Shown: positions 1 to 64,000, numbered from the stretch's first letter. The stretch: DNA of 64,000 nt from Spirochaetota bacterium (GCA_004297825.1 SCSX01000053.1:1-64000), one strand, 5' to 3'. The notes: generated from the letters alone by a model not told the origin. Numbers and translations: made by a program.

Positions 1-152
1 GTATTATTGAGGGAATTTTCGAGGCTTTCGACGGCGTCTTCGGGATGAATGAAAAAATCCCCCGATATTTTGATCGCTGTGACGCGCCCGGCGTCCAGGA
101 TAAATCGAACGCGCACGAGCTTCTCGCCCGGCGCCTTCACGATACCCGCCAT
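1..152 (-). CDS. Lipoate-protein ligase accessory (C-terminal-type) domain protein, partial
   Basis: The 50 visible residues begin MAGIVKAPGEKLVRV and contain KISGDFFIHPEDAVESLE, the hallmark of the small accessory domain that lipoate-protein ligases need for lipoate adenylation. In some organisms this domain is a separate protein (LplB) beside a catalytic LplA. The gene runs off the left edge of the window, so I cannot tell whether a ligase domain follows in the same chain. Its ATG overlaps the stop of the upstream lipoyl synthase gene (TGATG), a sign of translational coupling. With lipA and gcvPB it forms a lipoate/glycine-cleavage set: the H-protein of that complex needs lipoate. Confidence 0.75.
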   Translation of the reverse strand, partial: MAGIVKAPGEKLVRVRFILDAGRVTAIKISGDFFIHPEDAVESLENSLNN

Positions 153-1015
153 CAGGCGCGGCATTCCGCCATCTCGCCGGCGTGATATGAACTGCGCACC
201 AGGGGGCCGCATTGCACCGATTCGAACCCAAGCGATTGGGCCATGGCCCGGATATCGTCGAATTCCGCGGCAGTGTAGTAGCGGCCCACCGGATATCCCT
301 CCCTGCGCGATCTCAGGTATTGCCCTGCCGTTATCATCGCGCATCCCGCGCTCCTGAGATCCCTCATCGTATCAAATACGTCGAGCCTGCTTTCGCCGAA
401 TCCCACCATGAGCCCGGACTTCGCGGGTATGCCCGATTTCGCGACTCGCTCGATCAATCGCAGGGAGTGCCGGTAATCGCCCTGGGGGCGCAGCTCTCCA
501 AAAAGGGGGCGTACCACCTCGATATTATGATTTATGACGTCGGGCCTGCTTCGCATCACGGTGTCGAGCGCATCGGCACCCGACCCCATGAAGTCCGGGA
601 TGAGAACCTCGACCCGGCATCCGGGACTTCGCTCCCTGACGGCGCTCACCGTGCGCGCGAAGATTCCCGCACCCCCGTCCGCAAGATCGTCGCGGGTCAC
701 CGAGGTGATCACGGCGTAGGTGAGTTTCATTTTCTCAATCGCGCGCGCGACACGTAACGGTTCGTCGGGGTCCGGGGGTGCGGGTGCGCCCGTGGAGACG
801 GCGCAGTACCGGCAATTACGGGTACAGGTCGGACCCATGATGAGGAAGGTGGCCGTCCCGCGGCACATGCAGTCGCCGATATTGGGACAGCGCGCCTCCA
901 TGCACACCGTGTGGAGATTCTCTTCTTTAATGACGCGCTTGATGCGGGTGTACTCTTCCCCCCCCGGGATACTGATCGCATACTCCGGCGGGATGGAGCG
1001 CCCTACTTTTCCCAT
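152..1015 (-). CDS. lipA: Lipoyl synthase
   Basis: Radical SAM enzyme that inserts two sulfurs into protein-bound octanoate to make the lipoyl cofactor. All family signatures are present. The auxiliary-cluster motif is C-x4-C-x5-C at about C38, C43 and C49 (reads CMEARCPNIGDC). The radical SAM motif is C-x3-C-x2-C at about C64, C68 and C71 (CTRNCRYC). The C-terminal RSSYHAGE near residues 274-281 supplies the serine ligand of the auxiliary cluster. The length of 287 aa is normal. The ATG lies 13 nt inside the end of gcvPB, and the stop overlaps the next ATG, so the genes are very likely co-translated. Confidence 0.95.
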   Translation of the reverse strand: MGKVGRSIPPEYAISIPGGEEYTRIKRVIKEENLHTVCMEARCPNIGDCMCRGTATFLIMGPTCTRNCRYCAVSTGAPAPPDPDEPLRVARAIEKMKLTYAVITSVTRDDLADGGAGIFARTVSAVRERSPGCRVEVLIPDFMGSGADALDTVMRSRPDVINHNIEVVRPLFGELRPQGDYRHSLRLIERVAKSGIPAKSGLMVGFGESRLDVFDTMRDLRSAGCAMITAGQYLRSRREGYPVGRYYTAAEFDDIRAMAQSLGFESVQCGPLVRSSYHAGEMAECRA

Positions 1016-2427
1016 GCCAGCACCGGCTTGCGGGCCGCCAGCACGGCGTCGACCCTGCGTATCGGCGTGGTGTGCGGCGCGGTCTTGACCTTCTCCGGGT
1101 CCCGCTCGGCCTCTTCCTTTATTGCTTTCATCGCGACCGCGAAGTCATCGAGCGTTTCCTTGCATTCGGATTCCGTGGGCTCGATCATGATCGCGCCCGG
1201 TATGAGCAGGGGAAAATAGACCGTGGGCGAATGAAAGCCGTAGTCCAGGATCCGTTTCGCGATATCGTTCGTGGTGACCCCATTGGGCATCCCCTTGTCG
1301 CTCAGCACGAACTCGTGCTTGCAGATGCGGTCGACGGGAAGATGGTAATCCTTTTTCAGCAGCGCCATGAGGTAATTCGCGTTCAGCACCGCCTGGTCGC
1401 TCAGTCCCTTGACGCCCTGGGCGCCCAGCATGCGGATGTAGACGAAGGCGCGTACCAGGATGAGGAAGTTCCCATAAAATGAATGTATCCGGCCGATCGT
1501 CAGGGGGCGTTCGCTGTCGAGGACGTATCGGTCCCCCCGCTTCTCCACCACCGGCACGGGAAGAAACTGCTCCAGGGACGCGACCACGCCCAGGGGTCCG
1601 GAACCGGGCCCGCCACCGCCGTGGGGCGTGGAAAACGTCTTGTGTAAATTTACATGCATGAGGTCGAAGCCCATGTCCGCGACGCGCGCGCGTCCCATGA
1701 TCGCGTTCAGGTTCGCCCCGTCGCAGTAAAAAAGCGCGCCCCGCGCGTGCAGCATGTCGGCAATCACATGAATGTTGCGGTCGAAAAGCCCGAGCGTGTT
1801 GGGGCTGGTGAGCATCATCGCCGCCACGCGCTCGTCCAGCACTCCCTTGAGCGCTTCGATGTCGACGTCGCCCTCGGGCGTGGACGGCACCTCTTTCACC
1901 TTGAAACCGCACATCGCGACCGAGGCGGGATTCGTGCCGTGCGCGGAATCGGGAATGAGGATGACGTCGCGCCGTTCCCCGCGCGTTTGAAAATGCTTTT
2001 TGATCACCATCACGCCGGTGAGCTCGCCGTGCGCCCCCGCGGCCTGCTGAAGCGTGAAGCGGTTCATGCCGGTGATCGCGCACAGGTAGCCCGCGAGATC
2101 GTGCATGAGGCGCAGGGCGCCCTGGGCCATTTCTGGCGGGGCGAGCGGGTGAAGCATCGTGAAGCCGTCCCGCATGGCGAGGCGCTCGTTGATCTTGGGG
2201 TTGTATTTCATCGTGCAGCTGCCGAGCGGGTACATGCCCCCGTCCACCGAAAAGTTCATCTTCGATAGCGCGGTGTAGTGCCGCACCACGTCTATCTCGC
2301 TTACGTCGGGGAGGCGCGGGTCCTCGCCCAGGAGCTCCCCTGGAATGGGGTCTCCCCCGGGAATATCGGGCACCGAGATTTTGAACGAATTCCTGCCCGG
2401 TGCGGATTTTTCAAATATTGTCGCCAT
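1003..2427 (-). CDS. gcvPB: Glycine dehydrogenase (decarboxylating) subunit 2 (split P-protein, PLP subunit)
   Basis: PLP-carrying C-terminal half of the P-protein of the glycine cleavage system. This complex splits glycine to CO2, ammonia and a methylene group on tetrahydrofolate, and it is reversible. I place the start at 2427 (MATIFEKSAPGRNSF, 474 aa), with an AGGGGATATAAGG ribosome-binding region upstream. The open frame extends 24 codons further but overlaps the end of nrfA. The PLP lysine is in HVNLHKTFSTPHGGGGPGSG. The N-terminal glycine-rich SVDGGMYPLGSCTMKYNP matches subunit 2 of the split form. Oddly, the partner genes gcvPA, gcvH and gcvT are not beside it. The upstream neighbour is nrfA, only 7 bp away. 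Confidence 0.93.
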   Translation of the reverse strand: MATIFEKSAPGRNSFKISVPDIPGGDPIPGELLGEDPRLPDVSEIDVVRHYTALSKMNFSVDGGMYPLGSCTMKYNPKINERLAMRDGFTMLHPLAPPEMAQGALRLMHDLAGYLCAITGMNRFTLQQAAGAHGELTGVMVIKKHFQTRGERRDVILIPDSAHGTNPASVAMCGFKVKEVPSTPEGDVDIEALKGVLDERVAAMMLTSPNTLGLFDRNIHVIADMLHARGALFYCDGANLNAIMGRARVADMGFDLMHVNLHKTFSTPHGGGGPGSGPLGVVASLEQFLPVPVVEKRGDRYVLDSERPLTIGRIHSFYGNFLILVRAFVYIRMLGAQGVKGLSDQAVLNANYLMALLKKDYHLPVDRICKHEFVLSDKGMPNGVTTNDIAKRILDYGFHSPTVYFPLLIPGAIMIEPTESECKETLDDFAVAMKAIKEEAERDPEKVKTAPHTTPIRRVDAVLAARKPVLAWEK

Positions 2428-2434
2428 TCTTACC

Positions 2435-3946
2435 TTATATCCCCTTCGATATCGCGGGCTGCAGCCTGTCGGATGTCCCGTACGGATCCTTGATCTCATG
2501 GCCGGGCTGGAAATTCAAGTGTTTACTTCCCCTGTTGTTGAGATATTTCGGCAGCTCGAGCTGCACGACCTCGGGGACCTGCACCCCCGCCTGCATGAGG
2601 GCCTCCCGGAGCAGCGCCTCCGCGCGCATCGAGAAGGCGATTGCGTCGCCGAGTATCCTTCCGGCCTCCGTCGGATTATGGAATCCTATGGAGTTTTCGG
2701 CGCCTATGAAAATGCCCCTGAGCAGCGCCTCCTCGTAGAATTCTTTCGCCTTCGCGTACAAGGCCTGATCGATCGCCTTGCCGGCCGCCTGCTGCGCGTG
2801 GACCATTTCAAAAAGTTTGGCCGTTCCCGCCGCCGCGTAGCCGGCCCTGTTCAGCAGCGATACGATGCGGTCCTGGATCGCGAACACCGAATCGCGCAGC
2901 CGGTCCTTCGATTGCGGATGACAGTTGGCGCACGCCCGCAGGTCGTCCTTGATGGGGCTCATGATATTGTGATCGGATATCTTGAAGCCGCCTTCACGCC
3001 TGTACGGCATGTGGCAGTCGGCGCAGGCGAGTCCCGCCTTGAAATGCGTGCTCTGCATGGTGAAAAATTCGAATTCGGGGTGTCTGATAAACGGCAGCTT
3101 GAAGCCGGTCGTCGCCTGTTTCCACTCCCGGTTCGCGGGACTGGAGAGAAGAACCTTGATGATATTCTCCACCGATATGTTTCCCCACGTGCTGCCGGCC
3201 CAGGGAAACACCACGTCGCTCGAGACGCCCTTGTCGTCCTTGGGAATGAAATAGGTCACGTGACACTGCGCGCACACGACCGAGCGCATTTCCTGGCGGG
3301 CGAACTCGTCCTTCCCGAGCGCTTTAAGTCCGCCCTTGACGGTCCAGCGGCCCACCTTGAGGTCCATGTTCCTGTTGTCGTGGCAGTCGATGCACGAGAC
3401 CCCCATATCCTGGTGCTCTTTGGGAATCTTCGCCACCGCGTCCGCGTAACTCAGCTTGAAGAGCTCCTTGCCCATTTCCTCGTAGAACTTGTTCGCATAG
3501 GGGCTCTTGCACGCCAGGCACGCGCCGCCTGCCTTCGTCCGCGACTGGTCGATTTCCCTCTGGTCTATCATCATGTAATAATGGCCGCGCGGCTCGTTGT
3601 ATTCAATGCCGAACCCGAACCCGTTGAACAGGAGCGCCATGAAGGGGAACTCGGAAAGCTTGTCCCACACGATCTTGTCGGTGTCCCATCCCCGCTTGTA
3701 CCTGCTCCTCGCCTTCTCGCGGGGCTCTTTCGTTTTCAGCCATGACTTGTACTCGAGGGGGTACACCTCTCCCCATTTCTCCGGGCGCATCTCGTTGTCG
3801 GGGATTCCACCCACAAGCACGGGATAGGGTTTGGATGGCGCACAGCCGTCGAACAGGATCACGAAAGAGAACAGGAACACCACGCATGCGGCACCGCCAT
3901 ATATGAGGTACTTCCTGTTGATGGTTTTAATCCAGTCCAGATTCAT
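2435..3946 (-). CDS. nrfA: Cytochrome c nitrite reductase, ammonia-forming catalytic subunit
   Basis: Periplasmic pentaheme enzyme that reduces nitrite (and NO) to ammonium with six electrons. The 503-aa product has an N-terminal membrane anchor at about residues 14-33. The catalytic heme site is C-x2-C-K (CLACK, C143-K147). Four ordinary C-x2-C-H sites are at about 185, 225, 308 and 339. HPEFEFF near 289 carries the conserved active-site or ligand histidine, and SDHNIMSP a distal heme ligand. The residues before the histidine are Phe-Ile-Arg instead of the Lys-x-Gln that binds calcium in classical NrfA, so this looks like the calcium-independent, arginine-type class. Ribosome-binding site GGGGGGATT. 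It lies 48 bp after nrfH, its quinol-oxidising partner. Confidence 0.95.
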   Translation of the reverse strand: MNLDWIKTINRKYLIYGGAACVVFLFSFVILFDGCAPSKPYPVLVGGIPDNEMRPEKWGEVYPLEYKSWLKTKEPREKARSRYKRGWDTDKIVWDKLSEFPFMALLFNGFGFGIEYNEPRGHYYMMIDQREIDQSRTKAGGACLACKSPYANKFYEEMGKELFKLSYADAVAKIPKEHQDMGVSCIDCHDNRNMDLKVGRWTVKGGLKALGKDEFARQEMRSVVCAQCHVTYFIPKDDKGVSSDVVFPWAGSTWGNISVENIIKVLLSSPANREWKQATTGFKLPFIRHPEFEFFTMQSTHFKAGLACADCHMPYRREGGFKISDHNIMSPIKDDLRACANCHPQSKDRLRDSVFAIQDRIVSLLNRAGYAAAGTAKLFEMVHAQQAAGKAIDQALYAKAKEFYEEALLRGIFIGAENSIGFHNPTEAGRILGDAIAFSMRAEALLREALMQAGVQVPEVVQLELPKYLNNRGSKHLNFQPGHEIKDPYGTSDRLQPAISKGI

Positions 3947-3994
3947 GGTAATCCCCCCGTGTAACTAGAATTTTCACGAAAGATTGAGCGTTGA

Positions 3995-4438
3995 TTAGAA
4001 TTCGTTTATTCTATTGTGGTAAAAACTGCGATGACAATCCCAGCAGCGCATTGCGTCGGCGTTGATACGGGACACCATCTCCTCGTGGCAGCGCACGCAA
4101 TTCGCCTGGATTGTTTTTTTGCCGTGCACCGTGATATGTATCATCTCGGGCACTATCCCCGTGTAGAAATAGACGACGTCCTTCATCCCGTCCAGTCCCT
4201 TCCACACGTAATGGTTCAGAAAACTGTCGTTGGGCAGGTGGCAGTCGACGCAGCGTATCATTGTATGTTTCCCGGTGTAAAACCAGTCCTCGTAGCGGGG
4301 AAGCATCACATGGCAGCTCGCGCAATATTCGGTCGTGGAGGTTTTCTTCATGACGGCGGGAAGCGCTGCCGCGACGAGGAGCACGGCGAACAGCGTTCCC
4401 CCCAGGTATATCCTCGTTTTCCTGTCGGCAAGATTCAT
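3995..4438 (-). CDS. nrfH: Tetraheme membrane cytochrome c, nitrite reductase small subunit
   Basis: NapC/NirT-type quinol dehydrogenase that anchors NrfA to the membrane and passes it electrons from menaquinol. It is 147 aa with one transmembrane anchor at about residues 10-29. Four C-x2-C-H heme sites (CASCH, CVDCH, CVRCH, CWDCH) lie near 39, 63, 114 and 132, and the total length matches the NrfH family. Ribosome-binding site GGGGAGGT sits 5-8 nt upstream of ATG. It heads the nrfH-nrfA-gcvPB-lipA string. A strong hairpin ends only 33 bp upstream, so its transcripts either read through that hairpin or start between it and the ATG. Confidence 0.95.
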   Translation of the reverse strand: MNLADRKTRIYLGGTLFAVLLVAAALPAVMKKTSTTEYCASCHVMLPRYEDWFYTGKHTMIRCVDCHLPNDSFLNHYVWKGLDGMKDVVYFYTGIVPEMIHITVHGKKTIQANCVRCHEEMVSRINADAMRCWDCHRSFYHNRINEF

Positions 4439-4470
4439 GCGGACCTCCCCGCGAGATGAATGGTGTTAAG

Positions 4471-4504
4471 AAAAAGGAATTACTCATTAAAGTAATTCCT
4501 TTTT
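4471..4504 (-). terminator. Hairpin terminator/attenuator between cupin gene and nrfH
   Basis: A perfect 13-bp inverted repeat (AAAAAGGAATTAC and its complement, loop of 8 nt). The stem itself carries A and T runs at its ends, so it could act in both directions. Read leftward it follows the cupin gene by about 57 bp and precedes nrfH by 33 bp. It therefore ends the upstream operon or sets a lower level of nrf expression by partial read-through. Confidence 0.7.
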
Positions 4505-4560
4505 CTCGTTTTCGCCAGTCTTTTTTTCGCCCCGGCCCGGGATTTATTACGGTCGCCTGG

Positions 4561-4890
4561 TCACGAGCCTTTAATCATTATCAGCATCATCTTGAAGGGC
4601 GCCACCGCCTCCAGGGCATGCGGTTTTCCCGCGGGCATGAGGATGAACTCTCCTTCCCGCACGGTGTAGGGTGTGCCCTCGATGGTAATTTTCGCGCTGC
4701 CGTCCAGGACATGGACCACCGCATCGAACGGTGCGGTATGTTCGCTCAGCTTTTCTCCCTTGTCGAACGCGAACAGGGTGAGCGTACCGCTCTGCTTGTT
4801 AATGATGGTCTTGCTGACCACCGATCCGTCCTGGTAATTCACCAGTTCGCGTACTGCCAGGCCTTCGCGTGTAAATTCGTGGCTTTCCAT
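4561..4890 (-). CDS. Small single-domain cupin protein
   Basis: A 109-aa cupin-fold beta-barrel. The barrel motifs are visible as the HTAPFDAVVHVLDGSAKITI stretch and the PAGKPHAL stretch (positions about 51-97), giving potential metal ligands His and His plus nearby Asp/Glu. Substrate unknown. Small cupins of this type are common in anaerobes as dioxygenase-like or sensing proteins. Ribosome-binding site GAGGATACC. It is the last gene of the MarR-controlled operon, 22 bp after the DUF438/hemerythrin gene, so a role in response to nitrogen oxides or oxygen is inferred from context only. Confidence 0.85.
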   Translation of the reverse strand: MESHEFTREGLAVRELVNYQDGSVVSKTIINKQSGTLTLFAFDKGEKLSEHTAPFDAVVHVLDGSAKITIEGTPYTVREGEFILMPAGKPHALEAVAPFKMMLIMIKGS

Positions 4891-4912
4891 TGGTATCCTC
4901 TATTAAAATATT

Positions 4913-6145
4913 TCAGCGCTGTTTTTCAGAATAGCTGAGAAGGCGCTGTTCGCCGGTAAGACTTTTTTTGTCCGTCAGGTCCTGGGTGAACTCCAGGGTT
5001 CCCAGGTACCCTCCGCTCGTGTCGCGAAGCGCAACGTACTCGATATGGATGAATCGCTCCTTCATGGTGATCCAGAACGCCGCGCTCGATTCCTTCCCGT
5101 CCCTGAAGTCCGAGAGTATTTTTTCCACCATGTGCACACTTTTGGGCGGATGGCAGTGCTGCACCTTGCGTCCCAGGACGGCGCGGTTTCGCTCGAAGAT
5201 GCGGTCCTTTCCCTGGGAGAAGTAGCGGACGGTATCGTCCTTGTCCACGAAGGTGACGTCGGCGGGCAGAGCGTCCAGGATCGCGGCGACCTCGATCGCC
5301 GAGAGCGATCCCGTCGGAAGGTTGAATCGGCCCCCCGACTCCTTTGCCGTCGTCGCCTCTCCAAGGTTTGCCGGGATCCACGACTCCTTTGGATCGACCA
5401 GGCAGAAGCCGATATCGCGGCTCTGTTGCGCGATGTCATACCATTCCGGGTCGGTCAGGGTATCCAGGCTCATGGGGAAGAGTATCTGGTCCTCCTTCCC
5501 GGTCATGTCCTGGACGGCATCGGATGCCTTTTTAAGCACGGGAAGCGCGCGGTGCAGCCTGACGATATCACCCCCCACGCCGTTCAGCGCGGAAAGCGCT
5601 TCTTTTAAAAATACGCGCGTCTCGTCATGCTTGGCCCACATTACCGTGGGAGGTGCGGTGATCCCGTGCTTTTCAAGGTAGGGGAAAAGGAGATACTCCT
5701 TCCTGCGATAGTGCTTGTCCACGTCCATGAGCCTGTTCATCCTGTCGCGCATCTCGAGCACGAGCGTCGTCGTGTCGCCCTGCAGAAGGCCGGCCGCTTT
5801 TTCCATGAGCTTCTCGAGTCCCAGTAGCTCCCCGTTCAGGGCGTTGTTTTCCAGCTTGAACGTATGTACGGGATGTCCTTCCGGCGCGATCCTGGCCCCC
5901 GACTGGTCGATGGCCCCCTTAAGCGCTGCCGTATGCACGTCGCACAGCTTGATGACCTCTTCCCGGGGAAGCCCCTCGGCGATCAATTCCTGTTCCGCGT
6001 GCACGACGTCGTCGTAGGGAATAGATCCCAGGACCCGGACGAGCTCCTCCCTGACATCCTCCGCACCGTGCCCCGCATGAAGCTTGCGAATGAGGCCCTT
6101 GAGCGTTTCCCTGCGCTGTTTCGATTCCTGGGTGTTCTCTCCCAT
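4913..6145 (-). CDS. DUF438 - hemerythrin-like - PAS domain protein
   Basis: The 410-aa protein has three parts. An N-terminal DUF438 (about residues 10-75, including VRVLGSIPYDDVVHAEQELI) is followed by a hemerythrin HHE helical bundle (about 85-240) with well-spaced histidines (DKHYRRKEYLLFPYLEKHG, WAKHDETR) that could bind a di-iron centre. The C-terminal PAS (about 285-400) contains DDTVRYFSQGKDRIFERNRAVLG and HCHPPKS. This arrangement recurs in anaerobes near NO-response genes and is thought to sense or scavenge O2 or NO. It follows the YgbA-like gene by 15 bp (ribosome-binding site GGGAGGAGT) and precedes the cupin gene. Confidence 0.9.
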   Translation of the reverse strand: MGENTQESKQRRETLKGLIRKLHAGHGAEDVREELVRVLGSIPYDDVVHAEQELIAEGLPREEVIKLCDVHTAALKGAIDQSGARIAPEGHPVHTFKLENNALNGELLGLEKLMEKAAGLLQGDTTTLVLEMRDRMNRLMDVDKHYRRKEYLLFPYLEKHGITAPPTVMWAKHDETRVFLKEALSALNGVGGDIVRLHRALPVLKKASDAVQDMTGKEDQILFPMSLDTLTDPEWYDIAQQSRDIGFCLVDPKESWIPANLGEATTAKESGGRFNLPTGSLSAIEVAAILDALPADVTFVDKDDTVRYFSQGKDRIFERNRAVLGRKVQHCHPPKSVHMVEKILSDFRDGKESSAAFWITMKERFIHIEYVALRDTSGGYLGTLEFTQDLTDKKSLTGEQRLLSYSEKQR

Positions 6146-6160
6146 TTGACTCCTCCCGGT

Positions 6161-6529
6161 TCAACTGAAGTATTTAAACATGAGATCCACACGTCCATGC
6201 CTGATCATGTACATGCCTGAAAATTTCATCACCGCGCGTATCCTGTCCCGGTACGCGGGCAGGTAACAGTGCGTCGCACACTTCTTGCACGAAGGCTTGG
6301 GATCATGGGGGCAGATAATCCTCTTGCTTACCGCGTGCGCCAGCAGACGCGCGCAGTCGTCGCACAGGTTCAGCGACAAGCTGTTCACCTGTGCGCCCAC
6401 GGTCCCCTGGAAAATGCGCGCCTGCTTTTCGTCCGTGGGATGCAGGTTTTCGCAGTAGATGCCCACGAAATGCGCGAGTACCCGGCAGTCTTTTCGGGTT
6501 TTTTCATCCGACCCGGCATTCGTCGTCAT
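6161..6529 (-). CDS. YgbA-like 'nitrous oxide-stimulated promoter' family protein
   Basis: A 122-aa cysteine-rich protein resembling E. coli YgbA. It has YCENLH near the start, LCDDCARLL, CPHDPKPSCKKCATHCYLPAYRDRIRAVMKFSG (written here in parts: CPHDPKPSC, KKCATHCY, RAVMKFSG) and a hydrophobic tail. YgbA is an NsrR-regulated protein linked to recovery from nitrosative stress. The conserved Cys pattern suggests a metal or Fe-S site, but the biochemistry is not known to me. I place the start at 6529, overlapping the MarR stop (TGATG) and preceded by GGGGAGG. The longer open frame upstream only shadows the MarR gene. Context supports a nitrogen-oxide role. Confidence 0.85.
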   Translation of the reverse strand: MTTNAGSDEKTRKDCRVLAHFVGIYCENLHPTDEKQARIFQGTVGAQVNSLSLNLCDDCARLLAHAVSKRIICPHDPKPSCKKCATHCYLPAYRDRIRAVMKFSGMYMIRHGRVDLMFKYFS

Positions 6530-7143
6530 CACGCCTCCCCTGCCCGGTCGGGAACCGAATAATGCGCGCACCCGTAGCTGAACTCCTCGTCCGAGATCGC
6601 GTTTCCCGTGAGCCCGCACAGATGCGGTTTCGCCGAGGCGGCGTAGGCGTCTATCCTGAAATTGCCGCATGCAAGGCACATTCTTGCCACGCGAATCACG
6701 CCGTCTTCGAAGAGCGCCTTGATGAGGCCCATGAGCATGCGCGAAAGTTCTTCCTTCCGCGGTGCGTCCAGCTCCGCGATGTGCCGGTACAGCGCGTCCT
6801 GCCAACCGGTAAGACGGGCCGCGATCCGCTTCCCGGCGGACGTCAGTGAAAGCGTGACCGTTCTGTGGTCCTCATCATCCCTCGATTTCGCGACAAGCCC
6901 CTTGGCCTCGAGCGCGCTCACCGCGTCGCTCACGGTGGCCTTGGTAAGATCGAATTCCCGGGCCAGCACGGTCACCCTGCGAAGCGCGGCCGGGTACTGC
7001 TGAATGAACTGGATGAATTGTATCTGGATGGGGCTCAGGTTTTCGTTCTTCGCCGCGTCCCACAGTAAAATCCGCTGCACCTGGCTCAGCTTGTCCAGCG
7101 CGGCGACTATTTTGAAATCCGCGTCCCTGATGTCACGGCTCAT
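6529..7143 (-). CDS. MarR-family regulator with cysteine-rich C-terminal tail
   Basis: A 204-aa protein. Residues about 15-145 form a MarR winged helix: LTKATVSDAVSALEAKGLV is the recognition-helix region and DDEDHRTVTLSLTSAG the wing. A C-terminal extension of about 50 residues holds CLACGNF, HLCGLTG and YGCAHY, four cysteines plus histidines that could bind a metal or Fe-S cluster. It is therefore likely to be a redox- or NO-responsive repressor. The third gene of its operon, it overlaps the zinc-ribbon gene at its start and the YgbA-like gene at its stop. Its operator is probably the palindrome at 8307-8321 in the operon promoter, giving autoregulation. The ligand is inferred, not shown. 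Confidence 0.88.
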   Translation of the reverse strand: MSRDIRDADFKIVAALDKLSQVQRILLWDAAKNENLSPIQIQFIQFIQQYPAALRRVTVLAREFDLTKATVSDAVSALEAKGLVAKSRDDEDHRTVTLSLTSAGKRIAARLTGWQDALYRHIAELDAPRKEELSRMLMGLIKALFEDGVIRVARMCLACGNFRIDAYAASAKPHLCGLTGNAISDEEFSYGCAHYSVPDRAGEA

Positions 7144-7414
7144 CGGCTATTCTCCTGTCCTGCGATCCGGGACGTCCGCGGTCAAGGGCGCTTTTAAGCG
7201 CGCGGTAAACCTCGCTTCCCACACAATCCTCGGCGTACCGGCACCACTGTATGCAGCTCTTCAGATCATTGTACACCGCCCGGCCGCACGCGGGACAGCG
7301 CGACTCGACCTCGTCCGAGAATATCTCGATCGCGCACCCGCACTGCGGGCAGATTTTGTTCCCCGCTATCTCAGGCGTGCGTATTTTCCCCGCGCCCGGA
7401 CACTTCGCATGCAT
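7133..7414 (-). CDS. Small cysteine-rich zinc-ribbon protein
   Basis: A 93-aa protein with two CPxCG-type knuckles (CPQCGCAI and CPACGRAV, about residues 22-43), a first CPG at the N-terminus, and a C-terminal CIQWCRYAEDCVG motif. Similar stand-alone proteins occur in Geobacter-like anaerobes, often annotated loosely. No enzymatic motif is visible. The start at 7414 has an AGGGGG site 8 nt upstream. It lies 11 bp after the ferredoxin gene and overlaps the MarR gene by 11 bp, so it is part of the same operon. Function unknown; Zn or Fe-S binding is likely. Confidence 0.8.
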   Translation of the reverse strand: MHAKCPGAGKIRTPEIAGNKICPQCGCAIEIFSDEVESRCPACGRAVYNDLKSCIQWCRYAEDCVGSEVYRALKSALDRGRPGSQDRRIADEP

Positions 7415-7425
7415 GAGGGCACCCC

Positions 7426-8289
7426 CTACATGATCTCCCCGCGAATCGATATCGTGTAATCCTTGATGACGATATTTTTCCCCGCCTTCGCGAGCGCGGC
7501 GCTCACCACGCGCTCCACGCCGAAGCAGCAGGGAACCTCCATGTGCACCAATGTAATCGAGGAAATATCCTGTGTCGAGAATATCTCCGCCAGTTTCTCG
7601 ACGTATTCGTCCATCCCGTCATCGAGCTTGGGACAGAAAATCGCGAGCACCCTGTTTTTCAGGAAGCGCTGGTGGAAATTCGGATAGGTGAACGGGACGC
7701 AGTCGGCGGCGATCACCATGTCGGCGTTCTTTAAAAACGGCGCGCGCGGATTGAGCAGGTGCAACTGTACCGGCCACTGCCTGAGCTCCGTTTCCATTGC
7801 CACCTGCGCCTGGGGAGATGGGGACGCAGCGTGCGCGTCCCTGAAATCCATCGTTCGCGAGCCCGGGCATCCTCCGCCCGCGTGCGAGGCATGGGCATGT
7901 ACCGCTGCAACGGCTACTGGTTTCGGTGCTGCCGGTGTGGAGGGTTCCGGGTAATTATTTTCCTTTAAAAACTGCACTGCCTCATTATAATACCCGGTCT
8001 CGCCGTGTTCCTTCAGGTGATGCAGGTGCGCCCTGACGGTGTTGTCGCCCTGCCTGATAATGTTTTCCATGACCAGGCGCTCGTTGTAGGGCTCGGCCTC
8101 GCGCTCCTCGATCACGATCGCGCCTTCCGGGCACTCGCCGATACATGCCCCCAGCCCGTCGCAGAAAAGGTCGCTCACCAGGCGCGCCTTGCCGTCGATT
8201 ATCTGCAGCGCCCCCTCGGGACAACCCGGTACGCAGTTCCCGCACCCGTTGCATTTTTCTTCATCGATAAAAATTATGCTCCGTTTCAT
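7426..8289 (-). CDS. 4Fe-4S ferredoxin-type protein with conserved C-terminal domain
   Basis: A 287-aa protein. The N-terminal ~60 residues are a ferredoxin fold: CNGCGNCVPGCPEGAL gives one full cluster motif (C13, C16, C19, C23) and FCDGLGACIGECPEGAI a C-x5-C-x3-C variant (C43, C49, C53). A His-rich linker with GGGCPGSR (about 140-150) leads to a C-terminal domain (about 180-287) with MVIAADCVPF and MEVPCCFGVERVV. This is a known family of anaerobe redox proteins of unclear partner. It is the first gene of the MarR operon, with ribosome-binding site GTGAGGCGG. It could feed electrons to another operon member; that is inference. Confidence 0.88.
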   Translation of the reverse strand: MKRSIIFIDEEKCNGCGNCVPGCPEGALQIIDGKARLVSDLFCDGLGACIGECPEGAIVIEEREAEPYNERLVMENIIRQGDNTVRAHLHHLKEHGETGYYNEAVQFLKENNYPEPSTPAAPKPVAVAAVHAHASHAGGGCPGSRTMDFRDAHAASPSPQAQVAMETELRQWPVQLHLLNPRAPFLKNADMVIAADCVPFTYPNFHQRFLKNRVLAIFCPKLDDGMDEYVEKLAEIFSTQDISSITLVHMEVPCCFGVERVVSAALAKAGKNIVIKDYTISIRGEIM

Positions 8290-8306
8290 TTCCGCCTCAC
8301 ATTATC

Positions 8307-8321
8307 GTTAGGATTCCTAAC
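8307..8321. promoter_or_regulatory. MarR-type operator palindrome
   Basis: Perfect 7-1-7 inverted repeat GTTAGGATTCCTAAC, matching the TTAGG-n3-CCTAA shape typical of MarR/OhrR sites. It sits directly downstream of the predicted -10 of the leftward promoter and 18 bp before the ferredoxin start codon, the place for a repressor to block initiation. The only MarR gene in the window is the third gene of that operon. Confidence 0.72.
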
Positions 8322-8322
8322 C

Positions 8323-8349
8323 ATTATCGGTACCGTCTGTTTTTGTCAA
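8323..8349 (-). promoter_or_regulatory. Sigma-70-like promoter of the ferredoxin-MarR-cupin operon
   Basis: Read leftward: a perfect TTGACA (8344-8349) and GATAAT (8323-8328) with a 15-bp spacer, or the overlapping TAATGG with 17 bp. The predicted transcription start falls inside the palindrome at 8307-8321. Confidence 0.6.
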
Positions 8350-8636
8350 CAGAATTTTTGCGGCTATAATAATTTTTCGGGGAGAGAACGCTCAATCGGC
8401 AGGCTCCGGGGGTCCGATATCACCCGCGGCGGACGTCACAGTATCGTTTTCCATGAATCCTTTCCCCATGACCATGCGAGGCGCGCGTGCCGGGAGAATA
8501 AATTCCATTTTTTGGAAATCCGTTTCGGTTAGAATTTGACAAATTCCCCCGTGTACTGATAGACATGTTCAAAATCATTGCGCAATAATCGTATCCGCTC
8601 CCACGAGCCTTACACATCTCACTAGGAGGATCCTTA

Positions 8637-9878
8637 ATGTCGAACGAGAACAAACTCTTCGGTTTGGCTGCCGAAGGCGGCCGATGGATATTCGTCATTC
8701 TCTGCCTTGTCATGTACCTCTGTCTCGGAAGCGTCTATTCCTACAGCGTGTTTCTTCCCGAAATCAAGAAGATGCCGGACGTTACCGCGTTCCTGGGCAA
8801 CCTACCCTTCATGATTTTCCTCGCCTTCTTTTCCATCATGATGTTTTTCGGCGGAAGGCTCATGGAAAAGCTGGGCCCCAAAAAGCTCGCCCTTATCGGA
8901 GGCGTAATTGTCGGCCTTGGATGGGCGCTTTCGTACGTATCCGTCCAGATGCAGAGCATCTACATGCTCATCCTCACCTATGGTGTGGTCGCCGGCAGCG
9001 GCGTGGGTCTTACGTATGGCGCCCCTGTCGCGATTGCCGCCAAGTGGTTCCCCGACAAGAAAGGCCTTGCGGTCGGCCTCATGCTCGCGGGTTTCGGCGG
9101 ATCGGCGCTCATTACCGCCAACCTGGCGCAGGTACTTATCCCCTCCGTGGGACTCGGCATGACCTTCCTGTATTTCGGCATAGCCTTTGCGATAATCCTC
9201 GTCATCCTCGCGCTCCCGCTCAGCGTTCCCGTCGCGGGATGGAAACCCGCCGGCTGGAATCCCCCCGCGGGCGCCGCTTCATCGATCGACTTCGATTCAG
9301 GCGAAATGACGAAGACGAGCTCCTTCTGGGGCCTGTTCCTGTGCTACCTGTTCGGCTGCATCGCGGGCCTCATGGCGATCGGCGTATCCAAGTCGGTCGG
9401 CAACGAGATGATCAAGATCGACGGCGCTACCGGATCCATGCTCGTCGGTATATTCGCAATATTCAACGCGGTGGGTCGTCCGCTTTTCGGGACCCTTACC
9501 GACAAGCTTGCCCCAAAGGGCGCTGCGATCATCAACCTGGTCCTCATGCTCGTAGTATCCGTTATGATGCTGCTGGCGGGTGAAGGCGATGTCACGCTTT
9601 ACGTGATTGCGTTCTGCGGCTTCTGGCTTTCGCTGGGCGGCTGGCTCGCGATCGCGCCCACGTCCACCGCGACCTTCTTCGGCATGAAGAACTACGCGCG
9701 CAACTATGGCGTCGTCTTCTTCGCGTACGGCCTTGGCGCCATCATCGGCGGAATCATCTCCGGCCAGGCGAAGGACGCGTTCGGCTCCTACCAGGTCGCG
9801 TTCTACCCGACCGCGGCGCTCGCCGTCCTGGGACTTATCCTGACCGTTCTCTTCATCAAGACCCCTGCGAAAAAGTAG
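8637..9878 (+). CDS. OFA-family MFS transporter (oxalate/formate antiporter-like)
   Basis: A 413-aa inner-membrane carrier with 12 predicted transmembrane segments. The OFA-family pattern is clear: YSYSVFLPEIKK after helix 1, MMFFGGRLMEKLGPKKLALIG (loop 2-3, given in part as GGRLMEKLGPKK), GSGVGLTYGAPVAIAAKWFPDKKGLA in helix 4 and its loop, and FGTLTDKLAPKGA between helices 8 and 9. Family members exchange small carboxylates such as oxalate/formate or take up monocarboxylates, so the substrate here is open. AGGAGGATCCTTA ribosome-binding site. It is a single gene followed by a strong terminator. Confidence 0.9.
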   Translation: MSNENKLFGLAAEGGRWIFVILCLVMYLCLGSVYSYSVFLPEIKKMPDVTAFLGNLPFMIFLAFFSIMMFFGGRLMEKLGPKKLALIGGVIVGLGWALSYVSVQMQSIYMLILTYGVVAGSGVGLTYGAPVAIAAKWFPDKKGLAVGLMLAGFGGSALITANLAQVLIPSVGLGMTFLYFGIAFAIILVILALPLSVPVAGWKPAGWNPPAGAASSIDFDSGEMTKTSSFWGLFLCYLFGCIAGLMAIGVSKSVGNEMIKIDGATGSMLVGIFAIFNAVGRPLFGTLTDKLAPKGAAIINLVLMLVVSVMMLLAGEGDVTLYVIAFCGFWLSLGGWLAIAPTSTATFFGMKNYARNYGVVFFAYGLGAIIGGIISGQAKDAFGSYQVAFYPTAALAVLGLILTVLFIKTPAKK

Positions 9879-9901
9879 AAAGGTCACCGCATAGAATCCA
9901 A

Positions 9902-9929
9902 GGGGGGTGCCCCTGCACCCCCCATTTTA
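9902..9929 (+). terminator. Rho-independent terminator of the OFA transporter
   Basis: Perfect 9-bp stem GGGGGGTGC / GCACCCCCC with a CCCT loop, followed by ATTTTATTT, 23 bp after the transporter stop. Confidence 0.85.
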
Positions 9930-9963
9930 TTTGGTGCGCCCGTGCCGGGCGCACCAAATAAAA
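9925..9963. terminator. Bidirectional hairpin between convergent genes
   Basis: A 17-bp perfect stem (TTTTATTTGGTGCGCCC with its complement, 5-nt loop) preceded and followed by T/A runs, so it can end transcription from either side. It overlaps the tail of the neighbouring terminator. Confidence 0.75.
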
Positions 9964-9987
9964 AAGCGATTGGGTTATCCAATCGCT
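9961..9987 (-). terminator. Terminator of the small coiled-coil gene
   Basis: Read leftward: a 9-bp stem AGCGATTGG / CCAATCGCT with a 5-nt loop, followed by a run of five or more T. It lies 24 bp after the stop of the 66-aa gene. Confidence 0.75.
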
Positions 9988-10010
9988 GTTTGTCTCGAAA
10001 TAATTTCAGG

Positions 10011-10211
10011 CTATTTTCGTTTGGTTACAGAATTAATCATTTTCACCTTGCTGTTCTTCCTGATGCTGTCCATGATTTCCTTCTTGTATACGCCAACCTC
10101 CATGAGGCTGGTTTCGATTTCCTCTATTATATCGTGCTTGGCTATTTCGATCTCTTTCTTCAGCCGGTGCTCCATTTCCTGAAGGTAGGTAAGCACTACA
10201 TCATCGTTCAT
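10011..10211 (-). CDS. Small helical (coiled-coil) hypothetical protein
   Basis: 66 aa, highly charged, with heptad-like spacing through EMEHRLKKEIEIAKHDIIEE and a basic tail (KRK). No signal peptide or membrane segment. I do not recognise a family. It is supported as a real gene by a GAGGGG site 9 nt before ATG and by a dedicated terminator just after its stop. Its AT-richer codon use differs from the GC-rich neighbours. Confidence 0.6.
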   Translation of the reverse strand: MNDDVVLTYLQEMEHRLKKEIEIAKHDIIEEIETSLMEVGVYKKEIMDSIRKNSKVKMINSVTKRK

Positions 10212-10347
10212 CGCGTTTTACCCCTCATCAATTTTTATCGTCACTGTGCCTTCAACCCGGCACCCGATCCCGTCGGAACAGCGATTGAATGAAACCTTCC
10301 TCCCACCCTATGCTAAATTAAGCGCATTTCCTTTAAAATAGCAAGCA

Positions 10348-11070
10348 TCAATCGGCAATCATAAGGAAAAGCTTTTCTATAAAAACCTTGTCCTCGGCGT
10401 CCATGACCGCGATTATATTTTTATGGAGGCGCTTCTTCATCTCGCCGAATATTCCCCTTTTCTTGGCAAATGTTTTCGCGAACCCTAACGCATCTTTTAA
10501 AAGCTCATCGCGGTCCGCCGATGCCTTTTCGATGATATGGTGCTCGGCGAGCTCGGCGGCGCCCACGCGCCTGCCGCTGAGCTTCATCTCGTTGAATTTA
10601 TAGTAGGGGATCGCCTTCTTCACAAATTCGATCATCCCGGGAAGGAAGGGAATGCCTATGTTGACTTCCGGAAAACAGAAAAACCCCCGATCCGATTTCA
10701 TAAACCTGAAATCGCACGCGCATGAGAGAATAGCGCCGTTTCCGAACGCATGCCCGTTGATGGCCGCGATCACCGGTACGGGGAAAAGCATGATCTCCTG
10801 GAACACGCGGTTCATCTTGTACATGAATTCCTTAATGGAGTTGAAATCTTTTTCCCCCATCTTCCTGCCGAGCCATTCCACGTCGATTCCCAGGCAGAAG
10901 TTTTTCTCGTCGCTGGACGTGAGCACGATCGAGGTTACGGTCGCATCGGACTTGATCGCCTCCAGGGTCGCCAGCATCGTGTCCGCGAAATCCATGTTAT
11001 GCCTGTTTTCGCCGTTGTTCATCGTTACGACTGCTGCCGATTCATCCTTTTTCCACTCTATAATTGCCAT
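10348..11070 (-). CDS. Enoyl-CoA hydratase/isomerase (crotonase) family protein
   Basis: A 240-aa crotonase-fold protein. The oxyanion-hole loop INGHAFGNGAILSCACDFR (about residues 105-123) and PEVNIGIPFLPGM (about 134-146) are in place. The glutamate in PEVNIG corresponds to the second catalytic Glu of hydratases, but the first Glu position (usually GGGCEL) reads GNGAIL. It may therefore be an isomerase or another crotonase activity rather than a classical hydratase. AAGGAGTACTTT precedes ATG. A TetR-type palindrome lies about 105 bp upstream of its start, as expected for fatty-acid degradation genes. Substrate unknown. Confidence 0.85.
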   Translation of the reverse strand: MAIIEWKKDESAAVVTMNNGENRHNMDFADTMLATLEAIKSDATVTSIVLTSSDEKNFCLGIDVEWLGRKMGEKDFNSIKEFMYKMNRVFQEIMLFPVPVIAAINGHAFGNGAILSCACDFRFMKSDRGFFCFPEVNIGIPFLPGMIEFVKKAIPYYKFNEMKLSGRRVGAAELAEHHIIEKASADRDELLKDALGFAKTFAKKRGIFGEMKKRLHKNIIAVMDAEDKVFIEKLFLMIAD

Positions 11071-11175
11071 AAAGTACTCCTTCCCGTGGTGCTGGATTAT
11101 TGGATCATTTTATGGGCGGTACCCGGAATTACAATTCATTTTAAAGAAGCGTTTCAAAAAAGGAACCCGCTAAAC

Positions 11176-11213
11176 GAGTAAGCACTCATTCACAACTGAA
11201 CGAATGCTCACTC
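11176..11213. promoter_or_regulatory. TetR-type operator-like inverted repeat
   Basis: Two 19-bp half sites (GAGTAAGCACTCATTCACA and, on the other strand, GAGTGAGCATTCGTTCAGT) match at 15 of 19 positions. It lies between the divergent crotonase and SPT-like genes. The GAATGA/TCATTC core resembles operators of TetR regulators of acyl-CoA metabolism. No TetR gene is in the window. Confidence 0.5.
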
Positions 11214-11378
11214 AAAATTACATAGTATTGTTGCGCTGTTAGTTAATGATTATTTATATGATATATTATAAAAATATGATTGTATTTATAGTGTAGACTA
11301 TTATATAATGCGCCGTTCATATAAGTTCCATTGATATTCTTTTTTATATGAACATATGTAAAAGAAATGTTGCGCTAC

Positions 11379-11471
11379 TGCCGTCTCGCGCTCGCGGGGA
11401 GCCCCTGCGGGGGGCTTTTGAGGAGTTTCGCCCCTTAAAAGCCCGTAAAGACTGGAGTCATGCAACAAGTC
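11379..11471 (+). repeat. Dispersed ~92-bp palindromic intergenic repeat, copy A
   Basis: Begins TGCCGTCTCGCGC and ends ATGCAACAAGTC. The same unit, about 80% identical by eye and in reverse orientation, occurs at 55403-55494. It contains short inverted repeats (AGCCCC...GGGGCT) and no coding frame. Confidence 0.85.
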
Positions 11472-11495
11472 TAATAATTAAACTGGAGGATTTTC

Positions 11496-12710
11496 ATGGA
11501 TCTTTTCGATAAATGCAGGGATTTTACGCTGGCCGACGAGGTCAAAGCCATGGGGCTGTATCCATTTTTTCATCCGATTACCGGCAACGAGGGGCCAATC
11601 GTGTACATGAACAACCGCAAAACGGTCATGGCCGGATCCAATAACTATCTCGGACTTACCACCGACCCGCGCGTAAAGGAAGCCACGATAGCCGCAACCA
11701 GGAAATACGGCTCCGGATGTTCGGGCTCGCGCTTCCTGAACGGCAGTCTCGACATACATTTCGAGCTCGAGGAAAAACTGGCGGAATTCACGGGAAAAGA
11801 GGCCGCCCTTCTTTATAGCACCGGTTTCCAGACGAACCAGGGCGCCATCGTAGGGATCATCAAGAAGGGCGATTATATCATTTCCGACAAGGAAAACCAC
11901 GCGAGCATTATCCAGGGCTGCCTCATCGCGAAGGCGACGTGCGGCCCCGAGACGCTGGTCACGTACGAGCACAATGACATGATGGACCTTGAGCGCGTTA
12001 TCAGCCGCCTTCCCCTCGACGCAGGAAAGCTCATTGTCGTGGACGGTGTTTTCAGCATGAATGGAGACATCATCAACCTTCCGGAGGTCGTGCGCATTGC
12101 ACGGAAATACAACGCACGCATCATGTGCGATGACGCGCACAGCCTGGGCGTATTGGGGGACCTGGGACGCGGAACAGCGAACCATTTCGGACTCACCGCG
12201 GACACGGATATAATCATGGGCACGTTCAGCAAGAGCCTGGCTTCTCAGGGGGGGTTCATTTCTTCCGAAAAGAACGTCCTCAACTTCATCAAGCACAATT
12301 CCCCGGCGCTCATCTACAACGCGAGCATGCCCGCCGGCCAGGTTGCCGCGGTGCTCAAAGCCCTGGAAATCATGCAGGCGGAACCGGAGCGGATTCGCAA
12401 GCTGCATTCGAACGCCCGGAAGATCCGCACGGGGCTTAGGGACCTCGGCTTCAATGTCAAGGACGGCGAAACGCCGGTGGTCCCCATTCTCATAAACGGC
12501 GACGACATGCTGTTTACATTCAGGTTCTGGCGCAAGCTCCTGGATAATGGGGTTTTTTCCAATCCCGTGATATACCCGGCGGTACCGGTCGGTATGCAGT
12601 TGATCCGGCTCAGTTTCATGGCCACGCACGAGGACGAACACCTCGATTTCGTGCTCGACCGTTTCGAGAAAATCGGCCGCGAAACAAAGATTCTCGACAA
12701 CGTGGCGTAA
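11496..12710 (+). CDS. Alpha-oxoamine synthase, serine palmitoyltransferase-like
   Basis: A 404-aa PLP enzyme of the family that condenses an amino acid with an acyl-CoA. Key residues are present: His135 (NHAS) stacks on PLP, Asp212-His215 (CDDAHSLG) binds its ring, and Lys246 (GTFSKSLASQGG) forms the Schiff base. Several stretches match serine palmitoyltransferase better than KBL or BioF: AGSNNYLGL (46-54), YGSGCSGSRFLNGSLDIH (71-88), VVDGVFSMNGDI (181-192), and the C-terminal PAVPVGMQLIRLSFMATHEDEHL read in part. It would make 3-ketosphinganine from serine and acyl-CoA. A 3-ketosphinganine-reductase-like gene lies 9 kb away. GGAGG ribosome-binding site 8 nt upstream. KBL or another 2-oxoamine synthase remains possible. 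Confidence 0.78.
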   Translation: MDLFDKCRDFTLADEVKAMGLYPFFHPITGNEGPIVYMNNRKTVMAGSNNYLGLTTDPRVKEATIAATRKYGSGCSGSRFLNGSLDIHFELEEKLAEFTGKEAALLYSTGFQTNQGAIVGIIKKGDYIISDKENHASIIQGCLIAKATCGPETLVTYEHNDMMDLERVISRLPLDAGKLIVVDGVFSMNGDIINLPEVVRIARKYNARIMCDDAHSLGVLGDLGRGTANHFGLTADTDIIMGTFSKSLASQGGFISSEKNVLNFIKHNSPALIYNASMPAGQVAAVLKALEIMQAEPERIRKLHSNARKIRTGLRDLGFNVKDGETPVVPILINGDDMLFTFRFWRKLLDNGVFSNPVIYPAVPVGMQLIRLSFMATHEDEHLDFVLDRFEKIGRETKILDNVA

Positions 12711-12763
12711 CGGTATCCGGATCGCCGGAAATGAAGACGAAGAAGCCACCAGGTGCGTCGCAA

Positions 12764-12796
12764 TCGTAGAGACGTCCCGCCGGGACGTCTCTACGA
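12764..12796. repeat. GTAGAGACG-type REP-like hairpin, copy 1
   Basis: Perfect 16-bp arms TCGTAGAGACGTCCCG and complement around a single base, between two convergent genes. A related hairpin with the same TAGAGACG ends lies at 42825-42857. There is no T-run after it, so a classical terminator is less likely. Confidence 0.8.
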
Positions 12797-12802
12797 TGAC
12801 GA

Positions 12803-13789
12803 CTACAATTTAAAATCCTTCCTTGTGAACAGTATCACACACGCGTCCACCGAGTCCCCGTCGTAGAGAGATCCCCGGTTCGCGGTGATCTCTTCCAGCG
12901 ATTTGTCGATACCCAGTGCGGCGCGGTAGGGCCTGTGCGAGGCCATGGCTTCGACCACGTCGGCGACTGCGATCACGCGGGACTCCTTGTGTATCTGCTC
13001 CCCCTGCAGCCCCTGGGGATACCCGGACCCGTCGATCTTCTCATGGTGCTGGTGGACGATTTCCGCCACGGGCCAGGGGAATTCTATGTTTTTTAATATA
13101 TCGTACCCCACCTGCGCATGCGTCTTGATAAGCCCGTATTCGAGGGGAAGGAGTTTGCCGGGACGGCTCAAAATTTCGGCGGGTATGGATATTTTGCCCA
13201 GATCGTGTATCACCCCCGCCATGCGAATGCCGTCGATCTGGTCATCGGTGAGCCAGAGCTCCTTCGCGATCGCGCGGGCGAGGTTCGCCACCCGTTTCTG
13301 GTGCCCCGCCGTGTACGGATCCCTTGTTTCCACCGTGAACACCATCGCCTCGATGATGGCGTTCATCGCGTTCCTGAGCTTCTGCAGCGTTTTCCGGGAT
13401 ACGTCTTCCGCCTTTTTTTTCGAGGTGATATCCCTGAACACGAACACGACACCGGTATTGTTCCCGTTTTCGTCCTGGACGGGTGACGCGTTGAAGCTGA
13501 TGGCGATATCGTGCCCCTCACGGCTTACCATTATGGAGCTCTCGTTCTCCACCGTGCTGCCGTCGGAAAGCACCTTGACGACGGGGTCGTCGATAATCGC
13601 CCGAGTATCCTCGTTGATGATGGTGAACAGCTTGATCAGGTCTTTGCCGAGCGCCTCTTCGTTGGTCCAACCCGTCAGGTTTTCACCCGCGTAATTCATA
13701 AAGGTTACAAGGCGATCCCTGTCGGTGGTTATGACCGCGTCACCGATACATTTTAATGTGGTCGAGAGCCATTGGTCGATGTGCTGCAT
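12803..13789 (-). CDS. PAS - HD-GYP domain protein (probable c-di-GMP phosphodiesterase)
   Basis: 328 aa. An N-terminal PAS domain (about residues 8-125, with GENLTGWTNEEALGKDLI and a VVFVFRDITSKKKAE exit) is followed by an HD-GYP domain (about 140-325). The metal-binding HD pair is in HDLGK (195-199), and the signature HHEKIDGSGYP (248-258) carries the GYP triplet, so hydrolysis of cyclic di-GMP is expected. No membrane segment, so it is cytosolic. The ribosome-binding site is weak. It is convergent with the SPT-like gene. A PilZ protein at 20.2 kb is another c-di-GMP element in the window. Confidence 0.9.
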   Translation of the reverse strand: MQHIDQWLSTTLKCIGDAVITTDRDRLVTFMNYAGENLTGWTNEEALGKDLIKLFTIINEDTRAIIDDPVVKVLSDGSTVENESSIMVSREGHDIAISFNASPVQDENGNNTGVVFVFRDITSKKKAEDVSRKTLQKLRNAMNAIIEAMVFTVETRDPYTAGHQKRVANLARAIAKELWLTDDQIDGIRMAGVIHDLGKISIPAEILSRPGKLLPLEYGLIKTHAQVGYDILKNIEFPWPVAEIVHQHHEKIDGSGYPQGLQGEQIHKESRVIAVADVVEAMASHRPYRAALGIDKSLEEITANRGSLYDGDSVDACVILFTRKDFKL

Positions 13790-13950
13790 GGTCTTTTGTG
13801 TGAAGAAATGCTGTTTTCTATATAGTAGCTCATCATAGCTTCCATTCTACAAATATCAAGATTTTTCTCACCCCCGGGAAAACCCCGTCATGCGCCTCTT
13901 TTCATATTGTGCTTGTGCTCACGCGCGAGGAAGAAGTATGGTGACCTTAA

Positions 13951-14304
<354 letters not shown>

Positions 14305-14318
14305 TATTTTTCAATGTC

Positions 14319-17231
14319 CTACAGTATTTTAAGCGGGCTCAGGAGTCCGCGGGCGCCCTCGTCCGATGCGCTTACCGTTTCCTGGGACCCCATGACCGCG
14401 CGCACGGGGTTTTTCCATGCCTCTGCCAATGATGACGCGAACGCACGGAAATCACTCAGCTCAGTGGAAAGCACCTCATCCCGGGTTCGCTGCCGCTGCT
14501 CCTCCGTGGATCCCGTGAGATGACGCTCCAGGGCGACGAATCCCTGCGCGGGGGGCAGCAGGTACGCATCAATCTCGCCGATCGCGCCGATGATGCCCTT
14601 ATGCAGCTCTTCTTTCGGAAGGTCGAGCGTCGACAGGAAGCGAGAAGCTTCCTCGAACACCCTCCACGTTGCGCTGATATTCGGGTCGCGGTAGGAGAGC
14701 ATGCTGAAAACCCCGGAGAGACGGTCGAAGCCGCACAGCGCTCCATACGCCCCGCCCTGCACCCGAACGCGCTCCCAGAGCATGGTTGTCCTGAGCAGGC
14801 GCGTGATCACGCGCACCGAACCGTGATAACGGTATCCGAACTGGTAAAGGTTTGCCGCGGCGCCCACGTAATTGACACGCGCGGGAATCAGGAGCGCCTC
14901 CATTTCCGGCATCACTTTCCGTTCCCAGTTCGCCCGTGACGGCGATCCCGCGGGCAGCGCGTCAATGAGATTGTGGACCGGTTCGCGGCATGACTCCCAG
15001 GCCCGGGAGTCGGCGGTTATGTTCATCATGATGCTGTTCCGGTCGACGAGCGTAGCGTGAATTTCCACGAGCAATTCCCGCACCGACTCCCATTCGCGCT
15101 CAATCGAGGCGTCCAGGCGCTGCAGGAACGACAGGTAACTCAACCCGGTCATCGTTTCCATCGCGGCGTCGGCGGGCGTATACCGGGAGCGAAGCCGCTG
15201 GTCAACATACCCGGTTCCGTTAGGCACCACGCGCGCCTCATTGCGCGATTTTTCTTCGCGAAGGATCTGAAGAAACCTGTCCTTGCGGCTGAAATCGGGC
15301 ACGGTGAGAATGTCCGCGAGGATGTCCGCGAGCTCGTGCGCCCGCGCCACGGTGGTCTTGCCTCGCAGGAACATCCATCCGGTCGGGTTCTCCGCGCCTT
15401 CCACCATCGACGAAAACAGCGCCCTGCGGATACCGCCGGTTTTCCCGCTGATCCGCTGGGACAGCGACAGGTAATCCTCTTTTTTGGTTCCCATCTCGAA
15501 AAGGGCCCTGCCGTAGAGGGGCAGATACGGCAGGAAGCGTTCCGGGAGCCTGGTAATATCGAGCCCCAGGTCCAGGTAGAGAATCCCGCTCGTAAAGATA
15601 TCGTGCATCAGCAATCGCGTGGCCCCATGGTTCGACCCGGACGAGGGAATCTGCTTGTTCCGCGTGTCAAGGTCAGCGAGCGCGAGGCGCGGGATTTTCG
15701 CAAGGGCCTCCGGGCTGTCCGGCCGGGTCTGGAGCGCCTTCAGTTTCGCCGTATTTTCGGCACAGTCCCTGGAGGCGTGCTCCCCGAGTTTCGAAAGCGC
15801 CGCCTGGACGCGCGCGCGTTCGCGGCGCAGGAGCTCATCCCCATAGGAATGGTCCGGTTTTAGAATGACCGTCGTTCGGTGCGCGTTTTTCAGGAAATAG
15901 CGCTCGATAAGCGATTCAAAAAATCGCCCGTCGCGGTCGTACGATTTTTTCACCGCGTCAAGGGGAGACTCGAACGCGAGCAGCGCGCACGGGTCCTCGT
16001 CATAGAGCCAGGTGGTAAGCGCGCGCAGCATGAGCACGAGGCCGCGCGGCATCTGTCCGGTGTTATTCTCCCTGAAGCGGAATTCCACGGTATTGAGCCC
16101 CGCTTCAATTGTCCGCGGATCGATCCCGCCATGAGCGATTTTTTCCAGGGTATCGAGCACCAGGGCTTCCATCGCCGGCGCCTTTTCCGGGTCGATGTTC
16201 CTGAGGCCCGTCGAGAAATACATCTGGCGGATTTCGTTGTTGAGCCCCTGCCCGGCGATCCCCTCCCCCAGGCCCGAATCCAGGAGCGCCTTGCGAAGCG
16301 GGGACGCAGGCATACCCATAAGTATGTATTCCAGTACCTGCATCGCGATATTGACCGCCGGGGCGGTGCCCTCCGGCAGGAGCCAGTTGATAGTCGTTAT
16401 GCCCTTGGCGCCATCACCGTCGGCGCCGTCAACGAAGGGCCGGGTGACCGTGGAGCGTAATTCCCGGGAAGCCTGCAGGGGGATTGCGGAATCGACCGGG
16501 ACCGCATCGAACTGGTCGAGGTATTCGGCCAGTATGCGCAGCCTGGCCTCCGGCGCGTCGTTCCCGTAGAAATATATCCACGAATTGGAGGGATGGTAAT
16601 ATCGGCGATGAAATCCCCGTAGACCCTCGAAGGTAAGCTCCGTGATATGTTCGGGATCCCCCCCCGATTCGAGGCCGTAGATCGTCCCGGGGAAAAGGGA
16701 ATACTGGGAAAACGAACCGCTCAGGCTCTCCGGGGAGGAATAATCCCCTTTCATCTCGTTGTATACGACACCTTTGAATTCGGGCTCTTTCCCGGGATCG
16801 AGCTCGATATGCCAGCCCTCCTGCTCGAATACGTGATCGGTGAGCCTGGGGAAAAATACCGCGTCCAGGTACACGTCGACCAGGTTGTAAAAATCCTGGG
16901 TGTTCTGGCTTGCGACAGGGTAGCAGGTCTTGTCCGGGTAGGTCATGGCGTTCAGGAATGTTTTTAGCGATCCCTTGAGGAGCTCCACGAAAGGTTCCCT
17001 GACCGGGTACTTGCGCGAACCGCACAGCACCGAGTGCTCCAGGATGTGCGCGACGCCCGTTGAATCGGAGGGCGGCGTTCGGAAGCTTATCCCGAACACC
17101 TTGTTGTCGTCGTCATTGGATATCGAAAGCAGGCGGGCGCCGGTCTTCACGTGCCGGTACAGCGACGCCTCCCCGTTGATCTCGTCGATTTTTCTCGTGG
17201 TGAGCAGCTCGAATCCGTGCAGTAAGCCCAT
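14319..17231 (-). CDS. M16C family zinc metalloprotease (presequence-protease-like)
   Basis: A 970-aa insulinase-superfamily protease. The inverted zinc motif HxxEH is in VAHILEHSVLCGS near residue 62, with the downstream ELLKGSLKTFLNAMTYPDKTCYPVASQN read in parts (LKTFLNAMTYPDKT) typical of the M16C group (PreP, Cym1, FtsH-linked falcilysin type). The length covers the usual four homologous domains in one chain. No clear signal peptide, so it is probably cytosolic and degrades short peptides. It is a single gene: rnpB converges on its 3' end and 233 bp of unremarkable DNA precede it. Confidence 0.92.
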   Translation of the reverse strand: MGLLHGFELLTTRKIDEINGEASLYRHVKTGARLLSISNDDDNKVFGISFRTPPSDSTGVAHILEHSVLCGSRKYPVREPFVELLKGSLKTFLNAMTYPDKTCYPVASQNTQDFYNLVDVYLDAVFFPRLTDHVFEQEGWHIELDPGKEPEFKGVVYNEMKGDYSSPESLSGSFSQYSLFPGTIYGLESGGDPEHITELTFEGLRGFHRRYYHPSNSWIYFYGNDAPEARLRILAEYLDQFDAVPVDSAIPLQASRELRSTVTRPFVDGADGDGAKGITTINWLLPEGTAPAVNIAMQVLEYILMGMPASPLRKALLDSGLGEGIAGQGLNNEIRQMYFSTGLRNIDPEKAPAMEALVLDTLEKIAHGGIDPRTIEAGLNTVEFRFRENNTGQMPRGLVLMLRALTTWLYDEDPCALLAFESPLDAVKKSYDRDGRFFESLIERYFLKNAHRTTVILKPDHSYGDELLRRERARVQAALSKLGEHASRDCAENTAKLKALQTRPDSPEALAKIPRLALADLDTRNKQIPSSGSNHGATRLLMHDIFTSGILYLDLGLDITRLPERFLPYLPLYGRALFEMGTKKEDYLSLSQRISGKTGGIRRALFSSMVEGAENPTGWMFLRGKTTVARAHELADILADILTVPDFSRKDRFLQILREEKSRNEARVVPNGTGYVDQRLRSRYTPADAAMETMTGLSYLSFLQRLDASIEREWESVRELLVEIHATLVDRNSIMMNITADSRAWESCREPVHNLIDALPAGSPSRANWERKVMPEMEALLIPARVNYVGAAANLYQFGYRYHGSVRVITRLLRTTMLWERVRVQGGAYGALCGFDRLSGVFSMLSYRDPNISATWRVFEEASRFLSTLDLPKEELHKGIIGAIGEIDAYLLPPAQGFVALERHLTGSTEEQRQRTRDEVLSTELSDFRAFASSLAEAWKNPVRAVMGSQETVSASDEGARGLLSPLKIL

Positions 17232-17464
17232 GGTCGTATACCCTGAAATTAATATTTATGCTGTTCCGAACAAACCTCATCGCGGGGAAACCACATGCTG
17301 CGGAAGTTTCCTCTTTGAATCATACCCGCGGGCGGCAGGCAGTCGCTTTTTTGCCGCCCTGAGAAACATAGTCTACCGCGGCTCGCGTCCAGCGCAAGTA
17401 CGAAACGCGGACGGTTGCTGCACGCGGCGAATTCTCGACCGCGTGTATCGCCTGCATTCGCACG

Positions 17465-18409
17465 TCAGGAACAGAGCATGCCCTGGAAACTGCCCCGGCG
17501 CATGAGCTCCTCCTCTATCGCCCTGAGCACCGTCCCCTTGTGAAGCGCCCACAGCGGGGCGACGAGCGTGGCCGGCGGGCGGTCGCCGATAAGCCGGTGA
17601 ATGATAATGTCGGGCCGCAGCCTCTCAAGGAAATCGCACGCCGACGAGACATACTCTTCCAGTCCCAGGGGGCTGAATTTTCCTTCCCGAAACGCCTTTT
17701 CCAGCTGCGTGCCTCGTATAACGTGCAGATGGTGCAGCTTCACGCCGCGCACGGGCAGCGACGAAACCAGGGCCGCCGTATCCATTATATCCTTCCAGCT
17801 TTCGCCGGGGATGCCCAGTATAAGATGTGTGCATACCGGGATACCCCGAAGCGCCGCGCGGGACACGGCATCGACGGTGTCGGCATTCGTGTGCCTGCGG
17901 CCGAGCGTCTCCAGGCTCTTGTCGTGCGCGCTCTGCATGCCGAGCTCCAGCCACAGCTCGAAGCCCTCGCGCGCATACCCCGCGATGAGATCGAGCGTTT
18001 CGTCGGGGACGCAGTCGGGCCTTGTCGCGATCATGAGCCCCGTCACGCCGGGCTCCCCCAGCGCGGCATCGTACAGCCTTTTCAGCACATCGACGGGGGC
18101 ATACGTGTTGGTGAAGGCCTGAAAATACGCGATGTAGAGCGTATCGGCGCCCGCCCTGCGGAAACTCTCCCTGGCTGTCCGCATCTGGAGGTGGATATCT
18201 TCCGTTCCCGCGGAGGTCGGGGACGCCGATCCGTCTTCTCCGCAGAATACGCACCCCCGGGTATCCAGCGTTCCGTCGCGGTTGGGACACGTGAGCCGCG
18301 CGTCGATGGGGAGCTTGAGCACGCGGCACCCGAATTTTTTCAGGAGATAATCCCCGAAAAAATTATACGGCTTCCCTTCCCGCCCCCCGTGCTCAGAGCG
18401 AACGGTCAC
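17465..18409 (-). CDS. TIGR01212-family radical SAM protein (YhcC-like)
   Basis: 314 aa. KLPIDARLTCPNRDG followed by GCVFC gives the family's spaced cysteines for the [4Fe-4S] cluster (C41, then a C-x2-C around 53-56). GLMIATRPDCVPDETLDLI and HLILGIPGESWKDIMDT are further radical SAM barrel motifs. Reaction unknown; E. coli YhcC is the best-known relative. The start is GTG with a perfectly placed GGAGGAAC. It overlaps the end of the amidase gene by 17 bp, so the two are co-transcribed. Confidence 0.88.
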   Translation of the reverse strand: MTVRSEHGGREGKPYNFFGDYLLKKFGCRVLKLPIDARLTCPNRDGTLDTRGCVFCGEDGSASPTSAGTEDIHLQMRTARESFRRAGADTLYIAYFQAFTNTYAPVDVLKRLYDAALGEPGVTGLMIATRPDCVPDETLDLIAGYAREGFELWLELGMQSAHDKSLETLGRRHTNADTVDAVSRAALRGIPVCTHLILGIPGESWKDIMDTAALVSSLPVRGVKLHHLHVIRGTQLEKAFREGKFSPLGLEEYVSSACDFLERLRPDIIIHRLIGDRPPATLVAPLWALHKGTVLRAIEEELMRRGSFQGMLCS

Positions 18410-20102
18410 GTTCCTCCGCGGAAAAATACGAGTTCTTCAGGTACTGGTGGTTCTGATACATGCACGGGTTTATCCGCACCTGGGCGACGGCCTCGACATT
18501 GGTCACGACCAGGTCCTCGCCAAGCGTCACCACGTACAGCCCCGGCCCGAAGTTGAACTTCGCCCCGTTGATCCACACCTGCCCGAATGAGCGCACGAGC
18601 TTTGCCAGCGCGTCCTTGTCCGGATTGAGCGCCCTCACGATCGCATCCTCAAGGCTCATGCCCTCCTCCACGGGAAAAATCACCGGTGTCGTGAGGGGCA
18701 TCTTCCGGTAGGCGGCCGCAAAATACGGGGAGGGGCAGATTTTCGGTGCGGCGTCCGCATCGGCGGCGGGCAGGATGAGCTTCGAATATTCCGTGTTGTA
18801 CTTCACATCGAGCGCGTACAGGAGCGCCCTGCTGTTTATGGTTTTCTTTGCGAGGCTCAGGTATGCCCCCGCGTCCCGATGCTTGTCGCTGAGCATCAGC
18901 TGCCGTCCCGTCTGGTAATAGCCCTCCGCCTGGGTGATGATGGTGCGAATGTCCTTGAAGGGAACCAGGTGCTGCGGGACCGGGTTGTCGGACAGTTTCT
19001 CCATCTCGGCCATGACCTCGAAGGCCTTGGCGAACTCCGACGTTTTCACGTAATACAGGGCAATCCGCGAAAGCTTGAAGACAGTGAGCGCCGCCTCCGG
19101 CACGTCCTTCACCTTAACCGGCGAGGCGCCCGATATATCGACGCCAAAGGTTTCCTTCACGGTATCGAGAAGCGTTTCATACTCGGCGCGCGCTATCTTC
19201 TTCTGGTTGTCGCTTTTGCGCAAAAAGGATTCCTCCTCGGGATTGCAGATAAATCCCGTTTCGAAAATGAGGGAAACCGGGAAGTCGACGAAATAGGTAA
19301 ATCGCTCGTCTCCCACGCACCCATTCTCCCAGCCGTTCGATTTCATGCCCAGGTCGATGAGCTTTTTCTTCAGGGTTTGCGCGTATTTGAGGGAAAAGCC
19401 CGACGCATCGACCCGGTTATAGAGCGTGAGGAATCCGCGATATGCGAACCGCACGTTCGCGATGAACCGGGCCCCCGTCTCGTCCGTCGTGATGTGAATC
19501 CCGGGGATGTTCACGTACCCGTACGCCTTCTGGGTCTGCGCCACGTTGTTCAGGTGCTGGCTTATCGCCATGAACGCGTTCGAATCGAATGCCCGCTGCA
19601 CTATGCCGTGCAGGAAGATGTTGCTGTAGCTGTCGCTTTTCCCCCTGAGCACCTTTAGGTAATCGTCCGTGGTGCGTATTTCCACCATGGGATTCGCGGC
19701 GAGAAGCGCGTAGAGCTCGCGCGCGAGCAGCATGGAATAGTACTCCTCGGTAAGTCCCGTAGAGCTTATGCGGTTGGTCGCCTCCCCCTCCCAGTAGCCG
19801 TTCGCGTACCGTCCGTGGGCGGGGCCGAAGAAGATCACGAGCTTCCGTCCCGCCTTGAGCTTATCGTACAGGTTCCCATACGTCTCCTCGATGCGCTGCG
19901 CCATCGCAAGCACCTGTTTCGCGCTCGCGGCGTTCCGCTCGCGGGCCAGCACCCTCTGGACAGCCTCCGGCTGACCCGCGAACGCGTAGGGGTACTGCGC
20001 GTGCGCTGCCCCCGGAAGGAACGGGTCGGTGCCCGTAAACAGCATGGAGAGGATGATTACCGATACGATCGTCGTTGTGCGCGTGAAACGGGAGAGAATC
20101 AT
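18393..20102 (-). CDS. Exported N-acetylmuramoyl-L-alanine amidase-like protein
   Basis: 569 aa from the start I prefer at 20102. A signal peptide is visible (TIVSVIILSMLFTG, cleavage after AAHAQ near residue 36). The central domain (about 100-340) resembles Amidase_3 zinc amidases: IFFGPAHGRYANGY has the first His region, AFMAISQHLNN a second His region and LIFETGFICNPEEESFL the conserved Glu and N-x-x-E motif. A C-terminal ~220 residues are unassigned. It would cleave stem peptides from peptidoglycan in the periplasm, or be a diverged relative. The ribosome-binding site is weak. Co-transcribed with the downstream radical SAM gene. Confidence 0.7.
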   Translation of the reverse strand: MILSRFTRTTTIVSVIILSMLFTGTDPFLPGAAHAQYPYAFAGQPEAVQRVLARERNAASAKQVLAMAQRIEETYGNLYDKLKAGRKLVIFFGPAHGRYANGYWEGEATNRISSTGLTEEYYSMLLARELYALLAANPMVEIRTTDDYLKVLRGKSDSYSNIFLHGIVQRAFDSNAFMAISQHLNNVAQTQKAYGYVNIPGIHITTDETGARFIANVRFAYRGFLTLYNRVDASGFSLKYAQTLKKKLIDLGMKSNGWENGCVGDERFTYFVDFPVSLIFETGFICNPEEESFLRKSDNQKKIARAEYETLLDTVKETFGVDISGASPVKVKDVPEAALTVFKLSRIALYYVKTSEFAKAFEVMAEMEKLSDNPVPQHLVPFKDIRTIITQAEGYYQTGRQLMLSDKHRDAGAYLSLAKKTINSRALLYALDVKYNTEYSKLILPAADADAAPKICPSPYFAAAYRKMPLTTPVIFPVEEGMSLEDAIVRALNPDKDALAKLVRSFGQVWINGAKFNFGPGLYVVTLGEDLVVTNVEAVAQVRINPCMYQNHQYLKNSYFSAEERDRSL

Positions 20103-20239
20103 AGGGCACCAGCCGGAATGAACAATTATCGCGAACCGTAGTGTATTAATAATATCGACTCCCGCAAGAAAATAATTGTATTTTTTACCATTGAATTGCA
20201 TAGTGAGGCATGGAGCGAAAAAAGAGGCTAGGTGGTCCC

Positions 20240-20896
20240 ATGCGCAGGAATGCCATAAAATTCGAAGAGCTCTCCTCCGAAATCAAAAAAGAAATCGAGA
20301 AATTCTGGCTTCGCCAGAAGGAGTTCGGAGACCAGTGCACCATGGAACAGGCGATGACGCAGTGGTTCGAGGAGGAGTTCGACATATGGATGATCACGAA
20401 CTACACCTCCAAGATCCGCGGAGACCGCCGCGCCGCGGAGCGCCGAAAGCACGCACGCCTGGAGATGGAGAAGGAAGCGGAGGCCCAGGCGAAAAAGGAC
20501 GCCAAGAGCGATCGGAGAGCCGCTCCACGCCGTAAAAAGTACCGCCTGGACATCGAGGTACCGGTAAGAATCGTCGAGACCCTCATCGAATCGTCCTCGG
20601 ATGACCGGGAGGCGATCGATTTCATAGGCACCCTGGTGAATATCAGCCGTGGCGGGTTCTACTTCCGCTCCGCCAAGGAATTCGAGCCATCGAGCATCAT
20701 CCGCGTGAACATCGACCTCTCCAAGCTCGATCCGGATCTCCGGGACATAGAAGCGCTGGCAATGGTCATCCGCTCGGAAAGGCTCACCCCCGAGTACTAT
20801 GGGGTGGGCGTCATGTTTTCGAGCATTTACCACGAAGCGAAGGAAAAGCTCGATACCTTCATATTCAAGCATCTCGCGTATTACGTGTACTCATAA
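20240..20896 (+). CDS. PilZ domain protein (c-di-GMP receptor)
   Basis: 218 aa from 20240, where AGGTGG lies 6-8 nt upstream (an in-frame ATG at 20210 lacks a spaced site). An N-terminal charged helical region (residues 1-100, RRAAERRKHARLEMEKEAEA) precedes a PilZ domain. That domain contains RRAAPRRKKYRL (about 103-114) as the RxxxR motif and NISRGGFYF (about 145-153) as the [D/N]xSxxG motif. It should bind cyclic di-GMP. It is followed 22 bp later by the extended SDR gene, perhaps in one transcript. Target of control unknown. Confidence 0.87.
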   Translation: MRRNAIKFEELSSEIKKEIEKFWLRQKEFGDQCTMEQAMTQWFEEEFDIWMITNYTSKIRGDRRAAERRKHARLEMEKEAEAQAKKDAKSDRRAAPRRKKYRLDIEVPVRIVETLIESSSDDREAIDFIGTLVNISRGGFYFRSAKEFEPSSIIRVNIDLSKLDPDLRDIEALAMVIRSERLTPEYYGVGVMFSSIYHEAKEKLDTFIFKHLAYYVYS

Positions 20897-20918
20897 ATCC
20901 CCGTTCCCGGATAACGCT

Positions 20919-21947
20919 ATGCCAACTCGCAAACTCGCATCGAAAAATGTGCTCATCACCGGCGCGACAGGTTTTATCGGCGGTCACCTGGTAAGGGCCA
21001 ATTTAAAAAAGAAAAAACACGTGCGCGCGTTCGTCCTGCCCGGCGACCCGGGAGAGGCGGCCCTGAAAAAATTGGGCGTCGATATTGCTTACGGCGATAT
21101 CAGCGACTACGAATCCGTAAAAAAGGCATTGAAGGGGATCGATACCGTCTTTCACTGCGCCGCGGTGGTCACCGATTGGGCGCCCTGGAGCCTTTTCGAA
21201 AAGGTGACGATCCGCGGGACCGAGAACATCTGCCGCGCCGCCGCCCAGGCGAAGGTGCGCCGCTTCGTCGACATGAGCACCAACGACGTATTCGGGGTCG
21301 ACGAGTCCGCCGTGATGGACGAGACCTTCCCGCTGCGGCCGTGGAAGGAGCCCTACCCCGACGCGAAGATCGAGGCCGAAAAAATTTCGTGGCGCTACCA
21401 CAGGGAGCACGGGCTCCCCGTTACGATGGTATACCCGTGCTGGGTGTACGGCGAGGGCGACCTGACCTTCGTTCCCAGCCTGGCGGACGCGATCGTGAAG
21501 CGGGACCTCATCTTCTGGCGCAAAGACGTGCTGGTATGGCCCACGTACATCGAAAACCTCGTCGACCTTCTCCTGCTCATCTCGGAAGACCCGCGCGCCG
21601 TGGGTAACGGTTACCTCGTGCATGACGGTGAATCGGTCACGCTGCAGGAGTTCTGTGCGGGGATCGCGGACACGCTCGGCGTAAAACCCATCACCACGCA
21701 CATCCCCTACTTCCTCGCCTACGCGGCGGGAATCGCGATGGAAGGGCTCTGGAAGCTCATGAAGAAAAAAACCAGGCCGCTGCTTACCACCTACACGGTG
21801 ATCAACCTGGGTTCGCGCTTCCGCTTCACGATCGGTAAGGCGGAGAAAGAGCTCGGCTGGAAGCCACGGGTTTCATATAAGGAAGGCTTCACACGCACCA
21901 TGCAGTGGCTCAAGGCCCTTGACCTGGAATCGCTCACGTTAAAATAG
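20919..21947 (+). CDS. NAD(P)-dependent extended SDR (epimerase/dehydratase/3beta-HSD-like)
   Basis: 342 aa. Rossmann motif GATGFIG at 15-21 and catalytic Y146-x3-K150 (YPDAK), with MSTNDVFG as the active-site Ser/Thr region and VYPCWVYGEGD further on: the layout of 3beta-hydroxysteroid dehydrogenase/epimerase-like SDRs. It lies 12 bp upstream of the 3-ketosphinganine-reductase-like gene. In Caulobacter an atypical extended SDR (ceramide reductase, CerR) belongs to the sphingolipid cluster. An equivalent role here is a hypothesis, and a sugar or lipid-head-group epimerase is equally compatible. Confidence 0.82.
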   Translation: MPTRKLASKNVLITGATGFIGGHLVRANLKKKKHVRAFVLPGDPGEAALKKLGVDIAYGDISDYESVKKALKGIDTVFHCAAVVTDWAPWSLFEKVTIRGTENICRAAAQAKVRRFVDMSTNDVFGVDESAVMDETFPLRPWKEPYPDAKIEAEKISWRYHREHGLPVTMVYPCWVYGEGDLTFVPSLADAIVKRDLIFWRKDVLVWPTYIENLVDLLLLISEDPRAVGNGYLVHDGESVTLQEFCAGIADTLGVKPITTHIPYFLAYAAGIAMEGLWKLMKKKTRPLLTTYTVINLGSRFRFTIGKAEKELGWKPRVSYKEGFTRTMQWLKALDLESLTLK

Positions 21948-21959
21948 CGGAGACAACCC

Positions 21960-22781
21960 ATGAAAGATTTCGCCGGTAAAAACGTCTATCTCACCGGGGG
22001 CTCGGCCGGTATCGGTCTTTCGACCGCGAAACTCCTGGCTGCCCGGGGCGCGCACATCATCATTTTCGCGCGTACGAAGGAGCGCCTCAAGAGTGCGGTC
22101 GCGGAGATATCGGCGTGTAAAAAAAGCGCCGGCCAGAAAATCGAGTACATGGAGCTCGACGTCTCGGACGACCGCGCGGTGCGCAAGGTGATGAAGAAGG
22201 CCGTTTCTTCGTTTGGGGCCCCGGACCTGCTTATCAACAACGCAGGGCGCGCGTATCCGCGCCGCTTCGAGGACATTTCATTTACCCAGTTCGAGGAGAC
22301 GATGAGGACCAACCTCTACGGAATGTGGAGCACCATCTCCGCCCTCCTGCCCTCAATGAAGGATCGCGGCGGCCACATCGTCAACGTTTCCTCCATGGTC
22401 GGTTTCATGGGCGTGTACGGGTACGCCGATTACGCCGCGAGCAAATTCGGCATCATCGGCCTTTCGGAGACGCTTAAGAGCGAGCTCGCCGAATACAAGA
22501 TCGGGATATCGGTGCTCTGCCCCCCCGATACCGATACCCCCGGCTTCAAGACCGAGAATATCACCAAGCCCGAAGAAACAAAGGCGATATCCGCGGCGGC
22601 GAAGGTCATGACCCCGGACGCGGTCGCGGAGCGGCTCGTCAAGGGGATTCGCAAAAAGCAGTTCATGATAATCCCGGGTTTCGACGGCCATTTCACCTGG
22701 CTCGCCAAGCGTTTCACCCCATGGCTCGTCGAATGGGTCATGAATATGAGCGTAAGGAAAGTCCAGGAAGCGCGGGATTGA
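21960..22781 (+). CDS. Classical SDR resembling 3-ketodihydrosphingosine reductase
   Basis: 273 aa. Cofactor loop TGGSAGIG (12-19), NNAGRA (93-98), catalytic Ser144/145, Tyr158 and Lys162 (YADYAASKFG). The stretch CPPDTDTPGFKTEN followed by ITKPEETKAIS (187-211) is strongly reminiscent of eukaryotic KDSR/Tsc10, which has PPDTDTPG and KP-ET in the same place. The C-terminus (WLAKRFTPWLVEWVMN) is hydrophobic and may touch the membrane. It would reduce 3-ketosphinganine to sphinganine with NADPH, the step after the SPT-like enzyme at 11.5 kb. GCGGAG ribosome-binding site. A hairpin follows the stop. Confidence 0.8.
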   Translation: MKDFAGKNVYLTGGSAGIGLSTAKLLAARGAHIIIFARTKERLKSAVAEISACKKSAGQKIEYMELDVSDDRAVRKVMKKAVSSFGAPDLLINNAGRAYPRRFEDISFTQFEETMRTNLYGMWSTISALLPSMKDRGGHIVNVSSMVGFMGVYGYADYAASKFGIIGLSETLKSELAEYKIGISVLCPPDTDTPGFKTENITKPEETKAISAAAKVMTPDAVAERLVKGIRKKQFMIIPGFDGHFTWLAKRFTPWLVEWVMNMSVRKVQEARD

Positions 22782-22806
22782 AGGCGCGGATGCGTATCCG
22801 CGCTTT
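22781..22806. terminator. Hairpin terminator between convergent SDR and GH32 genes
   Basis: GCGCGGAT-GCGT-ATCCGCGC, extendable to about 11 bp with flanking AAG/CTT, and a short T-run on the right. It lies 3 bp after one stop and 11 bp before the other gene's stop. Confidence 0.6.
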
Positions 22807-22816
22807 CGGAGGCCCG

Positions 22817-24565
22817 TTACCATGCGGAGGCAAGCTCCCATAGCGCACACCGTACCAGGTCAACCCGTCCCCGGGAAAAAATATCGGCCCTTCTTCCGGG
22901 CTCTTTGAAGTAGACGCGCGCGGTGCCGGCGGCCCGGTATCCGCCCGCGAACACCTCCACCGAAGAGCGGTCGCAGAACACGTGCAGGCGCACGAGACCG
23001 TTTTCCTCCGGGTCTATGCGTTCCGCGAATATGCCCTTTTCGCCCAGGACCATCGCACCCCTGTCGATCACGACCCTTGATTGGTCCGCATCGTAGAACA
23101 CCGCGACCTCGCCGCCGTCTTTTCCCGCGATCACCAGTCCGCAGTGCGCGCCTTTTTCGAGGGGAGTGAATTCCAGCATGACCTCAAAAAGATCAAGGTC
23201 ACTGTGCACCGGCAGCAGGGAGGTATCCAGCGCCTTCCCGCTCATCTCCACGGCAGGCTGCACCGTTTTTCTCAGGGCTTCAAGCTCTTCAACGGGGCGG
23301 ATCAGGATTTCGCCGCGGGAGTTCGTTTCAATCGTACGCGGCAGGGTTGCCGCCCCCGACCATCCCGAAGGATGCGTCAGGAAACTGTTTCCCCAGTTCT
23401 CCATCCAGGCGATGACGATCCTCCTGCCCTTGTCGTCAAGAAAGCTCTGGGGCGCGTAGAAGTCGGGCCCGAAATCGAAACGCGTTTCGCGTTCCGGGAC
23501 AAACGCACCCTCGCGGAAGGCTCCGGTCACCAGGATCGTATAAAACTCCTTCACACCCCCGCGCTCTTCCACGACGGAGGCAAGCAGGGCATGCCCTTCC
23601 CCGAGCGGGAAGAAATCGGGACATTCGTACATTCCCACGCCGTCCCGCGTCGCGCGGAAAAGCACTCCTCCGTATTCCCAGTGTTTCAAATCCTTCGAGC
23701 CGTACAGCAGCACCTGTCCCCTTCCCTCCATGCGCGAGCCCAGGACCATGCGCCACTCCCCGTCTTCACGCCACACCTTAGGATCACGGAAATCCTCCGC
23801 GCACCCGTCGGGCCTCGACGCGATCACCGGGTTATCTGCGAATTTTTTGAACACGATCCCGTCGTCGCTCGAGGCGACCGACTGCGACTGCATGATGCGG
23901 TCCACACAATACCGCGTATCCCGGTGATCGGTGTACACGAGCGTGAGGACGCCGTTATCGTCCACGGCGCTCCCGGTGAAAATCCCGCTGAAATCGTCCG
24001 CGTGTTCCGGGGTATCGGGCGCGAGCGCGACGGGAAGGTACCGCCAGTGGACCAGGTCCCCGCTTACCGCGTGCCCCCAGTGCATGGGACCCCAGAACGA
24101 GGAAAAGGGGTGGTACTGATAAAACATGTGGTATTCTCCGCGCCACCGGATGAGCCCGCACGGATCGTTCATCCAGTTCATTACCGGGGAAAAATGAAAG
24201 AGCGGACGATGCGGGTCCCGCGCAAAGCGGGACCGTATTGAACCGGCACCGATTACGCGCAGAAAGCCGTTTTCGGCCCAAAAGAACCGTGCGCCGTCAT
24301 TAAGTACTCCCTTCCCATAAAGGCAGCACTCGGCAACGGAGCATGATTCCCGGCGCACATCGAGGATCGCCGATTCGCCCGCGTATGCGGAGAGGTCCCA
24401 TTCCACGGGGATATATACCGTCGAGGAAACGCCCTTGAGATCAAAGAGAACCGCCCCGTCGTCCGTGCTTCGCAGCGTGACGAGGCTTGCCCCCGGAGCG
24501 GCGTCCGCCTTTACCCTGAACAGGAGGCGGTCACCCGCTTCTATAATGAACGTTTCGGAGATCAT
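22817..24565 (-). CDS. Glycoside hydrolase family 32 (beta-fructosidase/sucrose hydrolase)
   Basis: 582 aa. The GH32 nucleophile motif WMNDP (about 130) in HFSPVMNWMNDPCGL, the transition-state RDP in EDFRDPKVW, and the acid/base Glu in MYECPDFF are all present, followed by the C-terminal beta-sandwich (about 440-580, SVEVFAGGYRAA). An N-terminal ~110-residue beta-rich extension is unusual for simple sucrose hydrolases. No signal peptide, so it is cytosolic, consistent with prior uptake of sucrose. I take the ATG at 24565 because GAGG is 7 nt upstream. It overlaps the end of the fructokinase gene by 4 bp. Confidence 0.93.
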   Translation of the reverse strand: MISETFIIEAGDRLLFRVKADAAPGASLVTLRSTDDGAVLFDLKGVSSTVYIPVEWDLSAYAGESAILDVRRESCSVAECCLYGKGVLNDGARFFWAENGFLRVIGAGSIRSRFARDPHRPLFHFSPVMNWMNDPCGLIRWRGEYHMFYQYHPFSSFWGPMHWGHAVSGDLVHWRYLPVALAPDTPEHADDFSGIFTGSAVDDNGVLTLVYTDHRDTRYCVDRIMQSQSVASSDDGIVFKKFADNPVIASRPDGCAEDFRDPKVWREDGEWRMVLGSRMEGRGQVLLYGSKDLKHWEYGGVLFRATRDGVGMYECPDFFPLGEGHALLASVVEERGGVKEFYTILVTGAFREGAFVPERETRFDFGPDFYAPQSFLDDKGRRIVIAWMENWGNSFLTHPSGWSGAATLPRTIETNSRGEILIRPVEELEALRKTVQPAVEMSGKALDTSLLPVHSDLDLFEVMLEFTPLEKGAHCGLVIAGKDGGEVAVFYDADQSRVVIDRGAMVLGEKGIFAERIDPEENGLVRLHVFCDRSSVEVFAGGYRAAGTARVYFKEPGRRADIFSRGRVDLVRCALWELASAW

Positions 24566-25527
24566 TCGCATTCCTCACACTTAATGAAGTCTTCGACCTC
24601 GTACAGGGCGGGCATGGCGTTCATCGCGCCCTTCCTGAGCGTGGTGAGCGCCCCCGCCGCGTTCGCGAACCGCGCCGTTTCTTCGAGAAATTCCCTTGAA
24701 AGGGATGCCGTATCCGCGGCGCCCGCCGCCTGTATTTTGTACAGTACCGCCGCCATAAACGCGTCCCCCGCGCCGGTCGTGTCCACGGGCGCGACCTGGA
24801 ACCCGTCCGTGTAGAATTCGAAATCGCCTCCGCGCACGAAACAGCCCCGTGCGCCCAGGGTGACGAACACCAGCGACGGCCCCGTTTCCATGACCATGCG
24901 CGCTGCCGCTTCGACCGAAAGCTCCCCGGTGATGAATACGAGCTCCTCCTCCGATATCTTCAATAAATCTGCGAATTCCATTCCCTTGAATATCATTGCC
25001 TTCGCCGTCGCGCCGTCGGGCCACAGGTTCAGGCGCAGGTTGGGATCGTACGAGACCATCACATGGCGTTCGCGCGCGGCGGCCGCCCCGGCAAGCGTCG
25101 CCGACCGTACCGGTTCCTCAATGAGGCTTATCGACCCGAAGTGGAATGCCAGTGCCTCACCGATCATATCCAGCGGTAGTTCTTCGGGGGCGTACATGAT
25201 GTCGGCGGCGCGATCGCGGTAGAAGAGAAATGACCGCTCGCCCTGCTCGTCCAGCGAGACGAACGCGAGGGAGGTCTTGTGCGTCTCCGACAGCAGCAGG
25301 CGGCCGGTATCGACGCCGGCCTCCACGAGCGCGCTCGCGAGAAACCTGCCGAAAAAATCATCGCCCACCTTGCCAATGAACGCGGAGAAACCGCCCAGCT
25401 TCGCCACCCCGGCGGCGACGTTGGCCGGCGCGCCGCCGGCCATGGGGAGGTATTCGATCGATCCCCTCTCCATTCCCGTCGGCAGGAAGTCGACCAGGAG
25501 CTCGCCCATCGTGACAATTCCGTTCAT
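24562..25527 (-). CDS. PfkB-family carbohydrate kinase, probable fructokinase
   Basis: 321 aa from 25527 (MNGIVTMGELLVDFLP). GGAPANVAAGVAKLGG (about 31-46) is the first PfkB signature and DTTGAGDAFMAAVL (about 249-262) the second, with the catalytic Asp in GAGDAF. It would phosphorylate fructose released by the downstream GH32 enzyme; the two genes overlap and form one unit. GCGAGG lies 7 nt upstream of ATG. The sugar symporter gene is transcribed divergently from the same intergenic region. Confidence 0.9.
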   Translation of the reverse strand: MNGIVTMGELLVDFLPTGMERGSIEYLPMAGGAPANVAAGVAKLGGFSAFIGKVGDDFFGRFLASALVEAGVDTGRLLLSETHKTSLAFVSLDEQGERSFLFYRDRAADIMYAPEELPLDMIGEALAFHFGSISLIEEPVRSATLAGAAAARERHVMVSYDPNLRLNLWPDGATAKAMIFKGMEFADLLKISEEELVFITGELSVEAAARMVMETGPSLVFVTLGARGCFVRGGDFEFYTDGFQVAPVDTTGAGDAFMAAVLYKIQAAGAADTASLSREFLEETARFANAAGALTTLRKGAMNAMPALYEVEDFIKCEECE

Positions 25528-25828
25528 GCGCTGCCTCGCGTGCTGCCTAAGCGGTTTTTCCCGAATGCCGCGATCTTCTGGCGGCATGGATGCGGGACCA
25601 GGGGCGAATCGGCGCCCCCGCCCGCCGCGCCTGGAAGGTAATCCCCGGGATGCAGGCGCTCGTTCGCGTCACACCATTGTATGCAGATTCCGTGCGGCTC
25701 GGTCAAACAGAAAACATGGGAACCCCGCAGCCCGCGCCGCGCGGCCCAAATAGGATTTGACTTCCCGCCCGCCGTATCGGTGTAGTACCGGCAGTTGGCG
25801 GCAAACCTGCACCACACCGGAGGGCAGC
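25528..25828. other. Divergent control region of the sucrose/fructan genes
   Basis: 301 bp without a gene. TTGACT at 25757-25762 and TGTAGT at 25781-25786 (18-bp spacer) is a plausible rightward promoter for the symporter. I see no clear LacI-type palindrome. Confidence 0.4.
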
Positions 25829-27163
25829 ATGGGCGAGCTCGGGCTCGGTAAAAAAATTTCCTACGCGCTCGCGGGGGTTTCGCTCAACCTCGCGAACCTG
25901 GTGATATCGCAGTGGCTCCTTAAGCTCTATGTGCCCAGCCGGGACGAGGCCCTGGTAGACGCCGTGCTCTTCTCGGCGATCTTCCTCCTGGGGCGCATCA
26001 CCGACGGCATCGCCGAGCCGCTCGTGGGATACTGGACCGACCACCACCGCTCGCGGCGGGGGCGCAGGATCCCGTTCATCGCCTTCGGCCTGGTGCCCGC
26101 GGCGCTCGCCACCCTGCTCCTGTGGACGCCCCCCTTCCCGCACGAATCGCACTGGCTGAACGCGGTGTACATTTTCATCGTGGTCCAGGCTTTTTTCATA
26201 TGCTGGTCGATCGTCGCGAACCCCTATCTCTCGCTCCTGCCCGAGATAACGCGTGACGGAAAAGAGCGCGTCGACATCGCGACGATGCAGGCGGGCTTCA
26301 TCATGCTGGGAACCGTGGTGTTCGCCTTCATGGGTCCCCTGAAGGACGCGTTCGGCTGGGCGAGCATGGGCATGGTCGCGGGTGGCCTCACCATCATCAC
26401 CTTCCTCCCCACCCTGTTTGCGATCAAGGAAGCGCCTTCCCCGGATACCGCGCCGCGGGACGAGGGATTCTCCCCGCGCCTCATCTTCGACTGGGCGCGC
26501 ACGACCTTTCACAACAGGCCCTTCGTGATCTATCTCTCCGCGGCCGCGCTTTACTGGCTGTCCCTGAACATGCTCACCCTGCTCATCCCGTTCTGGATCC
26601 AGTACGTGCTGCACGAGCCCGATTCATCGGTCGCGCTCGTCATGGCGCCCTTCCTCGCGGCCAACGTCGCGTTCTTCTTCGTGTTCAACGCGCTTTCGCG
26701 CCGCTTCGGTAAGTTCGCCATGTTCGCGCTCTGCCTGGCGGGGACCGGTATCACGATGCCCCTGCTCTGGCTCACCGGCATGGTCCCGCTCTCGCCCATG
26801 GCGTACACCCAGGTCGTTATGGGGCTGGCGGGCGCGTTCATCGCGGGCTACATCATGCTGCAGCCCGCCATTCTCGCCGATATCATCGATCATGACGAAA
26901 AGCTCACAGGCCGGAGGCGCGAGGGCATCTACGTGGGGATGCAGGCCATTTTCTCGAAGCTGTCCATGGGGATATCCATCGCCGTCGCGTCCGTCCTCAT
27001 GTACGCGGGCGGCATCGAGAAGCCCACGGAACTGGGACTCAAGCTGATAATGGTCCTCGGCGGCGCGGTTTCGCTCGCCGCGTTCCTCGTGTTCCTGCGC
27101 TATCCCATCCGCGAGCGGGACGGCAAGGCGTATTTCGTCACTGGCTCTCCTTCCGCTTCTTGA
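25829..27163 (+). CDS. MFS/GPH-type sugar symporter, probably for sucrose
   Basis: 444 aa, about 12 transmembrane segments. Loop 2-3 reads GYWTDHHRSRRGRRIPFI, close to the G-x-x-SD-R-x5-RxGRRRPFI pattern of SUT/GPH sucrose-proton symporters. ISQWLLKLYVP and DGIAEPLVGYWTDH belong to helices 1 and 2. The start at 25829 has GGAGG 5 nt upstream. With the divergent fructokinase and GH32 genes it makes a complete route: uptake, hydrolysis, phosphorylation. Its 3' end overlaps the convergent enolase-superfamily gene by 26 bp. Confidence 0.85.
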   Translation: MGELGLGKKISYALAGVSLNLANLVISQWLLKLYVPSRDEALVDAVLFSAIFLLGRITDGIAEPLVGYWTDHHRSRRGRRIPFIAFGLVPAALATLLLWTPPFPHESHWLNAVYIFIVVQAFFICWSIVANPYLSLLPEITRDGKERVDIATMQAGFIMLGTVVFAFMGPLKDAFGWASMGMVAGGLTIITFLPTLFAIKEAPSPDTAPRDEGFSPRLIFDWARTTFHNRPFVIYLSAAALYWLSLNMLTLLIPFWIQYVLHEPDSSVALVMAPFLAANVAFFFVFNALSRRFGKFAMFALCLAGTGITMPLLWLTGMVPLSPMAYTQVVMGLAGAFIAGYIMLQPAILADIIDHDEKLTGRRREGIYVGMQAIFSKLSMGISIAVASVLMYAGGIEKPTELGLKLIMVLGGAVSLAAFLVFLRYPIRERDGKAYFVTGSPSAS

Positions 27164-28364
27164 GCGCGAGCGCCTCGCGCAGCCCCTTTTCGCGGATGAC
27201 CTTGATCTTGAGCCTGGTCTCGTTCATCTTGAAAAAACGGGTCCCGTATTTCCGGAGAAGCGACTTGTCTATCTCGAACCCAAGGCCCGGCCTCGTGAAC
27301 GGCGCGAGCCGTCCCTGGGCGTCGGGCAGGATGGGCGCGATAATACCCTCCCTGAATTCGGGAATCCACGACGGCTCCTCGAGCGGGTACTCCAGGGGAA
27401 GGTTGTTTTTGGGGTCCGATAATACCAGGTTCCAGTTGACGTAGAATCCGATTCCGTTTGTCCACGTGTGGGGGGTGTACTCCCGTTTACGCGCTTTGCA
27501 GGCGTCCATCACCTGCTTCACCTGCGCGATCCCCCCGGCGAAGGTCGCGTCGGGCTGATACACGTGAAAGCAGTCCTTTTCGAGCATTATCTTGATCTCG
27601 TCCCACCCGTAGTTGAGCTCGGCGCCGGATATTTTGATCTTCGACGCGCGCTTGAGCTTCGCGCTGTCGTCGTAATTGCGGGAATCGAGCGGCTCCTCCA
27701 GCCAGGCGAGGCCGTTCGCGTGGCAGGCGGCGGCGAACTCTTTCGCGCGCGCGAGGTCCCATGCCGGAACCCTGTCGACGATGCTCACGAGCCATCCCTG
27801 GTTGGCGTCCACGCCCAGCGTGAGCACACCCTTGAGCCTCTTCGCGATCTGTTCGATGTTCGACACATCCTCCTTGAGCGTACGTCCCTTCACGCGAAGC
27901 TTCGCGGTCCTGAATCCTCGCTCCCGCATGCCCAGCAGATAATCCACGCGCCGCTCCGGCCCCTGCATCTCCCCGGTCGAACAGTACACGTCGATGGTGC
28001 GCGCCTTTCCCCCAAGGAGCTCGTACACGGGTTTGCCGGCTTTCTTGCCTATAATGTCCCAGCATGCCGGCTCGATCCAGAAATTACGCCACCCCAGGAT
28101 TCCCGCCTGTTTCAGGAGGCTCTGCATCCGGTCGACATCCGTGGGATCGGCGCCCATGAGGTAGCCGCCCAGGAGGTCTCCCAGGCCCTCACGCTCGCGC
28201 CCCATCGCCGAGCCCGCCGAATATCCCTCGATCCCCTCGTCGGTGACGAGCTTGATGAGCGTGAAGCGGTTATGCGTCTGCGGGTAGCCGGGTATCCATG
28301 TGGGCCAAAAGGTGGTCCTGAGCGGCACCGATACATGGAAAAGCTCGATCTGGCTGATACGCAT
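27138..28364 (-). CDS. Enolase-superfamily enzyme (mandelate racemase/muconate lactonizing type)
   Basis: 408 aa. A capping domain (1-125) and a barrel (126-370) with an AKLRVKG lysine motif (154-160), metal ligands in VDANQG (Asp186), WLEEPLD (Glu) and SGAELNYG (Glu), and a His in TPHTWTNGIGF (barrel strand 7). His in this place points to the mandelate-racemase/sugar-acid dehydratase side of the superfamily. Substrate unknown. I prefer the ATG at 28364 because GGAGGA is optimally spaced there (an ATG two codons earlier is too close). It is possibly linked to sugar-acid use with the neighbouring fructan genes. Confidence 0.85.
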   Translation of the reverse strand: MRISQIELFHVSVPLRTTFWPTWIPGYPQTHNRFTLIKLVTDEGIEGYSAGSAMGREREGLGDLLGGYLMGADPTDVDRMQSLLKQAGILGWRNFWIEPACWDIIGKKAGKPVYELLGGKARTIDVYCSTGEMQGPERRVDYLLGMRERGFRTAKLRVKGRTLKEDVSNIEQIAKRLKGVLTLGVDANQGWLVSIVDRVPAWDLARAKEFAAACHANGLAWLEEPLDSRNYDDSAKLKRASKIKISGAELNYGWDEIKIMLEKDCFHVYQPDATFAGGIAQVKQVMDACKARKREYTPHTWTNGIGFYVNWNLVLSDPKNNLPLEYPLEEPSWIPEFREGIIAPILPDAQGRLAPFTRPGLGFEIDKSLLRKYGTRFFKMNETRLKIKVIREKGLREALALKKRKESQ

Positions 28365-28510
28365 TTTCATTCCTCCAGGTGGGCTGTTTTGCAGTATCCT
28401 ATCACGACCAGTCCGGTATGCAAGAGATAAATCGATACCGGATGGAATATCGGACCAAAGCCGATCGGAGTTATGTGAAATCCCTGATGGATTAAACGGT
28501 TGACAACAGT

Positions 28511-28527
28511 GTTCATTCATAATGAAC
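28511..28527. promoter_or_regulatory. Perfect inverted repeat upstream of the acyltransferase gene
   Basis: GTTCATT-CAT-AATGAAC, 7-bp arms, 3-bp spacer, 39 bp before the predicted start codon and 6 bp after a TTGACA (28500-28505). Operator-like for a dimeric regulator (TetR/GntR size). Confidence 0.5.
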
Positions 28528-28565
28528 ATGGTCTTACATTAGTACAAATAGGGGACCCCACTGCC

Positions 28566-29204
28566 ATGACCATGCGTATCGCCTCACGAATGCGTTTCAC
28601 CATTTTCGACACACCGGTTCTCAGGGAGATCATGCAGGGTGCGGCAATCCTGGCCCTGAAGATAATGGGCTGGAAGCGGGAGGGCGCCATTCCCGATCCG
28701 CCGCGCTGCGTCATGATCGCCGCGCCCCACACCTCCAACGTCGATCTGCCCATCACCCTCCTCCTGGCGTTCGCCTTCAGGGTGAAGGTATACTGGATGG
28801 GCAAGGACCGCATCTTTAAAAAGCCCTTCGGTACGATCATGCGATGGCTCGGCGGTATCCCGGTTGAGCGCAGCAGGTCGCACAATATCGTCGAGGCTTC
28901 AATCGAGGAATTCAGGAAAAATCAAAACCTCATTCTCATCGTGGCCCCGGAGGGAACACGCAACAAGGTTAACTACTGGAAATCGGGATTCTACCATATC
29001 GCCAACGGGGCCGGCGTTCCCATCTCGTGCGGATTTCTCGATTACCGGCGCAAGGTCGGGGGAATGGGGCCGCTTGTCGTTCCCACGGGCGCGATCGAAC
29101 GGGACATGGAGACCATCCAGACTTTTTACAAGGGCGTGATGGGAAGGAATCCGGCGAAGACCGCGAGCGAGTACGTGAGCTGCAGTCAGAATGAAAAAGA
29201 GTGA
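28566..29204 (+). CDS. 1-acyl-glycerol-3-phosphate acyltransferase-like (PlsC family) protein
   Basis: 212 aa. The catalytic H-x4-D motif is APHTSNVDLP (about residues 56-65). GKDRIFKKPFGTIMRWLGGIPVERSRS read in part (WLGGIPVERS) is block II, and APEGTRNKV block III. It is membrane-associated and transfers an acyl chain to a lysolipid or other alcohol. GGGGACC precedes the ATG at 28566; the upstream open frame includes the palindrome and is not needed. This is the last GC-rich gene before the AT-richer lipid island, so it may or may not belong to it. Confidence 0.87.
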   Translation: MTMRIASRMRFTIFDTPVLREIMQGAAILALKIMGWKREGAIPDPPRCVMIAAPHTSNVDLPITLLLAFAFRVKVYWMGKDRIFKKPFGTIMRWLGGIPVERSRSHNIVEASIEEFRKNQNLILIVAPEGTRNKVNYWKSGFYHIANGAGVPISCGFLDYRRKVGGMGPLVVPTGAIERDMETIQTFYKGVMGRNPAKTASEYVSCSQNEKE

Positions 29205-29260
29205 TATTCTGGCCCTGATAAGGGCGTCATGATCTTACGATTCGATCCCTTCCATTGATT

Positions 29261-31057
29261 TTATGGCTGGGAAATATCCCTGAAACTGCTCACAAAATCC
29301 GCAAACTGGTTTTTAATTTCCGGGTCCCGCTCCTGCTCCCAGAGCCTCTCAAATATTCCCTTATATCCCCTTCGGGACCTTACCAAGGAATCATAAAACC
29401 TAACGTAGGCACCCATGGCCCGCTGGATACCGAATGTAGAGGCGGTATCAATTAAGCGCTCCCAGAACGAGAGGGATCCGCTGTATGTCCGCGCTTTCCA
29501 TGCTTTGTCGGCCATGAAGTAGGAAGCGGCGCGCGAATTCCTTTTCGAATATAATTGGACGAGACAATCATACGCCATATACGCTGTGACAAGCGGACTC
29601 CCATGAACCAAACTGTGTAATTCGATGTTGGATTCCATCAGGTCGGTCGCGCTCAGAGACAGGAAATAGTCAACCGAGCCGGGCTCTCCATATAAGTATG
29701 TTCCCCGTTCCTGGCTTTCCACGTAATTCGGTGAACCCGGAAGTGCGGTGATGCACGTCGATTGGAGGCCGATGTTATTCGACCGGCAAAACTCGGCTAT
29801 CTCCTTTCCAGTGTGATCCGAAAGTGAATCAAACCGATCAAAAGGAAGACCCAATATGAATGCTCCAAGAATCGCGATGCCCTGATCCTGTATTTTTTTC
29901 ACGGCGCGTGCGTAATACTCTGATACGCCCAGGCCGCTGTGTTCGATTAGAGGTACGACACCTTTACCAATGTGCTTGAGGTTACGGATATCCAGTGATT
30001 CGAAGCCTATAAAAAAGCATGATGCACCTGCCCGGCGCAGCTTTGCAAGCAGCTCTTCGTTGTGCGCAATCTCTATCGACACCTGCGTGGTAAAATTCAT
30101 GGTTACACGACTTCGGATAATATTATCCAGGATTCCGTCCAACGTTTTCCCTCCCAGCAGTATGTTGTCGGGATAGAAAAAGAAATACCTTGTCCTTAAT
30201 TTTACTCCGTCTTTCTGAACTTCGCGTATCTCCTCCACGAAGTCCTTGGGACTGCGTGCATGGAATTTCCTTCGCAGCATAGGCAGGGATGCAATTGAAC
30301 AAAACTTGCACGAATGGGGGCATCCGACATACGGGGTGGTCACATTTACACGGGTTTTACCGGCCAACAATAGTTTAATGGGATTTAAGGTTAATCCCAT
30401 TTTCTTACGGATTGGTGGAAGCTCCTTCACATCCGAGCACCCCCATACGCCATCCTCGATTGTCTTGCCACCCATATAAACGTTCATTAGCCCATTCGTA
30501 CGCCAATCATTGATGATCCTTTTAAGCGTGCCTGAATCACCAGCTCCTATTACCGTACTTACGAGTCTAGAATTCTTCGCATATTTCCTGATGAAGGTGT
30601 CCACATCGTCGGGCTGCAATGAAACGTGGACCCCACCAAGAACTACCGGGATATTCACCCTGTTTAGCACGATCGCCGCCAATGCGGCGGCGGGGAAGTT
30701 TGTGCTCATGCAGGTGATGAACACGATACCGGGTTTAGACCGTTCACTTAATATTATCTCCTTGAAAGTCCGCCGCTTCCCATCGGCCAAGATTACCCTA
30801 CTGCTCGGATCGGCCGCACATATCTGATTGGCGATATAGTACGAACCATAGTTTTCATATGGGAAAAAATTGATTCGGTTTGCACGTTCCTTAGATGAAT
30901 CGAAATTTAAATAAGACAGGTAGTTATGCTCGTTTACTACGGACGCTTTCTGCCTCGTCAAATAGCCAAGCAACCCTTCCGGATAGATAATGCCGCTGCT
31001 TAAGTGATCCATAAAATTGTACTGTAATGGATTATAAAGGATATGGTAACTGCTCAT
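29261..31057 (-). CDS. B12-binding-type radical SAM enzyme, coupled to lipid methyltransferase gene
   Basis: 598 aa from the ATG at 31057. The N-terminal half has a cobalamin-type Rossmann fold (IPVVLGGVHVSLQPDD, about 150-165), though no clear DxHxxG motif. The radical SAM cluster motif is C-x3-C-x2-C in GCPHSCKFCSIA (about 252-263). FIGFESLD and GAFILGLPFDRFDSL are barrel motifs, and AKS-like C-terminal helices follow. It probably performs a radical methylation, ring closure or carbon-carbon bond reaction. The start lies one base after the TAA of the CFA synthase-like gene, so the two are translated together and probably act on the same lipid. AT-richer than the genome background. Confidence 0.85.
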   Translation of the reverse strand: MSSYHILYNPLQYNFMDHLSSGIIYPEGLLGYLTRQKASVVNEHNYLSYLNFDSSKERANRINFFPYENYGSYYIANQICAADPSSRVILADGKRRTFKEIILSERSKPGIVFITCMSTNFPAAALAAIVLNRVNIPVVLGGVHVSLQPDDVDTFIRKYAKNSRLVSTVIGAGDSGTLKRIINDWRTNGLMNVYMGGKTIEDGVWGCSDVKELPPIRKKMGLTLNPIKLLLAGKTRVNVTTPYVGCPHSCKFCSIASLPMLRRKFHARSPKDFVEEIREVQKDGVKLRTRYFFFYPDNILLGGKTLDGILDNIIRSRVTMNFTTQVSIEIAHNEELLAKLRRAGASCFFIGFESLDIRNLKHIGKGVVPLIEHSGLGVSEYYARAVKKIQDQGIAILGAFILGLPFDRFDSLSDHTGKEIAEFCRSNNIGLQSTCITALPGSPNYVESQERGTYLYGEPGSVDYFLSLSATDLMESNIELHSLVHGSPLVTAYMAYDCLVQLYSKRNSRAASYFMADKAWKARTYSGSLSFWERLIDTASTFGIQRAMGAYVRFYDSLVRSRRGYKGIFERLWEQERDPEIKNQFADFVSSFRDISQP

Positions 31058-31058
31058 T

Positions 31059-32282
31059 TTACCATGCGGAATAGACAGATATATCCGAAAGGGGTGAACC
31101 ATATGGCATCTTCTCGAATACCATCTGAGCCAAAGAGGTTCCAGTTTCCATCGCGGCACCACCCATTTGCCAAGAGTATTCATGGCTGCGGTAAAGTTTT
31201 TCCGGGTAGCGTTTAAGTATCTCGTTCCGGTTCTTCTGCATATTTTTCAGCCATTCTTGCGCCGTGCGTGTATAATGGATGCCAAACGTGTCATAATGCA
31301 GGAGGCGCAGCAACCCGGACCGAAGCGCCGATTTCACGACCTGCGAGGGCGTAGGCGAATCCGCATTGGGCATGAGCACAGATGAAAAATTCAGGTGTTT
31401 CTCGGTCCCTCCGCTCATAAAGAGGTCGACCCCGTGGTATATCATCGTGTGGAGAACGAACCTTCCCCCTTCCCGCAGGTGATCCGCGACGATTTTGATG
31501 AATGAATCCATGTAGGGCCGTCCCACATGTTCGGCCATTCCAACCGACACGATGCTATCATAAGTCCCTTTTATCTCACGGTAATCGAGATACTCGAAAT
31601 CGAGTTGCGGATATTTTTCCTTGCAGTACCTGATCTGCTCATCGCAGAGCGCGATTCCCTTTACACGCGCGCCCGTGGTGCTGCTGATGAAGTTAGTGAG
31701 CGTCCCCCAGCCGCAGCCAATCTCGAGCACGCTGTTCTTCTTTTCGATCTTCGCTTTTCGCGTGATGAGCCTCATCTTGTACTCCTGCGCTTCTTCCAGG
31801 GTCGCGTCGGGGCGCGGCCAGATCGCGCAGGAATAATTCATGGAGGGGCCAAGCATCATCTCATAGAAATCATTGCCGATGCCGTAGGTGACGCCCACCT
31901 CCCTTCTGCAATTTTCCAGGGTATTTTGGGTTCGACGCCTGATGCGTTTTCGCAAAAGGCGGGCGCGGATATCGATACGCGAAAAGCGTGCATTAAGCCT
32001 TCGGAAGCGCTCTTCGTTGAGCATGAAGACTAGCAATACAAGATACATCGATGGTGATTTCCATTTCCCGTTCACATATCCCATACCCAGCGCGAATTCA
32101 CCCTGCGTCAGAATTTCATAGATAAGGCTGTCGTCCGTTATATTCATCATTCCGGAGGGCTCCTTGGCCGGGTCGCCAAACTCGTACCGTTTTCCCGAAG
32201 ATATATAATTTATTACCAAGTGCCCGTTTACTATATCGCCTAGTACATTGTGGAATATCTTTCTCGCAATCGCAGTTTTCAT
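31059..32282 (-). CDS. Cyclopropane-fatty-acyl-phospholipid synthase-type methyltransferase
   Basis: 407 aa. SAM-binding VLEIGCGWG at 185-193. The bicarbonate/active-site residues of E. coli Cfa all have counterparts: Cys152 (MNYSCAIW), Glu252 (GMAEHVG), His279 (VLHTM) and Tyr338 (FGIHYTRT), so it should be catalytically competent. Family members add a methylene across, or a methyl onto, the double bond of a membrane fatty acid. With PAI-like flavoenzymes and a radical SAM partner nearby, the product may be something other than a plain cyclopropane. It lies 89 bp downstream of the sensor kinase gene, without a strong ribosome-binding site. Confidence 0.92.
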   Translation of the reverse strand: MKTAIARKIFHNVLGDIVNGHLVINYISSGKRYEFGDPAKEPSGMMNITDDSLIYEILTQGEFALGMGYVNGKWKSPSMYLVLLVFMLNEERFRRLNARFSRIDIRARLLRKRIRRRTQNTLENCRREVGVTYGIGNDFYEMMLGPSMNYSCAIWPRPDATLEEAQEYKMRLITRKAKIEKKNSVLEIGCGWGTLTNFISSTTGARVKGIALCDEQIRYCKEKYPQLDFEYLDYREIKGTYDSIVSVGMAEHVGRPYMDSFIKIVADHLREGGRFVLHTMIYHGVDLFMSGGTEKHLNFSSVLMPNADSPTPSQVVKSALRSGLLRLLHYDTFGIHYTRTAQEWLKNMQKNRNEILKRYPEKLYRSHEYSWQMGGAAMETGTSLAQMVFEKMPYGSPLSDISVYSAW

Positions 32283-32371
32283 ATCGTTCTCGAATAATAA
32301 AATTATATGCGAGCTTGAAGCGCGCTCAGTCTATCGATATCGCGGAAATCCTAAAATATCGCATGGGTTGC

Positions 32372-35300
32372 TTATTTAATGTCTACGACGACAAGGGAGA
32401 AGTCGTCGTCAAGGCTTCTGCTCCTCCCCGTCCACTTGAACAGCTGTCCCAGAATAAGATCGGTGAGCTCCTTCGCGGACACGCCCACATTCCCCATCAC
32501 GAGCTCCATAAACCTCCGGCTTCCAAACATATCCCCGCGCGGATTCATCGCTTCGATGATGCCGTCGGTGTACAATATTATCCTGTCAGAGGGTACAACA
32601 GTAAGTTCGATCACCTCGTGATTGCACGTCTTTACGATTCCCATAGCGCGCCCCCGGGGAAGGTACTTGAGGAATTCGTTGGTTCTGCGACGATGAATCA
32701 CCAGGGGCTCATGCCCGGCGCGCGCGTACCTAAGCTTACGCGTGTCCGTATCCAAGGAGAAGTAGGCAGCCGTAAGAAAATGCCCGCTCAGGTTCCCCAT
32801 AAGCATGGTGTTCATTTCTGTCAGGAGCTTCCCGGGCATCTCGGCGATGCCGTCCATGGTGCTGAACGCGATTTTTACCATGGCTGCAATCAATGCAGCG
32901 CTTATCCCGTGCCCCGAAACGTCCGATATGAAAACCCCGATTTTTCCTTCCCCGGTAATATGGAAATCGTAATAATCGCCCCCCACGCTTTCCATGGGGA
33001 TGTATTTCACGGCGATGTCTATGCTCGAAAGGACGGGTACACCCTCAGGAATCGCCGTTTGTAAAATCCTGCGCGCGACCTCGAATTCCTTGTCGATTGA
33101 AAAGAGACGTTTGTTCTCTTTCACAGCAGTTTTAAGCGTCACCAGAGTTTTAACGCGTGCGAGGAGCTCGTTCTTGTGAAAGGGCTTGGTGAGATAATCA
33201 TTTGCACCTTGCATGAATCCCTCGATCATATCATCAACACGATTCTTCGCGGTCAGCATCATGATAGGAAGGTCAAACAGGGAGAAGTCCTTGCGCAGTT
33301 CCGCGGCAACCTCGTATCCCGACATACGCGGCATCATTATGTCAAGGAGAACCAGGTCAGGAATCCGGCCGTTGTTTATTTTATAGAGCGCGTCTTCGCC
33401 GCTGATCGATTTCTCTACGTCGTAATTATGAATCGAGAGATGATCCTCCAGTACCTGCAGGTTCACCATGTCGTCATCGACCACATGCACGAGCGCACGA
33501 TCATACTCTTTGTTCCCCGCGAGGATGCTGAAATAGCGGTCTGCGGTGGATTCCGTTGCAACTTCGGCCTCAATCGCGAACGACGCGTCTTCTTTCAGGC
33601 TCTCCAGCCGCAGGGTATTGGGCTCCTCCTCAGAAAGCGCGCCCCGTTCCCCGGCCGGGAGCGTGAAAAAGAACTTCGATCCCTCGCCGACTTTTGAATG
33701 CAGACGAAGCTCGCCCCCATGCAACTGTACAAGCTGTCTGGCAAGTGAGAGCCCGAGTCCAGTTCCCCCATAAGTACGGGATATGGAACCATCCAGCTGT
33801 TCGAAGGACTCGAAGATTCTTTCGTGCGCGCTCTCAGGGATGCCTATCCCCGTGTCCTCGATGGAAATTTCAACTAAATCCTCCAGACGCACCGCGGCAA
33901 CGACAACGGTACCCTCATCCGTAAACTTGATTGCGTTACCTACCAGGTTTAGCAGTATTTGCTGAACCCTATCCTCGTCGGCGAAAAGGATGCACTCCCT
34001 GGGTCGAACGGCATTGATTAGTTTCAGGTTTTTTTTGCCCAGTAGAGGGCGGAATAAGCGCAGCACCGCGTCCGCCACAGGCTGAAGATCGAATGTCCTT
34101 TTCCGGAGCTCGATCTCACGGTGTCGTAACTTCGAATAATCGAGTATGTCGTTCACGAGGTTCGACAAACGGCGGCCGCTCGACGAGATCATCGACAGGC
34201 TGCTCACAGCCTTTTGCGGGAGTGAGCCCGATGCTCCGTCCAGGAGCGCCTCGACGAGCCCAATGATTCCGTTGAGCGGTGTTCTTAGCTCGTGGGACGT
34301 ATTAGCGAGAAACTCATCCTTGAGTTTATCGGCTTTATGAAGGTTTTCAATTGCCTGGCGCTGGGCATCTTCTTTTTCCTTTTTGATAATACTTATCCTG
34401 TCTCCAAGAGCAAATGAGAAAAGGACTACTTCGAGTACAGAACCGATATGCATGCTGTATTCGGTAAACATACCTCCAGGTACTAATCCAAATGTCTTTA
34501 ACGAATATACCAGCAATCCAAACAAAAAAATAATCCATGCATATAGGAAATATCGTGCCGACCTATTGCCTTTCTTTAGGACTATGACAATTGTCATTAA
34601 TGTCAATAAAGAACCAGCTCCAAGCAGTATCCCAGCACCTTGTATTCCGACCTTATAAGGAATCAGCAATGACGCCAACGAAGCGAAAAGGCAAAGGAAT
34701 GCAAATGCTTTGTAAACAAAGGACAGTCTCTTATCATATTTTTGAATCTCAAGAAAACTGATCACAAAGACTGCACCAGGGAATAATGAAAAAATAGACA
34801 TAAAGGGAATGCTCATTTTTGAATAATTGGAGTACTCGCCCCAAAAATAGCGCGCACAAAAACCATCCAATGTAAGCCGCATAAGCATAAATCCAGCAAC
34901 ATAAAGAACGTAAAGCAAATATCTCCTGTCCCTTAGCATAAAAAAAAGGAATAGGTTATAAATTCCCATTATCAACAAGATTCCATAGTAGGCTCCCAAA
35001 AGCATAACGGATGCTCGCGTTTGCCCGATAAAGCCCCGCTCCGACATCAGATTTGCATCCAGGATCATGGAGCCGCTGCTCATCACTTTAATGTAGACGG
35101 TTTTAACCCGCTCGTCCGAGATAGGTATTTTAAATACGAAGGAATGGCTTTCAACCGTTCGATTCGACACAGGGTAGAGAAGACCGGCATGTTGTGTTGC
35201 GAATGTCGCATCCTCATTGAGGGTAAATACCTGAATCGAGTCAAGAAGCGGATAGCTCAATTCCAGAAACCATTGAAAGTATTTGCTCATTTCATCATGA

Positions 35301-35566
35301 ACAATTGAGAATTTTAACCAGTAGATCGAATCCGTAAAACCAAAGTTTAGGCCGTGCCGTGTATTTCTAATGAATTGAGAATTATATTTTCCGGACAGTA
35401 TTTCGGCTTCGGAAATTGAATTGTTCGTATCTTCAAAGTATTCCAGATAACGGCTTAATTTGATAAAATTGACATCCTTCTGCAATTCAACCTGGGAAGC
35501 ATATGTCTCCCCTGCTGAAAAAATAATTCCAGCCATTACGGCAATAAATGTAAGTCGCCTTTTCAT
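32372..35566 (-). CDS. Hybrid sensor histidine kinase: 7TMR-DISM - HisKA - HATPase - REC - SpoIIE phosphatase
   Basis: 1064 aa. Signal peptide (1-23), periplasmic 7TMR-DISMED2-type beta domain (about 30-175), seven transmembrane helices (about 185-385) and a short coiled coil. HisKA follows with the phospho-His in TSHELRTPLNG (about 425), then HATPase (NAIKFTDEG, DTGIGIPE, GGTGLGLSLA). A receiver has DDD and LLDIMMPRMSG (about 705-820). A C-terminal PP2C-type SpoIIE phosphatase has GGDYYDF and FISDVSGHGISAALI (about 865-1060). It senses an external ligand, phosphorylates itself and dephosphorylates a Ser/Thr protein, as in anti-anti-sigma switching. Such fusions are frequent in leptospires. 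No partner STAS or anti-sigma gene is in the window. Confidence 0.92.
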   Translation of the reverse strand: MKRRLTFIAVMAGIIFSAGETYASQVELQKDVNFIKLSRYLEYFEDTNNSISEAEILSGKYNSQFIRNTRHGLNFGFTDSIYWLKFSIVHDEMSKYFQWFLELSYPLLDSIQVFTLNEDATFATQHAGLLYPVSNRTVESHSFVFKIPISDERVKTVYIKVMSSGSMILDANLMSERGFIGQTRASVMLLGAYYGILLIMGIYNLFLFFMLRDRRYLLYVLYVAGFMLMRLTLDGFCARYFWGEYSNYSKMSIPFMSIFSLFPGAVFVISFLEIQKYDKRLSFVYKAFAFLCLFASLASLLIPYKVGIQGAGILLGAGSLLTLMTIVIVLKKGNRSARYFLYAWIIFLFGLLVYSLKTFGLVPGGMFTEYSMHIGSVLEVVLFSFALGDRISIIKKEKEDAQRQAIENLHKADKLKDEFLANTSHELRTPLNGIIGLVEALLDGASGSLPQKAVSSLSMISSSGRRLSNLVNDILDYSKLRHREIELRKRTFDLQPVADAVLRLFRPLLGKKNLKLINAVRPRECILFADEDRVQQILLNLVGNAIKFTDEGTVVVAAVRLEDLVEISIEDTGIGIPESAHERIFESFEQLDGSISRTYGGTGLGLSLARQLVQLHGGELRLHSKVGEGSKFFFTLPAGERGALSEEEPNTLRLESLKEDASFAIEAEVATESTADRYFSILAGNKEYDRALVHVVDDDMVNLQVLEDHLSIHNYDVEKSISGEDALYKINNGRIPDLVLLDIMMPRMSGYEVAAELRKDFSLFDLPIMMLTAKNRVDDMIEGFMQGANDYLTKPFHKNELLARVKTLVTLKTAVKENKRLFSIDKEFEVARRILQTAIPEGVPVLSSIDIAVKYIPMESVGGDYYDFHITGEGKIGVFISDVSGHGISAALIAAMVKIAFSTMDGIAEMPGKLLTEMNTMLMGNLSGHFLTAAYFSLDTDTRKLRYARAGHEPLVIHRRRTNEFLKYLPRGRAMGIVKTCNHEVIELTVVPSDRIILYTDGIIEAMNPRGDMFGSRRFMELVMGNVGVSAKELTDLILGQLFKWTGRSRSLDDDFSLVVVDIK

Positions 35567-35735
35567 CTATGTTGGTGCGATCAAGGATTACTGGCAATCC
35601 CCAATACGAACTCCCGAAACCATGAATAATTATTGATTTTGAATCGATACTATGATCATGCTAATTACGGATGTGATCGATGAGTTATCTAATTTCGTAA
35701 ACATTCAATAAATCAATTAAAATATGGGGCCGGCA

Positions 35736-37058
35736 ATGAAAAAGTCTAAGAAGGCCGAAATATGCATAATAGGCGCCGGCGCTTCAGGATTGAGCGCAGC
35801 CTATTATCTCAGAAAAAAGGGATACAAAAATGTGGTCGTTCTCGAAAAAAACAGTTACGTGGGTGGCATGTGTTTCTCCGAGACGAAATACGGTATGGCG
35901 AATGGCATGGGTGCAGTCGCTATCACGAAGGATTACAAGAATGTCATTTCCTTATGCAAAAAATACAGATTAGATATTGTCCGCGGACCAAGAAATGTCA
36001 TCCTGGATCACACTACAGGATTCCAATACTCTTTGCGATGGATTATTAATAATGCATCAATGCTTCCCTTTTTGTGGTCGATAATTAAATTTTATTTATA
36101 TATATTTAAATACCGTAAACATGTCCACAGGCCGGGTTTTCGAAAATTAAACGATGAAATATCCATGAATTTCAGTGCATGGCTAAAAATGAAAAACATG
36201 GAAAACCTTGGCCAGTTTCTTTGCGTTCCGATCACATGCTTCGGCTACGGGTATTTGGATGAGATTCCCGCCGTGTACGTATTCAAATACCTCAATCTCA
36301 TTAATTTTACGACGCTGCTCTATCTCGGGTTGTGCGATATCGCAGGCCTTAATCCGCGATGGACCAAGCGACTTACCAATGGCCTGCAGGACCTCTTCCA
36401 GGCAATGGCTGACGATCTCGGCAATATTCAATTGAGTGTAAAAATAACCAACATACATCGCGATCATCCTGGTCAGCATCCCGTTGCAATCAAATATGCG
36501 TCGAAAGACGGGAAAAGGCATACTCACTATTGTGATCGTCTGATAATCGCCATGTGCCCGGATCTGCATAATATTAAGTTTATGGATTTCTCTCCCGAGG
36601 AGGAGGCCATTTTCTCGCTGGTAAAGCATAATAATTATTATACAATCGCATGCGACGTAAAAAGCTTCAGTTATAATTACTTCTTGAACCTGTTTTCAAA
36701 ACGCGTATTCAAGCTTCCGCCCGATGGCTATCCCTTCATGGCTTCTAAGGTATGGGATGAATGCGATATAGTGATTTTTTATTCCTACAGCAGGAAGCCA
36801 ATAACCGACAAGGCAGTCACCGACAACCTAAAAGCGAACCTGAAAACAATGAACCGCCAACTGCTACACATCACGGAATATAAAAAATGGGATTATTTCC
36901 CTCACTTCGCCTCCCGTGCACTATCGGATGGCATAATGGAGCGGCTTGAGCGCAATCAAGGCGCCAATAATACGTATTATACCGGTGGTTTGATGAATTT
37001 CGAACTCGTAGAGAATGTTATCGCGTATTCAAAACATATTGTCCGGAAGCATTTTTAG
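35736..37058 (+). CDS. FAD-dependent oxidoreductase resembling polyenoic fatty acid isomerase (paralog 1)
   Basis: 440 aa from 35736 (GGGG 8 nt upstream; an ATG at 35724 is the alternative). Dinucleotide-binding IIGAGASGLSAAYYL (11-25) and VLEKNSYVGGMCFS near 36-49. The middle reads PITCFGYGYLDEIPAVYVFKYL and the end WDYFPHF...NTYYTGGLMNFELVENVIAYS (quoted in short pieces), both closely recalling Propionibacterium polyenoic fatty acid isomerase (PAI), a flavoprotein that shifts linoleate double bonds. UfaD of furan-fatty-acid synthesis is another flavoenzyme of similar class. A 39-kb paralog has the same length. It probably isomerises or desaturates a membrane acyl chain. Its stop overlaps the convergent patatin stop. 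AT-rich. Confidence 0.8.
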   Translation: MKKSKKAEICIIGAGASGLSAAYYLRKKGYKNVVVLEKNSYVGGMCFSETKYGMANGMGAVAITKDYKNVISLCKKYRLDIVRGPRNVILDHTTGFQYSLRWIINNASMLPFLWSIIKFYLYIFKYRKHVHRPGFRKLNDEISMNFSAWLKMKNMENLGQFLCVPITCFGYGYLDEIPAVYVFKYLNLINFTTLLYLGLCDIAGLNPRWTKRLTNGLQDLFQAMADDLGNIQLSVKITNIHRDHPGQHPVAIKYASKDGKRHTHYCDRLIIAMCPDLHNIKFMDFSPEEEAIFSLVKHNNYYTIACDVKSFSYNYFLNLFSKRVFKLPPDGYPFMASKVWDECDIVIFYSYSRKPITDKAVTDNLKANLKTMNRQLLHITEYKKWDYFPHFASRALSDGIMERLERNQGANNTYYTGGLMNFELVENVIAYSKHIVRKHF

Positions 37059-39295
37059 AAATATTTGCGGGATTCATCCCGATTGTCCTCAAGCCAGCGT
37101 CTGATTACCTGGAGCCCGTGCGCATATCCGACATCTATTATTTGCTTCGCACGTTTCATTTCTAGAATGCCGAATTTTCCAATGGGCGGATTGATGTAAA
37201 GATCGGCGTAATCTTTTACGCTCTCCTTCTTTATGGTAGCGCTGATCGCCATTGACCTCATAACAATCTCAATGATATGAGGCGCTCTGCGCCGTTTTTC
37301 CAGCGGGTTTATCATACGCCATAACATGCTCCGCGCCGACGGGTATTGCATGCGCCTGATCACGCGCTCCTTTTCATGGCTCGCATCGGAAGCGATAATC
37401 AGGCCGCCCGACCTTTCTCTCATTCTATCCACTGGAAAATTGTTTACCAGTCCGCCATCCACATGTATCTCGTTGTTGATGAGCACTGGAGGCAGGAATC
37501 CCGGAATAGAAGTGCTGGCCCTTATCGCTTTCCAGGCGAGGCCGCGGTCATGAACACCCTCCGTATGCTTCGATAGATTGCTGGTTATGCAAAAATAGTT
37601 TATCCATAAATCCTCTATGCATAATTCTTCAATACCGATACGATGAACACGATCCAGGTTTTTTCCCTTAATGAGCGAGACGATCGGAAGCGTATAATCT
37701 CCGAGTGGATTGCGTCTTACAAAATGCGTCTCTATAAACTCTTCGATTTGGTAGCTATTCATGCCAAGCGCCAATCCTGATCCTATTACCGCGCCTATGC
37801 TGGCTCCGCCAACCATGTCGACCGCGATCCCCGATTGCTCGAGCGCGCGAATCACGCCGATGTGCGCATATCCGCGTGCGCCTCCTCCGCTCATAACCAG
37901 GCAGATCGCGTTATTAGTAAGTATTCGCGCGCATCGTTTGTAATCACCATCCTCTTTATTCCTGATGTGAAGATGTGTTTGAATTCTACCGCCCCCGATC
38001 CAATCTTTGGTATTTCTTGGAAAGACAGAACTGTCTTCGTGTAGAAATACCATGGCCGTCGCCGCTGAATTCCCCGTCGTCATGATCGGTGGGAGCCATG
38101 CATCAATATCGAACGATTCAGGCGTGATCGTTTCATCAACGATAAATACCACGCAGTCCGCCAAGCTGGCGCACTTTCGTGTCCATTTGCTCCCAGATTT
38201 CCCCGCGAAAAAGAGGATAAACGCATTCTCCCGTTCATTTTTCTCGAACCATGCATCTATTTGTTCATCTTCCAAATCTTCCGGACCCGCGTTCATTTTC
38301 CCTGGCATGAACAGTTCAGAGATTATTGTTGACGAATCGACAAATCGCGCTGAACCAATCGTATTCATGGCCTGAGAAAGCCTTTTCGCAAAGTAGCTGG
38401 CACGGTTGTTATCGCCCAAAGGAATCAGTGTAAAGGTGCATCTGGTCATAACGCCAACTCGCTTAAAAGCGGTCTGTCCAACATGCATGGTTCCGGACTT
38501 GAGCAGCTCAGGTAACATATACGGGTATTTCGCAATGATGTCTCCGGCGATATTTGCTGAATACTTCAACAAAAAACTATCCCTAGTCGCCGCGACTCGG
38601 AATCCTTTATTCTTATCAGTGATGAATGCGGCAGGCCAGATACAATCCCCGCTTGCTGCCTCTCGTCCGCCAGCGCGCCGGTCCATATTGTTTTCGTATT
38701 CGATTATAAGCTTTCCGGAAATGACGATGTAAAGTCCGTCGCCGGCATCCATATCCACCGCCTTGCCACCTTTCAAGAACATCCATTCCGACATGCTTTC
38801 CAAATTGCGTATCTCACCCTGACTGCAGCGATTGAACAGGTGAGCGAGCGCATCCTGGGCGTTGCGTTTGCGCCGGGCTATCCTCTCGGCCTCAAGCGCC
38901 ATATGTTCCATTGAGGCCGGCTCGGACGTCGCATCCGTCAATCGTTTCCAGTTTACACGAATAAATTTGCATGAATTCCGCGAAAACCCGGAGCTCGAAT
39001 ATGTGCCCCCCGCAATCGCTTCAGTTAGTCCGGCAAATTCACCACTCGAAAGCATCCAAGATTTTACGACATTTTCGGTTATACACCTGCCGACTGTTTC
39101 CAGACAACCGGAGGCAATAATAAAAAACGCATCCGCAATATTCCCCTGCGAAAATAATTCAACCTCAGGCTCGATCGTCCGCACTTCCGCATGGGCGCAC
39201 ATGGTATCCAGAAAAGCCGGTGGAAGAAAGTCAAATCTTACAACAGAAGCCAACTCTTGAAGCACTTCCTTATTCATTCTCATATCACCGCACAT
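37055..39295 (-). CDS. NTE-like patatin phospholipase with cyclic-nucleotide-binding-type domains
   Basis: 746 aa. Two cNMP-binding-like beta-barrels (about 22-125 and 155-260), an NTE-type middle domain (about 285-430, LIPLGDNNRASYFAKRL) and a C-terminal patatin domain. The patatin part has an oxyanion loop GGGARG (470-475), nucleophile Ser499 in GASIG and catalytic Asp613 in DGGLVNNFP. This is the domain order of neuropathy target esterase (PNPLA6/7), a lysophospholipase/phospholipase of the inner membrane face. The first barrel keeps few phosphate-binding residues by eye, so nucleotide control is uncertain. AGGG 7 nt before ATG. It sits between the two PAI-like genes, suggesting acyl-chain release or remodelling in the same pathway. 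Confidence 0.88.
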   Translation of the reverse strand: MCGDMRMNKEVLQELASVVRFDFLPPAFLDTMCAHAEVRTIEPEVELFSQGNIADAFFIIASGCLETVGRCITENVVKSWMLSSGEFAGLTEAIAGGTYSSSGFSRNSCKFIRVNWKRLTDATSEPASMEHMALEAERIARRKRNAQDALAHLFNRCSQGEIRNLESMSEWMFLKGGKAVDMDAGDGLYIVISGKLIIEYENNMDRRAGGREAASGDCIWPAAFITDKNKGFRVAATRDSFLLKYSANIAGDIIAKYPYMLPELLKSGTMHVGQTAFKRVGVMTRCTFTLIPLGDNNRASYFAKRLSQAMNTIGSARFVDSSTIISELFMPGKMNAGPEDLEDEQIDAWFEKNERENAFILFFAGKSGSKWTRKCASLADCVVFIVDETITPESFDIDAWLPPIMTTGNSAATAMVFLHEDSSVFPRNTKDWIGGGRIQTHLHIRNKEDGDYKRCARILTNNAICLVMSGGGARGYAHIGVIRALEQSGIAVDMVGGASIGAVIGSGLALGMNSYQIEEFIETHFVRRNPLGDYTLPIVSLIKGKNLDRVHRIGIEELCIEDLWINYFCITSNLSKHTEGVHDRGLAWKAIRASTSIPGFLPPVLINNEIHVDGGLVNNFPVDRMRERSGGLIIASDASHEKERVIRRMQYPSARSMLWRMINPLEKRRRAPHIIEIVMRSMAISATIKKESVKDYADLYINPPIGKFGILEMKRAKQIIDVGYAHGLQVIRRWLEDNRDESRKYF

Positions 39296-39512
39296 TATAT
39301 ACCCTGAATATGCACTTCATTCGTCACACTTTAGCGACACCGATTTGTATCCGAATATATTGAAAAGTCAATTTCATCATACAGTCCGGATTCACCAAGG
39401 CCTTTATGGAAAATTTTTTGGTTGATTTGTAAGCAAGTACATTTATATCTGCACATTACTATTAATCTACTCATTTTCCAACTTTCTCGATATCTCATTG
39501 AAAAACACAAGT

Positions 39513-40832
39513 ATGGACTCGATCGATAAAATGAGCGTTTGCATTGTTGGCGCCGGACCCGCCGGTTTAAGCGCAGCATATTTTCTGAAACAAAAAGGCT
39601 ATTCAAGGATAACTGTACTTGAAAAGAATGACTGCGTCGGGGGTAAGTGCTTAACAAAGTATTACGGAAATATCAATTATAGCCTCGGAGCAGTATCAAT
39701 TGGTCCGCGCGACAAGAATGTTTTTCATTTGATCAGCGATTTCGGCCTCAGGCTTGTGACTTCTCCTGTTTCTCCGGCGCTTATTGACGGCACCACAGGC
39801 ATGCATCATCCCCTGGAAACGCTTATCGCAAGTGAGAAAATTCTCGACGTAACGGCATCCATGGTAAAGTACTTTTATTATCTTCTTAAATACCATCATA
39901 TCCTAAGAAAGGTTGGTTTCGAGAACATCCCACGCGAGCTTGCGACACCTTTTTCTCCATGGCTAGAAGAACGAGGCATGAAAAGTATTCTCAATCTTTT
40001 TCTTCCGATCGTAACATGCTTCGGCTATGGCGACCTTCAGGAAATCCCCGCTATCTATGTGCTAAAATACATGAACCTCGCAAATTTCCCCTTACTGTTT
40101 CATTTCGCCATATGCCGTCTTTTAAATATCAGGCCGCGATGGCCAAAACTTATCGATGAAGGCTTTCAGGAACTCTTGCACAAGATGGCCGGGACATTAC
40201 CCGATGTTCGTTTAAATGCCTGCATACAGAGCATTTCCCGGACAAACGAGGGGATAAGAGTCAATTACATTGATACTTTAACAGGAAAAGCACTGTCGAT
40301 TAAGGCAGATAGTTTAATCCTTAGCATTCCTCCCGAGGGGAATTTCAAAGGGCTGCTGGACCTCACCGATGAGGAAACAACAATATTTTCAAGGGTGCGA
40401 TGCGGCCATTATTACACAACGTCATGCAGAATAGAGGGAGACCTTGACGGCTTTCTATTCAATCTCGTCCAGAATGGGAATATCGGGATCCCACAGAACG
40501 TCGTTCCCTATATGATATCGAAGCCTGTCGAAAATAGCGATATCGCCATTGTGTACAGCTATGCATTATCTCCTGTCGCCTCAGATTCCATCGAGCACAA
40601 CATTCTGGAATTCGCGCGTTCAATCGGCATTACCATACGAGAGGTGCTTAATATCTCCGAATGGAAATACTTTTTCCATTTCGATTCGGAGGATGTACGA
40701 GACGGATTTCATGGGCGACTGGAACGGCTCCAGGGACGCAATCGGACTTATTATACCGGCGGATTATTCAACTTCGAACTAGTTGAGAATTCTATCTCCT
40801 ATTCCGGATACATCATAAATAAATATTTTTAA
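39513..40832 (+). CDS. FAD-dependent oxidoreductase resembling polyenoic fatty acid isomerase (paralog 2)
   Basis: 439 aa from the ATG at 39513 (a TTG at 39498 and an ATG at 39531 are possible; none has a good ribosome-binding site). CIVGAGPAGLSAAYFL and VLEKNDCVGGKCL form the FAD site. PIVTCFGYGDLQEIPAIYVLKY and WKYFFHFDSEDVRDG...TYYTGGLFNFELVENSISYS (short pieces) match paralog 1 and recall PAI. The two copies have clearly diverged, so they are probably not redundant: one could shift and one oxidise a double bond. Same AT-rich composition. It is divergent from the patatin gene across 200 bp. Confidence 0.8.
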   Translation: MDSIDKMSVCIVGAGPAGLSAAYFLKQKGYSRITVLEKNDCVGGKCLTKYYGNINYSLGAVSIGPRDKNVFHLISDFGLRLVTSPVSPALIDGTTGMHHPLETLIASEKILDVTASMVKYFYYLLKYHHILRKVGFENIPRELATPFSPWLEERGMKSILNLFLPIVTCFGYGDLQEIPAIYVLKYMNLANFPLLFHFAICRLLNIRPRWPKLIDEGFQELLHKMAGTLPDVRLNACIQSISRTNEGIRVNYIDTLTGKALSIKADSLILSIPPEGNFKGLLDLTDEETTIFSRVRCGHYYTTSCRIEGDLDGFLFNLVQNGNIGIPQNVVPYMISKPVENSDIAIVYSYALSPVASDSIEHNILEFARSIGITIREVLNISEWKYFFHFDSEDVRDGFHGRLERLQGRNRTYYTGGLFNFELVENSISYSGYIINKYF

Positions 40833-40959
40833 TCATATGGTTACAATGATTCGCCCCGAGTCGATCTCCGATCACGTGGGGGCCTTACTCCCAGTTCCTA
40901 CTAAAACTGACTATTTAAAATTGAATTCAGGCCCTGCGGCCCCCTTCCCCCGATCGTGA

Positions 40960-40988
40960 TTGACATAATATGCCCCTTATTGTTAATG
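40960..40988 (+). promoter_or_regulatory. Possible promoter of the ABC-F gene
   Basis: TTGACA at 40960-40965 and TTAATG/TAATGA near 40983-40989 with a 17-18 bp spacer, about 30 bp before the start codon. The -10 is weak. Confidence 0.4.
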
Positions 40989-41019
40989 ACCCTTTACTTC
41001 AAGTTAAAGGCATAAGATA

Positions 41020-42654
41020 ATGTTAAATGCAAGCGAAGTGAGCCTCTCGTTCGGAAAGAGGGTGCTTTTCAAGAATGTCAATATACGGTTCGCGCCCGGA
41101 AACTGCTACGGGCTTATCGGCGCCAACGGATCCGGAAAATCCACGTTTCTAAAGGTGCTCTCCGGGGAGATCGAGTCGAGCTCCGGGGTCATTTCGCGAA
41201 ACCCGGGAGAACGCATATCAATCCTCCAGCAGGACCAGTTCGCCTACGACGAGTTCACGGTGCTGGATACCGCGATTATGGGACACCGCGCCCTGTACGA
41301 CGTGCTCAAAGAGCGCGACGAGGTGTACGCGCGCGAAAATTTCTCGGATGAGGACGGGCATCGGGCCGCGGAGCTCGAGGAACTCCTGGACGAGATGAAC
41401 GGCTACGAGGCCGAGGCCGACGCCGCCTCGCTCCTGGCCGGACTGGGGATCGAGGGGGACGTGCTTACGAAAAAGATGAGAGAACTCGAGGGCGGCCAGA
41501 AGGTGCGCGTGCTCCTGGCCCAGGCGCTTTTCGGCAATCCCGACATTTTGCTCCTGGACGAGCCCACGAACAACCTCGACCTAGAATCGATCACCTGGCT
41601 CGAAAATTTTCTCTACAACTTCTCCAATACCGTCATCGTGGTTTCGCACGACCGGCACTTCATCAACAAGACCTGCACCCACATCGCCGACATCGATTTT
41701 GGGCAGATAAGGGTCTACGCGGGCAACTACGACTTCTGGGCACAGGCGAGCCAACTCGCGTTGAAACAAAAGAAAGAAGAGAACAAGAAGAAAGAAGACA
41801 AGATCAGGGAGCTCCAGTCCTTCATCGAGCGCTTCAGCTCCAATGCGTCGAAAGCCCGCCAGGCCACCTCCCGCAAGAAGCTCGTCGAAAAGCTCACCAT
41901 CGAGGAGATCCCAACGACATCCAGGCGCTTTCCCTACGTCGCGTTCAAGCCCGAGCGGGAATGCGGCAAGATGATCCTTTCGATTGAGAACCTGGGCAAA
42001 TCGGTGGACGGTATCCCCGTCCTGAACGATTTCAGCCTCCTGGTCAACCGGCACGACAAGATCGCCTTTGTGGGCCAGAACAATCTTGTCAAAACGGTGC
42101 TTTTCCAGATACTTATGGGAGAAATGAAACCGGACAGGGGGGGATTCAAGTGGGGCGAAACGATCACGACCGCCTATTTCCCCAAGGAAAACGACACCTA
42201 CTTCGACAGCGACCTCCGGCTCCTGGACTGGCTGCGCCAGTATTCCGCGGAAAAGGACGAAACCTACGTGAGGGGCTTCCTGGGAAGGATGCTCTTCTCG
42301 GGCGACGAATCGCTTAAACCGGTACGCGTGCTTTCCGGGGGAGAGAAGGTCCGATGCATGCTTTCGAAGATCATGCTCTCCGGGGCGAACGCGCTCGTAC
42401 TGGACGAGCCTACGAACCACCTCGATCTCGAGTCCATCACCTCTCTCAACAACGGGCTTATCGCCTACCCCGAGGTAGTGCTCTTTTCTTCGCATGACCA
42501 CCAGTTTATCGATTCCATCGCGACACGGATAGTCGAGATCACGCCGTCGGGCGTTATCGATCGCGTGATGGGTTTCGACGAATACATCGAGAGCGCGGAG
42601 ATCAAGCGGCTCAGGGACGAGCTTTACCACGGGCACGAGCGGCTCAACCTGTAA
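41020..42654 (+). CDS. ABC-F family ATPase (YbiT/Uup-like ribosome-associated)
   Basis: 544 aa with two ABC domains and no membrane part. First domain: Walker A GANGSGKST (34-42), signature LEGGQKVR, Walker B ILLLDEPTNNLD. A charged linker (about 245-310, KKEENKKKEDK) follows, then a second domain with LSGGEKVRC and LVLDEPTNHLD. The second Walker A reads VGQNNLVKTVL, which departs from GxxGxGKS/T, so the second site may bind ATP weakly. ABC-F proteins act on the ribosomal E site in translation control or antibiotic protection; this subtype is usually housekeeping. GC-rich, marking the right border of the AT-rich island. Confidence 0.9.
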   Translation: MLNASEVSLSFGKRVLFKNVNIRFAPGNCYGLIGANGSGKSTFLKVLSGEIESSSGVISRNPGERISILQQDQFAYDEFTVLDTAIMGHRALYDVLKERDEVYARENFSDEDGHRAAELEELLDEMNGYEAEADAASLLAGLGIEGDVLTKKMRELEGGQKVRVLLAQALFGNPDILLLDEPTNNLDLESITWLENFLYNFSNTVIVVSHDRHFINKTCTHIADIDFGQIRVYAGNYDFWAQASQLALKQKKEENKKKEDKIRELQSFIERFSSNASKARQATSRKKLVEKLTIEEIPTTSRRFPYVAFKPERECGKMILSIENLGKSVDGIPVLNDFSLLVNRHDKIAFVGQNNLVKTVLFQILMGEMKPDRGGFKWGETITTAYFPKENDTYFDSDLRLLDWLRQYSAEKDETYVRGFLGRMLFSGDESLKPVRVLSGGEKVRCMLSKIMLSGANALVLDEPTNHLDLESITSLNNGLIAYPEVVLFSSHDHQFIDSIATRIVEITPSGVIDRVMGFDEYIESAEIKRLRDELYHGHERLNL

Positions 42655-42805
42655 GGACGCGTCACCATCCCGGAGAGTTGCCGCGGCAAATCAAACAGGA
42701 TATGCTCCCTGCCGCAAAAAGTATCGCATCACACTTTTTCTCCCGGCGATTGCCTCCCTGGAATACGGCTTGACACAATAGTTTCCCCGCCGGTTACGCT
42801 ATATT

Positions 42806-42857
42806 GTAGAGACGTGCCAGCTATACATAGAGACGTGCCAGCGGCGCGTCTCTATGT
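42806..42857. repeat. GTAGAGACG-type REP-like hairpin, copy 2 (with half unit)
   Basis: GTAGAGACGTGCCAG (42806-42820) is followed by a full hairpin at 42825-42857: 11-bp perfect arms ACATAGAGACG / CGTCTCTATGT extended inward by GCC/GGC around an AGC loop. The ends TAGAGACG/CGTCTCTA are shared with 12764-12796. It lies just upstream of the release-factor-like gene, so the open frame extending through it is not coding. Confidence 0.75.
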
Positions 42858-42873
42858 ACGACGGACAAACCAC

Positions 42874-43239
42874 ATGCCCAGGACCAAACAACCAACCCCC
42901 GACGCCGCCGCCCTCCTTGCCGAGTGCGCCGTCGATTACTACAGCGGAACTGGAAAGGGCGGCCAGAACCGCAACCGGCATTATAACTGCGTCCGCCTGC
43001 ACCACCTGCCCTCAGGCCTTATCGCGCTGGGCACCGAACACCGCTCGCAGGCGAAGAACCGCGAGGATGCGCTCATGCGCCTTTCCGAAAAGCTCGAGGC
43101 GTTAAACTACACGCCGCCCCCCCGCAAACCCACGAAGGTCCCCCGTGGCGCCGTAAAGGAACGCCTTGATTCGAAGACGCGGAAGGGCGTCAAAAAAACC
43201 GTCCGTAAAAGGGTGACGAACGACGAGGGGGCCGATTAA
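42874..43239 (+). CDS. Small peptide-chain-release-factor-like (GGQ) protein
   Basis: 121 aa from the ATG at 42874. YSGTGKGGQNRNRHYN (about 23-38) carries the GGQ triplet that triggers peptidyl-tRNA hydrolysis in class I release factors. HLPSGLIALGTEHRSQAKNREDAL matches the RF-1-like domain that follows, and a Lys/Arg-rich tail (100-121) could bind rRNA. No codon-recognition domain, so it resembles the ArfB/YaeJ ribosome-rescue group or the Pth-like RF-1-domain proteins. The insertion GTGK before GGQ differs from the SGAGGQ of ArfB. Ribosome-binding site poor. Confidence 0.85.
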   Translation: MPRTKQPTPDAAALLAECAVDYYSGTGKGGQNRNRHYNCVRLHHLPSGLIALGTEHRSQAKNREDALMRLSEKLEALNYTPPPRKPTKVPRGAVKERLDSKTRKGVKKTVRKRVTNDEGAD

Positions 43240-43327
43240 GCCCGGCAGCGGCAACGGGGCCGGCGTGATTATTAATTGATTTTTTCACCGGACCGGTATA
43301 GCCTCGGGGCGAGCAAAGGAGGCGCGT

Positions 43328-45835
43328 ATGCCGTCCAGGAAAAAGAGCACCGAATCGTTTACCACTACCACCAATCCCCTCCAGGGCACCGACGTCGATT
43401 CGCTTAAAATGTCCTTCATCAACCACCTTGAATTTTCCCGGGGCAAGGACGAATACTCGGCGACCGAGAGGGACCGTTTTCACAGTCTCGCCCTCGTGGT
43501 GCGCGACCGCCTCATAGAGCGGTGGATCGAGACCCAGCAGACTTACTACAACACCGACGCGAAGCGGGTCTACTACCTCTCCCTGGAGTTTCTCATGGGA
43601 CGCGCGCTCGGCAACAGCCTCATTAGCCTCGGACTCATGGATGCGATGCGCACCACGGCCGAAGAACTTGGTTATTCCCTGGACGAACTGGGTGACCATG
43701 AATGGGACGCGGGGCTCGGAAACGGGGGACTGGGAAGGCTTGCCGCGTGCTTCATGGATTCGCTCGCCACGCTCGAAATGCCCGCGGTGGGCTACGGCAT
43801 CCGCTACGACTACGGTATCTTTTTCCAGAAAATCATCAACGGCTACCAGGTGGAGACGCCCGACAACTGGCTGCGCTACGGCAACCCGTGGGAATTCCCC
43901 CGCGCCGAGTTCCTGTACCCAGTGAAGCTTTACGGCAGCGTGCACCAGTACCGCGACGACGACGGGCGCTTCAGGGCCGACTGGGTGGACACCGAGGTCA
44001 TCCTCGCGATGGCCTACGACACGCCCATCCCCGGGTACCGCAACAATACGGTGAACAACCTCAGGCTCTGGTCGGCGAAATCCACGCGGGAGTTCGACCT
44101 GGGCTATTTCAACGACGGCGACTACGAGCGCGCGGTTTCCGAGAAGGCGCAATCGGAAACCATCTCCAAGGTGCTCTATCCGAACGACAATATCTTCGAG
44201 GGCAAGGAGCTCAGGCTCAAGCAGGAATATTTCTTCGTCTCGGCAACCCTCCAGGATATCATCCGCCGGTATAAGAAGACACACGCGAATTTCGCGCTGT
44301 TCCCGGAAAGGGTCGCCATACAGCTTAACGACACCCACCCGGCCATCGCCATCCCCGAGCTCATGCGGCTTCTCATGGACGTGGAACGGCTCGAATGGGA
44401 CGAGGCGTGGGAGATCGTCATCCGGACGTTCGGCTACACGAACCATACGGTGCTGCCCGAGGCCCTCGAAAAATGGCCCGTCGCCCTGCTGGAGCGCGTG
44501 CTCCCGCGCCATCTCCAGATCATCTACGAGATCAACAGGCGATTCCTCGACCGCGTGCGCGCGCATTTCCCCGGGGAGGACGACCGCAAGGGACGCATGT
44601 CCATCATCGAGGAGGGCCCCGAGCGCAGGGTGCGCATGGCCTATCTCTCCATCGTGGGAAGCCACTCGGTGAACGGCGTCGCCGCCCTCCACAGCGATAT
44701 CCTCAAGGCCTCGCTCTTCCGCGATTTTCACGAGCTCATGCCGGAGCGGTTCAACAACAAGACCAACGGCATAACCCAGCGCCGCTGGCTCATGCTCTGC
44801 AATCCCGGGCTCTCGGCGCTCATCACCGGGCGCCTGGGCGAAGGCTGGGCGAAGGACCTCGATGAATTGAAAAGACTCGAGCCGCTGGCGGCCGATTCCT
44901 CGTTTCTCGCGCAGTGGGCGGACGTCAAGCGTCGCAACAAGGAGCGCTTCGCCGCGCACATCGAGGAGCAGTGCAATGTCGTCGTGGACCCCGCCTCCAT
45001 GTTCGACTGCCAGGTGAAGCGCATGCACGAGTACAAGCGCCAGCTCCTTAACGTGCTCCACGTTGTCACGCTCTACAACCGGATCAGGAGCGGGCGCACG
45101 GCGGGCATCGCGCCGCGCACGGTCATATTCGCGGGGAAATCGGCTCCCGGCTACCACATGGCGAAGATGATCATCAAGCTCATAAACTCGATCGCGAAGA
45201 CGGTGAACAACGATCACGCGGCGCGGGACCTCCTGCGCGTCGCCTTCATTCCCAACTACTCGGTGACCCTCGCGGAAATAATAATGCCGGCGGCGGACCT
45301 CTCCGAGCAGATTTCCACGGCGGGAACCGAGGCCTCGGGAACGGGCAATATGAAGTTCGCGCTCAACGGCGCGCTCACCATCGGTACCCTTGACGGCGCG
45401 AACGTCGAGATCGCCCAGGAGGTGGGCGCGGATAACATCTTCATTTTCGGACTCAAGACCGGCGAGGTGAACGCGCTCTACGCCGGGGGATACAATCCGC
45501 GCGAATGGTATGACCGGCAGCCCGAGCTCCGCGAGGCGGTCGAAATGATCGCGGGCGGTTATTTCTCACCGGGCGAGCCGGACCTTTTCAGGGTGGTCAC
45601 CGATTCGCTTTTCGCGCACGACCACTACCTGCTCTTTGCCGACTACGAGTCGTACGTGAAATGCCAGGACAGGGTCTCCGCCGCCTTCGGAGACCGCGAT
45701 GCGTGGGCGCGCATGTCGGTCCTCAACGTGGCGCGCATGGGCAAGTTTTCGACGGACCGCACGATCCGGGAATACGCGCGCGACATCTGGGGCGTGAAAC
45801 CGGTGAAGGTGGAACTGGGCAGGAAAAAGAAATAG
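43328..45835 (+). CDS. glgP: Glycogen/alpha-glucan phosphorylase
   Basis: 835 aa, normal for the GT35 family. It releases glucose-1-phosphate from glycogen or maltodextrin. YYLSLEFLMGRALGNSL near 80, GNGGLGRLAACFMDSLATL near 135, and the PLP-lysine signature EASGTGNMKFALNGALTIGTLDGAN (quoted core GTGNMKF, Lys about 675) are intact. AAAGGAGG 7 nt before ATG. It stands alone, with no glg synthesis genes adjacent, and is preceded by an AT-tract/TTTTTT that might end the upstream gene's transcript. Confidence 0.96.
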   Translation: MPSRKKSTESFTTTTNPLQGTDVDSLKMSFINHLEFSRGKDEYSATERDRFHSLALVVRDRLIERWIETQQTYYNTDAKRVYYLSLEFLMGRALGNSLISLGLMDAMRTTAEELGYSLDELGDHEWDAGLGNGGLGRLAACFMDSLATLEMPAVGYGIRYDYGIFFQKIINGYQVETPDNWLRYGNPWEFPRAEFLYPVKLYGSVHQYRDDDGRFRADWVDTEVILAMAYDTPIPGYRNNTVNNLRLWSAKSTREFDLGYFNDGDYERAVSEKAQSETISKVLYPNDNIFEGKELRLKQEYFFVSATLQDIIRRYKKTHANFALFPERVAIQLNDTHPAIAIPELMRLLMDVERLEWDEAWEIVIRTFGYTNHTVLPEALEKWPVALLERVLPRHLQIIYEINRRFLDRVRAHFPGEDDRKGRMSIIEEGPERRVRMAYLSIVGSHSVNGVAALHSDILKASLFRDFHELMPERFNNKTNGITQRRWLMLCNPGLSALITGRLGEGWAKDLDELKRLEPLAADSSFLAQWADVKRRNKERFAAHIEEQCNVVVDPASMFDCQVKRMHEYKRQLLNVLHVVTLYNRIRSGRTAGIAPRTVIFAGKSAPGYHMAKMIIKLINSIAKTVNNDHAARDLLRVAFIPNYSVTLAEIIMPAADLSEQISTAGTEASGTGNMKFALNGALTIGTLDGANVEIAQEVGADNIFIFGLKTGEVNALYAGGYNPREWYDRQPELREAVEMIAGGYFSPGEPDLFRVVTDSLFAHDHYLLFADYESYVKCQDRVSAAFGDRDAWARMSVLNVARMGKFSTDRTIREYARDIWGVKPVKVELGRKKK

Positions 45836-45954
45836 GGGGCCGATACTCCGGCGCCCGTTGAAAGGCGCATCGTGCATGGGGGTGCGACCGCGCGCCACGC
45901 CTCTCGCTTCATGTCCCTTCGCGCGCCCGGAACGACGCGCTCGCTCAGCGCAGG

Positions 45955-45977
45955 CCTGTCGAGGGACTCACCATGAC
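45955..45977. repeat. CCTGTCGAGGGACTC intergenic repeat, copy 1
   Basis: The 23-bp string CCTGTCGAGGGACTC plus ACCATGAC is identical at 46757-46779. It flanks the corrinoid protein gene on its 3' side. Similar CCCTGAG/CTGTCGAAGG units are scattered through many environmental genomes. Confidence 0.7.
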
Positions 45978-45987
45978 AGTACGTATT

Positions 45988-46635
45988 CTATCCGGCCGCG
46001 GACGCGCAGAACCCGTCGAATATGCGCACCGCCGCGATCGCCGATTCGCCAAAGGCATCCACGCCCATTTCCTCCGCGAGATGCGGCGAGCAGCACGCCC
46101 CGCCAATGGCGATCTTCACCCCGTCACGCATTCCGGCCTGCGTAAGACCTGCGACCACCTCCCGGATGCCGTATACCATGGTAGTAAGAAGCACCGAAAG
46201 TCCCACCATCCTCGCGCCCGTTTCGCGGATCGCGCCTACGATCTTCGCGGCAGGAACGTCCGCCCCCAGGTCGATGATCTCGTACCCGGACGCCGCCAGC
46301 ATGATCCCGACGACCTTTTTCCCTATATCGTGAACGTCACCCTTCACCGTCGCGAGGATCACCTTGCCCTTCACGCCGTGTTCGCCCGGCGAGAGCCTTT
46401 CGCTGAGCATCCCGGTGGCCCTGGTTACCATGTCTCCGGCGATGATGAGGTCGGCGAGAAAATATTCACCCTCCTCGAATTTCGCGCCCACGGCATCGAG
46501 GCCCCGGCCCAGCCCTTCCTGGATTATCTCGAGGGGCGACACGCCCTGCTCCAGGCACCTGTGTATCAGACCCAAAAAATTATCGTCGATGACCTTCGCG
46601 ACCGCGTCATGTACATCGGCCAGGTACTGGTTCAT
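45988..46635 (-). CDS. Corrinoid (B12-binding) protein of a methyltransferase system
   Basis: 215 aa. A helical cap (1-85, GLGRGLDAVGAKFEEGEYFLADL) precedes a cobalamin-binding Rossmann domain with DVHDIGK (about 101-107), whose His is the lower axial cobalt ligand, then SVLLTTM and GGACCS. It is the methyl carrier between a substrate-specific methyltransferase and a second methyltransferase, as in methanol, methylamine or aryl-ether demethylation. GGGGAGG upstream of ATG. The UroD-type methyltransferase gene just upstream is a natural partner. It would feed methyl groups to tetrahydrofolate or coenzyme M-like acceptors. Confidence 0.92.
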   Translation of the reverse strand: MNQYLADVHDAVAKVIDDNFLGLIHRCLEQGVSPLEIIQEGLGRGLDAVGAKFEEGEYFLADLIIAGDMVTRATGMLSERLSPGEHGVKGKVILATVKGDVHDIGKKVVGIMLAASGYEIIDLGADVPAAKIVGAIRETGARMVGLSVLLTTMVYGIREVVAGLTQAGMRDGVKIAIGGACCSPHLAEEMGVDAFGESAIAAVRIFDGFCASAAG

Positions 46636-46697
46636 GATCGCTCTTTCCTCCCCGAATGAATTATTTTTATGCCGTCACGCGCGGTAAATCACATGTG

Positions 46698-46779
46698 GTC
46701 ACCCTGAGCGGAGTCGAAGGGCGACCTTTTTTGCCGACAGGCATGGTTTCCCGAAGCCTGTCGAGGGACTCACCATGAC
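46698..46779. repeat. GTCACCCTGAGC / CCTGTCGAGGGACTC repeat pair, copy 2
   Basis: GTCACCCTGAGCGGAGTCGA at 46698-46717 and the 23-bp unit shared with 45955-45977 at 46757-46779, in the 180-bp gap between the UroD-type and corrinoid genes. Confidence 0.65.
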
Positions 46780-46814
46780 GATGGTTCGACTCTGTTTCAT
46801 GGCCGTTGGCGCAA

Positions 46815-47990
46815 TCAGCCGTGCGCCGGGTACACCCCGAATTCGCGCGCCGCGTCCAGCATCACCCTGAGCTTATGCGCGGGAAGGCTGTCCTCGCTGT
46901 GCGCCGGGCCCAGGATGAACCTGCCGCCGGGCGCGAGATCGCGGACGAGCTCCTTCACCTTTTCGACGATCTCCTCGTCACGCGAGCGCTCGGTGAGCAG
47001 GTAGTCTATGCCCACGCCGCCGATAATGGTCGCGCGCTCCCCGTGGACCTTTTTCTCATGGACGATATTCACGTTAGAGGTCGGCTCGTACGCGTGGAAA
47101 CCGTCCACGCCCCAGTCGAGGAACACGTCGAAGAGCCTCGTGTTGTCGCCGCACGAGTGCAGGACGAACTTCGCCCCCCGCCCGTGAACGTTGCCTATGA
47201 TCCTCCGGTACCGGGGCCCGAAAATTTCTTCCACCATCCGGGGGCTCATGAAGGGGCCCGTCTTGAAGGCGAAATCGTCCATCTGCACGATCACCTTCGC
47301 GCCGGCGTCGAGAATCGCCGTATGCGTCTTCGTGGTGACCTCCTCGAGGATGTCGAGGAAGCGGTTCACGTAATCGGGATGCCGCCTGATCCAGAGCGGG
47401 GCCTTGTCGATCCCGAACGTCCAGTTCATCGATTCCTGGAGCCCGCCAAAGAACCCGCAGCCGAATATGCATACCCTGTCCCCGGTGCGCGCGTAGAGGC
47501 GCCGGTAATAATCGTACACCCGTTGCGCGACGGCGTCCGCGTCGGGCCAGTACGGCCACGCGTCGAATTCCCCCGGCGTCGTGATCCCCGGGCCGCGGTA
47601 CATGTAGGTCATGTTCCCGAAACCGTCCGCAATCACGTTGAACAGTGAACCCGTGGTGAGCGCGATGGTCTTCGCATCGAGGAAAAACCAGGTGTCGTCG
47701 TAGTAGGCCCACACGGCGTCGAAACCCATCCCGATCTGGGCGAGGTTGCGCCGGTGGAGTACGTTCGCGAGTATGGGGCGGGTGAAGAAGCTGGTCACGC
47801 GGGGGCCCAGGCCGTCCAGCAGGTACCTCGTGACCGGGAACTTGATGCTCGCCGCGGAGGATATGAGCGGCTTGCCCAGCACCTCGTTCGCGGTTCTGCT
47901 TTCCATCATCGCGCAGAACACGGGAACCCTGTCCACGGGCTTCCCTTCGAAGGTGCGCAGTACGCGTTCCACAGGACCCATGTTTTTCAT
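46815..47990 (-). CDS. Uroporphyrinogen decarboxylase-family (MtaA/MtbA-like) methyltransferase
   Basis: 391 aa from 47990 (MKNMGPVERVL), with an ideal GGGAGGAACG. The UroD fold is recognisable (VLRTFEGKPVDRVPVF at the start; PHLK-type C-terminal SCGDNTRLFDVFLDWGVDGFHAYEP read in part). FVLHSCGDNT carries the His-x-Cys metal motif of MtaA-type corrinoid methyltransferases rather than the heme-pathway enzyme. It would move a methyl group to or from the corrinoid protein encoded just downstream. Substrate unknown. Confidence 0.85.
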   Translation of the reverse strand: MKNMGPVERVLRTFEGKPVDRVPVFCAMMESRTANEVLGKPLISSAASIKFPVTRYLLDGLGPRVTSFFTRPILANVLHRRNLAQIGMGFDAVWAYYDDTWFFLDAKTIALTTGSLFNVIADGFGNMTYMYRGPGITTPGEFDAWPYWPDADAVAQRVYDYYRRLYARTGDRVCIFGCGFFGGLQESMNWTFGIDKAPLWIRRHPDYVNRFLDILEEVTTKTHTAILDAGAKVIVQMDDFAFKTGPFMSPRMVEEIFGPRYRRIIGNVHGRGAKFVLHSCGDNTRLFDVFLDWGVDGFHAYEPTSNVNIVHEKKVHGERATIIGGVGIDYLLTERSRDEEIVEKVKELVRDLAPGGRFILGPAHSEDSLPAHKLRVMLDAAREFGVYPAHG

Positions 47991-48174
47991 CGTTCCTCCC
48001 GGGTCCTGATCCGCTGTATATCGCGGCATTCGGGGATGCCGCCGGACCCGGGGTGGAATATGGCACAGCACGGCTGTTGTTGCAAGCAAATTCAGCCCGG
48101 CGCTCCACGATTCTAACAATATCCGGGGAACGCGTCCTGAAACGCCTGGATCTGAGATATCCGGGCGCGGGAGA

Positions 48175-49692
48175 TTACTCCTCGGGTTCCTTGTATGCAG
48201 GCAGGTATATCTCGAAGGTCGCACCCTCGCCTTCTACGGATTCCGCGTGAATGCTTCCCCCGTGTTTTTGAACGATGGAATGACAGATCGCCAGTCCCAA
48301 CCCCTTTCCCTTCTTGGTGCTCAGCCCGGTCGAGGTGAAATAGGGATCGAATATTTTATTGAGATCGGCCGCGCGTATGCCTATCCCTTCATCGATAAAT
48401 GAAATGTTAACATAATCGCCCGGCTTCAGGTCGGTTTTCCTGGCGCCCTTCAGCCGCTTATTTTTCGCCGCAACCCGCAGCGTGCCCCCCGAGGGCATGG
48501 CCTCCTTGGCATTTATGGTCAGGTTATAGAACACCTGCCGCATCTGGTTTTCATCCATCTCGACGGGAAAGAGGTCCTCATCGATCCGGTACTCCCCCTG
48601 GATGGGCGACCCTGCGAGAAAGAAATCCACTGCCTCCCGTAATACGCCGCCCGGGCTGACAACCTTCGTCACGGGATCGCCGCCCTTGGAAAACGTCAGG
48701 AGCCTGTACGCCAGGTCCTTCGCCGTTTCGCAGGCGCCTTCGGCTTTCTTGAGCCTCTCGTACGCGCTGTCCGACTGATCCATGTTCATCATGGCGAGGC
48801 AGATATTCCCCACGATCATGGTGAGCAGGTTGTTGAAATCATGCGCGATGCCGCCCGCGAGAACGCCTATCGATTCAAGCTTCTGTATCACAAGCTGCTG
48901 TTCCTCAATCTCCTTGCGGTCGGTGATATCGCTTGCGACGCCCAGTATCCGCCGTACCGCTCCCGTATCATCGGTGATGGGAAATGTCCTGGCCCAAAGC
49001 CAGCGGACGCCTTCCTCCGGCTGCAGGACGCGAAATTCCAGGTTTAAGCCCTCACCCGAACCGGTCGTAAAACTTTCGCGCACGCGCGCGACATCCGCCG
49101 GATGAACCACCTCGAGCCAGGAGAGGGGATGCTCTTTAAGGGACTCAATGCTCCTGTTATAGACCTGCTCGTACGCGGGGTTCACGTAGATGAGCGCGCG
49201 GCTCCCGGGCACCATGAGCCAGTAGACGTCCCTGGAATTAACCGCGATCTGCCTGAAAACCTCTTCGCTCTGACGCAAGGCTTCTCGGGCCTGCTTCCTG
49301 TCCTGAATGAGGCTCCATTCCCGCATGGATCGTTCGAGCGTCCTGGGCATATCGAGAAAGGTCTCGTGGGATTTTACCATGTAATCGAGCGCCCCGGTCT
49401 TGATCGCCTCGACCGCCCATTTTTCGCTTCCGAAGCTGGTCATGATGAGTACGGGAAAGCGCGCGTCCTCGATCGGCGATTCGAGCGCCTCGATCGCCTT
49501 GCCGTCGGGCAGGTTAAGGTCGATGAGCGCGATATCGGGCGTAAAGCGCTCGAGGAGCCTCCGATATTCGGCGAGCGAGCCCGCCTTGCCGATTTCACAT
49601 CCCGGCAACGCCTCGTTGATCGCCCGTTCGATCGCCTCCATGTGAACCGGCTCGTCGTCCACGATGATTATTTTTCCAGGAAGTGAGTTCAT
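48175..49692 (-). CDS. Hybrid response regulator - PAS - histidine kinase
   Basis: 505 aa. Receiver (1-120: IIIVDDEP, phospho-Asp in ALIDLNLPDG), PAS (about 145-265, EHPLSWLEVVHPAD), HisKA with GGIAHDFNNLL (about 285) and HATPase (NLTINAKEAMPSGG, DEGIGI, KGKGLGLAICHSIVQKHGG). It can both receive phosphate and phosphorylate, typical of a phosphorelay. Start at 49692 (GGAGGCGTG upstream). It is the third gene after the giant kinase and the single receiver, with 29-bp spacing. Output target not in the window. Confidence 0.92.
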   Translation of the reverse strand: MNSLPGKIIIVDDEPVHMEAIERAINEALPGCEIGKAGSLAEYRRLLERFTPDIALIDLNLPDGKAIEALESPIEDARFPVLIMTSFGSEKWAVEAIKTGALDYMVKSHETFLDMPRTLERSMREWSLIQDRKQAREALRQSEEVFRQIAVNSRDVYWLMVPGSRALIYVNPAYEQVYNRSIESLKEHPLSWLEVVHPADVARVRESFTTGSGEGLNLEFRVLQPEEGVRWLWARTFPITDDTGAVRRILGVASDITDRKEIEEQQLVIQKLESIGVLAGGIAHDFNNLLTMIVGNICLAMMNMDQSDSAYERLKKAEGACETAKDLAYRLLTFSKGGDPVTKVVSPGGVLREAVDFFLAGSPIQGEYRIDEDLFPVEMDENQMRQVFYNLTINAKEAMPSGGTLRVAAKNKRLKGARKTDLKPGDYVNISFIDEGIGIRAADLNKIFDPYFTSTGLSTKKGKGLGLAICHSIVQKHGGSIHAESVEGEGATFEIYLPAYKEPEE

Positions 49693-49721
49693 CACGCCTC
49701 CATGCTTTAAATAAGGGATCC

Positions 49722-50147
49722 CTATTCCATGAGCCAGTAAAAGCCCAGGGATTCCATGAGTTGAATGATCTGGGAAAAATTTATCGGCTTGACCAGGTAG
49801 CTGTTCGCGTCGAATTGCGAGGCGCGCAGCTTATCGAACTCGTCGATCGAGGTCGTGAGGATGACGACGGGAATACGTCCCACGATCTCGTCCGACTTGA
49901 TGATGCGAAGAACCTCGAGGCCGTCCACCTTCGGCAGCCGCAGGTCGAGCAGCACAAGGCCGGGCATGGGATATGCCGTGGTATCCGCGAATTTTTCCCG
50001 CCGGAACAGGTAATCCAGCGCGTCCTGGCCGTTTTCAACGACTATCACGCGATTCGCGAGATGGAGATCCTCGAAATTCCGAAGCACGATTTCGGCATGC
50101 GCGGGGTCATCCTCGACAAGCAGTATCACCAGCGATTCGGAATTCAT
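49722..50147 (-). CDS. Single-domain response regulator (Rcp1-like)
   Basis: 141 aa from 50147 (MNSESLVILLVEDDP). Acidic pair EDD near 12-14, phospho-Asp in VLLDLRLPKVDGLEVLR (about 64), Thr/Ser in VVILTTSIDEFD, and Lys in SYLVKPINFSQ. The long alpha4 insertion RREKFADTT is typical of receivers linked to phytochrome-like kinases. No output domain, so it serves as a phosphate shuttle. ATG overlaps the stop of the giant kinase (ATGA), so it is translationally coupled. Confidence 0.92.
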   Translation of the reverse strand: MNSESLVILLVEDDPAHAEIVLRNFEDLHLANRVIVVENGQDALDYLFRREKFADTTAYPMPGLVLLDLRLPKVDGLEVLRIIKSDEIVGRIPVVILTTSIDEFDKLRASQFDANSYLVKPINFSQIIQLMESLGFYWLME

Positions 50148-53100
50148 GATCTCTCTCCTATCTCGATCCCGGCCATTGCCTCGGGCAGGGTAAACCTGAA
50201 ACACGCGCCCTCGCCCGGCCCCGCGGATTCCACCACGATCCTGCCGTCCAGCGTCTCCACTATTTTTTTAACCAGGGCGAGGCCCAGCCCCGTACCCTCC
50301 GTCTTAGGATCGAGCTTTTCGAACAGCCCGAAAATCTTTTCATGAAAACGCGGATCTATGCCGGTACCGTTATCCCGCACGAAAAAGACCGCGTCCCTGC
50401 CGTCGCCCTCCACCCCTATCTCGATGCGCGGATCCTCGCGGTCACCCAGGAACTTGACCGCGTTTTCCACCAGGTTCTGCCAGATCTCCACCAGGCGGGC
50501 CCGGTCCCCGAAAAATACCGCCGGCGAATCCTCCACCTGTATTTCCACGCCTCGTTTTGTAACCTGCCCCGCCACCAGGCCAAGGGCCTCGGAAACGGTC
50601 TCCCTGAAGGAAACCCGCACGGGCGGATTGCCGACCCTGCCCACCCGCGACATTTCCAGTATCTCCCCGAGCAGGCGGCCCATCCGTTCGGCGGCGTTGT
50701 TCATATACAAGATGTCTTTCTCTATTTTTTCGGAATCGGACCGGTACAGGTCCTTTTTCAGGTATTCCAGGAACGTCTTGATGGTAACCAGCGGGCTTTT
50801 CAGATCATGGGAGATGGAGTAGGTAAACCGTTCCAACTCCGCATTTTTTTCGTAAAGATCCCTTTCCGTCCTGCGCAGGTCGGTTACGTCGAGTATTGTA
50901 CCGAACACGTTTACAGGCCTGCCCTGTTCGCTGCGCAGCGCCTCCCCGCCGCCGCTCAGGTAGCGCACGCTTCCGTCGCTCCTTAGCCCGCGCAATTCGA
51001 ATTCGCAGGTGCCCTCCATGCACGCCCCGCCTATAGCTCCCTCGAAGAGCGCGATGTCGTCCGGATGGATGAGAACCCCGAGCGACTCGCGGCGCGGAAT
51101 GAAATCCGCCCTGTTGACCCCGAATATCCGGTACATCTCGTCCGACCATGAGTACTCGTTGGTTTCCAGGTCCAGGCTCCAGTGCCCCAGGTGCGCGATC
51201 GATTCCGCATGCCGCAGGCGGCTTTCGCTTTCCCGCAACGCCTGTTCAGCGCGCCTGCGTTCCGTGATGTCGCGTGAAACGGTGACCGCCCCCAGGATCG
51301 TACCCTCGCTATCGCGCATCGGCGACGACGAAGACAGGAGCGTGCGCGGCAATCCCGCGGGATCGATAAATTCGGAGATTCCGTTCGTGACGGTCTCTCC
51401 CTTGAGCGCGCGGAACGTCGCGCCCAGTTCCGCCCCTGCTCCGGTTCCCGCCGCATCCGGGGTGTGTTCCAGCTTTTTTCCGAGCGGATCGAAACCAAGC
51501 ATCGCGCGGGCGGCGGCGTTGGACCGGATCACGGTCGCATCGGGACCGTACACCAGGATCGCATCGGTCTGGGCGGAGAATACCGTCTCGAGCTCCGCGG
51601 ATTGCTTGCGCGCCTGCAATTCCCTCGCGCGCAATTCCTCCTCGTTGTTCAATCGGACCATTGCGGTGGCGACCTGGTCGGTGACCGCTTTCATAAGCGA
51701 AAGGTCGTCATCGCTGAATGTATCGCGGGTCCTGGAACCGAACGAAAGCGTACCGATCACCTTGCCCTCTTCTCCCATGAGCGGGTGACACGCGTATGCC
51801 CTTACCCCGTACGATTTCACCAGCTCGGTCCTTGGGTCCGTAGTGCACTGTATCTGCTCGGCGACGATACGACTTCCATCCCGCGCCACGCAGCCGCATA
51901 CGGCGACTCCGTAATCCAACCACCGGATACGCCGCACCTCCTCTTCGGGAATGCCGGCACACGCGTTCAGGTAAAGCTTGCCCGTTTCAAATACCGACAG
52001 GAAGTTGAAAAATACCTGGCAGTCCAGCATTCTCATTATCCTGGTGCAGAGCCTCTCGACCAGCTTCTGCGGTTCCGGATTCCTCAGGAGCTCGGCCGCG
52101 GTCATGGCCAGTGTCTCGAACCGCGCCGTGCTCTGGCGCAGGCGTTCCTGCGCCTCGATGTACGCGGTAATATCCATGAGGCTGACGGCGCATCCGTCTA
52201 TTCGAAGCTGCGAATCCAGGATGGGCGCCGCGCTATTCTGTATGTACGCTTTCGAACCGTCGAAACGCTCTATCCGCATCGCCTGTCCTATTACGGTCTC
52301 GCCGTTTTTTACCGCGCGTGCCGACGCCCATTCATCGGCGAGTACCTTTTCGCCTGAATCCAGCCACCACGCCTTGTGGAAATCATAATCGTTTATTCCC
52401 GTCGTGCGCGGTATCGTGGATCCCCATATTTTTTCGAATTCGAGGTTGGATTGAATGTTCTCGCCTTTCTCATCGAGTATTGCGACGCCCACCGACAACG
52501 CCTCCATGACCGCCTCGAGCCGATTCTTCTCCCTGAGTGCCTCGACGCGCGACGCCGAAAGGGCGTCCTGCGCCTTCTTTATGCCCTCGATACTCACGGC
52601 GACCCCAAACCAGCGCATGATTTTTCCCGACGCGTCACGAATGGGATTGCCCCGCACCTTGAACCATTCATACGTTCCGTCGAAATGTCTCACCCGGTAT
52701 TCAAGATCATACGGTGCTTTCTCTTCCACGGCGGCACGCCAGGCCGCGAATGCCCTGGGCCTGTCGCCCGGATGGAGCAGCTTGTTCCACCCGTTCCCCA
52801 GGTGCTCGATCATAGGCACGCCGGTAAAATCAACCCATTGCTGGCTCTGGAAATCGCAGTAACCGTCCGGCCTGGTCGTGAACACCATGCCGGGGATGGA
52901 TTCGAGCGTCTCGTGGTAGAAGTACTCGCTGTCGCGAAGCGCCTGCTCTGCCTTTTTGCGTTCGGTGATATCCTGCACCGTACCGCGCAGCCCGATCACG
53001 GCGCCCGCTGCGTCGCAAATCCTTTCACTTCGCGTAGTGACCCATATAGGGGCGCCATTGCGGAACGCCTGAACGTCCAGTTCATACCCGATTCCCGTTT

Positions 53101-54928
53101 GCACCGTCTGTTCAACGGCACTGTTCACCTTTTCCCATTCTTCTTCTGGGTAACAGAGGCCCTTTTGATCCTTGAAATCCGGCATTTTCTGCGTCGCCGG
53201 ATCGAAACCGTAAATGCGGAGGAGTTCATCGGATCCCACCGTGACGTCGGTCGCCGCGTCCCAGTACCAGCTCCCGAGGTGGGCGATGCGCTGCGCTTCC
53301 ATTAAATCCGCCTCTTTCCGGCGTATCTCCCCCTCGATCCGCAGGCGCTCCGATATGTCCACCGCGAATCCGATTATTCCGGCGACCTCCCCCTTCTCGT
53401 CGAAAAAGGGGACCTTGTGCGTCTGGACCCACCGGGTTCCCTGGATCGTTTCCATCGGCTCCAGGATACCCGTTTTCGGTCTTTTCGATTCGGCTACTTC
53501 CAGGTCGTCCCGCCGGAAGGCTTCGGCCTGTTCCGCGGGGTAGAGTTCGGATAGCGAGCGCCCTTCAAGCTCGCTCTTCTCGCGCCCCATGATTTTCTCG
53601 AACTCCTTGTTGATACGGATAAACCTGTTATTCAAATCCTTGTAATAGACAATCGCCGGAACGGAATCCAGGATAAGCTGCAGTTCACGGGCATTCTGCT
53701 TTATTAATTGTTCGGCTGCGACACTCCCGGTGATATCGAGTACCTGCGACAACACCGATTTCATCCGTCCCTGCGTGTCTTTCAGGATCGAATTGTACCA
53801 GGTGCAATGAATAATGTTTCCTGATTTTGTGTAATTGCGGTTGGTGGAAACGACATGGGGCATCCCGCCGCCCGCAAGCCTGGCCATGACATTCTCGACG
53901 ATTGGAATATCTTCTTCGTAGACCATATTAAGGCCGGCCAGGGGTTTCCCGACGGTTTCCGCCGCACTCCACCCGAACATTCGTTCCGCCTCTCCCGCCC
54001 AGCGCGTTACAACGAATTCGGTGTTCCATTCGACGACCGCCATGGGAGAATTTTCCGTGTGAAACCTGAGGCGCTCCTCGCTTTCACGAACGGCATTTTC
54101 CGCGCGCTTACGGTCGGTAATATCTTCTATGACGGCGTTTATGCCCGTGACCCTGCCCGCATTATCGAACAGGGGCAGGTAGCTCACCGTGAAGTATCCC
54201 CGCATCCCTGGAGCAGACTCCGCGGTCAGCTCCTGATCCAGGATGCCCTGACCGGTCTTAAGCACGTTAAGGAGCATGGGCTCGACCAGATCGGCGATTT
54301 CCGGTATGAGATCGCGCATGCGTACACCCAGGTGCTCCTCCACGGTATGCCCGTTCATCTGCGCCAGCCGCTCGTTTATCTTCACATAGCGCAAATCGAC
54401 ATCGAGGACACAAAGGCCCACGGGGGTGGTCCGATACAGCTGTTCGATCTCGTCCAGGCGCCTCCGGGCGAAATCCTTGCTCCCCCGCAGCGCGTCCTCG
54501 GCTAATATACGTTCCCTTATTTCCGCCCTGAGCTGTTCATTCGCCGCATTGAACTCCCGTGTCCTCTCCTTGACCAGGATTTCAAGCTTTCCTCGGATTC
54601 CCCGGTATCGGCCCATAAAGAGGGTGATAAGAACGCCCATCAAAATGAAAAATCCCAGGCCGATGGCCTCGATTATATTTCCCGGACTCAACCGGCCTAT
54701 CGGCGCGAGAAGCCACAGGTCCGCGATCAGTGCGAAGGCGATAGTCGCGATGAATCCCGGGCCATAACCGGCCAGGAGGGCGGTAAATATAATCGCGGGA
54801 TAAAAGGTTACATAGGTAGGCAATCCGGGCCCGAATTGATCCGTAATGAGCAGGCGCAAAAATACGCCCGCGGCGACGGCCGCTATCGCGATAAAATATC
54901 GGGACACCAAACTGCTTCCAATTACCAT
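50144..54928 (-). CDS. Giant membrane sensor kinase with eight PAS domains and a GAF domain
   Basis: 1594 aa, start ATG 54928 (GGAG 6 nt upstream). The N-terminal ~110 residues are four hydrophobic helices like KdpD DUF4118 (FYPAIIFTALLAGYGPGFIA). A coiled coil follows, then about six successive PAS domains (160-920, several ending in DITDRKRAE/DITERKKAE), a GAF domain (about 930-1090), two more PAS domains (1100-1345), HisKA with SISHDLKSPLV (about 1370) and HATPase (NAVKFLGD, DNGTGIDP, GTGLGLALVKK). It integrates several signals and probably passes phosphate to the coupled single receiver and the REC-PAS-kinase. PAS ligands cannot be read from sequence. Confidence 0.93.
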   Translation of the reverse strand: MVIGSSLVSRYFIAIAAVAAGVFLRLLITDQFGPGLPTYVTFYPAIIFTALLAGYGPGFIATIAFALIADLWLLAPIGRLSPGNIIEAIGLGFFILMGVLITLFMGRYRGIRGKLEILVKERTREFNAANEQLRAEIRERILAEDALRGSKDFARRRLDEIEQLYRTTPVGLCVLDVDLRYVKINERLAQMNGHTVEEHLGVRMRDLIPEIADLVEPMLLNVLKTGQGILDQELTAESAPGMRGYFTVSYLPLFDNAGRVTGINAVIEDITDRKRAENAVRESEERLRFHTENSPMAVVEWNTEFVVTRWAGEAERMFGWSAAETVGKPLAGLNMVYEEDIPIVENVMARLAGGGMPHVVSTNRNYTKSGNIIHCTWYNSILKDTQGRMKSVLSQVLDITGSVAAEQLIKQNARELQLILDSVPAIVYYKDLNNRFIRINKEFEKIMGREKSELEGRSLSELYPAEQAEAFRRDDLEVAESKRPKTGILEPMETIQGTRWVQTHKVPFFDEKGEVAGIIGFAVDISERLRIEGEIRRKEADLMEAQRIAHLGSWYWDAATDVTVGSDELLRIYGFDPATQKMPDFKDQKGLCYPEEEWEKVNSAVEQTVQTGIGYELDVQAFRNGAPIWVTTRSERICDAAGAVIGLRGTVQDITERKKAEQALRDSEYFYHETLESIPGMVFTTRPDGYCDFQSQQWVDFTGVPMIEHLGNGWNKLLHPGDRPRAFAAWRAAVEEKAPYDLEYRVRHFDGTYEWFKVRGNPIRDASGKIMRWFGVAVSIEGIKKAQDALSASRVEALREKNRLEAVMEALSVGVAILDEKGENIQSNLEFEKIWGSTIPRTTGINDYDFHKAWWLDSGEKVLADEWASARAVKNGETVIGQAMRIERFDGSKAYIQNSAAPILDSQLRIDGCAVSLMDITAYIEAQERLRQSTARFETLAMTAAELLRNPEPQKLVERLCTRIMRMLDCQVFFNFLSVFETGKLYLNACAGIPEEEVRRIRWLDYGVAVCGCVARDGSRIVAEQIQCTTDPRTELVKSYGVRAYACHPLMGEEGKVIGTLSFGSRTRDTFSDDDLSLMKAVTDQVATAMVRLNNEEELRARELQARKQSAELETVFSAQTDAILVYGPDATVIRSNAAARAMLGFDPLGKKLEHTPDAAGTGAGAELGATFRALKGETVTNGISEFIDPAGLPRTLLSSSSPMRDSEGTILGAVTVSRDITERRRAEQALRESESRLRHAESIAHLGHWSLDLETNEYSWSDEMYRIFGVNRADFIPRRESLGVLIHPDDIALFEGAIGGACMEGTCEFELRGLRSDGSVRYLSGGGEALRSEQGRPVNVFGTILDVTDLRRTERDLYEKNAELERFTYSISHDLKSPLVTIKTFLEYLKKDLYRSDSEKIEKDILYMNNAAERMGRLLGEILEMSRVGRVGNPPVRVSFRETVSEALGLVAGQVTKRGVEIQVEDSPAVFFGDRARLVEIWQNLVENAVKFLGDREDPRIEIGVEGDGRDAVFFVRDNGTGIDPRFHEKIFGLFEKLDPKTEGTGLGLALVKKIVETLDGRIVVESAGPGEGACFRFTLPEAMAGIEIGERS

Positions 54929-55573
54929 CGTCAACTCCAGACGGGAATAACCGGGCCCCGAAAAGCCTGTCCCGGTAACTCCGGCTCGCCGCGAATGCGA
55001 GTACGAATAATCGCGTTCCAGCGGTCATGAATTCCGGCAAAGAACCCTGAATACCGCGAATTCACCCCTATATGATTTTAGCCACGCATCCGGTAAATAA
55101 GTTATTGAAATTCTAAATAGTGAGTTCCTTCCGCCGCAATCCCCGTCTTTCAACGAGAAGGAATCGACAGGAGATTCAACTTCATACGTTTAAATTAACA
55201 ATTGGGAACCATTACGTCAAGCCTATCGCCGGTTATTGTGGCGCGCGTTCGACTACTGCCGTTGATTCGCTGATTCCGAAGCCGGGGAGGAGAAATCCCT
55301 TCACGGGGGATTATTCATGGGTAAAAACCGGAGAAATGGCATGGGGATCGATACGCCCCCCGCCCGGGCTCCCGGACTCACCGCGGCCTGTATGCAAAAA
55401 TCGACTTGTTGCATAACTCACTTTCTCACGGGGTATAAGGGGCGAAGCCCCTTAAGAGCCCCCCGCAGTGGTTCCCCGCGGGCGCGAGACGGCAGTCTCG
55501 CGCCAAGTCAAATAATTTTCTTGTAATATGTAATACAACATGTTACTGTTTTCGAAAAAGGAGGAATTGTCTA
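54929..55573. other. Long intergenic region before the CoA-transferase gene
   Basis: 645 bp. No convincing gene: small open frames have no ribosome-binding site or family look. It holds the dispersed repeat copy B (55403-55494) with an extra hairpin, an AT-rich promoter-like tract (about 55505-55550) and AAAGGAGGAATT before the next gene. The first ~400 bp show nothing I can name. Confidence 0.5.
55403..55494 (-). repeat. Dispersed ~92-bp palindromic intergenic repeat, copy B
   Basis: Reverse-strand counterpart of 11379-11471, sharing both ends (GACTTGTTGCAT and GCGCGAGACGGCA). It overlaps a perfect hairpin 55481-55504 (GGCGCGAGAC / GTCTCGCGCC, 4-nt loop) and contains AAGGGG-CGAAG-CCCCTT at 55438-55454. 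Confidence 0.85.
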
Positions 55574-57229
55574 ATGAAGCAGTGCGAATCCGTCAGGGAT
55601 GCCGTTCAGCAGGCCATTGCAAAGCTTGGGAAGAAGGTGTTCGTCCTGTCGCCTATTGCGATCGGGGCGGGCAACGAGTATCTGAACGAGTTGGGCGAAT
55701 GCGCCAGGCGCGGCGAGGTCGACCTTACCGTATTCTCGGGACTTACCCTTGAAAAGCCCATGCTGCCGGGAGGAGTGAGGGCAAAGGTGCTCAATCCCAT
55801 ATTCGAGAGAATTTACAAGGACTACACGACGTTCAGGTTTATCGACGAATGCCGTGAGGCGTCGTCCCAGGGGAAGCCCCTTCCCGATTACCTCACCTTC
55901 ACCAGCCTTTATCATTTTCCCGGGTACCTCCTCCGTATTCCGCAGCAGCAGCATGTGTTCACCGCCGTGAACTTTCGTGATACGAACGAGCGCTTCCGCC
56001 AGAAGAGCTGCAACTGCATAGTAATGAAGGTATCGTGCCGCGACGGGAAGTACAACTGCGGCACTAATTCCGACGTGATGATACATGCGATGCGCGACGT
56101 GAAAAAAAACAACGGCGTGGTCATGCTGCTCGATAACAAGAACGTTCCGTACGTATATGGGAGCGCCGACATACCGGACGAACTCATCGATTTCGTCGTG
56201 AAAAGCGACGAGCCCCTCTATGTAATGCCGCACCAGGCGCTTACCGTGGTCGAACACGCCATCGGCAACTACGTATCGGAGATAATCCCGGACGGCGCGA
56301 CCCTCCAGATAGGAATCGGGCAAATGGCCGATGCGATCGGTTTCTGGATGGCGAAAAAAGGCCGCACCGGCATCAACGGCTGGTCCGAGCTGCTTTCACC
56401 GTCCTTCCTGTACATGATCAAGAAGGGCGTAATAAATCGAAAGGATGAACACAACGTGCTCCTTACGGGCGCGTTCATTGTCGGGAACGAGGAGCTCTAC
56501 AAGTTCGCGAGCGAGAACCCCGATGTGCGCATGACCTCGGTGCACGAAACCAACAACAAGGAATTCATCCAGCGGATACCCAATTTCCATGCGGTGAACA
56601 GCACCCTCCAGGCCGACCTCTTCAGCCAGGCTGCCTCGGAAGGCTTTTTCAAGAAAGACCAGTACGTCCAGTACACCGGGATCGGGGGGCAGTTCGAGTT
56701 CCAGGAATCCGCGATGAAAAGCGAGGGCGGCAAGTCGATACTGTGCCTGCGCGCGGTGAACCGCACTGAAAGCGGAAAGCCCGTTGCGAGCAGCATAGTG
56801 CCCTTCCTCAAGAACGTCATTTCGGTTCCCCGCAACAAGATGGACTGCGTGGTCACCGAATACGGGTGGCGTCAGGTGCGCTTCGGCACCATTCACGAGC
56901 GCGCGTCCGCGATGATCGAGCTCGCGGATTCGGCGTACCAGAAGGATCTCCTCAAGGCGGCGCGTAAGATGAACCTTGTGGACGCCTCGTACGCGATACC
57001 GAAGGAGTGCAGGAACAACACGTGGGCGTCGCTTGTCGCGAAATTCGGCGCCATCGCGAAAGAGGTTCCTTACCCGCTCGGCCTGGGCATAGACCTTGCA
57101 AAGTACTCCACGGACGGGGAAAAAGCGATGCTTGCCGCCGTGCGCGAGGGCGCGGGACTGCTCAAAAAGATAAAGTTATTGAGAAACCTGAACCGCGAGC
57201 GCAAGGAGATGGCGAAAAACATCAATTAA
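55574..57229 (+). CDS. Acetyl-CoA hydrolase/transferase-family CoA-transferase (4-hydroxybutyrate CoA-transferase-like)
   Basis: 551 aa, somewhat longer than the usual ~430-aa Cat2/AbfT enzymes. The C-terminal two-thirds carry family motifs: GATLQIGIGQMADAIG (about 238-253), YTGIGGQFEFQESA (about 365-378), NKMDCVVTEYGWRQVRF and the hydrolase-like IHERASAMIELA. It would swap CoA between acetyl-CoA and a small acid such as 4-hydroxybutyrate, butyrate or propionate. AAAGGAGG ribosome-binding site. A terminator follows. Proximity to an aminotransferase-permease operon makes a gamma-aminobutyrate/4-hydroxybutyrate route conceivable but unproven. Confidence 0.85.
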   Translation: MKQCESVRDAVQQAIAKLGKKVFVLSPIAIGAGNEYLNELGECARRGEVDLTVFSGLTLEKPMLPGGVRAKVLNPIFERIYKDYTTFRFIDECREASSQGKPLPDYLTFTSLYHFPGYLLRIPQQQHVFTAVNFRDTNERFRQKSCNCIVMKVSCRDGKYNCGTNSDVMIHAMRDVKKNNGVVMLLDNKNVPYVYGSADIPDELIDFVVKSDEPLYVMPHQALTVVEHAIGNYVSEIIPDGATLQIGIGQMADAIGFWMAKKGRTGINGWSELLSPSFLYMIKKGVINRKDEHNVLLTGAFIVGNEELYKFASENPDVRMTSVHETNNKEFIQRIPNFHAVNSTLQADLFSQAASEGFFKKDQYVQYTGIGGQFEFQESAMKSEGGKSILCLRAVNRTESGKPVASSIVPFLKNVISVPRNKMDCVVTEYGWRQVRFGTIHERASAMIELADSAYQKDLLKAARKMNLVDASYAIPKECRNNTWASLVAKFGAIAKEVPYPLGLGIDLAKYSTDGEKAMLAAVREGAGLLKKIKLLRNLNRERKEMAKNIN

Positions 57230-57259
57230 ACCCCAGTCATGTTTTTTTGTGCGATTTAC

Positions 57260-57287
57260 GGCCGGGCTGAGATGCCCGGCCTTTTTC
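57260..57287 (+). terminator. Terminator of the CoA-transferase gene
   Basis: 8-bp perfect GC stem GGCCGGGC / GCCCGGCC, 6-nt loop, followed by TTTTT, 30 bp after the stop codon. Confidence 0.88.
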
Positions 57288-57430
57288 ATTCGTTTCAGGC
57301 TGCAATTATTATCGATAGTGAGCACCGGCTATGTGCGATCGCGCGCACATCCCGATTGAAATGCGTACCCCGTATCCTTGTCATTACAACCGGTGGCCCG
57401 GCGGGGAGCTTCGACTCCATGAAAATTCCG

Positions 57431-57459
57431 TTGACACTAATTTATTATTGTTATATACT
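57431..57459 (+). promoter_or_regulatory. Near-consensus sigma-70 promoter of the aminotransferase operon
   Basis: TTGACA (57431-57436), 17-bp AT-rich spacer, TATACT (57454-57459). This is the best promoter match in the window. It implies a ~150-nt untranslated leader before the start at 57620. Confidence 0.8.
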
Positions 57460-57619
57460 ATGTTTGATAAAAAAACCGTTTCAAGGCCTGGCATAAAGGC
57501 ACCGTGGAGAAGGTAGATGCGTGCAGCATGCCGTACTTTCCCGCGCATCCCGGTAGTAGGTTTTCGTTCCACAATTTAACAATTTTACGGTCTTCGGAAT
57601 GCGGGTCAAAGGAGACGCC

Positions 57620-58864
57620 ATGGAACTGAAACCTTCCGACAAGAAGAAAGACCTTCTCGACCGTTATGCGCATCGCTTCGGGGCCATGCGCGTGAGAACG
57701 ATGGGTCACCTGGGACTTGATGTTTTCGAGACAACGCGCGAGGGCTGCGTGTCGGTAGATATCGACGGCAGGACGATTCTCGACGCGCTGGCGCTGCAGG
57801 GTGTCTTCAACCTGGGACGGCGCCACCCCGCAATCGTGGAAGCGATGCGGAAAGGACTGGAACGCCTTGACCTGGGAAACAATTTCCTGATGTCCGAGGA
57901 ACAGCTCATGCTCGCCGACAAGCTCGCCGCGACCACCCCGGGCAACGTCAACTGCGCCTTTTTCAGTTCCACGGGATCCGAAGCCGTCGACCTGGCCATA
58001 AAGATCGCGCGTGGATACACGGGACGATCGGGAATCATCTCGGCCGACGAGTGTTACCACGGCATCACGGGCTTCGCGCTCTCCACGAACAGCAATCCGG
58101 ATTACATCGAACCCTTTGGTCCCCTCATGCCGGGATTCAGCCACGTGCCCTTTGGCGACATCGACGCCCTCAGGAAGGAGATTTCCGATGACACTGCCGC
58201 GGTCATTTTCGAGCCGATGATAGCCGAGGCCGGCCTCCTCATTCCGCCCGCCGATTTTTTCGGAAAGGTGCGCGAACTATGCGATGAGCACGACACGCTT
58301 CTCATCATCGACGAGGTCGTCACCGGTCTCGGCAGGACCGGGAAGTTCTGGGCCATCGAGCATTCCGCCGGCGTCGTGCCGGATATCATTATTTCCGCAA
58401 AGGGACTTACCGCGGGGATGTACCCCATGGCCGCGACCATGTTCACCGAGGATGTCGCCGATTTCTTTCTCACCTACCCGTATTGCCATTATTCCAGCAC
58501 CGGGGGGTCCGATCTGGGCTGTGTGGTCGCTTCCGCGATGATCGACATCGTCAACAGGCCCGAATTTCTCCGCGAGATCAACGAAAAGGGGGAACGGCTT
58601 GCGCGCGGGTACAGACACCTGCTGGAAATCCATCCTTCTATCCTGGAAAGCTACGGGCAGATCGGCATGCACACGGTGTTGCGCCTCGCGGATCCCGCAG
58701 GCGGTTTCCGCATGAACCGCTACCTTGCTGAGGAAGGAATCTTTGCGCTTCTATCGACGAATAATACCGCCGCCATAAGAATCCAGCCGCCTTTTATAAT
58801 TTCCGACGGGGAAATTGACCAGGTAATTGACGCGCTCGACGCCTCGTTAAAAAAAATGACGTAA
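57620..58864 (+). CDS. Class III PLP-dependent aminotransferase
   Basis: 414 aa from 57620 (AAAGGAGA 4 nt upstream). FFSSTGSEAVDLAIKIARGYTGR (short core STGSEAVDLAIK, about 115-126) contacts the cofactor phosphate. The HG of CYHGITG lies near 146. The Asp that binds the pyridine nitrogen is in LIIDEVVTGLGRTG (about 225-238), and the Schiff-base lysine is in IISAKGLTAGMYP (about 260). Members act on omega-amino groups (GABA, beta-alanine, ornithine, diamines) or glutamate semialdehyde. It is the first gene of an operon with an SCP2 protein and an amino-acid permease, which suggests uptake and deamination of an amino compound. Confidence 0.9.
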   Translation: MELKPSDKKKDLLDRYAHRFGAMRVRTMGHLGLDVFETTREGCVSVDIDGRTILDALALQGVFNLGRRHPAIVEAMRKGLERLDLGNNFLMSEEQLMLADKLAATTPGNVNCAFFSSTGSEAVDLAIKIARGYTGRSGIISADECYHGITGFALSTNSNPDYIEPFGPLMPGFSHVPFGDIDALRKEISDDTAAVIFEPMIAEAGLLIPPADFFGKVRELCDEHDTLLIIDEVVTGLGRTGKFWAIEHSAGVVPDIIISAKGLTAGMYPMAATMFTEDVADFFLTYPYCHYSSTGGSDLGCVVASAMIDIVNRPEFLREINEKGERLARGYRHLLEIHPSILESYGQIGMHTVLRLADPAGGFRMNRYLAEEGIFALLSTNNTAAIRIQPPFIISDGEIDQVIDALDASLKKMT

Positions 58865-58881
58865 GAATAATGGAGACGCAT

Positions 58882-59244
58882 ATGTCCGACATCAACGAAT
58901 GCCTGAAAGCCGCGAATGACTTCAAGGACAAGATGAACGACAACCTAAAGGTCCGCAAGCTGCTGAAACGCTGGAACCCGCTTATCCATTTCGACACCAG
59001 GGATTCCGACATCAAGCTCAGCTTCGGGATGAGCGGGGGAATGGCGGTTTCGGTCGAATCGGGCCATGTCGGCAATGCCGAACTCACGGTGACGTTCCCG
59101 ACCGCGAAGGATCTCGTCGACATGTTTTACGGAAAGCTCGATCCCACGCCCATGTACCTGAGCGGCGACATCCTGGTCAAGGGACACCAGGCGGACGTGA
59201 TCAAGCTCGATGCGATCACGATGATAATCTGGCCGGAGAAATAA
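58882..59244 (+). CDS. SCP2 sterol-carrier-like domain protein
   Basis: 120 aa from the ATG at 58882 (GGAGACGC upstream). The fold is suggested by alternating strands (IKLSFGMSGGMAVSVESG, NAELTVTFPTAKDLVDMFYG) and the closing MYLSGDILVKGHQADVIKL, the typical SCP2 G-D-hydrophobic-loop. SCP2 domains bind lipids or acyl-CoAs in a tunnel. It lies 17 bp after the aminotransferase and 3 bp before the permease, so it is embedded in an amino-acid operon, where a lipid-binding protein is unexpected. Role unknown. Confidence 0.8.
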   Translation: MSDINECLKAANDFKDKMNDNLKVRKLLKRWNPLIHFDTRDSDIKLSFGMSGGMAVSVESGHVGNAELTVTFPTAKDLVDMFYGKLDPTPMYLSGDILVKGHQADVIKLDAITMIIWPEK

Positions 59245-59247
59245 ACC

Positions 59248-60606
59248 ATGGCTGAATTGAAACGGGTATTGACCGCGCGTTCAGTCGCGGCAGCGGGCGC
59301 GGGATTCGCGTTCGCCATGATGTCCATCGTCGCCGACGTACAGGTCGCCGACCTCGTGCCCGGCAACACCGGTTGGATCGCGGTCATCGCCGCGGCCGTC
59401 TTCTGCATCCTGGCCTCCTGGTGCTTCGGCGAGCTGTCGGGGATGTTCCCGACCTCCGCGGGGGTACGGGTCTATATACAGCAGGCATTCAACGAAAAAA
59501 TGGCTATCCCGCTTTCCGCGGCGTACATATTCACCGTAGTGGCCGCTTCCGGAGCCGAGGCGTATGTATTCGGGAGCGTCTTTGTCGCGCTTATTCCCGG
59601 AGGTCCTTCGATCTGGTTCTACGTAATACTGGGATTCGCAATCGCCGGGGCGCTTAATTACTTCGGGGTCGAGATTGCCTCCGGTGTCCAGAACATGCTT
59701 GCGATCATAATGTTTCTTTTCCTGGTGATCGTCAGCCTGGTCGCCCTGTATCAATTCGGCACACGCTTTGAAAACTGGTACAACCCGTTTGCGGGCGAGG
59801 GGGGCGGCGAGGGTTTCGCCACGGCGGTGGCGCTCTCCGTGTTCCTCTATGCAGGATTTGAATGGGTCACCGCTCTTTCCGAAGAAACGAAGCAACAGGA
59901 CGTAATCTCGAGGGGAATGATCGGATCCATCCTCATTCTATGCATCGTGTATGCGCTCCTTAACGCCGCGCTCGTCAGCGCGGTTCCCAGGGATGTGCTG
60001 ACGGGAAGGGAAGCGTGGACGGACGGTTTGTTGTACGGCGCCCGTCCGCATGTCGTGTTTATCAAGATCGTGTTCGGCCCGTACGAAACGCTCGGCCTGA
60101 TAGGCGCCGGCCTGTTGAGCTTTCTCGCGTCCATGACCTCTTTCAACGCGGGAATCCTCACCACGTCGCGGTTCCTGTACGCAATGAGCCGGGATAAGAC
60201 CATGCCCAGATACCTGAGTAAAATTCACATGGAGTATTTCACTCCGCACGCGGCAATAATCACCTTATGCGTCGTGGCGCTCGTCAGCGCGATTCTGCTG
60301 ACCATGCTTGGCGGATTCGACTCGTTCACCTACGCGGTGGCGGGAGCCGAGATAATGATGTACGTCCTTGCAGCATTGAGCGTCATCAAGTTGCGCCGGA
60401 AAATGAAATCCCGGGAACGGCCATTCCGCGTTCCCCTGTATCCCCTGACTGCCATATTCTCTGCGATATTTTTCTCGCTGCTTTTTGTTCTGGTATTTGC
60501 GGATCAGAAAATCGAGGTACAGACCGGCTTCGCCATATTGATATCCATTATCGCCGTCATGGTGCTGCATACGGTATTTATAATTCCGCGCCTCAAAAAG
60601 AAATAA
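59248..60606 (+). CDS. APC-superfamily amino acid/polyamine permease
   Basis: 452 aa, about 12 transmembrane helices. The unwound helix-1 region is GFAFAMMSIVADVQVADLVPG (short core MMSIVADVQVADL), with GELSGMFPTSAGVRVYIQQAF in helix 2-3 (core ELSGMFPTSAGV) as in APC transporters. FLYAGFEWVTALSEET matches the conserved helix-6 F-x-GxE-x5-EE motif. SMTSFNAGILTTSRFLYAMSRD in part is the helix-8 motif. Substrate class: amino acids, GABA or amines. Ribosome-binding site GGAGAA 8 nt before ATG. Last gene of the operon. Confidence 0.9.
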   Translation: MAELKRVLTARSVAAAGAGFAFAMMSIVADVQVADLVPGNTGWIAVIAAAVFCILASWCFGELSGMFPTSAGVRVYIQQAFNEKMAIPLSAAYIFTVVAASGAEAYVFGSVFVALIPGGPSIWFYVILGFAIAGALNYFGVEIASGVQNMLAIIMFLFLVIVSLVALYQFGTRFENWYNPFAGEGGGEGFATAVALSVFLYAGFEWVTALSEETKQQDVISRGMIGSILILCIVYALLNAALVSAVPRDVLTGREAWTDGLLYGARPHVVFIKIVFGPYETLGLIGAGLLSFLASMTSFNAGILTTSRFLYAMSRDKTMPRYLSKIHMEYFTPHAAIITLCVVALVSAILLTMLGGFDSFTYAVAGAEIMMYVLAALSVIKLRRKMKSRERPFRVPLYPLTAIFSAIFFSLLFVLVFADQKIEVQTGFAILISIIAVMVLHTVFIIPRLKKK

Positions 60607-60689
60607 AGAGTATCAGCCTCGGAGAGTGGAATGAGCATGATGGCGGCGTTCCGCTGCGCGCGTCACGCCGACCCCATGCTCGGCCAGGT

Positions 60690-61757
60690 TCAGATCACCC
60701 CGCGTTTTTTCGCCAGGGTCATCATCTGCTCCGCGCTCGTCGCGGGGGGAATTTTGTAGGAATCCCCGGATTTCACTGCAAGTGAAACCGCTTCCGCCGG
60801 GCACGCAGTGACGCAGAGCCCGCACCCGATGCAGCGCTCCAGGCCGATCTCCGCCGTACCGCCGGCGTTCATCGTGATCGCGTCCATCTGGCATCGCTCA
60901 AGGCATGATTCGCACCCGGTGCACGCATCCGCGTCCACGCGTGCCTGGTAATTCGAGAACACGATCTCCGCCGGGCGGGGATGCTTCTTTATCGCGCCGA
61001 GCACACCGCAGCAGTCGCCGCAGCAGCAGCACATACCGGCGGGATTCTGCGCCGTTGCGGGCTGCGTCACAAGGCCTGTCTCCTGAGCCGTGGTCAGAAT
61101 CCGTATCGCCTCGTCAGCACTTATACCGCGTCCCATCCCGTTCTCGACATAAAAGCGTGCCATGGAGCCGAACATGAAGCATGTCTCCATGGGCTTCCCG
61201 CATCCCGTATCCTGGAGCTTCTTGCCCTTGCGGCAGGCGCACTCGGCGACCGCGATGGTATCGGCGCTCTTTAAAATCTGCACCGCATCCTCGTAGGCGG
61301 CAACGCGGTTCTCCGGCACGATCGATCGCTGCACCGGGATGGTGCGCAGGAACAGTCCATCCGTTGCCGCGATCGCGCCATGGAAGCCCTGGGCAAAATA
61401 TTCCTCGAGCATTTCGCTCAGCTCCCGGTTGAAACGCGTGATTTGGAACTCCATGAGTCCGTGCATGAAGGGTATCGCACCATACTTGACGGACTCGCCC
61501 TTGCGTACCCGGAACAGGAGCCCCCGTTTCGCCATATCCTCGAGCTGCGCCGCGACCTGGTCCGCGGGCCTGCCCGTCCGCTCCGCCACCGCGGCCGGCT
61601 CCTCTATGCGCGGCGACATCTCCAGGAAGAGGCGCGCGTCTTTTTCGTCGAACAGGGATTTAAGTATTTTAATCTCTATGTTCGATTTTGTCGCCGGAAA
61701 CCCCAGCGAATATAAATCCAGGCGTTGCTGCAATTCCCGAAAAATGTCCTCCGCCAT
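60690..61757 (-). CDS. Winged-helix-like / Cys-rich ferredoxin protein
   Basis: 355 aa. Residues 1-95 look like a winged helix (PAAVAERTGRPADQVAAQLEDMAKRGLL). A middle Cys-rich part follows (AECACRKGKKL, GCGKPMETCFMFG). The GMCCCCGDCCGVL motif (about 245-257) precedes two classical [4Fe-4S] motifs, CTGCESCLERCQMDAI and CIGCGLCVTACPAEAV (about 282-330). The family occurs in anaerobes such as Geobacter; a regulator or an electron carrier with HTH-like fold are both possible. AAGGAGG site. A promoter (TTGACA 61800-61805, GATACT 61778-61783, 16-bp spacer, read leftward) precedes it. Confidence 0.85.
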   Translation of the reverse strand: MAEDIFRELQQRLDLYSLGFPATKSNIEIKILKSLFDEKDARLFLEMSPRIEEPAAVAERTGRPADQVAAQLEDMAKRGLLFRVRKGESVKYGAIPFMHGLMEFQITRFNRELSEMLEEYFAQGFHGAIAATDGLFLRTIPVQRSIVPENRVAAYEDAVQILKSADTIAVAECACRKGKKLQDTGCGKPMETCFMFGSMARFYVENGMGRGISADEAIRILTTAQETGLVTQPATAQNPAGMCCCCGDCCGVLGAIKKHPRPAEIVFSNYQARVDADACTGCESCLERCQMDAITMNAGGTAEIGLERCIGCGLCVTACPAEAVSLAVKSGDSYKIPPATSAEQMMTLAKKRGVI

Positions 61758-62060
61758 TGAGTTCCTCCTTTTTCGCTAGTATCGACCGCCGGATTGAAAT
61801 GTCAAGGCATAAAACGAACGTTTGTTCGGTATTATACGGGATTCATTTTCTACCGGCCTTCCTGTAAGTGGAGGAGAGGTAACGGAGCGATGTGCCGCAG
61901 GATAGGGTAAGCCGGCATACACGTTCACGGAGTTACGGATTCACAGGGACGGGGTTCTTATAAGGCACTCCGCGGGAACACGGCAGGCATGGACGGCCCG
62001 TGAGCGCATCGGTCCCAACCCCGAATTCGTCCGGGTCTTTACAAAAAATGCGGCGCACTA
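61758..62060. other. Intergenic region between two leftward genes
   Basis: 303 bp. The left end holds the promoter elements and the CGAAC palindrome. The rest (about 61860-62060), which is the 3' flank of the envelope-protein gene, shows no terminator or gene I can support. Confidence 0.45.
61815..61828. promoter_or_regulatory. TetR/AcrR-like inverted repeat upstream of the ferredoxin-like gene
   Basis: CGAAC-GTTT-GTTCG, perfect 5-bp arms, about 10 bp upstream of the predicted -35 of the leftward promoter. The shape matches many TetR-family sites (ACGAACGTTTGTTCG). Confidence 0.5.
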
Positions 62061-63275
62061 TTACAGGTAGGAAGACCTGAGCGTCAACCCGAAAAACACC
62101 GATCTCCCGTCAAGGTTTCTCGTTTTGCCCCATGCCTTGACCTGGTTATACCCGTACGCGAGCTCTACAAAGGCGCCTATAGCGGGAGAAAAGCTTACTT
62201 CAAGGCCGACCCCGCCGACCACACCTTTCGGCGATGTCTTATCGATGTCGTTAGCCGCGCTTTTGACTGATGACCCGTCTTTATAATCCATTTGGCTTCC
62301 GGATACAAGGAGGGTTAACTGGTACGCGGCAAGGATATACCCCTGGCACTGGATGCCCTTGAAGTACGATCCGTAAATGTATCGAACCCCCGGACCGATT
62401 CCCAGAAAACCAAGCGTGGCGGAATCGTCGTCGGGCGCGGTCGCGGTCACCGGAATGTTCGGGTTCAGGTCCTTGTACGCGGCGAGCTTGTCATGGTTCC
62501 AGTTCGTCATATGTATGGTTCCGCGCATGTAGACGTCGAGTCCGTTGCCGTTCCGGTCGCGCTCGCGCCACAGGAACCCGTCGAGCACGATGTTTGCCAA
62601 AGGAGAATCATAGAGGTTGCTGACCTCCTTGTCCGCGATCGTGGAAAACCCGTAGCCGAGCCGGAAGAGCGAGGCCCTGGTCAGGATATTGTCTTTCCTC
62701 CCGATTACGCGTACCGGTTCCGCCTGGTCCGTCTCGTGTTCGGCGATCCATTGTTCAAACTCCCGGATACTGTCTTCACGGCCATCGACGAGGAAGGCGC
62801 CAAGCGCCTGGGCACAGCGCCCCATGCTGTCCCGCATACGGAACTTGAGTGTCTTGACCCTCGCGAGCACGATGTTCCCGCTGGTACGATCAAGTATCTT
62901 GGCCGTGATATAGAACTTGCCGTCCAGAAAGGACACATTCCCGTAGATGATGTAATCGGTCTTGATGCTTTCCATGAGCTTCTTGATGCAGGCATCGTCG
63001 TAACAGGCGTCAAGGCTCATCTTGAGCTCCTCTGCCGCGATAACCTGGCGCACCTCGTCATCCGAGGTGATTGTGAATTGACCCGCCGCAATGATCTCCT
63101 CGGAGATGTAGTCTTTCATGAGCGAACCGGCCGGGTCTGCTGCCGGCAGTCCCTGGACGACGGCGAACGGTTTCAGGTAGATGGTCTTTCGCGCGGCGGT
63201 AAGGGGCGTCAGGGAGGCTGCGAATATGACAGCGAGTGATATGATACACGAAACACGTCGTTTGTTCCTGCTCAT
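62061..63275 (-). CDS. Exported TolB/FlgO-like N-domain fused to a beta-barrel-like C-domain
   Basis: 404 aa. Signal peptide (IISLAVIFAASLTPLTAA, cleavage near 28). Residues 30-165 (KTIYLKPFAVV, DYISEEIIAAGQFTITSDDEV, TDYIIYGNVSFLDGKFYITAKILDRTSG in parts) resemble the N-terminal domain of TolB/FlgO/CsgG-like envelope proteins, which test operon-like parts in the periplasm. Residues 200-404 alternate hydrophobic residues with many Gly/Tyr (GVGLEVSFSPAIGAFVELAYGYNQ in part), as in outer-membrane beta-barrels. A Cys pair in ACYDDACIKKLM may form a disulfide. The function is not recognised. AGGGG upstream of ATG. Confidence 0.7.
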   Translation of the reverse strand: MSRNKRRVSCIISLAVIFAASLTPLTAARKTIYLKPFAVVQGLPAADPAGSLMKDYISEEIIAAGQFTITSDDEVRQVIAAEELKMSLDACYDDACIKKLMESIKTDYIIYGNVSFLDGKFYITAKILDRTSGNIVLARVKTLKFRMRDSMGRCAQALGAFLVDGREDSIREFEQWIAEHETDQAEPVRVIGRKDNILTRASLFRLGYGFSTIADKEVSNLYDSPLANIVLDGFLWRERDRNGNGLDVYMRGTIHMTNWNHDKLAAYKDLNPNIPVTATAPDDDSATLGFLGIGPGVRYIYGSYFKGIQCQGYILAAYQLTLLVSGSQMDYKDGSSVKSAANDIDKTSPKGVVGGVGLEVSFSPAIGAFVELAYGYNQVKAWGKTRNLDGRSVFFGLTLRSSYL

Positions 63276-63536
63276 GGCATACCCCTATTACACATCACAA
63301 GTTTCTTTTTCCCCGGCCTAACCAAGTGTCATCCCTTATGATTATCGCATCCTAGCCTGCACCTCGCAGGGGTTCAAGCGAAAAATTCCACAGTATCCGG
63401 GAGCATGGCCTGCCAACGGTATTTCCGGCGTCACGCGCGAACCAGGGAACACCGGGTGCCTTCCAAATGTGCTTGAAAAACTTCATGATCCGAAATACAT
63501 GGTGTTACGGCCTTCGTTGTCCAGGCGGGAGGAACG

Positions 63537-64000
63537 ATGTCAAACAGGGAAAAGTTCCGCGGCGTGTATACGGTCGTACCCACGCCGCTGCGCGGGGACG
63601 AACGCATCGACCATGCGGGTCTCGCACACCTGATTAATTATTACATTGAATCCGGGTGCAATGGGCTCCTTGTGCTGGGGAGCGGCGGTGAGTTTCCCTA
63701 TTTCAACTTCGAAGAGCGGGTCGCCATCGTAAAAACCGCCGCGAAGGCGGCGCGGAAACGCGTCCCCGTGCTCGCGGGGGCCGGCTTTTGCGGGCTTGCC
63801 GAGACCCTCGCGTTCGTGGACGCGGCAGCCGTTCCCGGCATGGACGGTTTTCTCGTGATACTCCCCACCTATCATCCCATCGGTATCGATGAGGCCGTCT
63901 CGTTTTACACGCGGGTTGTATCGGCATCCAAAAAACCGGTCCTCTACTATCATTACCCTCAGATGACGGAACTTTTTTTCCCCGCGGCCGCGCTCGCGCG
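63537..64000 (+). CDS. Dihydrodipicolinate synthase/N-acetylneuraminate lyase-family protein, partial
   Basis: The 154 visible residues start MSNREKFRGVYTVVPTPLRGDE, behind an ideal GGGAGGAACG site. VLGSGGEFPYFNFEER corresponds to the GTTGE(S/A)xxL substrate loop (here GSGGEFPYF, Gly-Ser replacing the double Thr). VPVLAGAGF and YYHYPQMT match the strand with the conserved tyrosine region. The Schiff-base lysine lies beyond the window edge. The changed GTT motif argues against true DapA and for another aldolase of the family (e.g. sugar-acid or 4-hydroxy-2-oxoglutarate type). Confidence 0.85.
   Translation, partial: MSNREKFRGVYTVVPTPLRGDERIDHAGLAHLINYYIESGCNGLLVLGSGGEFPYFNFEERVAIVKTAAKAARKRVPVLAGAGFCGLAETLAFVDAAAVPGMDGFLVILPTYHPIGIDEAVSFYTRVVSASKKPVLYYHYPQMTELFFPAAALA

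What the first reader, a model, noticed from the sequence alone, without database searches (positions are those of the whole stretch)
11496..22781. Putative bacterial sphingolipid pathway split over 11 kb
An SPT-like condensing enzyme (11496-12710) and an SDR with the KDSR-like PPDTDTPG and KPEET motifs (21960-22781) would make sphinganine from serine and acyl-CoA. An extended SDR (20919-21947) adjacent to the reductase may correspond to Caulobacter CerR. Sphingolipids are known in few bacterial phyla, and a KDSR-like reductase would resemble the eukaryotic order of steps.
Basis: partly seen in the sequence, partly recalled or inferred. Interest (0 to 1): 0.75.

Follow-up and report, generated by a model that had tools for sequence, protein, structure and literature searches.

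The report
Spirochaete sphingolipid genes with KDSR-type reductase
This uncultured spirochaete carries genes to make ceramide-type membrane lipids with a reductase resembling the animal and fungal enzyme; in other spirochaetes the same reductase gene sits directly beside the first gene of the pathway, which suggests a eukaryote-like route in a bacterial phylum where it does not appear to have been described.

Summary
The three genes are present at the stated coordinates. The genome belongs to an uncultured spirochaete.

The 11496-12710 protein is a serine palmitoyltransferase (SPT) by phylogeny. It lies in a 34-row SPT clade (support 100/100) with Bacteroidota, Rubrobacter and Rahnella SPTs. 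Kbl, BioF and HemA fall outside.

The 21960-22781 SDR is best read as a 3-ketosphinganine reductase (KDSR/Tsc10-like). Among solved structures Tsc10 gives the best single-domain match to its family profile. In six other spirochaete genomes of four families a homologue is the immediate neighbour of SPT. In two of these (G011, G271) a ceramide-synthase-like acyltransferase (bCerS type) is in the same operon. The window's genome has a bCerS homologue on another contig (C65), so the core pathway looks complete but scattered.

Caveats: no biochemistry. SPT scores miss NCBIfam cut-offs. Several relatives keep the extended-SDR/KDSR pair without any SPT, so that pair may have another or additional role.

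Verdict: a new variant of a known kind, SPT + KDSR + bacterial-type CerS in Spirochaetota.

The parts
11496..12710 (+). SPT-clade alpha-oxoamine synthase (probable serine palmitoyltransferase), 404 aa; the only match to itself in the genome at E<=1e-40
21960..22781 (+). KDSR/Tsc10-like short-chain dehydrogenase, 273 aa; probable 3-ketosphinganine reductase; homologues adjacent to SPT in six other spirochaete genomes
20919..21947 (+). Extended SDR (OleD/HpnA/3beta-HSD-like), 342 aa, 12 bp upstream of the KDSR-like gene; conserved partner of it in this order; not CerR; role in the pathway unproven
20210..20896 (+). PilZ-domain protein, same strand, 22 bp upstream of the extended SDR; conserved in the same-genus genome; possible transcript leader, not assigned to the pathway

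Best explanation
The window encodes two core enzymes of a de novo sphingolipid pathway in a spirochaete. SPT (11496-12710) condenses L-serine with an acyl thioester to 3-ketosphinganine. A cytosolic KDSR-type SDR (21960-22781) reduces it to sphinganine with NAD(P)H. A bCerS-type GNAT acyltransferase encoded elsewhere in the genome (contig C65:13249-14358) then N-acylates it to dihydroceramide. Shown here: homology, phylogeny, conserved gene order in relatives, and presence of all three genes in one genome. Inferred: the substrates, the reduction-first order, and that the window's own unlinked copies act together. The extended SDR 20919-21947 is a conserved companion of the KDSR gene but is not CerR.
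For: SPT: best PDB match is Sphingobacterium SPT 3a2b at 413 bits, against 272 or less for BioF/KBL-type enzymes and 222 for cysteate acyltransferase. ML tree of 62 alpha-oxoamine synthases puts it in the SPT clade 100/100, with KBL/BioF/HemA outside. KDSR: the A3 family profile gives Tsc10 8jat the best single-domain PDB score (149 bits; FabG-type 142 or less) and aligns across the PGFxxENxTKP substrate loop. The tree separates the clade with Tsc10 from FabG, clavaldehyde DH and Fox2. Linkage: KDSR-like gene directly next to SPT in G011, G067, G106, G181, G271, G278. In G271 the order is bCerS-KDSR-SPT; in G011 it is LPG_synthase_TM-GT4-PMT_2-GNAT-KDSR-SPT. A profile built only from SPT-linked KDSRs ranks the window protein first of the genome's SDRs tested: 358 bits against 279, 146, 143. 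bCerS: the own GNAT is 31% identical full length to the acyltransferase of a Rahnella acyl-AMP ligase/CerR/ACP/SPT operon. The family is adjacent to SPT in Ignavibacteria, Verrucomicrobia, Saprospiraceae and Chitinophagaceae. G011 has SPT, GNAT and KDSR in one operon and no CerR-model match at E<=1e-30.
Against: In this genome the three genes are unlinked. G010, G019, G023 and G035 have the KDSR orthologue (most with the extended SDR) but no SPT match at 1e-40; G035 is 96% complete. None of the NCBIfam SPT equivalog cut-offs is met (503 against 640 bits). Tsc10 sits on a very long branch, so its exact place is unsure. The order-wide co-occurrence of SPT and KDSR (14 of 15 against 6 of 31 genomes) is confounded by shared ancestry. 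No lipid data exist.
Confidence: 0.74

Rival explanations
1. The extended SDR + KDSR-like pair belongs to another lipid or secondary-metabolite pathway (for example reduction of another 3-keto lipid), and the genome's SPT works with a different, unlinked reductase.
For: The pair stays together in genomes without SPT: G035 with a further SDR and a small hydrophobic protein, also G023 and G019. The extended SDR is about 70-76% conserved in them. In the window the pair is 8.2 kb from SPT and in no shared operon.
Against: In G011 the SPT partner is a KDSR of the same 12-row clade as the window protein, and no extended SDR of this kind is present. Six spirochaete genomes place a KDSR of this superclade beside SPT. 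The window SDR is the genome's best match to SPT-linked KDSRs.
Confidence: 0.22
2. Caulobacter-type order: bCerS acylates 3-ketosphinganine first, and the extended SDR (or one of its paralogues) is a CerR that reduces 3-keto-ceramide.
For: A CerR-like extended SDR is divergently adjacent to SPT in Ignavibacteria and the window protein shares about 26% identity with it. The genome has a bCerS homologue.
Against: The window protein matches the Rahnella CerR only weakly (50 bits) and falls in a clade of spirochaete paralogues outside all CerR rows. Two other own proteins score higher with the CerR model and none stands out. G011 has no match to that model at E<=1e-30.
Confidence: 0.12
3. The alpha-oxoamine synthase uses another amino acid (alanine, cysteate, glycine), so the product is a 1-deoxysphingolipid, sulfonolipid or another amino-lipid.
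For: Substrate cannot be read from sequence with certainty; NCBIfam SPT cut-offs are not met. 1-deoxy and sulfur-containing sphingolipids are reported from anoxic water (PMC11334938).
Against: Nearest solved enzymes are SPTs by a wide margin over cysteate acyltransferase 28eh (413 against 222 bits), and the tree puts it within the SPT clade.
Confidence: 0.12

Closest known systems
Bacteroides thetaiotaomicron SPT BT_0870 and KDSR BT_0972 (Lee et al. 2022, PMC9278070)
   Same: SPT of the same clade type (Parabacteroides SPT is in the same 34-row clade) and an NADPH-dependent SDR assigned to 3-ketosphinganine reduction; in both cases the two genes are not clustered in the genome.
   Different: BT_0972 is reported as a partial homologue of Tsc10/human KDSR. 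The window-type KDSR had no close relative in four Bacteroidales MAGs searched (no match at 1e-25), and in other spirochaetes it is operonic with SPT and bCerS. BT_0972 itself was not available for direct comparison.
Caulobacter-type ceramide pathway (Spt, bCerS, CerR, AasR, AcpR; PMC11087976, PMC11324152, PMC9386255)
   Same: SPT plus a GNAT-type ceramide synthase homologous to that of CerR-containing operons.
   Different: CerR appears replaced by a KDSR-type SDR. In G011 no CerR-model match was found at E<=1e-30. No dedicated acyl-AMP ligase or ACP beside SPT.
Eukaryotic SPT - KDSR/Tsc10 - ceramide synthase pathway
   Same: Same inferred chemistry and order for the first two steps; the SDR profile is closest to Tsc10 (8jat) per domain among solved structures.
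   Different: Homodimer-type bacterial SPT, soluble-looking SDR, and an unrelated bacterial GNAT-type ceramide synthase instead of the eukaryotic multi-span one (the eukaryotic side is from general knowledge).
Pseudomonas MYb115 PKS-linked sphingolipid cluster (PMC12134224)
   Same: A KDSR-homologous SDR with an SPT-type enzyme in a bacterial cluster.
   Different: Acyl chain made by a dedicated polyketide synthase as a secondary metabolite; no PKS here.

Membership tests
Serine palmitoyltransferase | Groups with characterised SPT types and not with KBL, BioF or HemA in a tree | tested here: met
   62-row ML tree, SPT clade 100/100
Serine palmitoyltransferase | Conserved AOS/SPT catalytic residues (N, H, PLP-K, R) | tested here: met
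   N49, H135, K246, R371; equivalents named in PMC9304779
Serine palmitoyltransferase | NCBIfam SPT equivalog cut-off (NF047600 640 bits; NF047599 500; NF047603 670) | tested here: not met
   503, 362, 303 bits. The SPT of the bCerS-KDSR-SPT operon of G271 also misses it (511), so the models may not cover spirochaetes; the window protein is not filed under those equivalogs
Serine palmitoyltransferase | Serine + acyl-CoA/ACP to 3-ketosphinganine activity | not testable with these tools
   no biochemistry
KDSR/Tsc10 | Classical SDR with GxxxGxG, YxxxK, and a PGFxxENxxKP substrate-loop segment | tested here: met
   the 8jat Tsc10 chain itself shares the PGFxxENxTKP part, not PPDTDT
KDSR/Tsc10 | Closer to Tsc10 than to FabG and other SDRs | tested here: met
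   best single-domain PDB score with family profile; trees, with Tsc10 on a long branch. Single-sequence phmmer ranks it only 7th
KDSR/Tsc10 | Functional link to SPT | tested here: met
   met for the family: adjacent to SPT in 6 genomes. The window copy itself is 9.2 kb away
KDSR/Tsc10 | 3-ketosphinganine reductase activity | not testable with these tools
   no biochemistry
CerR (ceramide reductase) for 20919-21947 | Groups with CerR of SPT operons | tested here: not met
   tree and profile ranking
bCerS for own-genome C65:13249-14358 | Full-length homology to the GNAT of CerR/AasR/AcpR/SPT operons | tested here: met
   31% over 370 aa, 1e-46 to 1e-48, to Rahnella; family adjacent to SPT in several phyla

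The most novel reading that the evidence does not exclude
Spirochaetes use a distinct third arrangement of ceramide synthesis: bacterial SPT, a eukaryote-type KDSR and a bacterial GNAT ceramide synthase, with CerR absent in at least some lineages, so that reduction precedes N-acylation as in eukaryotes. This would contradict the statement that Spt, bCerS and CerR are found in all sphingolipid-making bacteria (PMC11087976).
Probability: 0.55. Interest if true: 0.72.

Novelty: new variant of a known kind. Interest (0 to 1): 0.6.

Why it matters
The order of the last two steps of bacterial ceramide synthesis is disputed, and KDSR is called unusual in bacteria outside Bacteroides and Prevotella (PMC11087976, PMC12134224). 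Operons that join SPT, KDSR and a bacterial ceramide synthase in one phylum make the reduction-first order directly testable. They also offer a source of well-linked bacterial KDSRs for asking where the eukaryotic reductase came from. SPT is widespread in Spirochaetota (46 of 296 sampled genomes, 30 of 138 genera), and two of the KDSR-SPT genomes are single-contig.

Tried and rejected
- CerR for the extended SDR: rejected.
- BioF/KBL/HemA for the SPT: rejected by tree.
- L067/L068 (Hyphomonadaceae) as Caulobacter SPT references: they fall with BioF, so Rahnella and Pseudomonas plasmid operons were used instead.
- Nat Chem Biol paper on convergent ceramide synthesis: not held, so whether it already lists spirochaetes could not be checked. 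Library searches for sphingolipids in Spirochaetota gave no relevant paper.
- Structure prediction: not run.
- Bacteroidales genomes for a BT_0972 comparison gave no P0003 match at 1e-25.
- Plasmid-borne SDR search gave only generic SDRs.

Full report
OBSERVATION. SPT (404 aa) has the AOS catalytic residues N49, H135, K246 and R371. The SDR (273 aa) has TGGSAGIG, YAASK, PPDTDTPG and KPEET. The extended SDR ends 12 bp before the SDR and starts 22 bp after a PilZ gene. SPT ends 8,208 bp before the extended SDR. The genes between are PAS-HD, PreP-type peptidase, MnmL, an amidase and PilZ. They have no evident link to lipid synthesis, so this is a scattered pathway, not an operon.

ORGANISM. A same-genus contig (L025, SPT 85% identical) is titled 'uncultured Spirochaetes bacterium'. 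The genome is 4.89 Mb in 96 contigs, 95% complete.

SPT. The best solved relative is Sphingobacterium SPT (3a2b, 413 bits), ahead of Sphingomonas-type SPT (276), BioF/KBL-type enzymes (272 or less) and cysteate acyltransferase (222). A 62-row ML tree with annotated KBL, BioF and HemA references places it in a 34-row SPT clade (100/100). That clade also holds Parabacteroides, Rubrobacter, Aureispira, Ignavibacteria, and the SPTs of Rahnella and Pseudomonas operons that carry acyl-AMP ligase, CerR, ACP and bCerS. Its nearest neighbours are other spirochaete SPTs, including those of G011 and G030, and then Ignavibacteria/Saprospiraceae. It misses all NCBIfam SPT cut-offs. So does the SPT of a clear bCerS-KDSR-SPT operon in G271, which suggests the models are too narrow for this phylum. 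I treat the serine specificity as likely, not shown.

KDSR. With the single protein, phmmer ranks Tsc10 only seventh in the PDB. With a 15-row family profile, Tsc10 (8jat) gives the best single-domain score (149 bits). The one chain with a higher total, 2et6, reaches it by adding two domains of about 90 bits. The Tsc10 alignment runs through the PGFxxENxTKP loop. Trees put the window protein in a clade that excludes FabG, clavaldehyde dehydrogenase and Fox2 and that includes Tsc10 and all SPT-linked SDRs. Tsc10 is on a very long branch, so its precise position is unsure.

GENE LINKAGE, the strongest evidence. In a sample of 296 spirochaete genomes, SPT (47% identity or more) occurs in 46 genomes of 30 genera. 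Outside the window's own order only five genomes carry the window-type KDSR at E<=1e-60, and in four of them it is the gene immediately beside SPT: G067, G106, G181, G271. The fifth, G091, has it near the end of a 6.6 kb contig. G278 has a 38% homologue in the same place, and so does G011 in the window's order. The two genes are separated by about 100 bp or less, and in G271 they overlap. In G271 the order is bCerS-KDSR-SPT, flanked by MlaE/MlaF/MlaD-type and MMPL transporters. In G011 it is LPG_synthase_TM, GT4 glycosyltransferase, PMT_2, GNAT, KDSR, SPT, a plausible glycosphingolipid operon. A profile built only from six SPT-linked KDSRs ranks the window SDR first among the own-genome SDRs tested (358 against 279, 146 and 143 bits).

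CERAMIDE SYNTHASE. The GNAT of the G011 operon has a 53% homologue in the window's genome at C65:13249-14358. It is homologous over full length to the acyltransferase of the Rahnella operon (31%, 1e-46 to 1e-48) and of Rubrobacter and Aureispira SPT loci. Family members lie next to SPT in Ignavibacteria, Verrucomicrobia, Saprospiraceae and Chitinophagaceae. In this genome and six relatives it is neighboured by a conserved PAP2_3-family membrane protein. A phosphosphingolipid head-group transferase is one possible role, untested and weakly supported (no informative PDB match).

EXTENDED SDR. Its similarity to CerR is low (50 bits to Rahnella CerR, 74-97 to the others). Seven own-genome proteins match the CerR model and the window protein is not the best of them. 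The tree places it among spirochaete paralogues, outside all CerR rows. NCBIfam's best, sub-cut-off matches are OleD and HpnA. Its partnership with KDSR across this order, also in G035, G023 and G019, is real but unexplained; in f1 genomes of genus g2 the two genes lie on separate contigs.

WHAT SPEAKS AGAINST. G035 (96% complete), G010, G023 and G019 have the KDSR orthologue without an SPT match at 1e-40. Either SPT was lost, or missed in incomplete MAGs, or the reductase has another substrate. Order-wide co-occurrence (SPT with KDSR 14/15 against 6/31; with bCerS 13/15 against 10/31) is confounded by kinship.

COMPARISON WITH KNOWN SYSTEMS. Caulobacter uses SPT, then bCerS, then periplasmic CerR, and the authors state that these core enzymes are found in all sphingolipid-making bacteria, with BT_0972 as a possible extra KDSR (PMC11087976). 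B. thetaiotaomicron BT_0972 is the characterised bacterial KDSR (PMC9278070), and KDSR is called unusual in bacteria outside Bacteroides and Prevotella (PMC12134224). Sphingolipid potential from SPT-like genes is already predicted for members of 38 phyla in the Black Sea (PMC11334938), whose main text does not mention spirochaetes. What is new here is the KDSR-SPT(-bCerS) gene linkage in Spirochaetota, and G011 as a lineage where CerR was not found and KDSR is operonic. I found no paper on this in the held library, but the key 2022 paper was not held.

VERDICT. SPT: very likely. KDSR role: likely. Complete core pathway in the genome: likely. CerR: rejected. Order of steps and products: inferred.

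Noticed in passing
L248-L255 (G017, G031, G033, G032, G029, G025, G040, G038; family f7): Conserved cluster of an alpha-oxoamine synthase outside the SPT clade and an acyl-AMP ligase (about 33% to Rahnella AasR) in all eight, a KDSR-like SDR with PPDTDTPG-type motif 3-4 kb from the synthase in seven (not G038), and a bCerS-like GNAT adjacent in G017 and G038: possibly a second, divergent sphingoid or amino-lipid pathway.
   Followed up: partly
L151 (G035), L153 (G003), L155-L158, L166, L168: Cassette extended SDR - KDSR - (second SDR) - about 133-aa hydrophobic protein, also present in G035 and G019, which lack SPT; function unknown.
   Followed up: partly
L256:8436-9398 (own genome C65), and L170, L171, L172, L176, L177, L182: PAP2_3-family membrane protein with CPSGH and HY..D motifs conserved next to the bCerS homologue in seven genomes; candidate head-group phosphotransferase.
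   Followed up: partly
window 29261-32282, - strand: B12-binding/radical SAM protein overlapping a cyclopropane-fatty-acid-synthase-type methyltransferase; may be a lipid-modifying pair.
   Followed up: no
L272:1575-2699 (Pseudomonas veronii plasmid): A gene at the bCerS position of an SPT operon is annotated YghO, suggesting that the YghO family is ceramide-synthase-like.
   Followed up: no
L056 (record titled Paenibacillus sp. MAG): Its SPT groups tightly with a Muribaculaceae SPT (100/100), so the contig is probably mis-binned.
   Followed up: no
L277 (G271): The bCerS-KDSR-SPT operon is flanked by MlaE/MlaF/MlaD-type lipid-transport genes and an MMPL exporter, fitting an envelope lipid.
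   Followed up: partly
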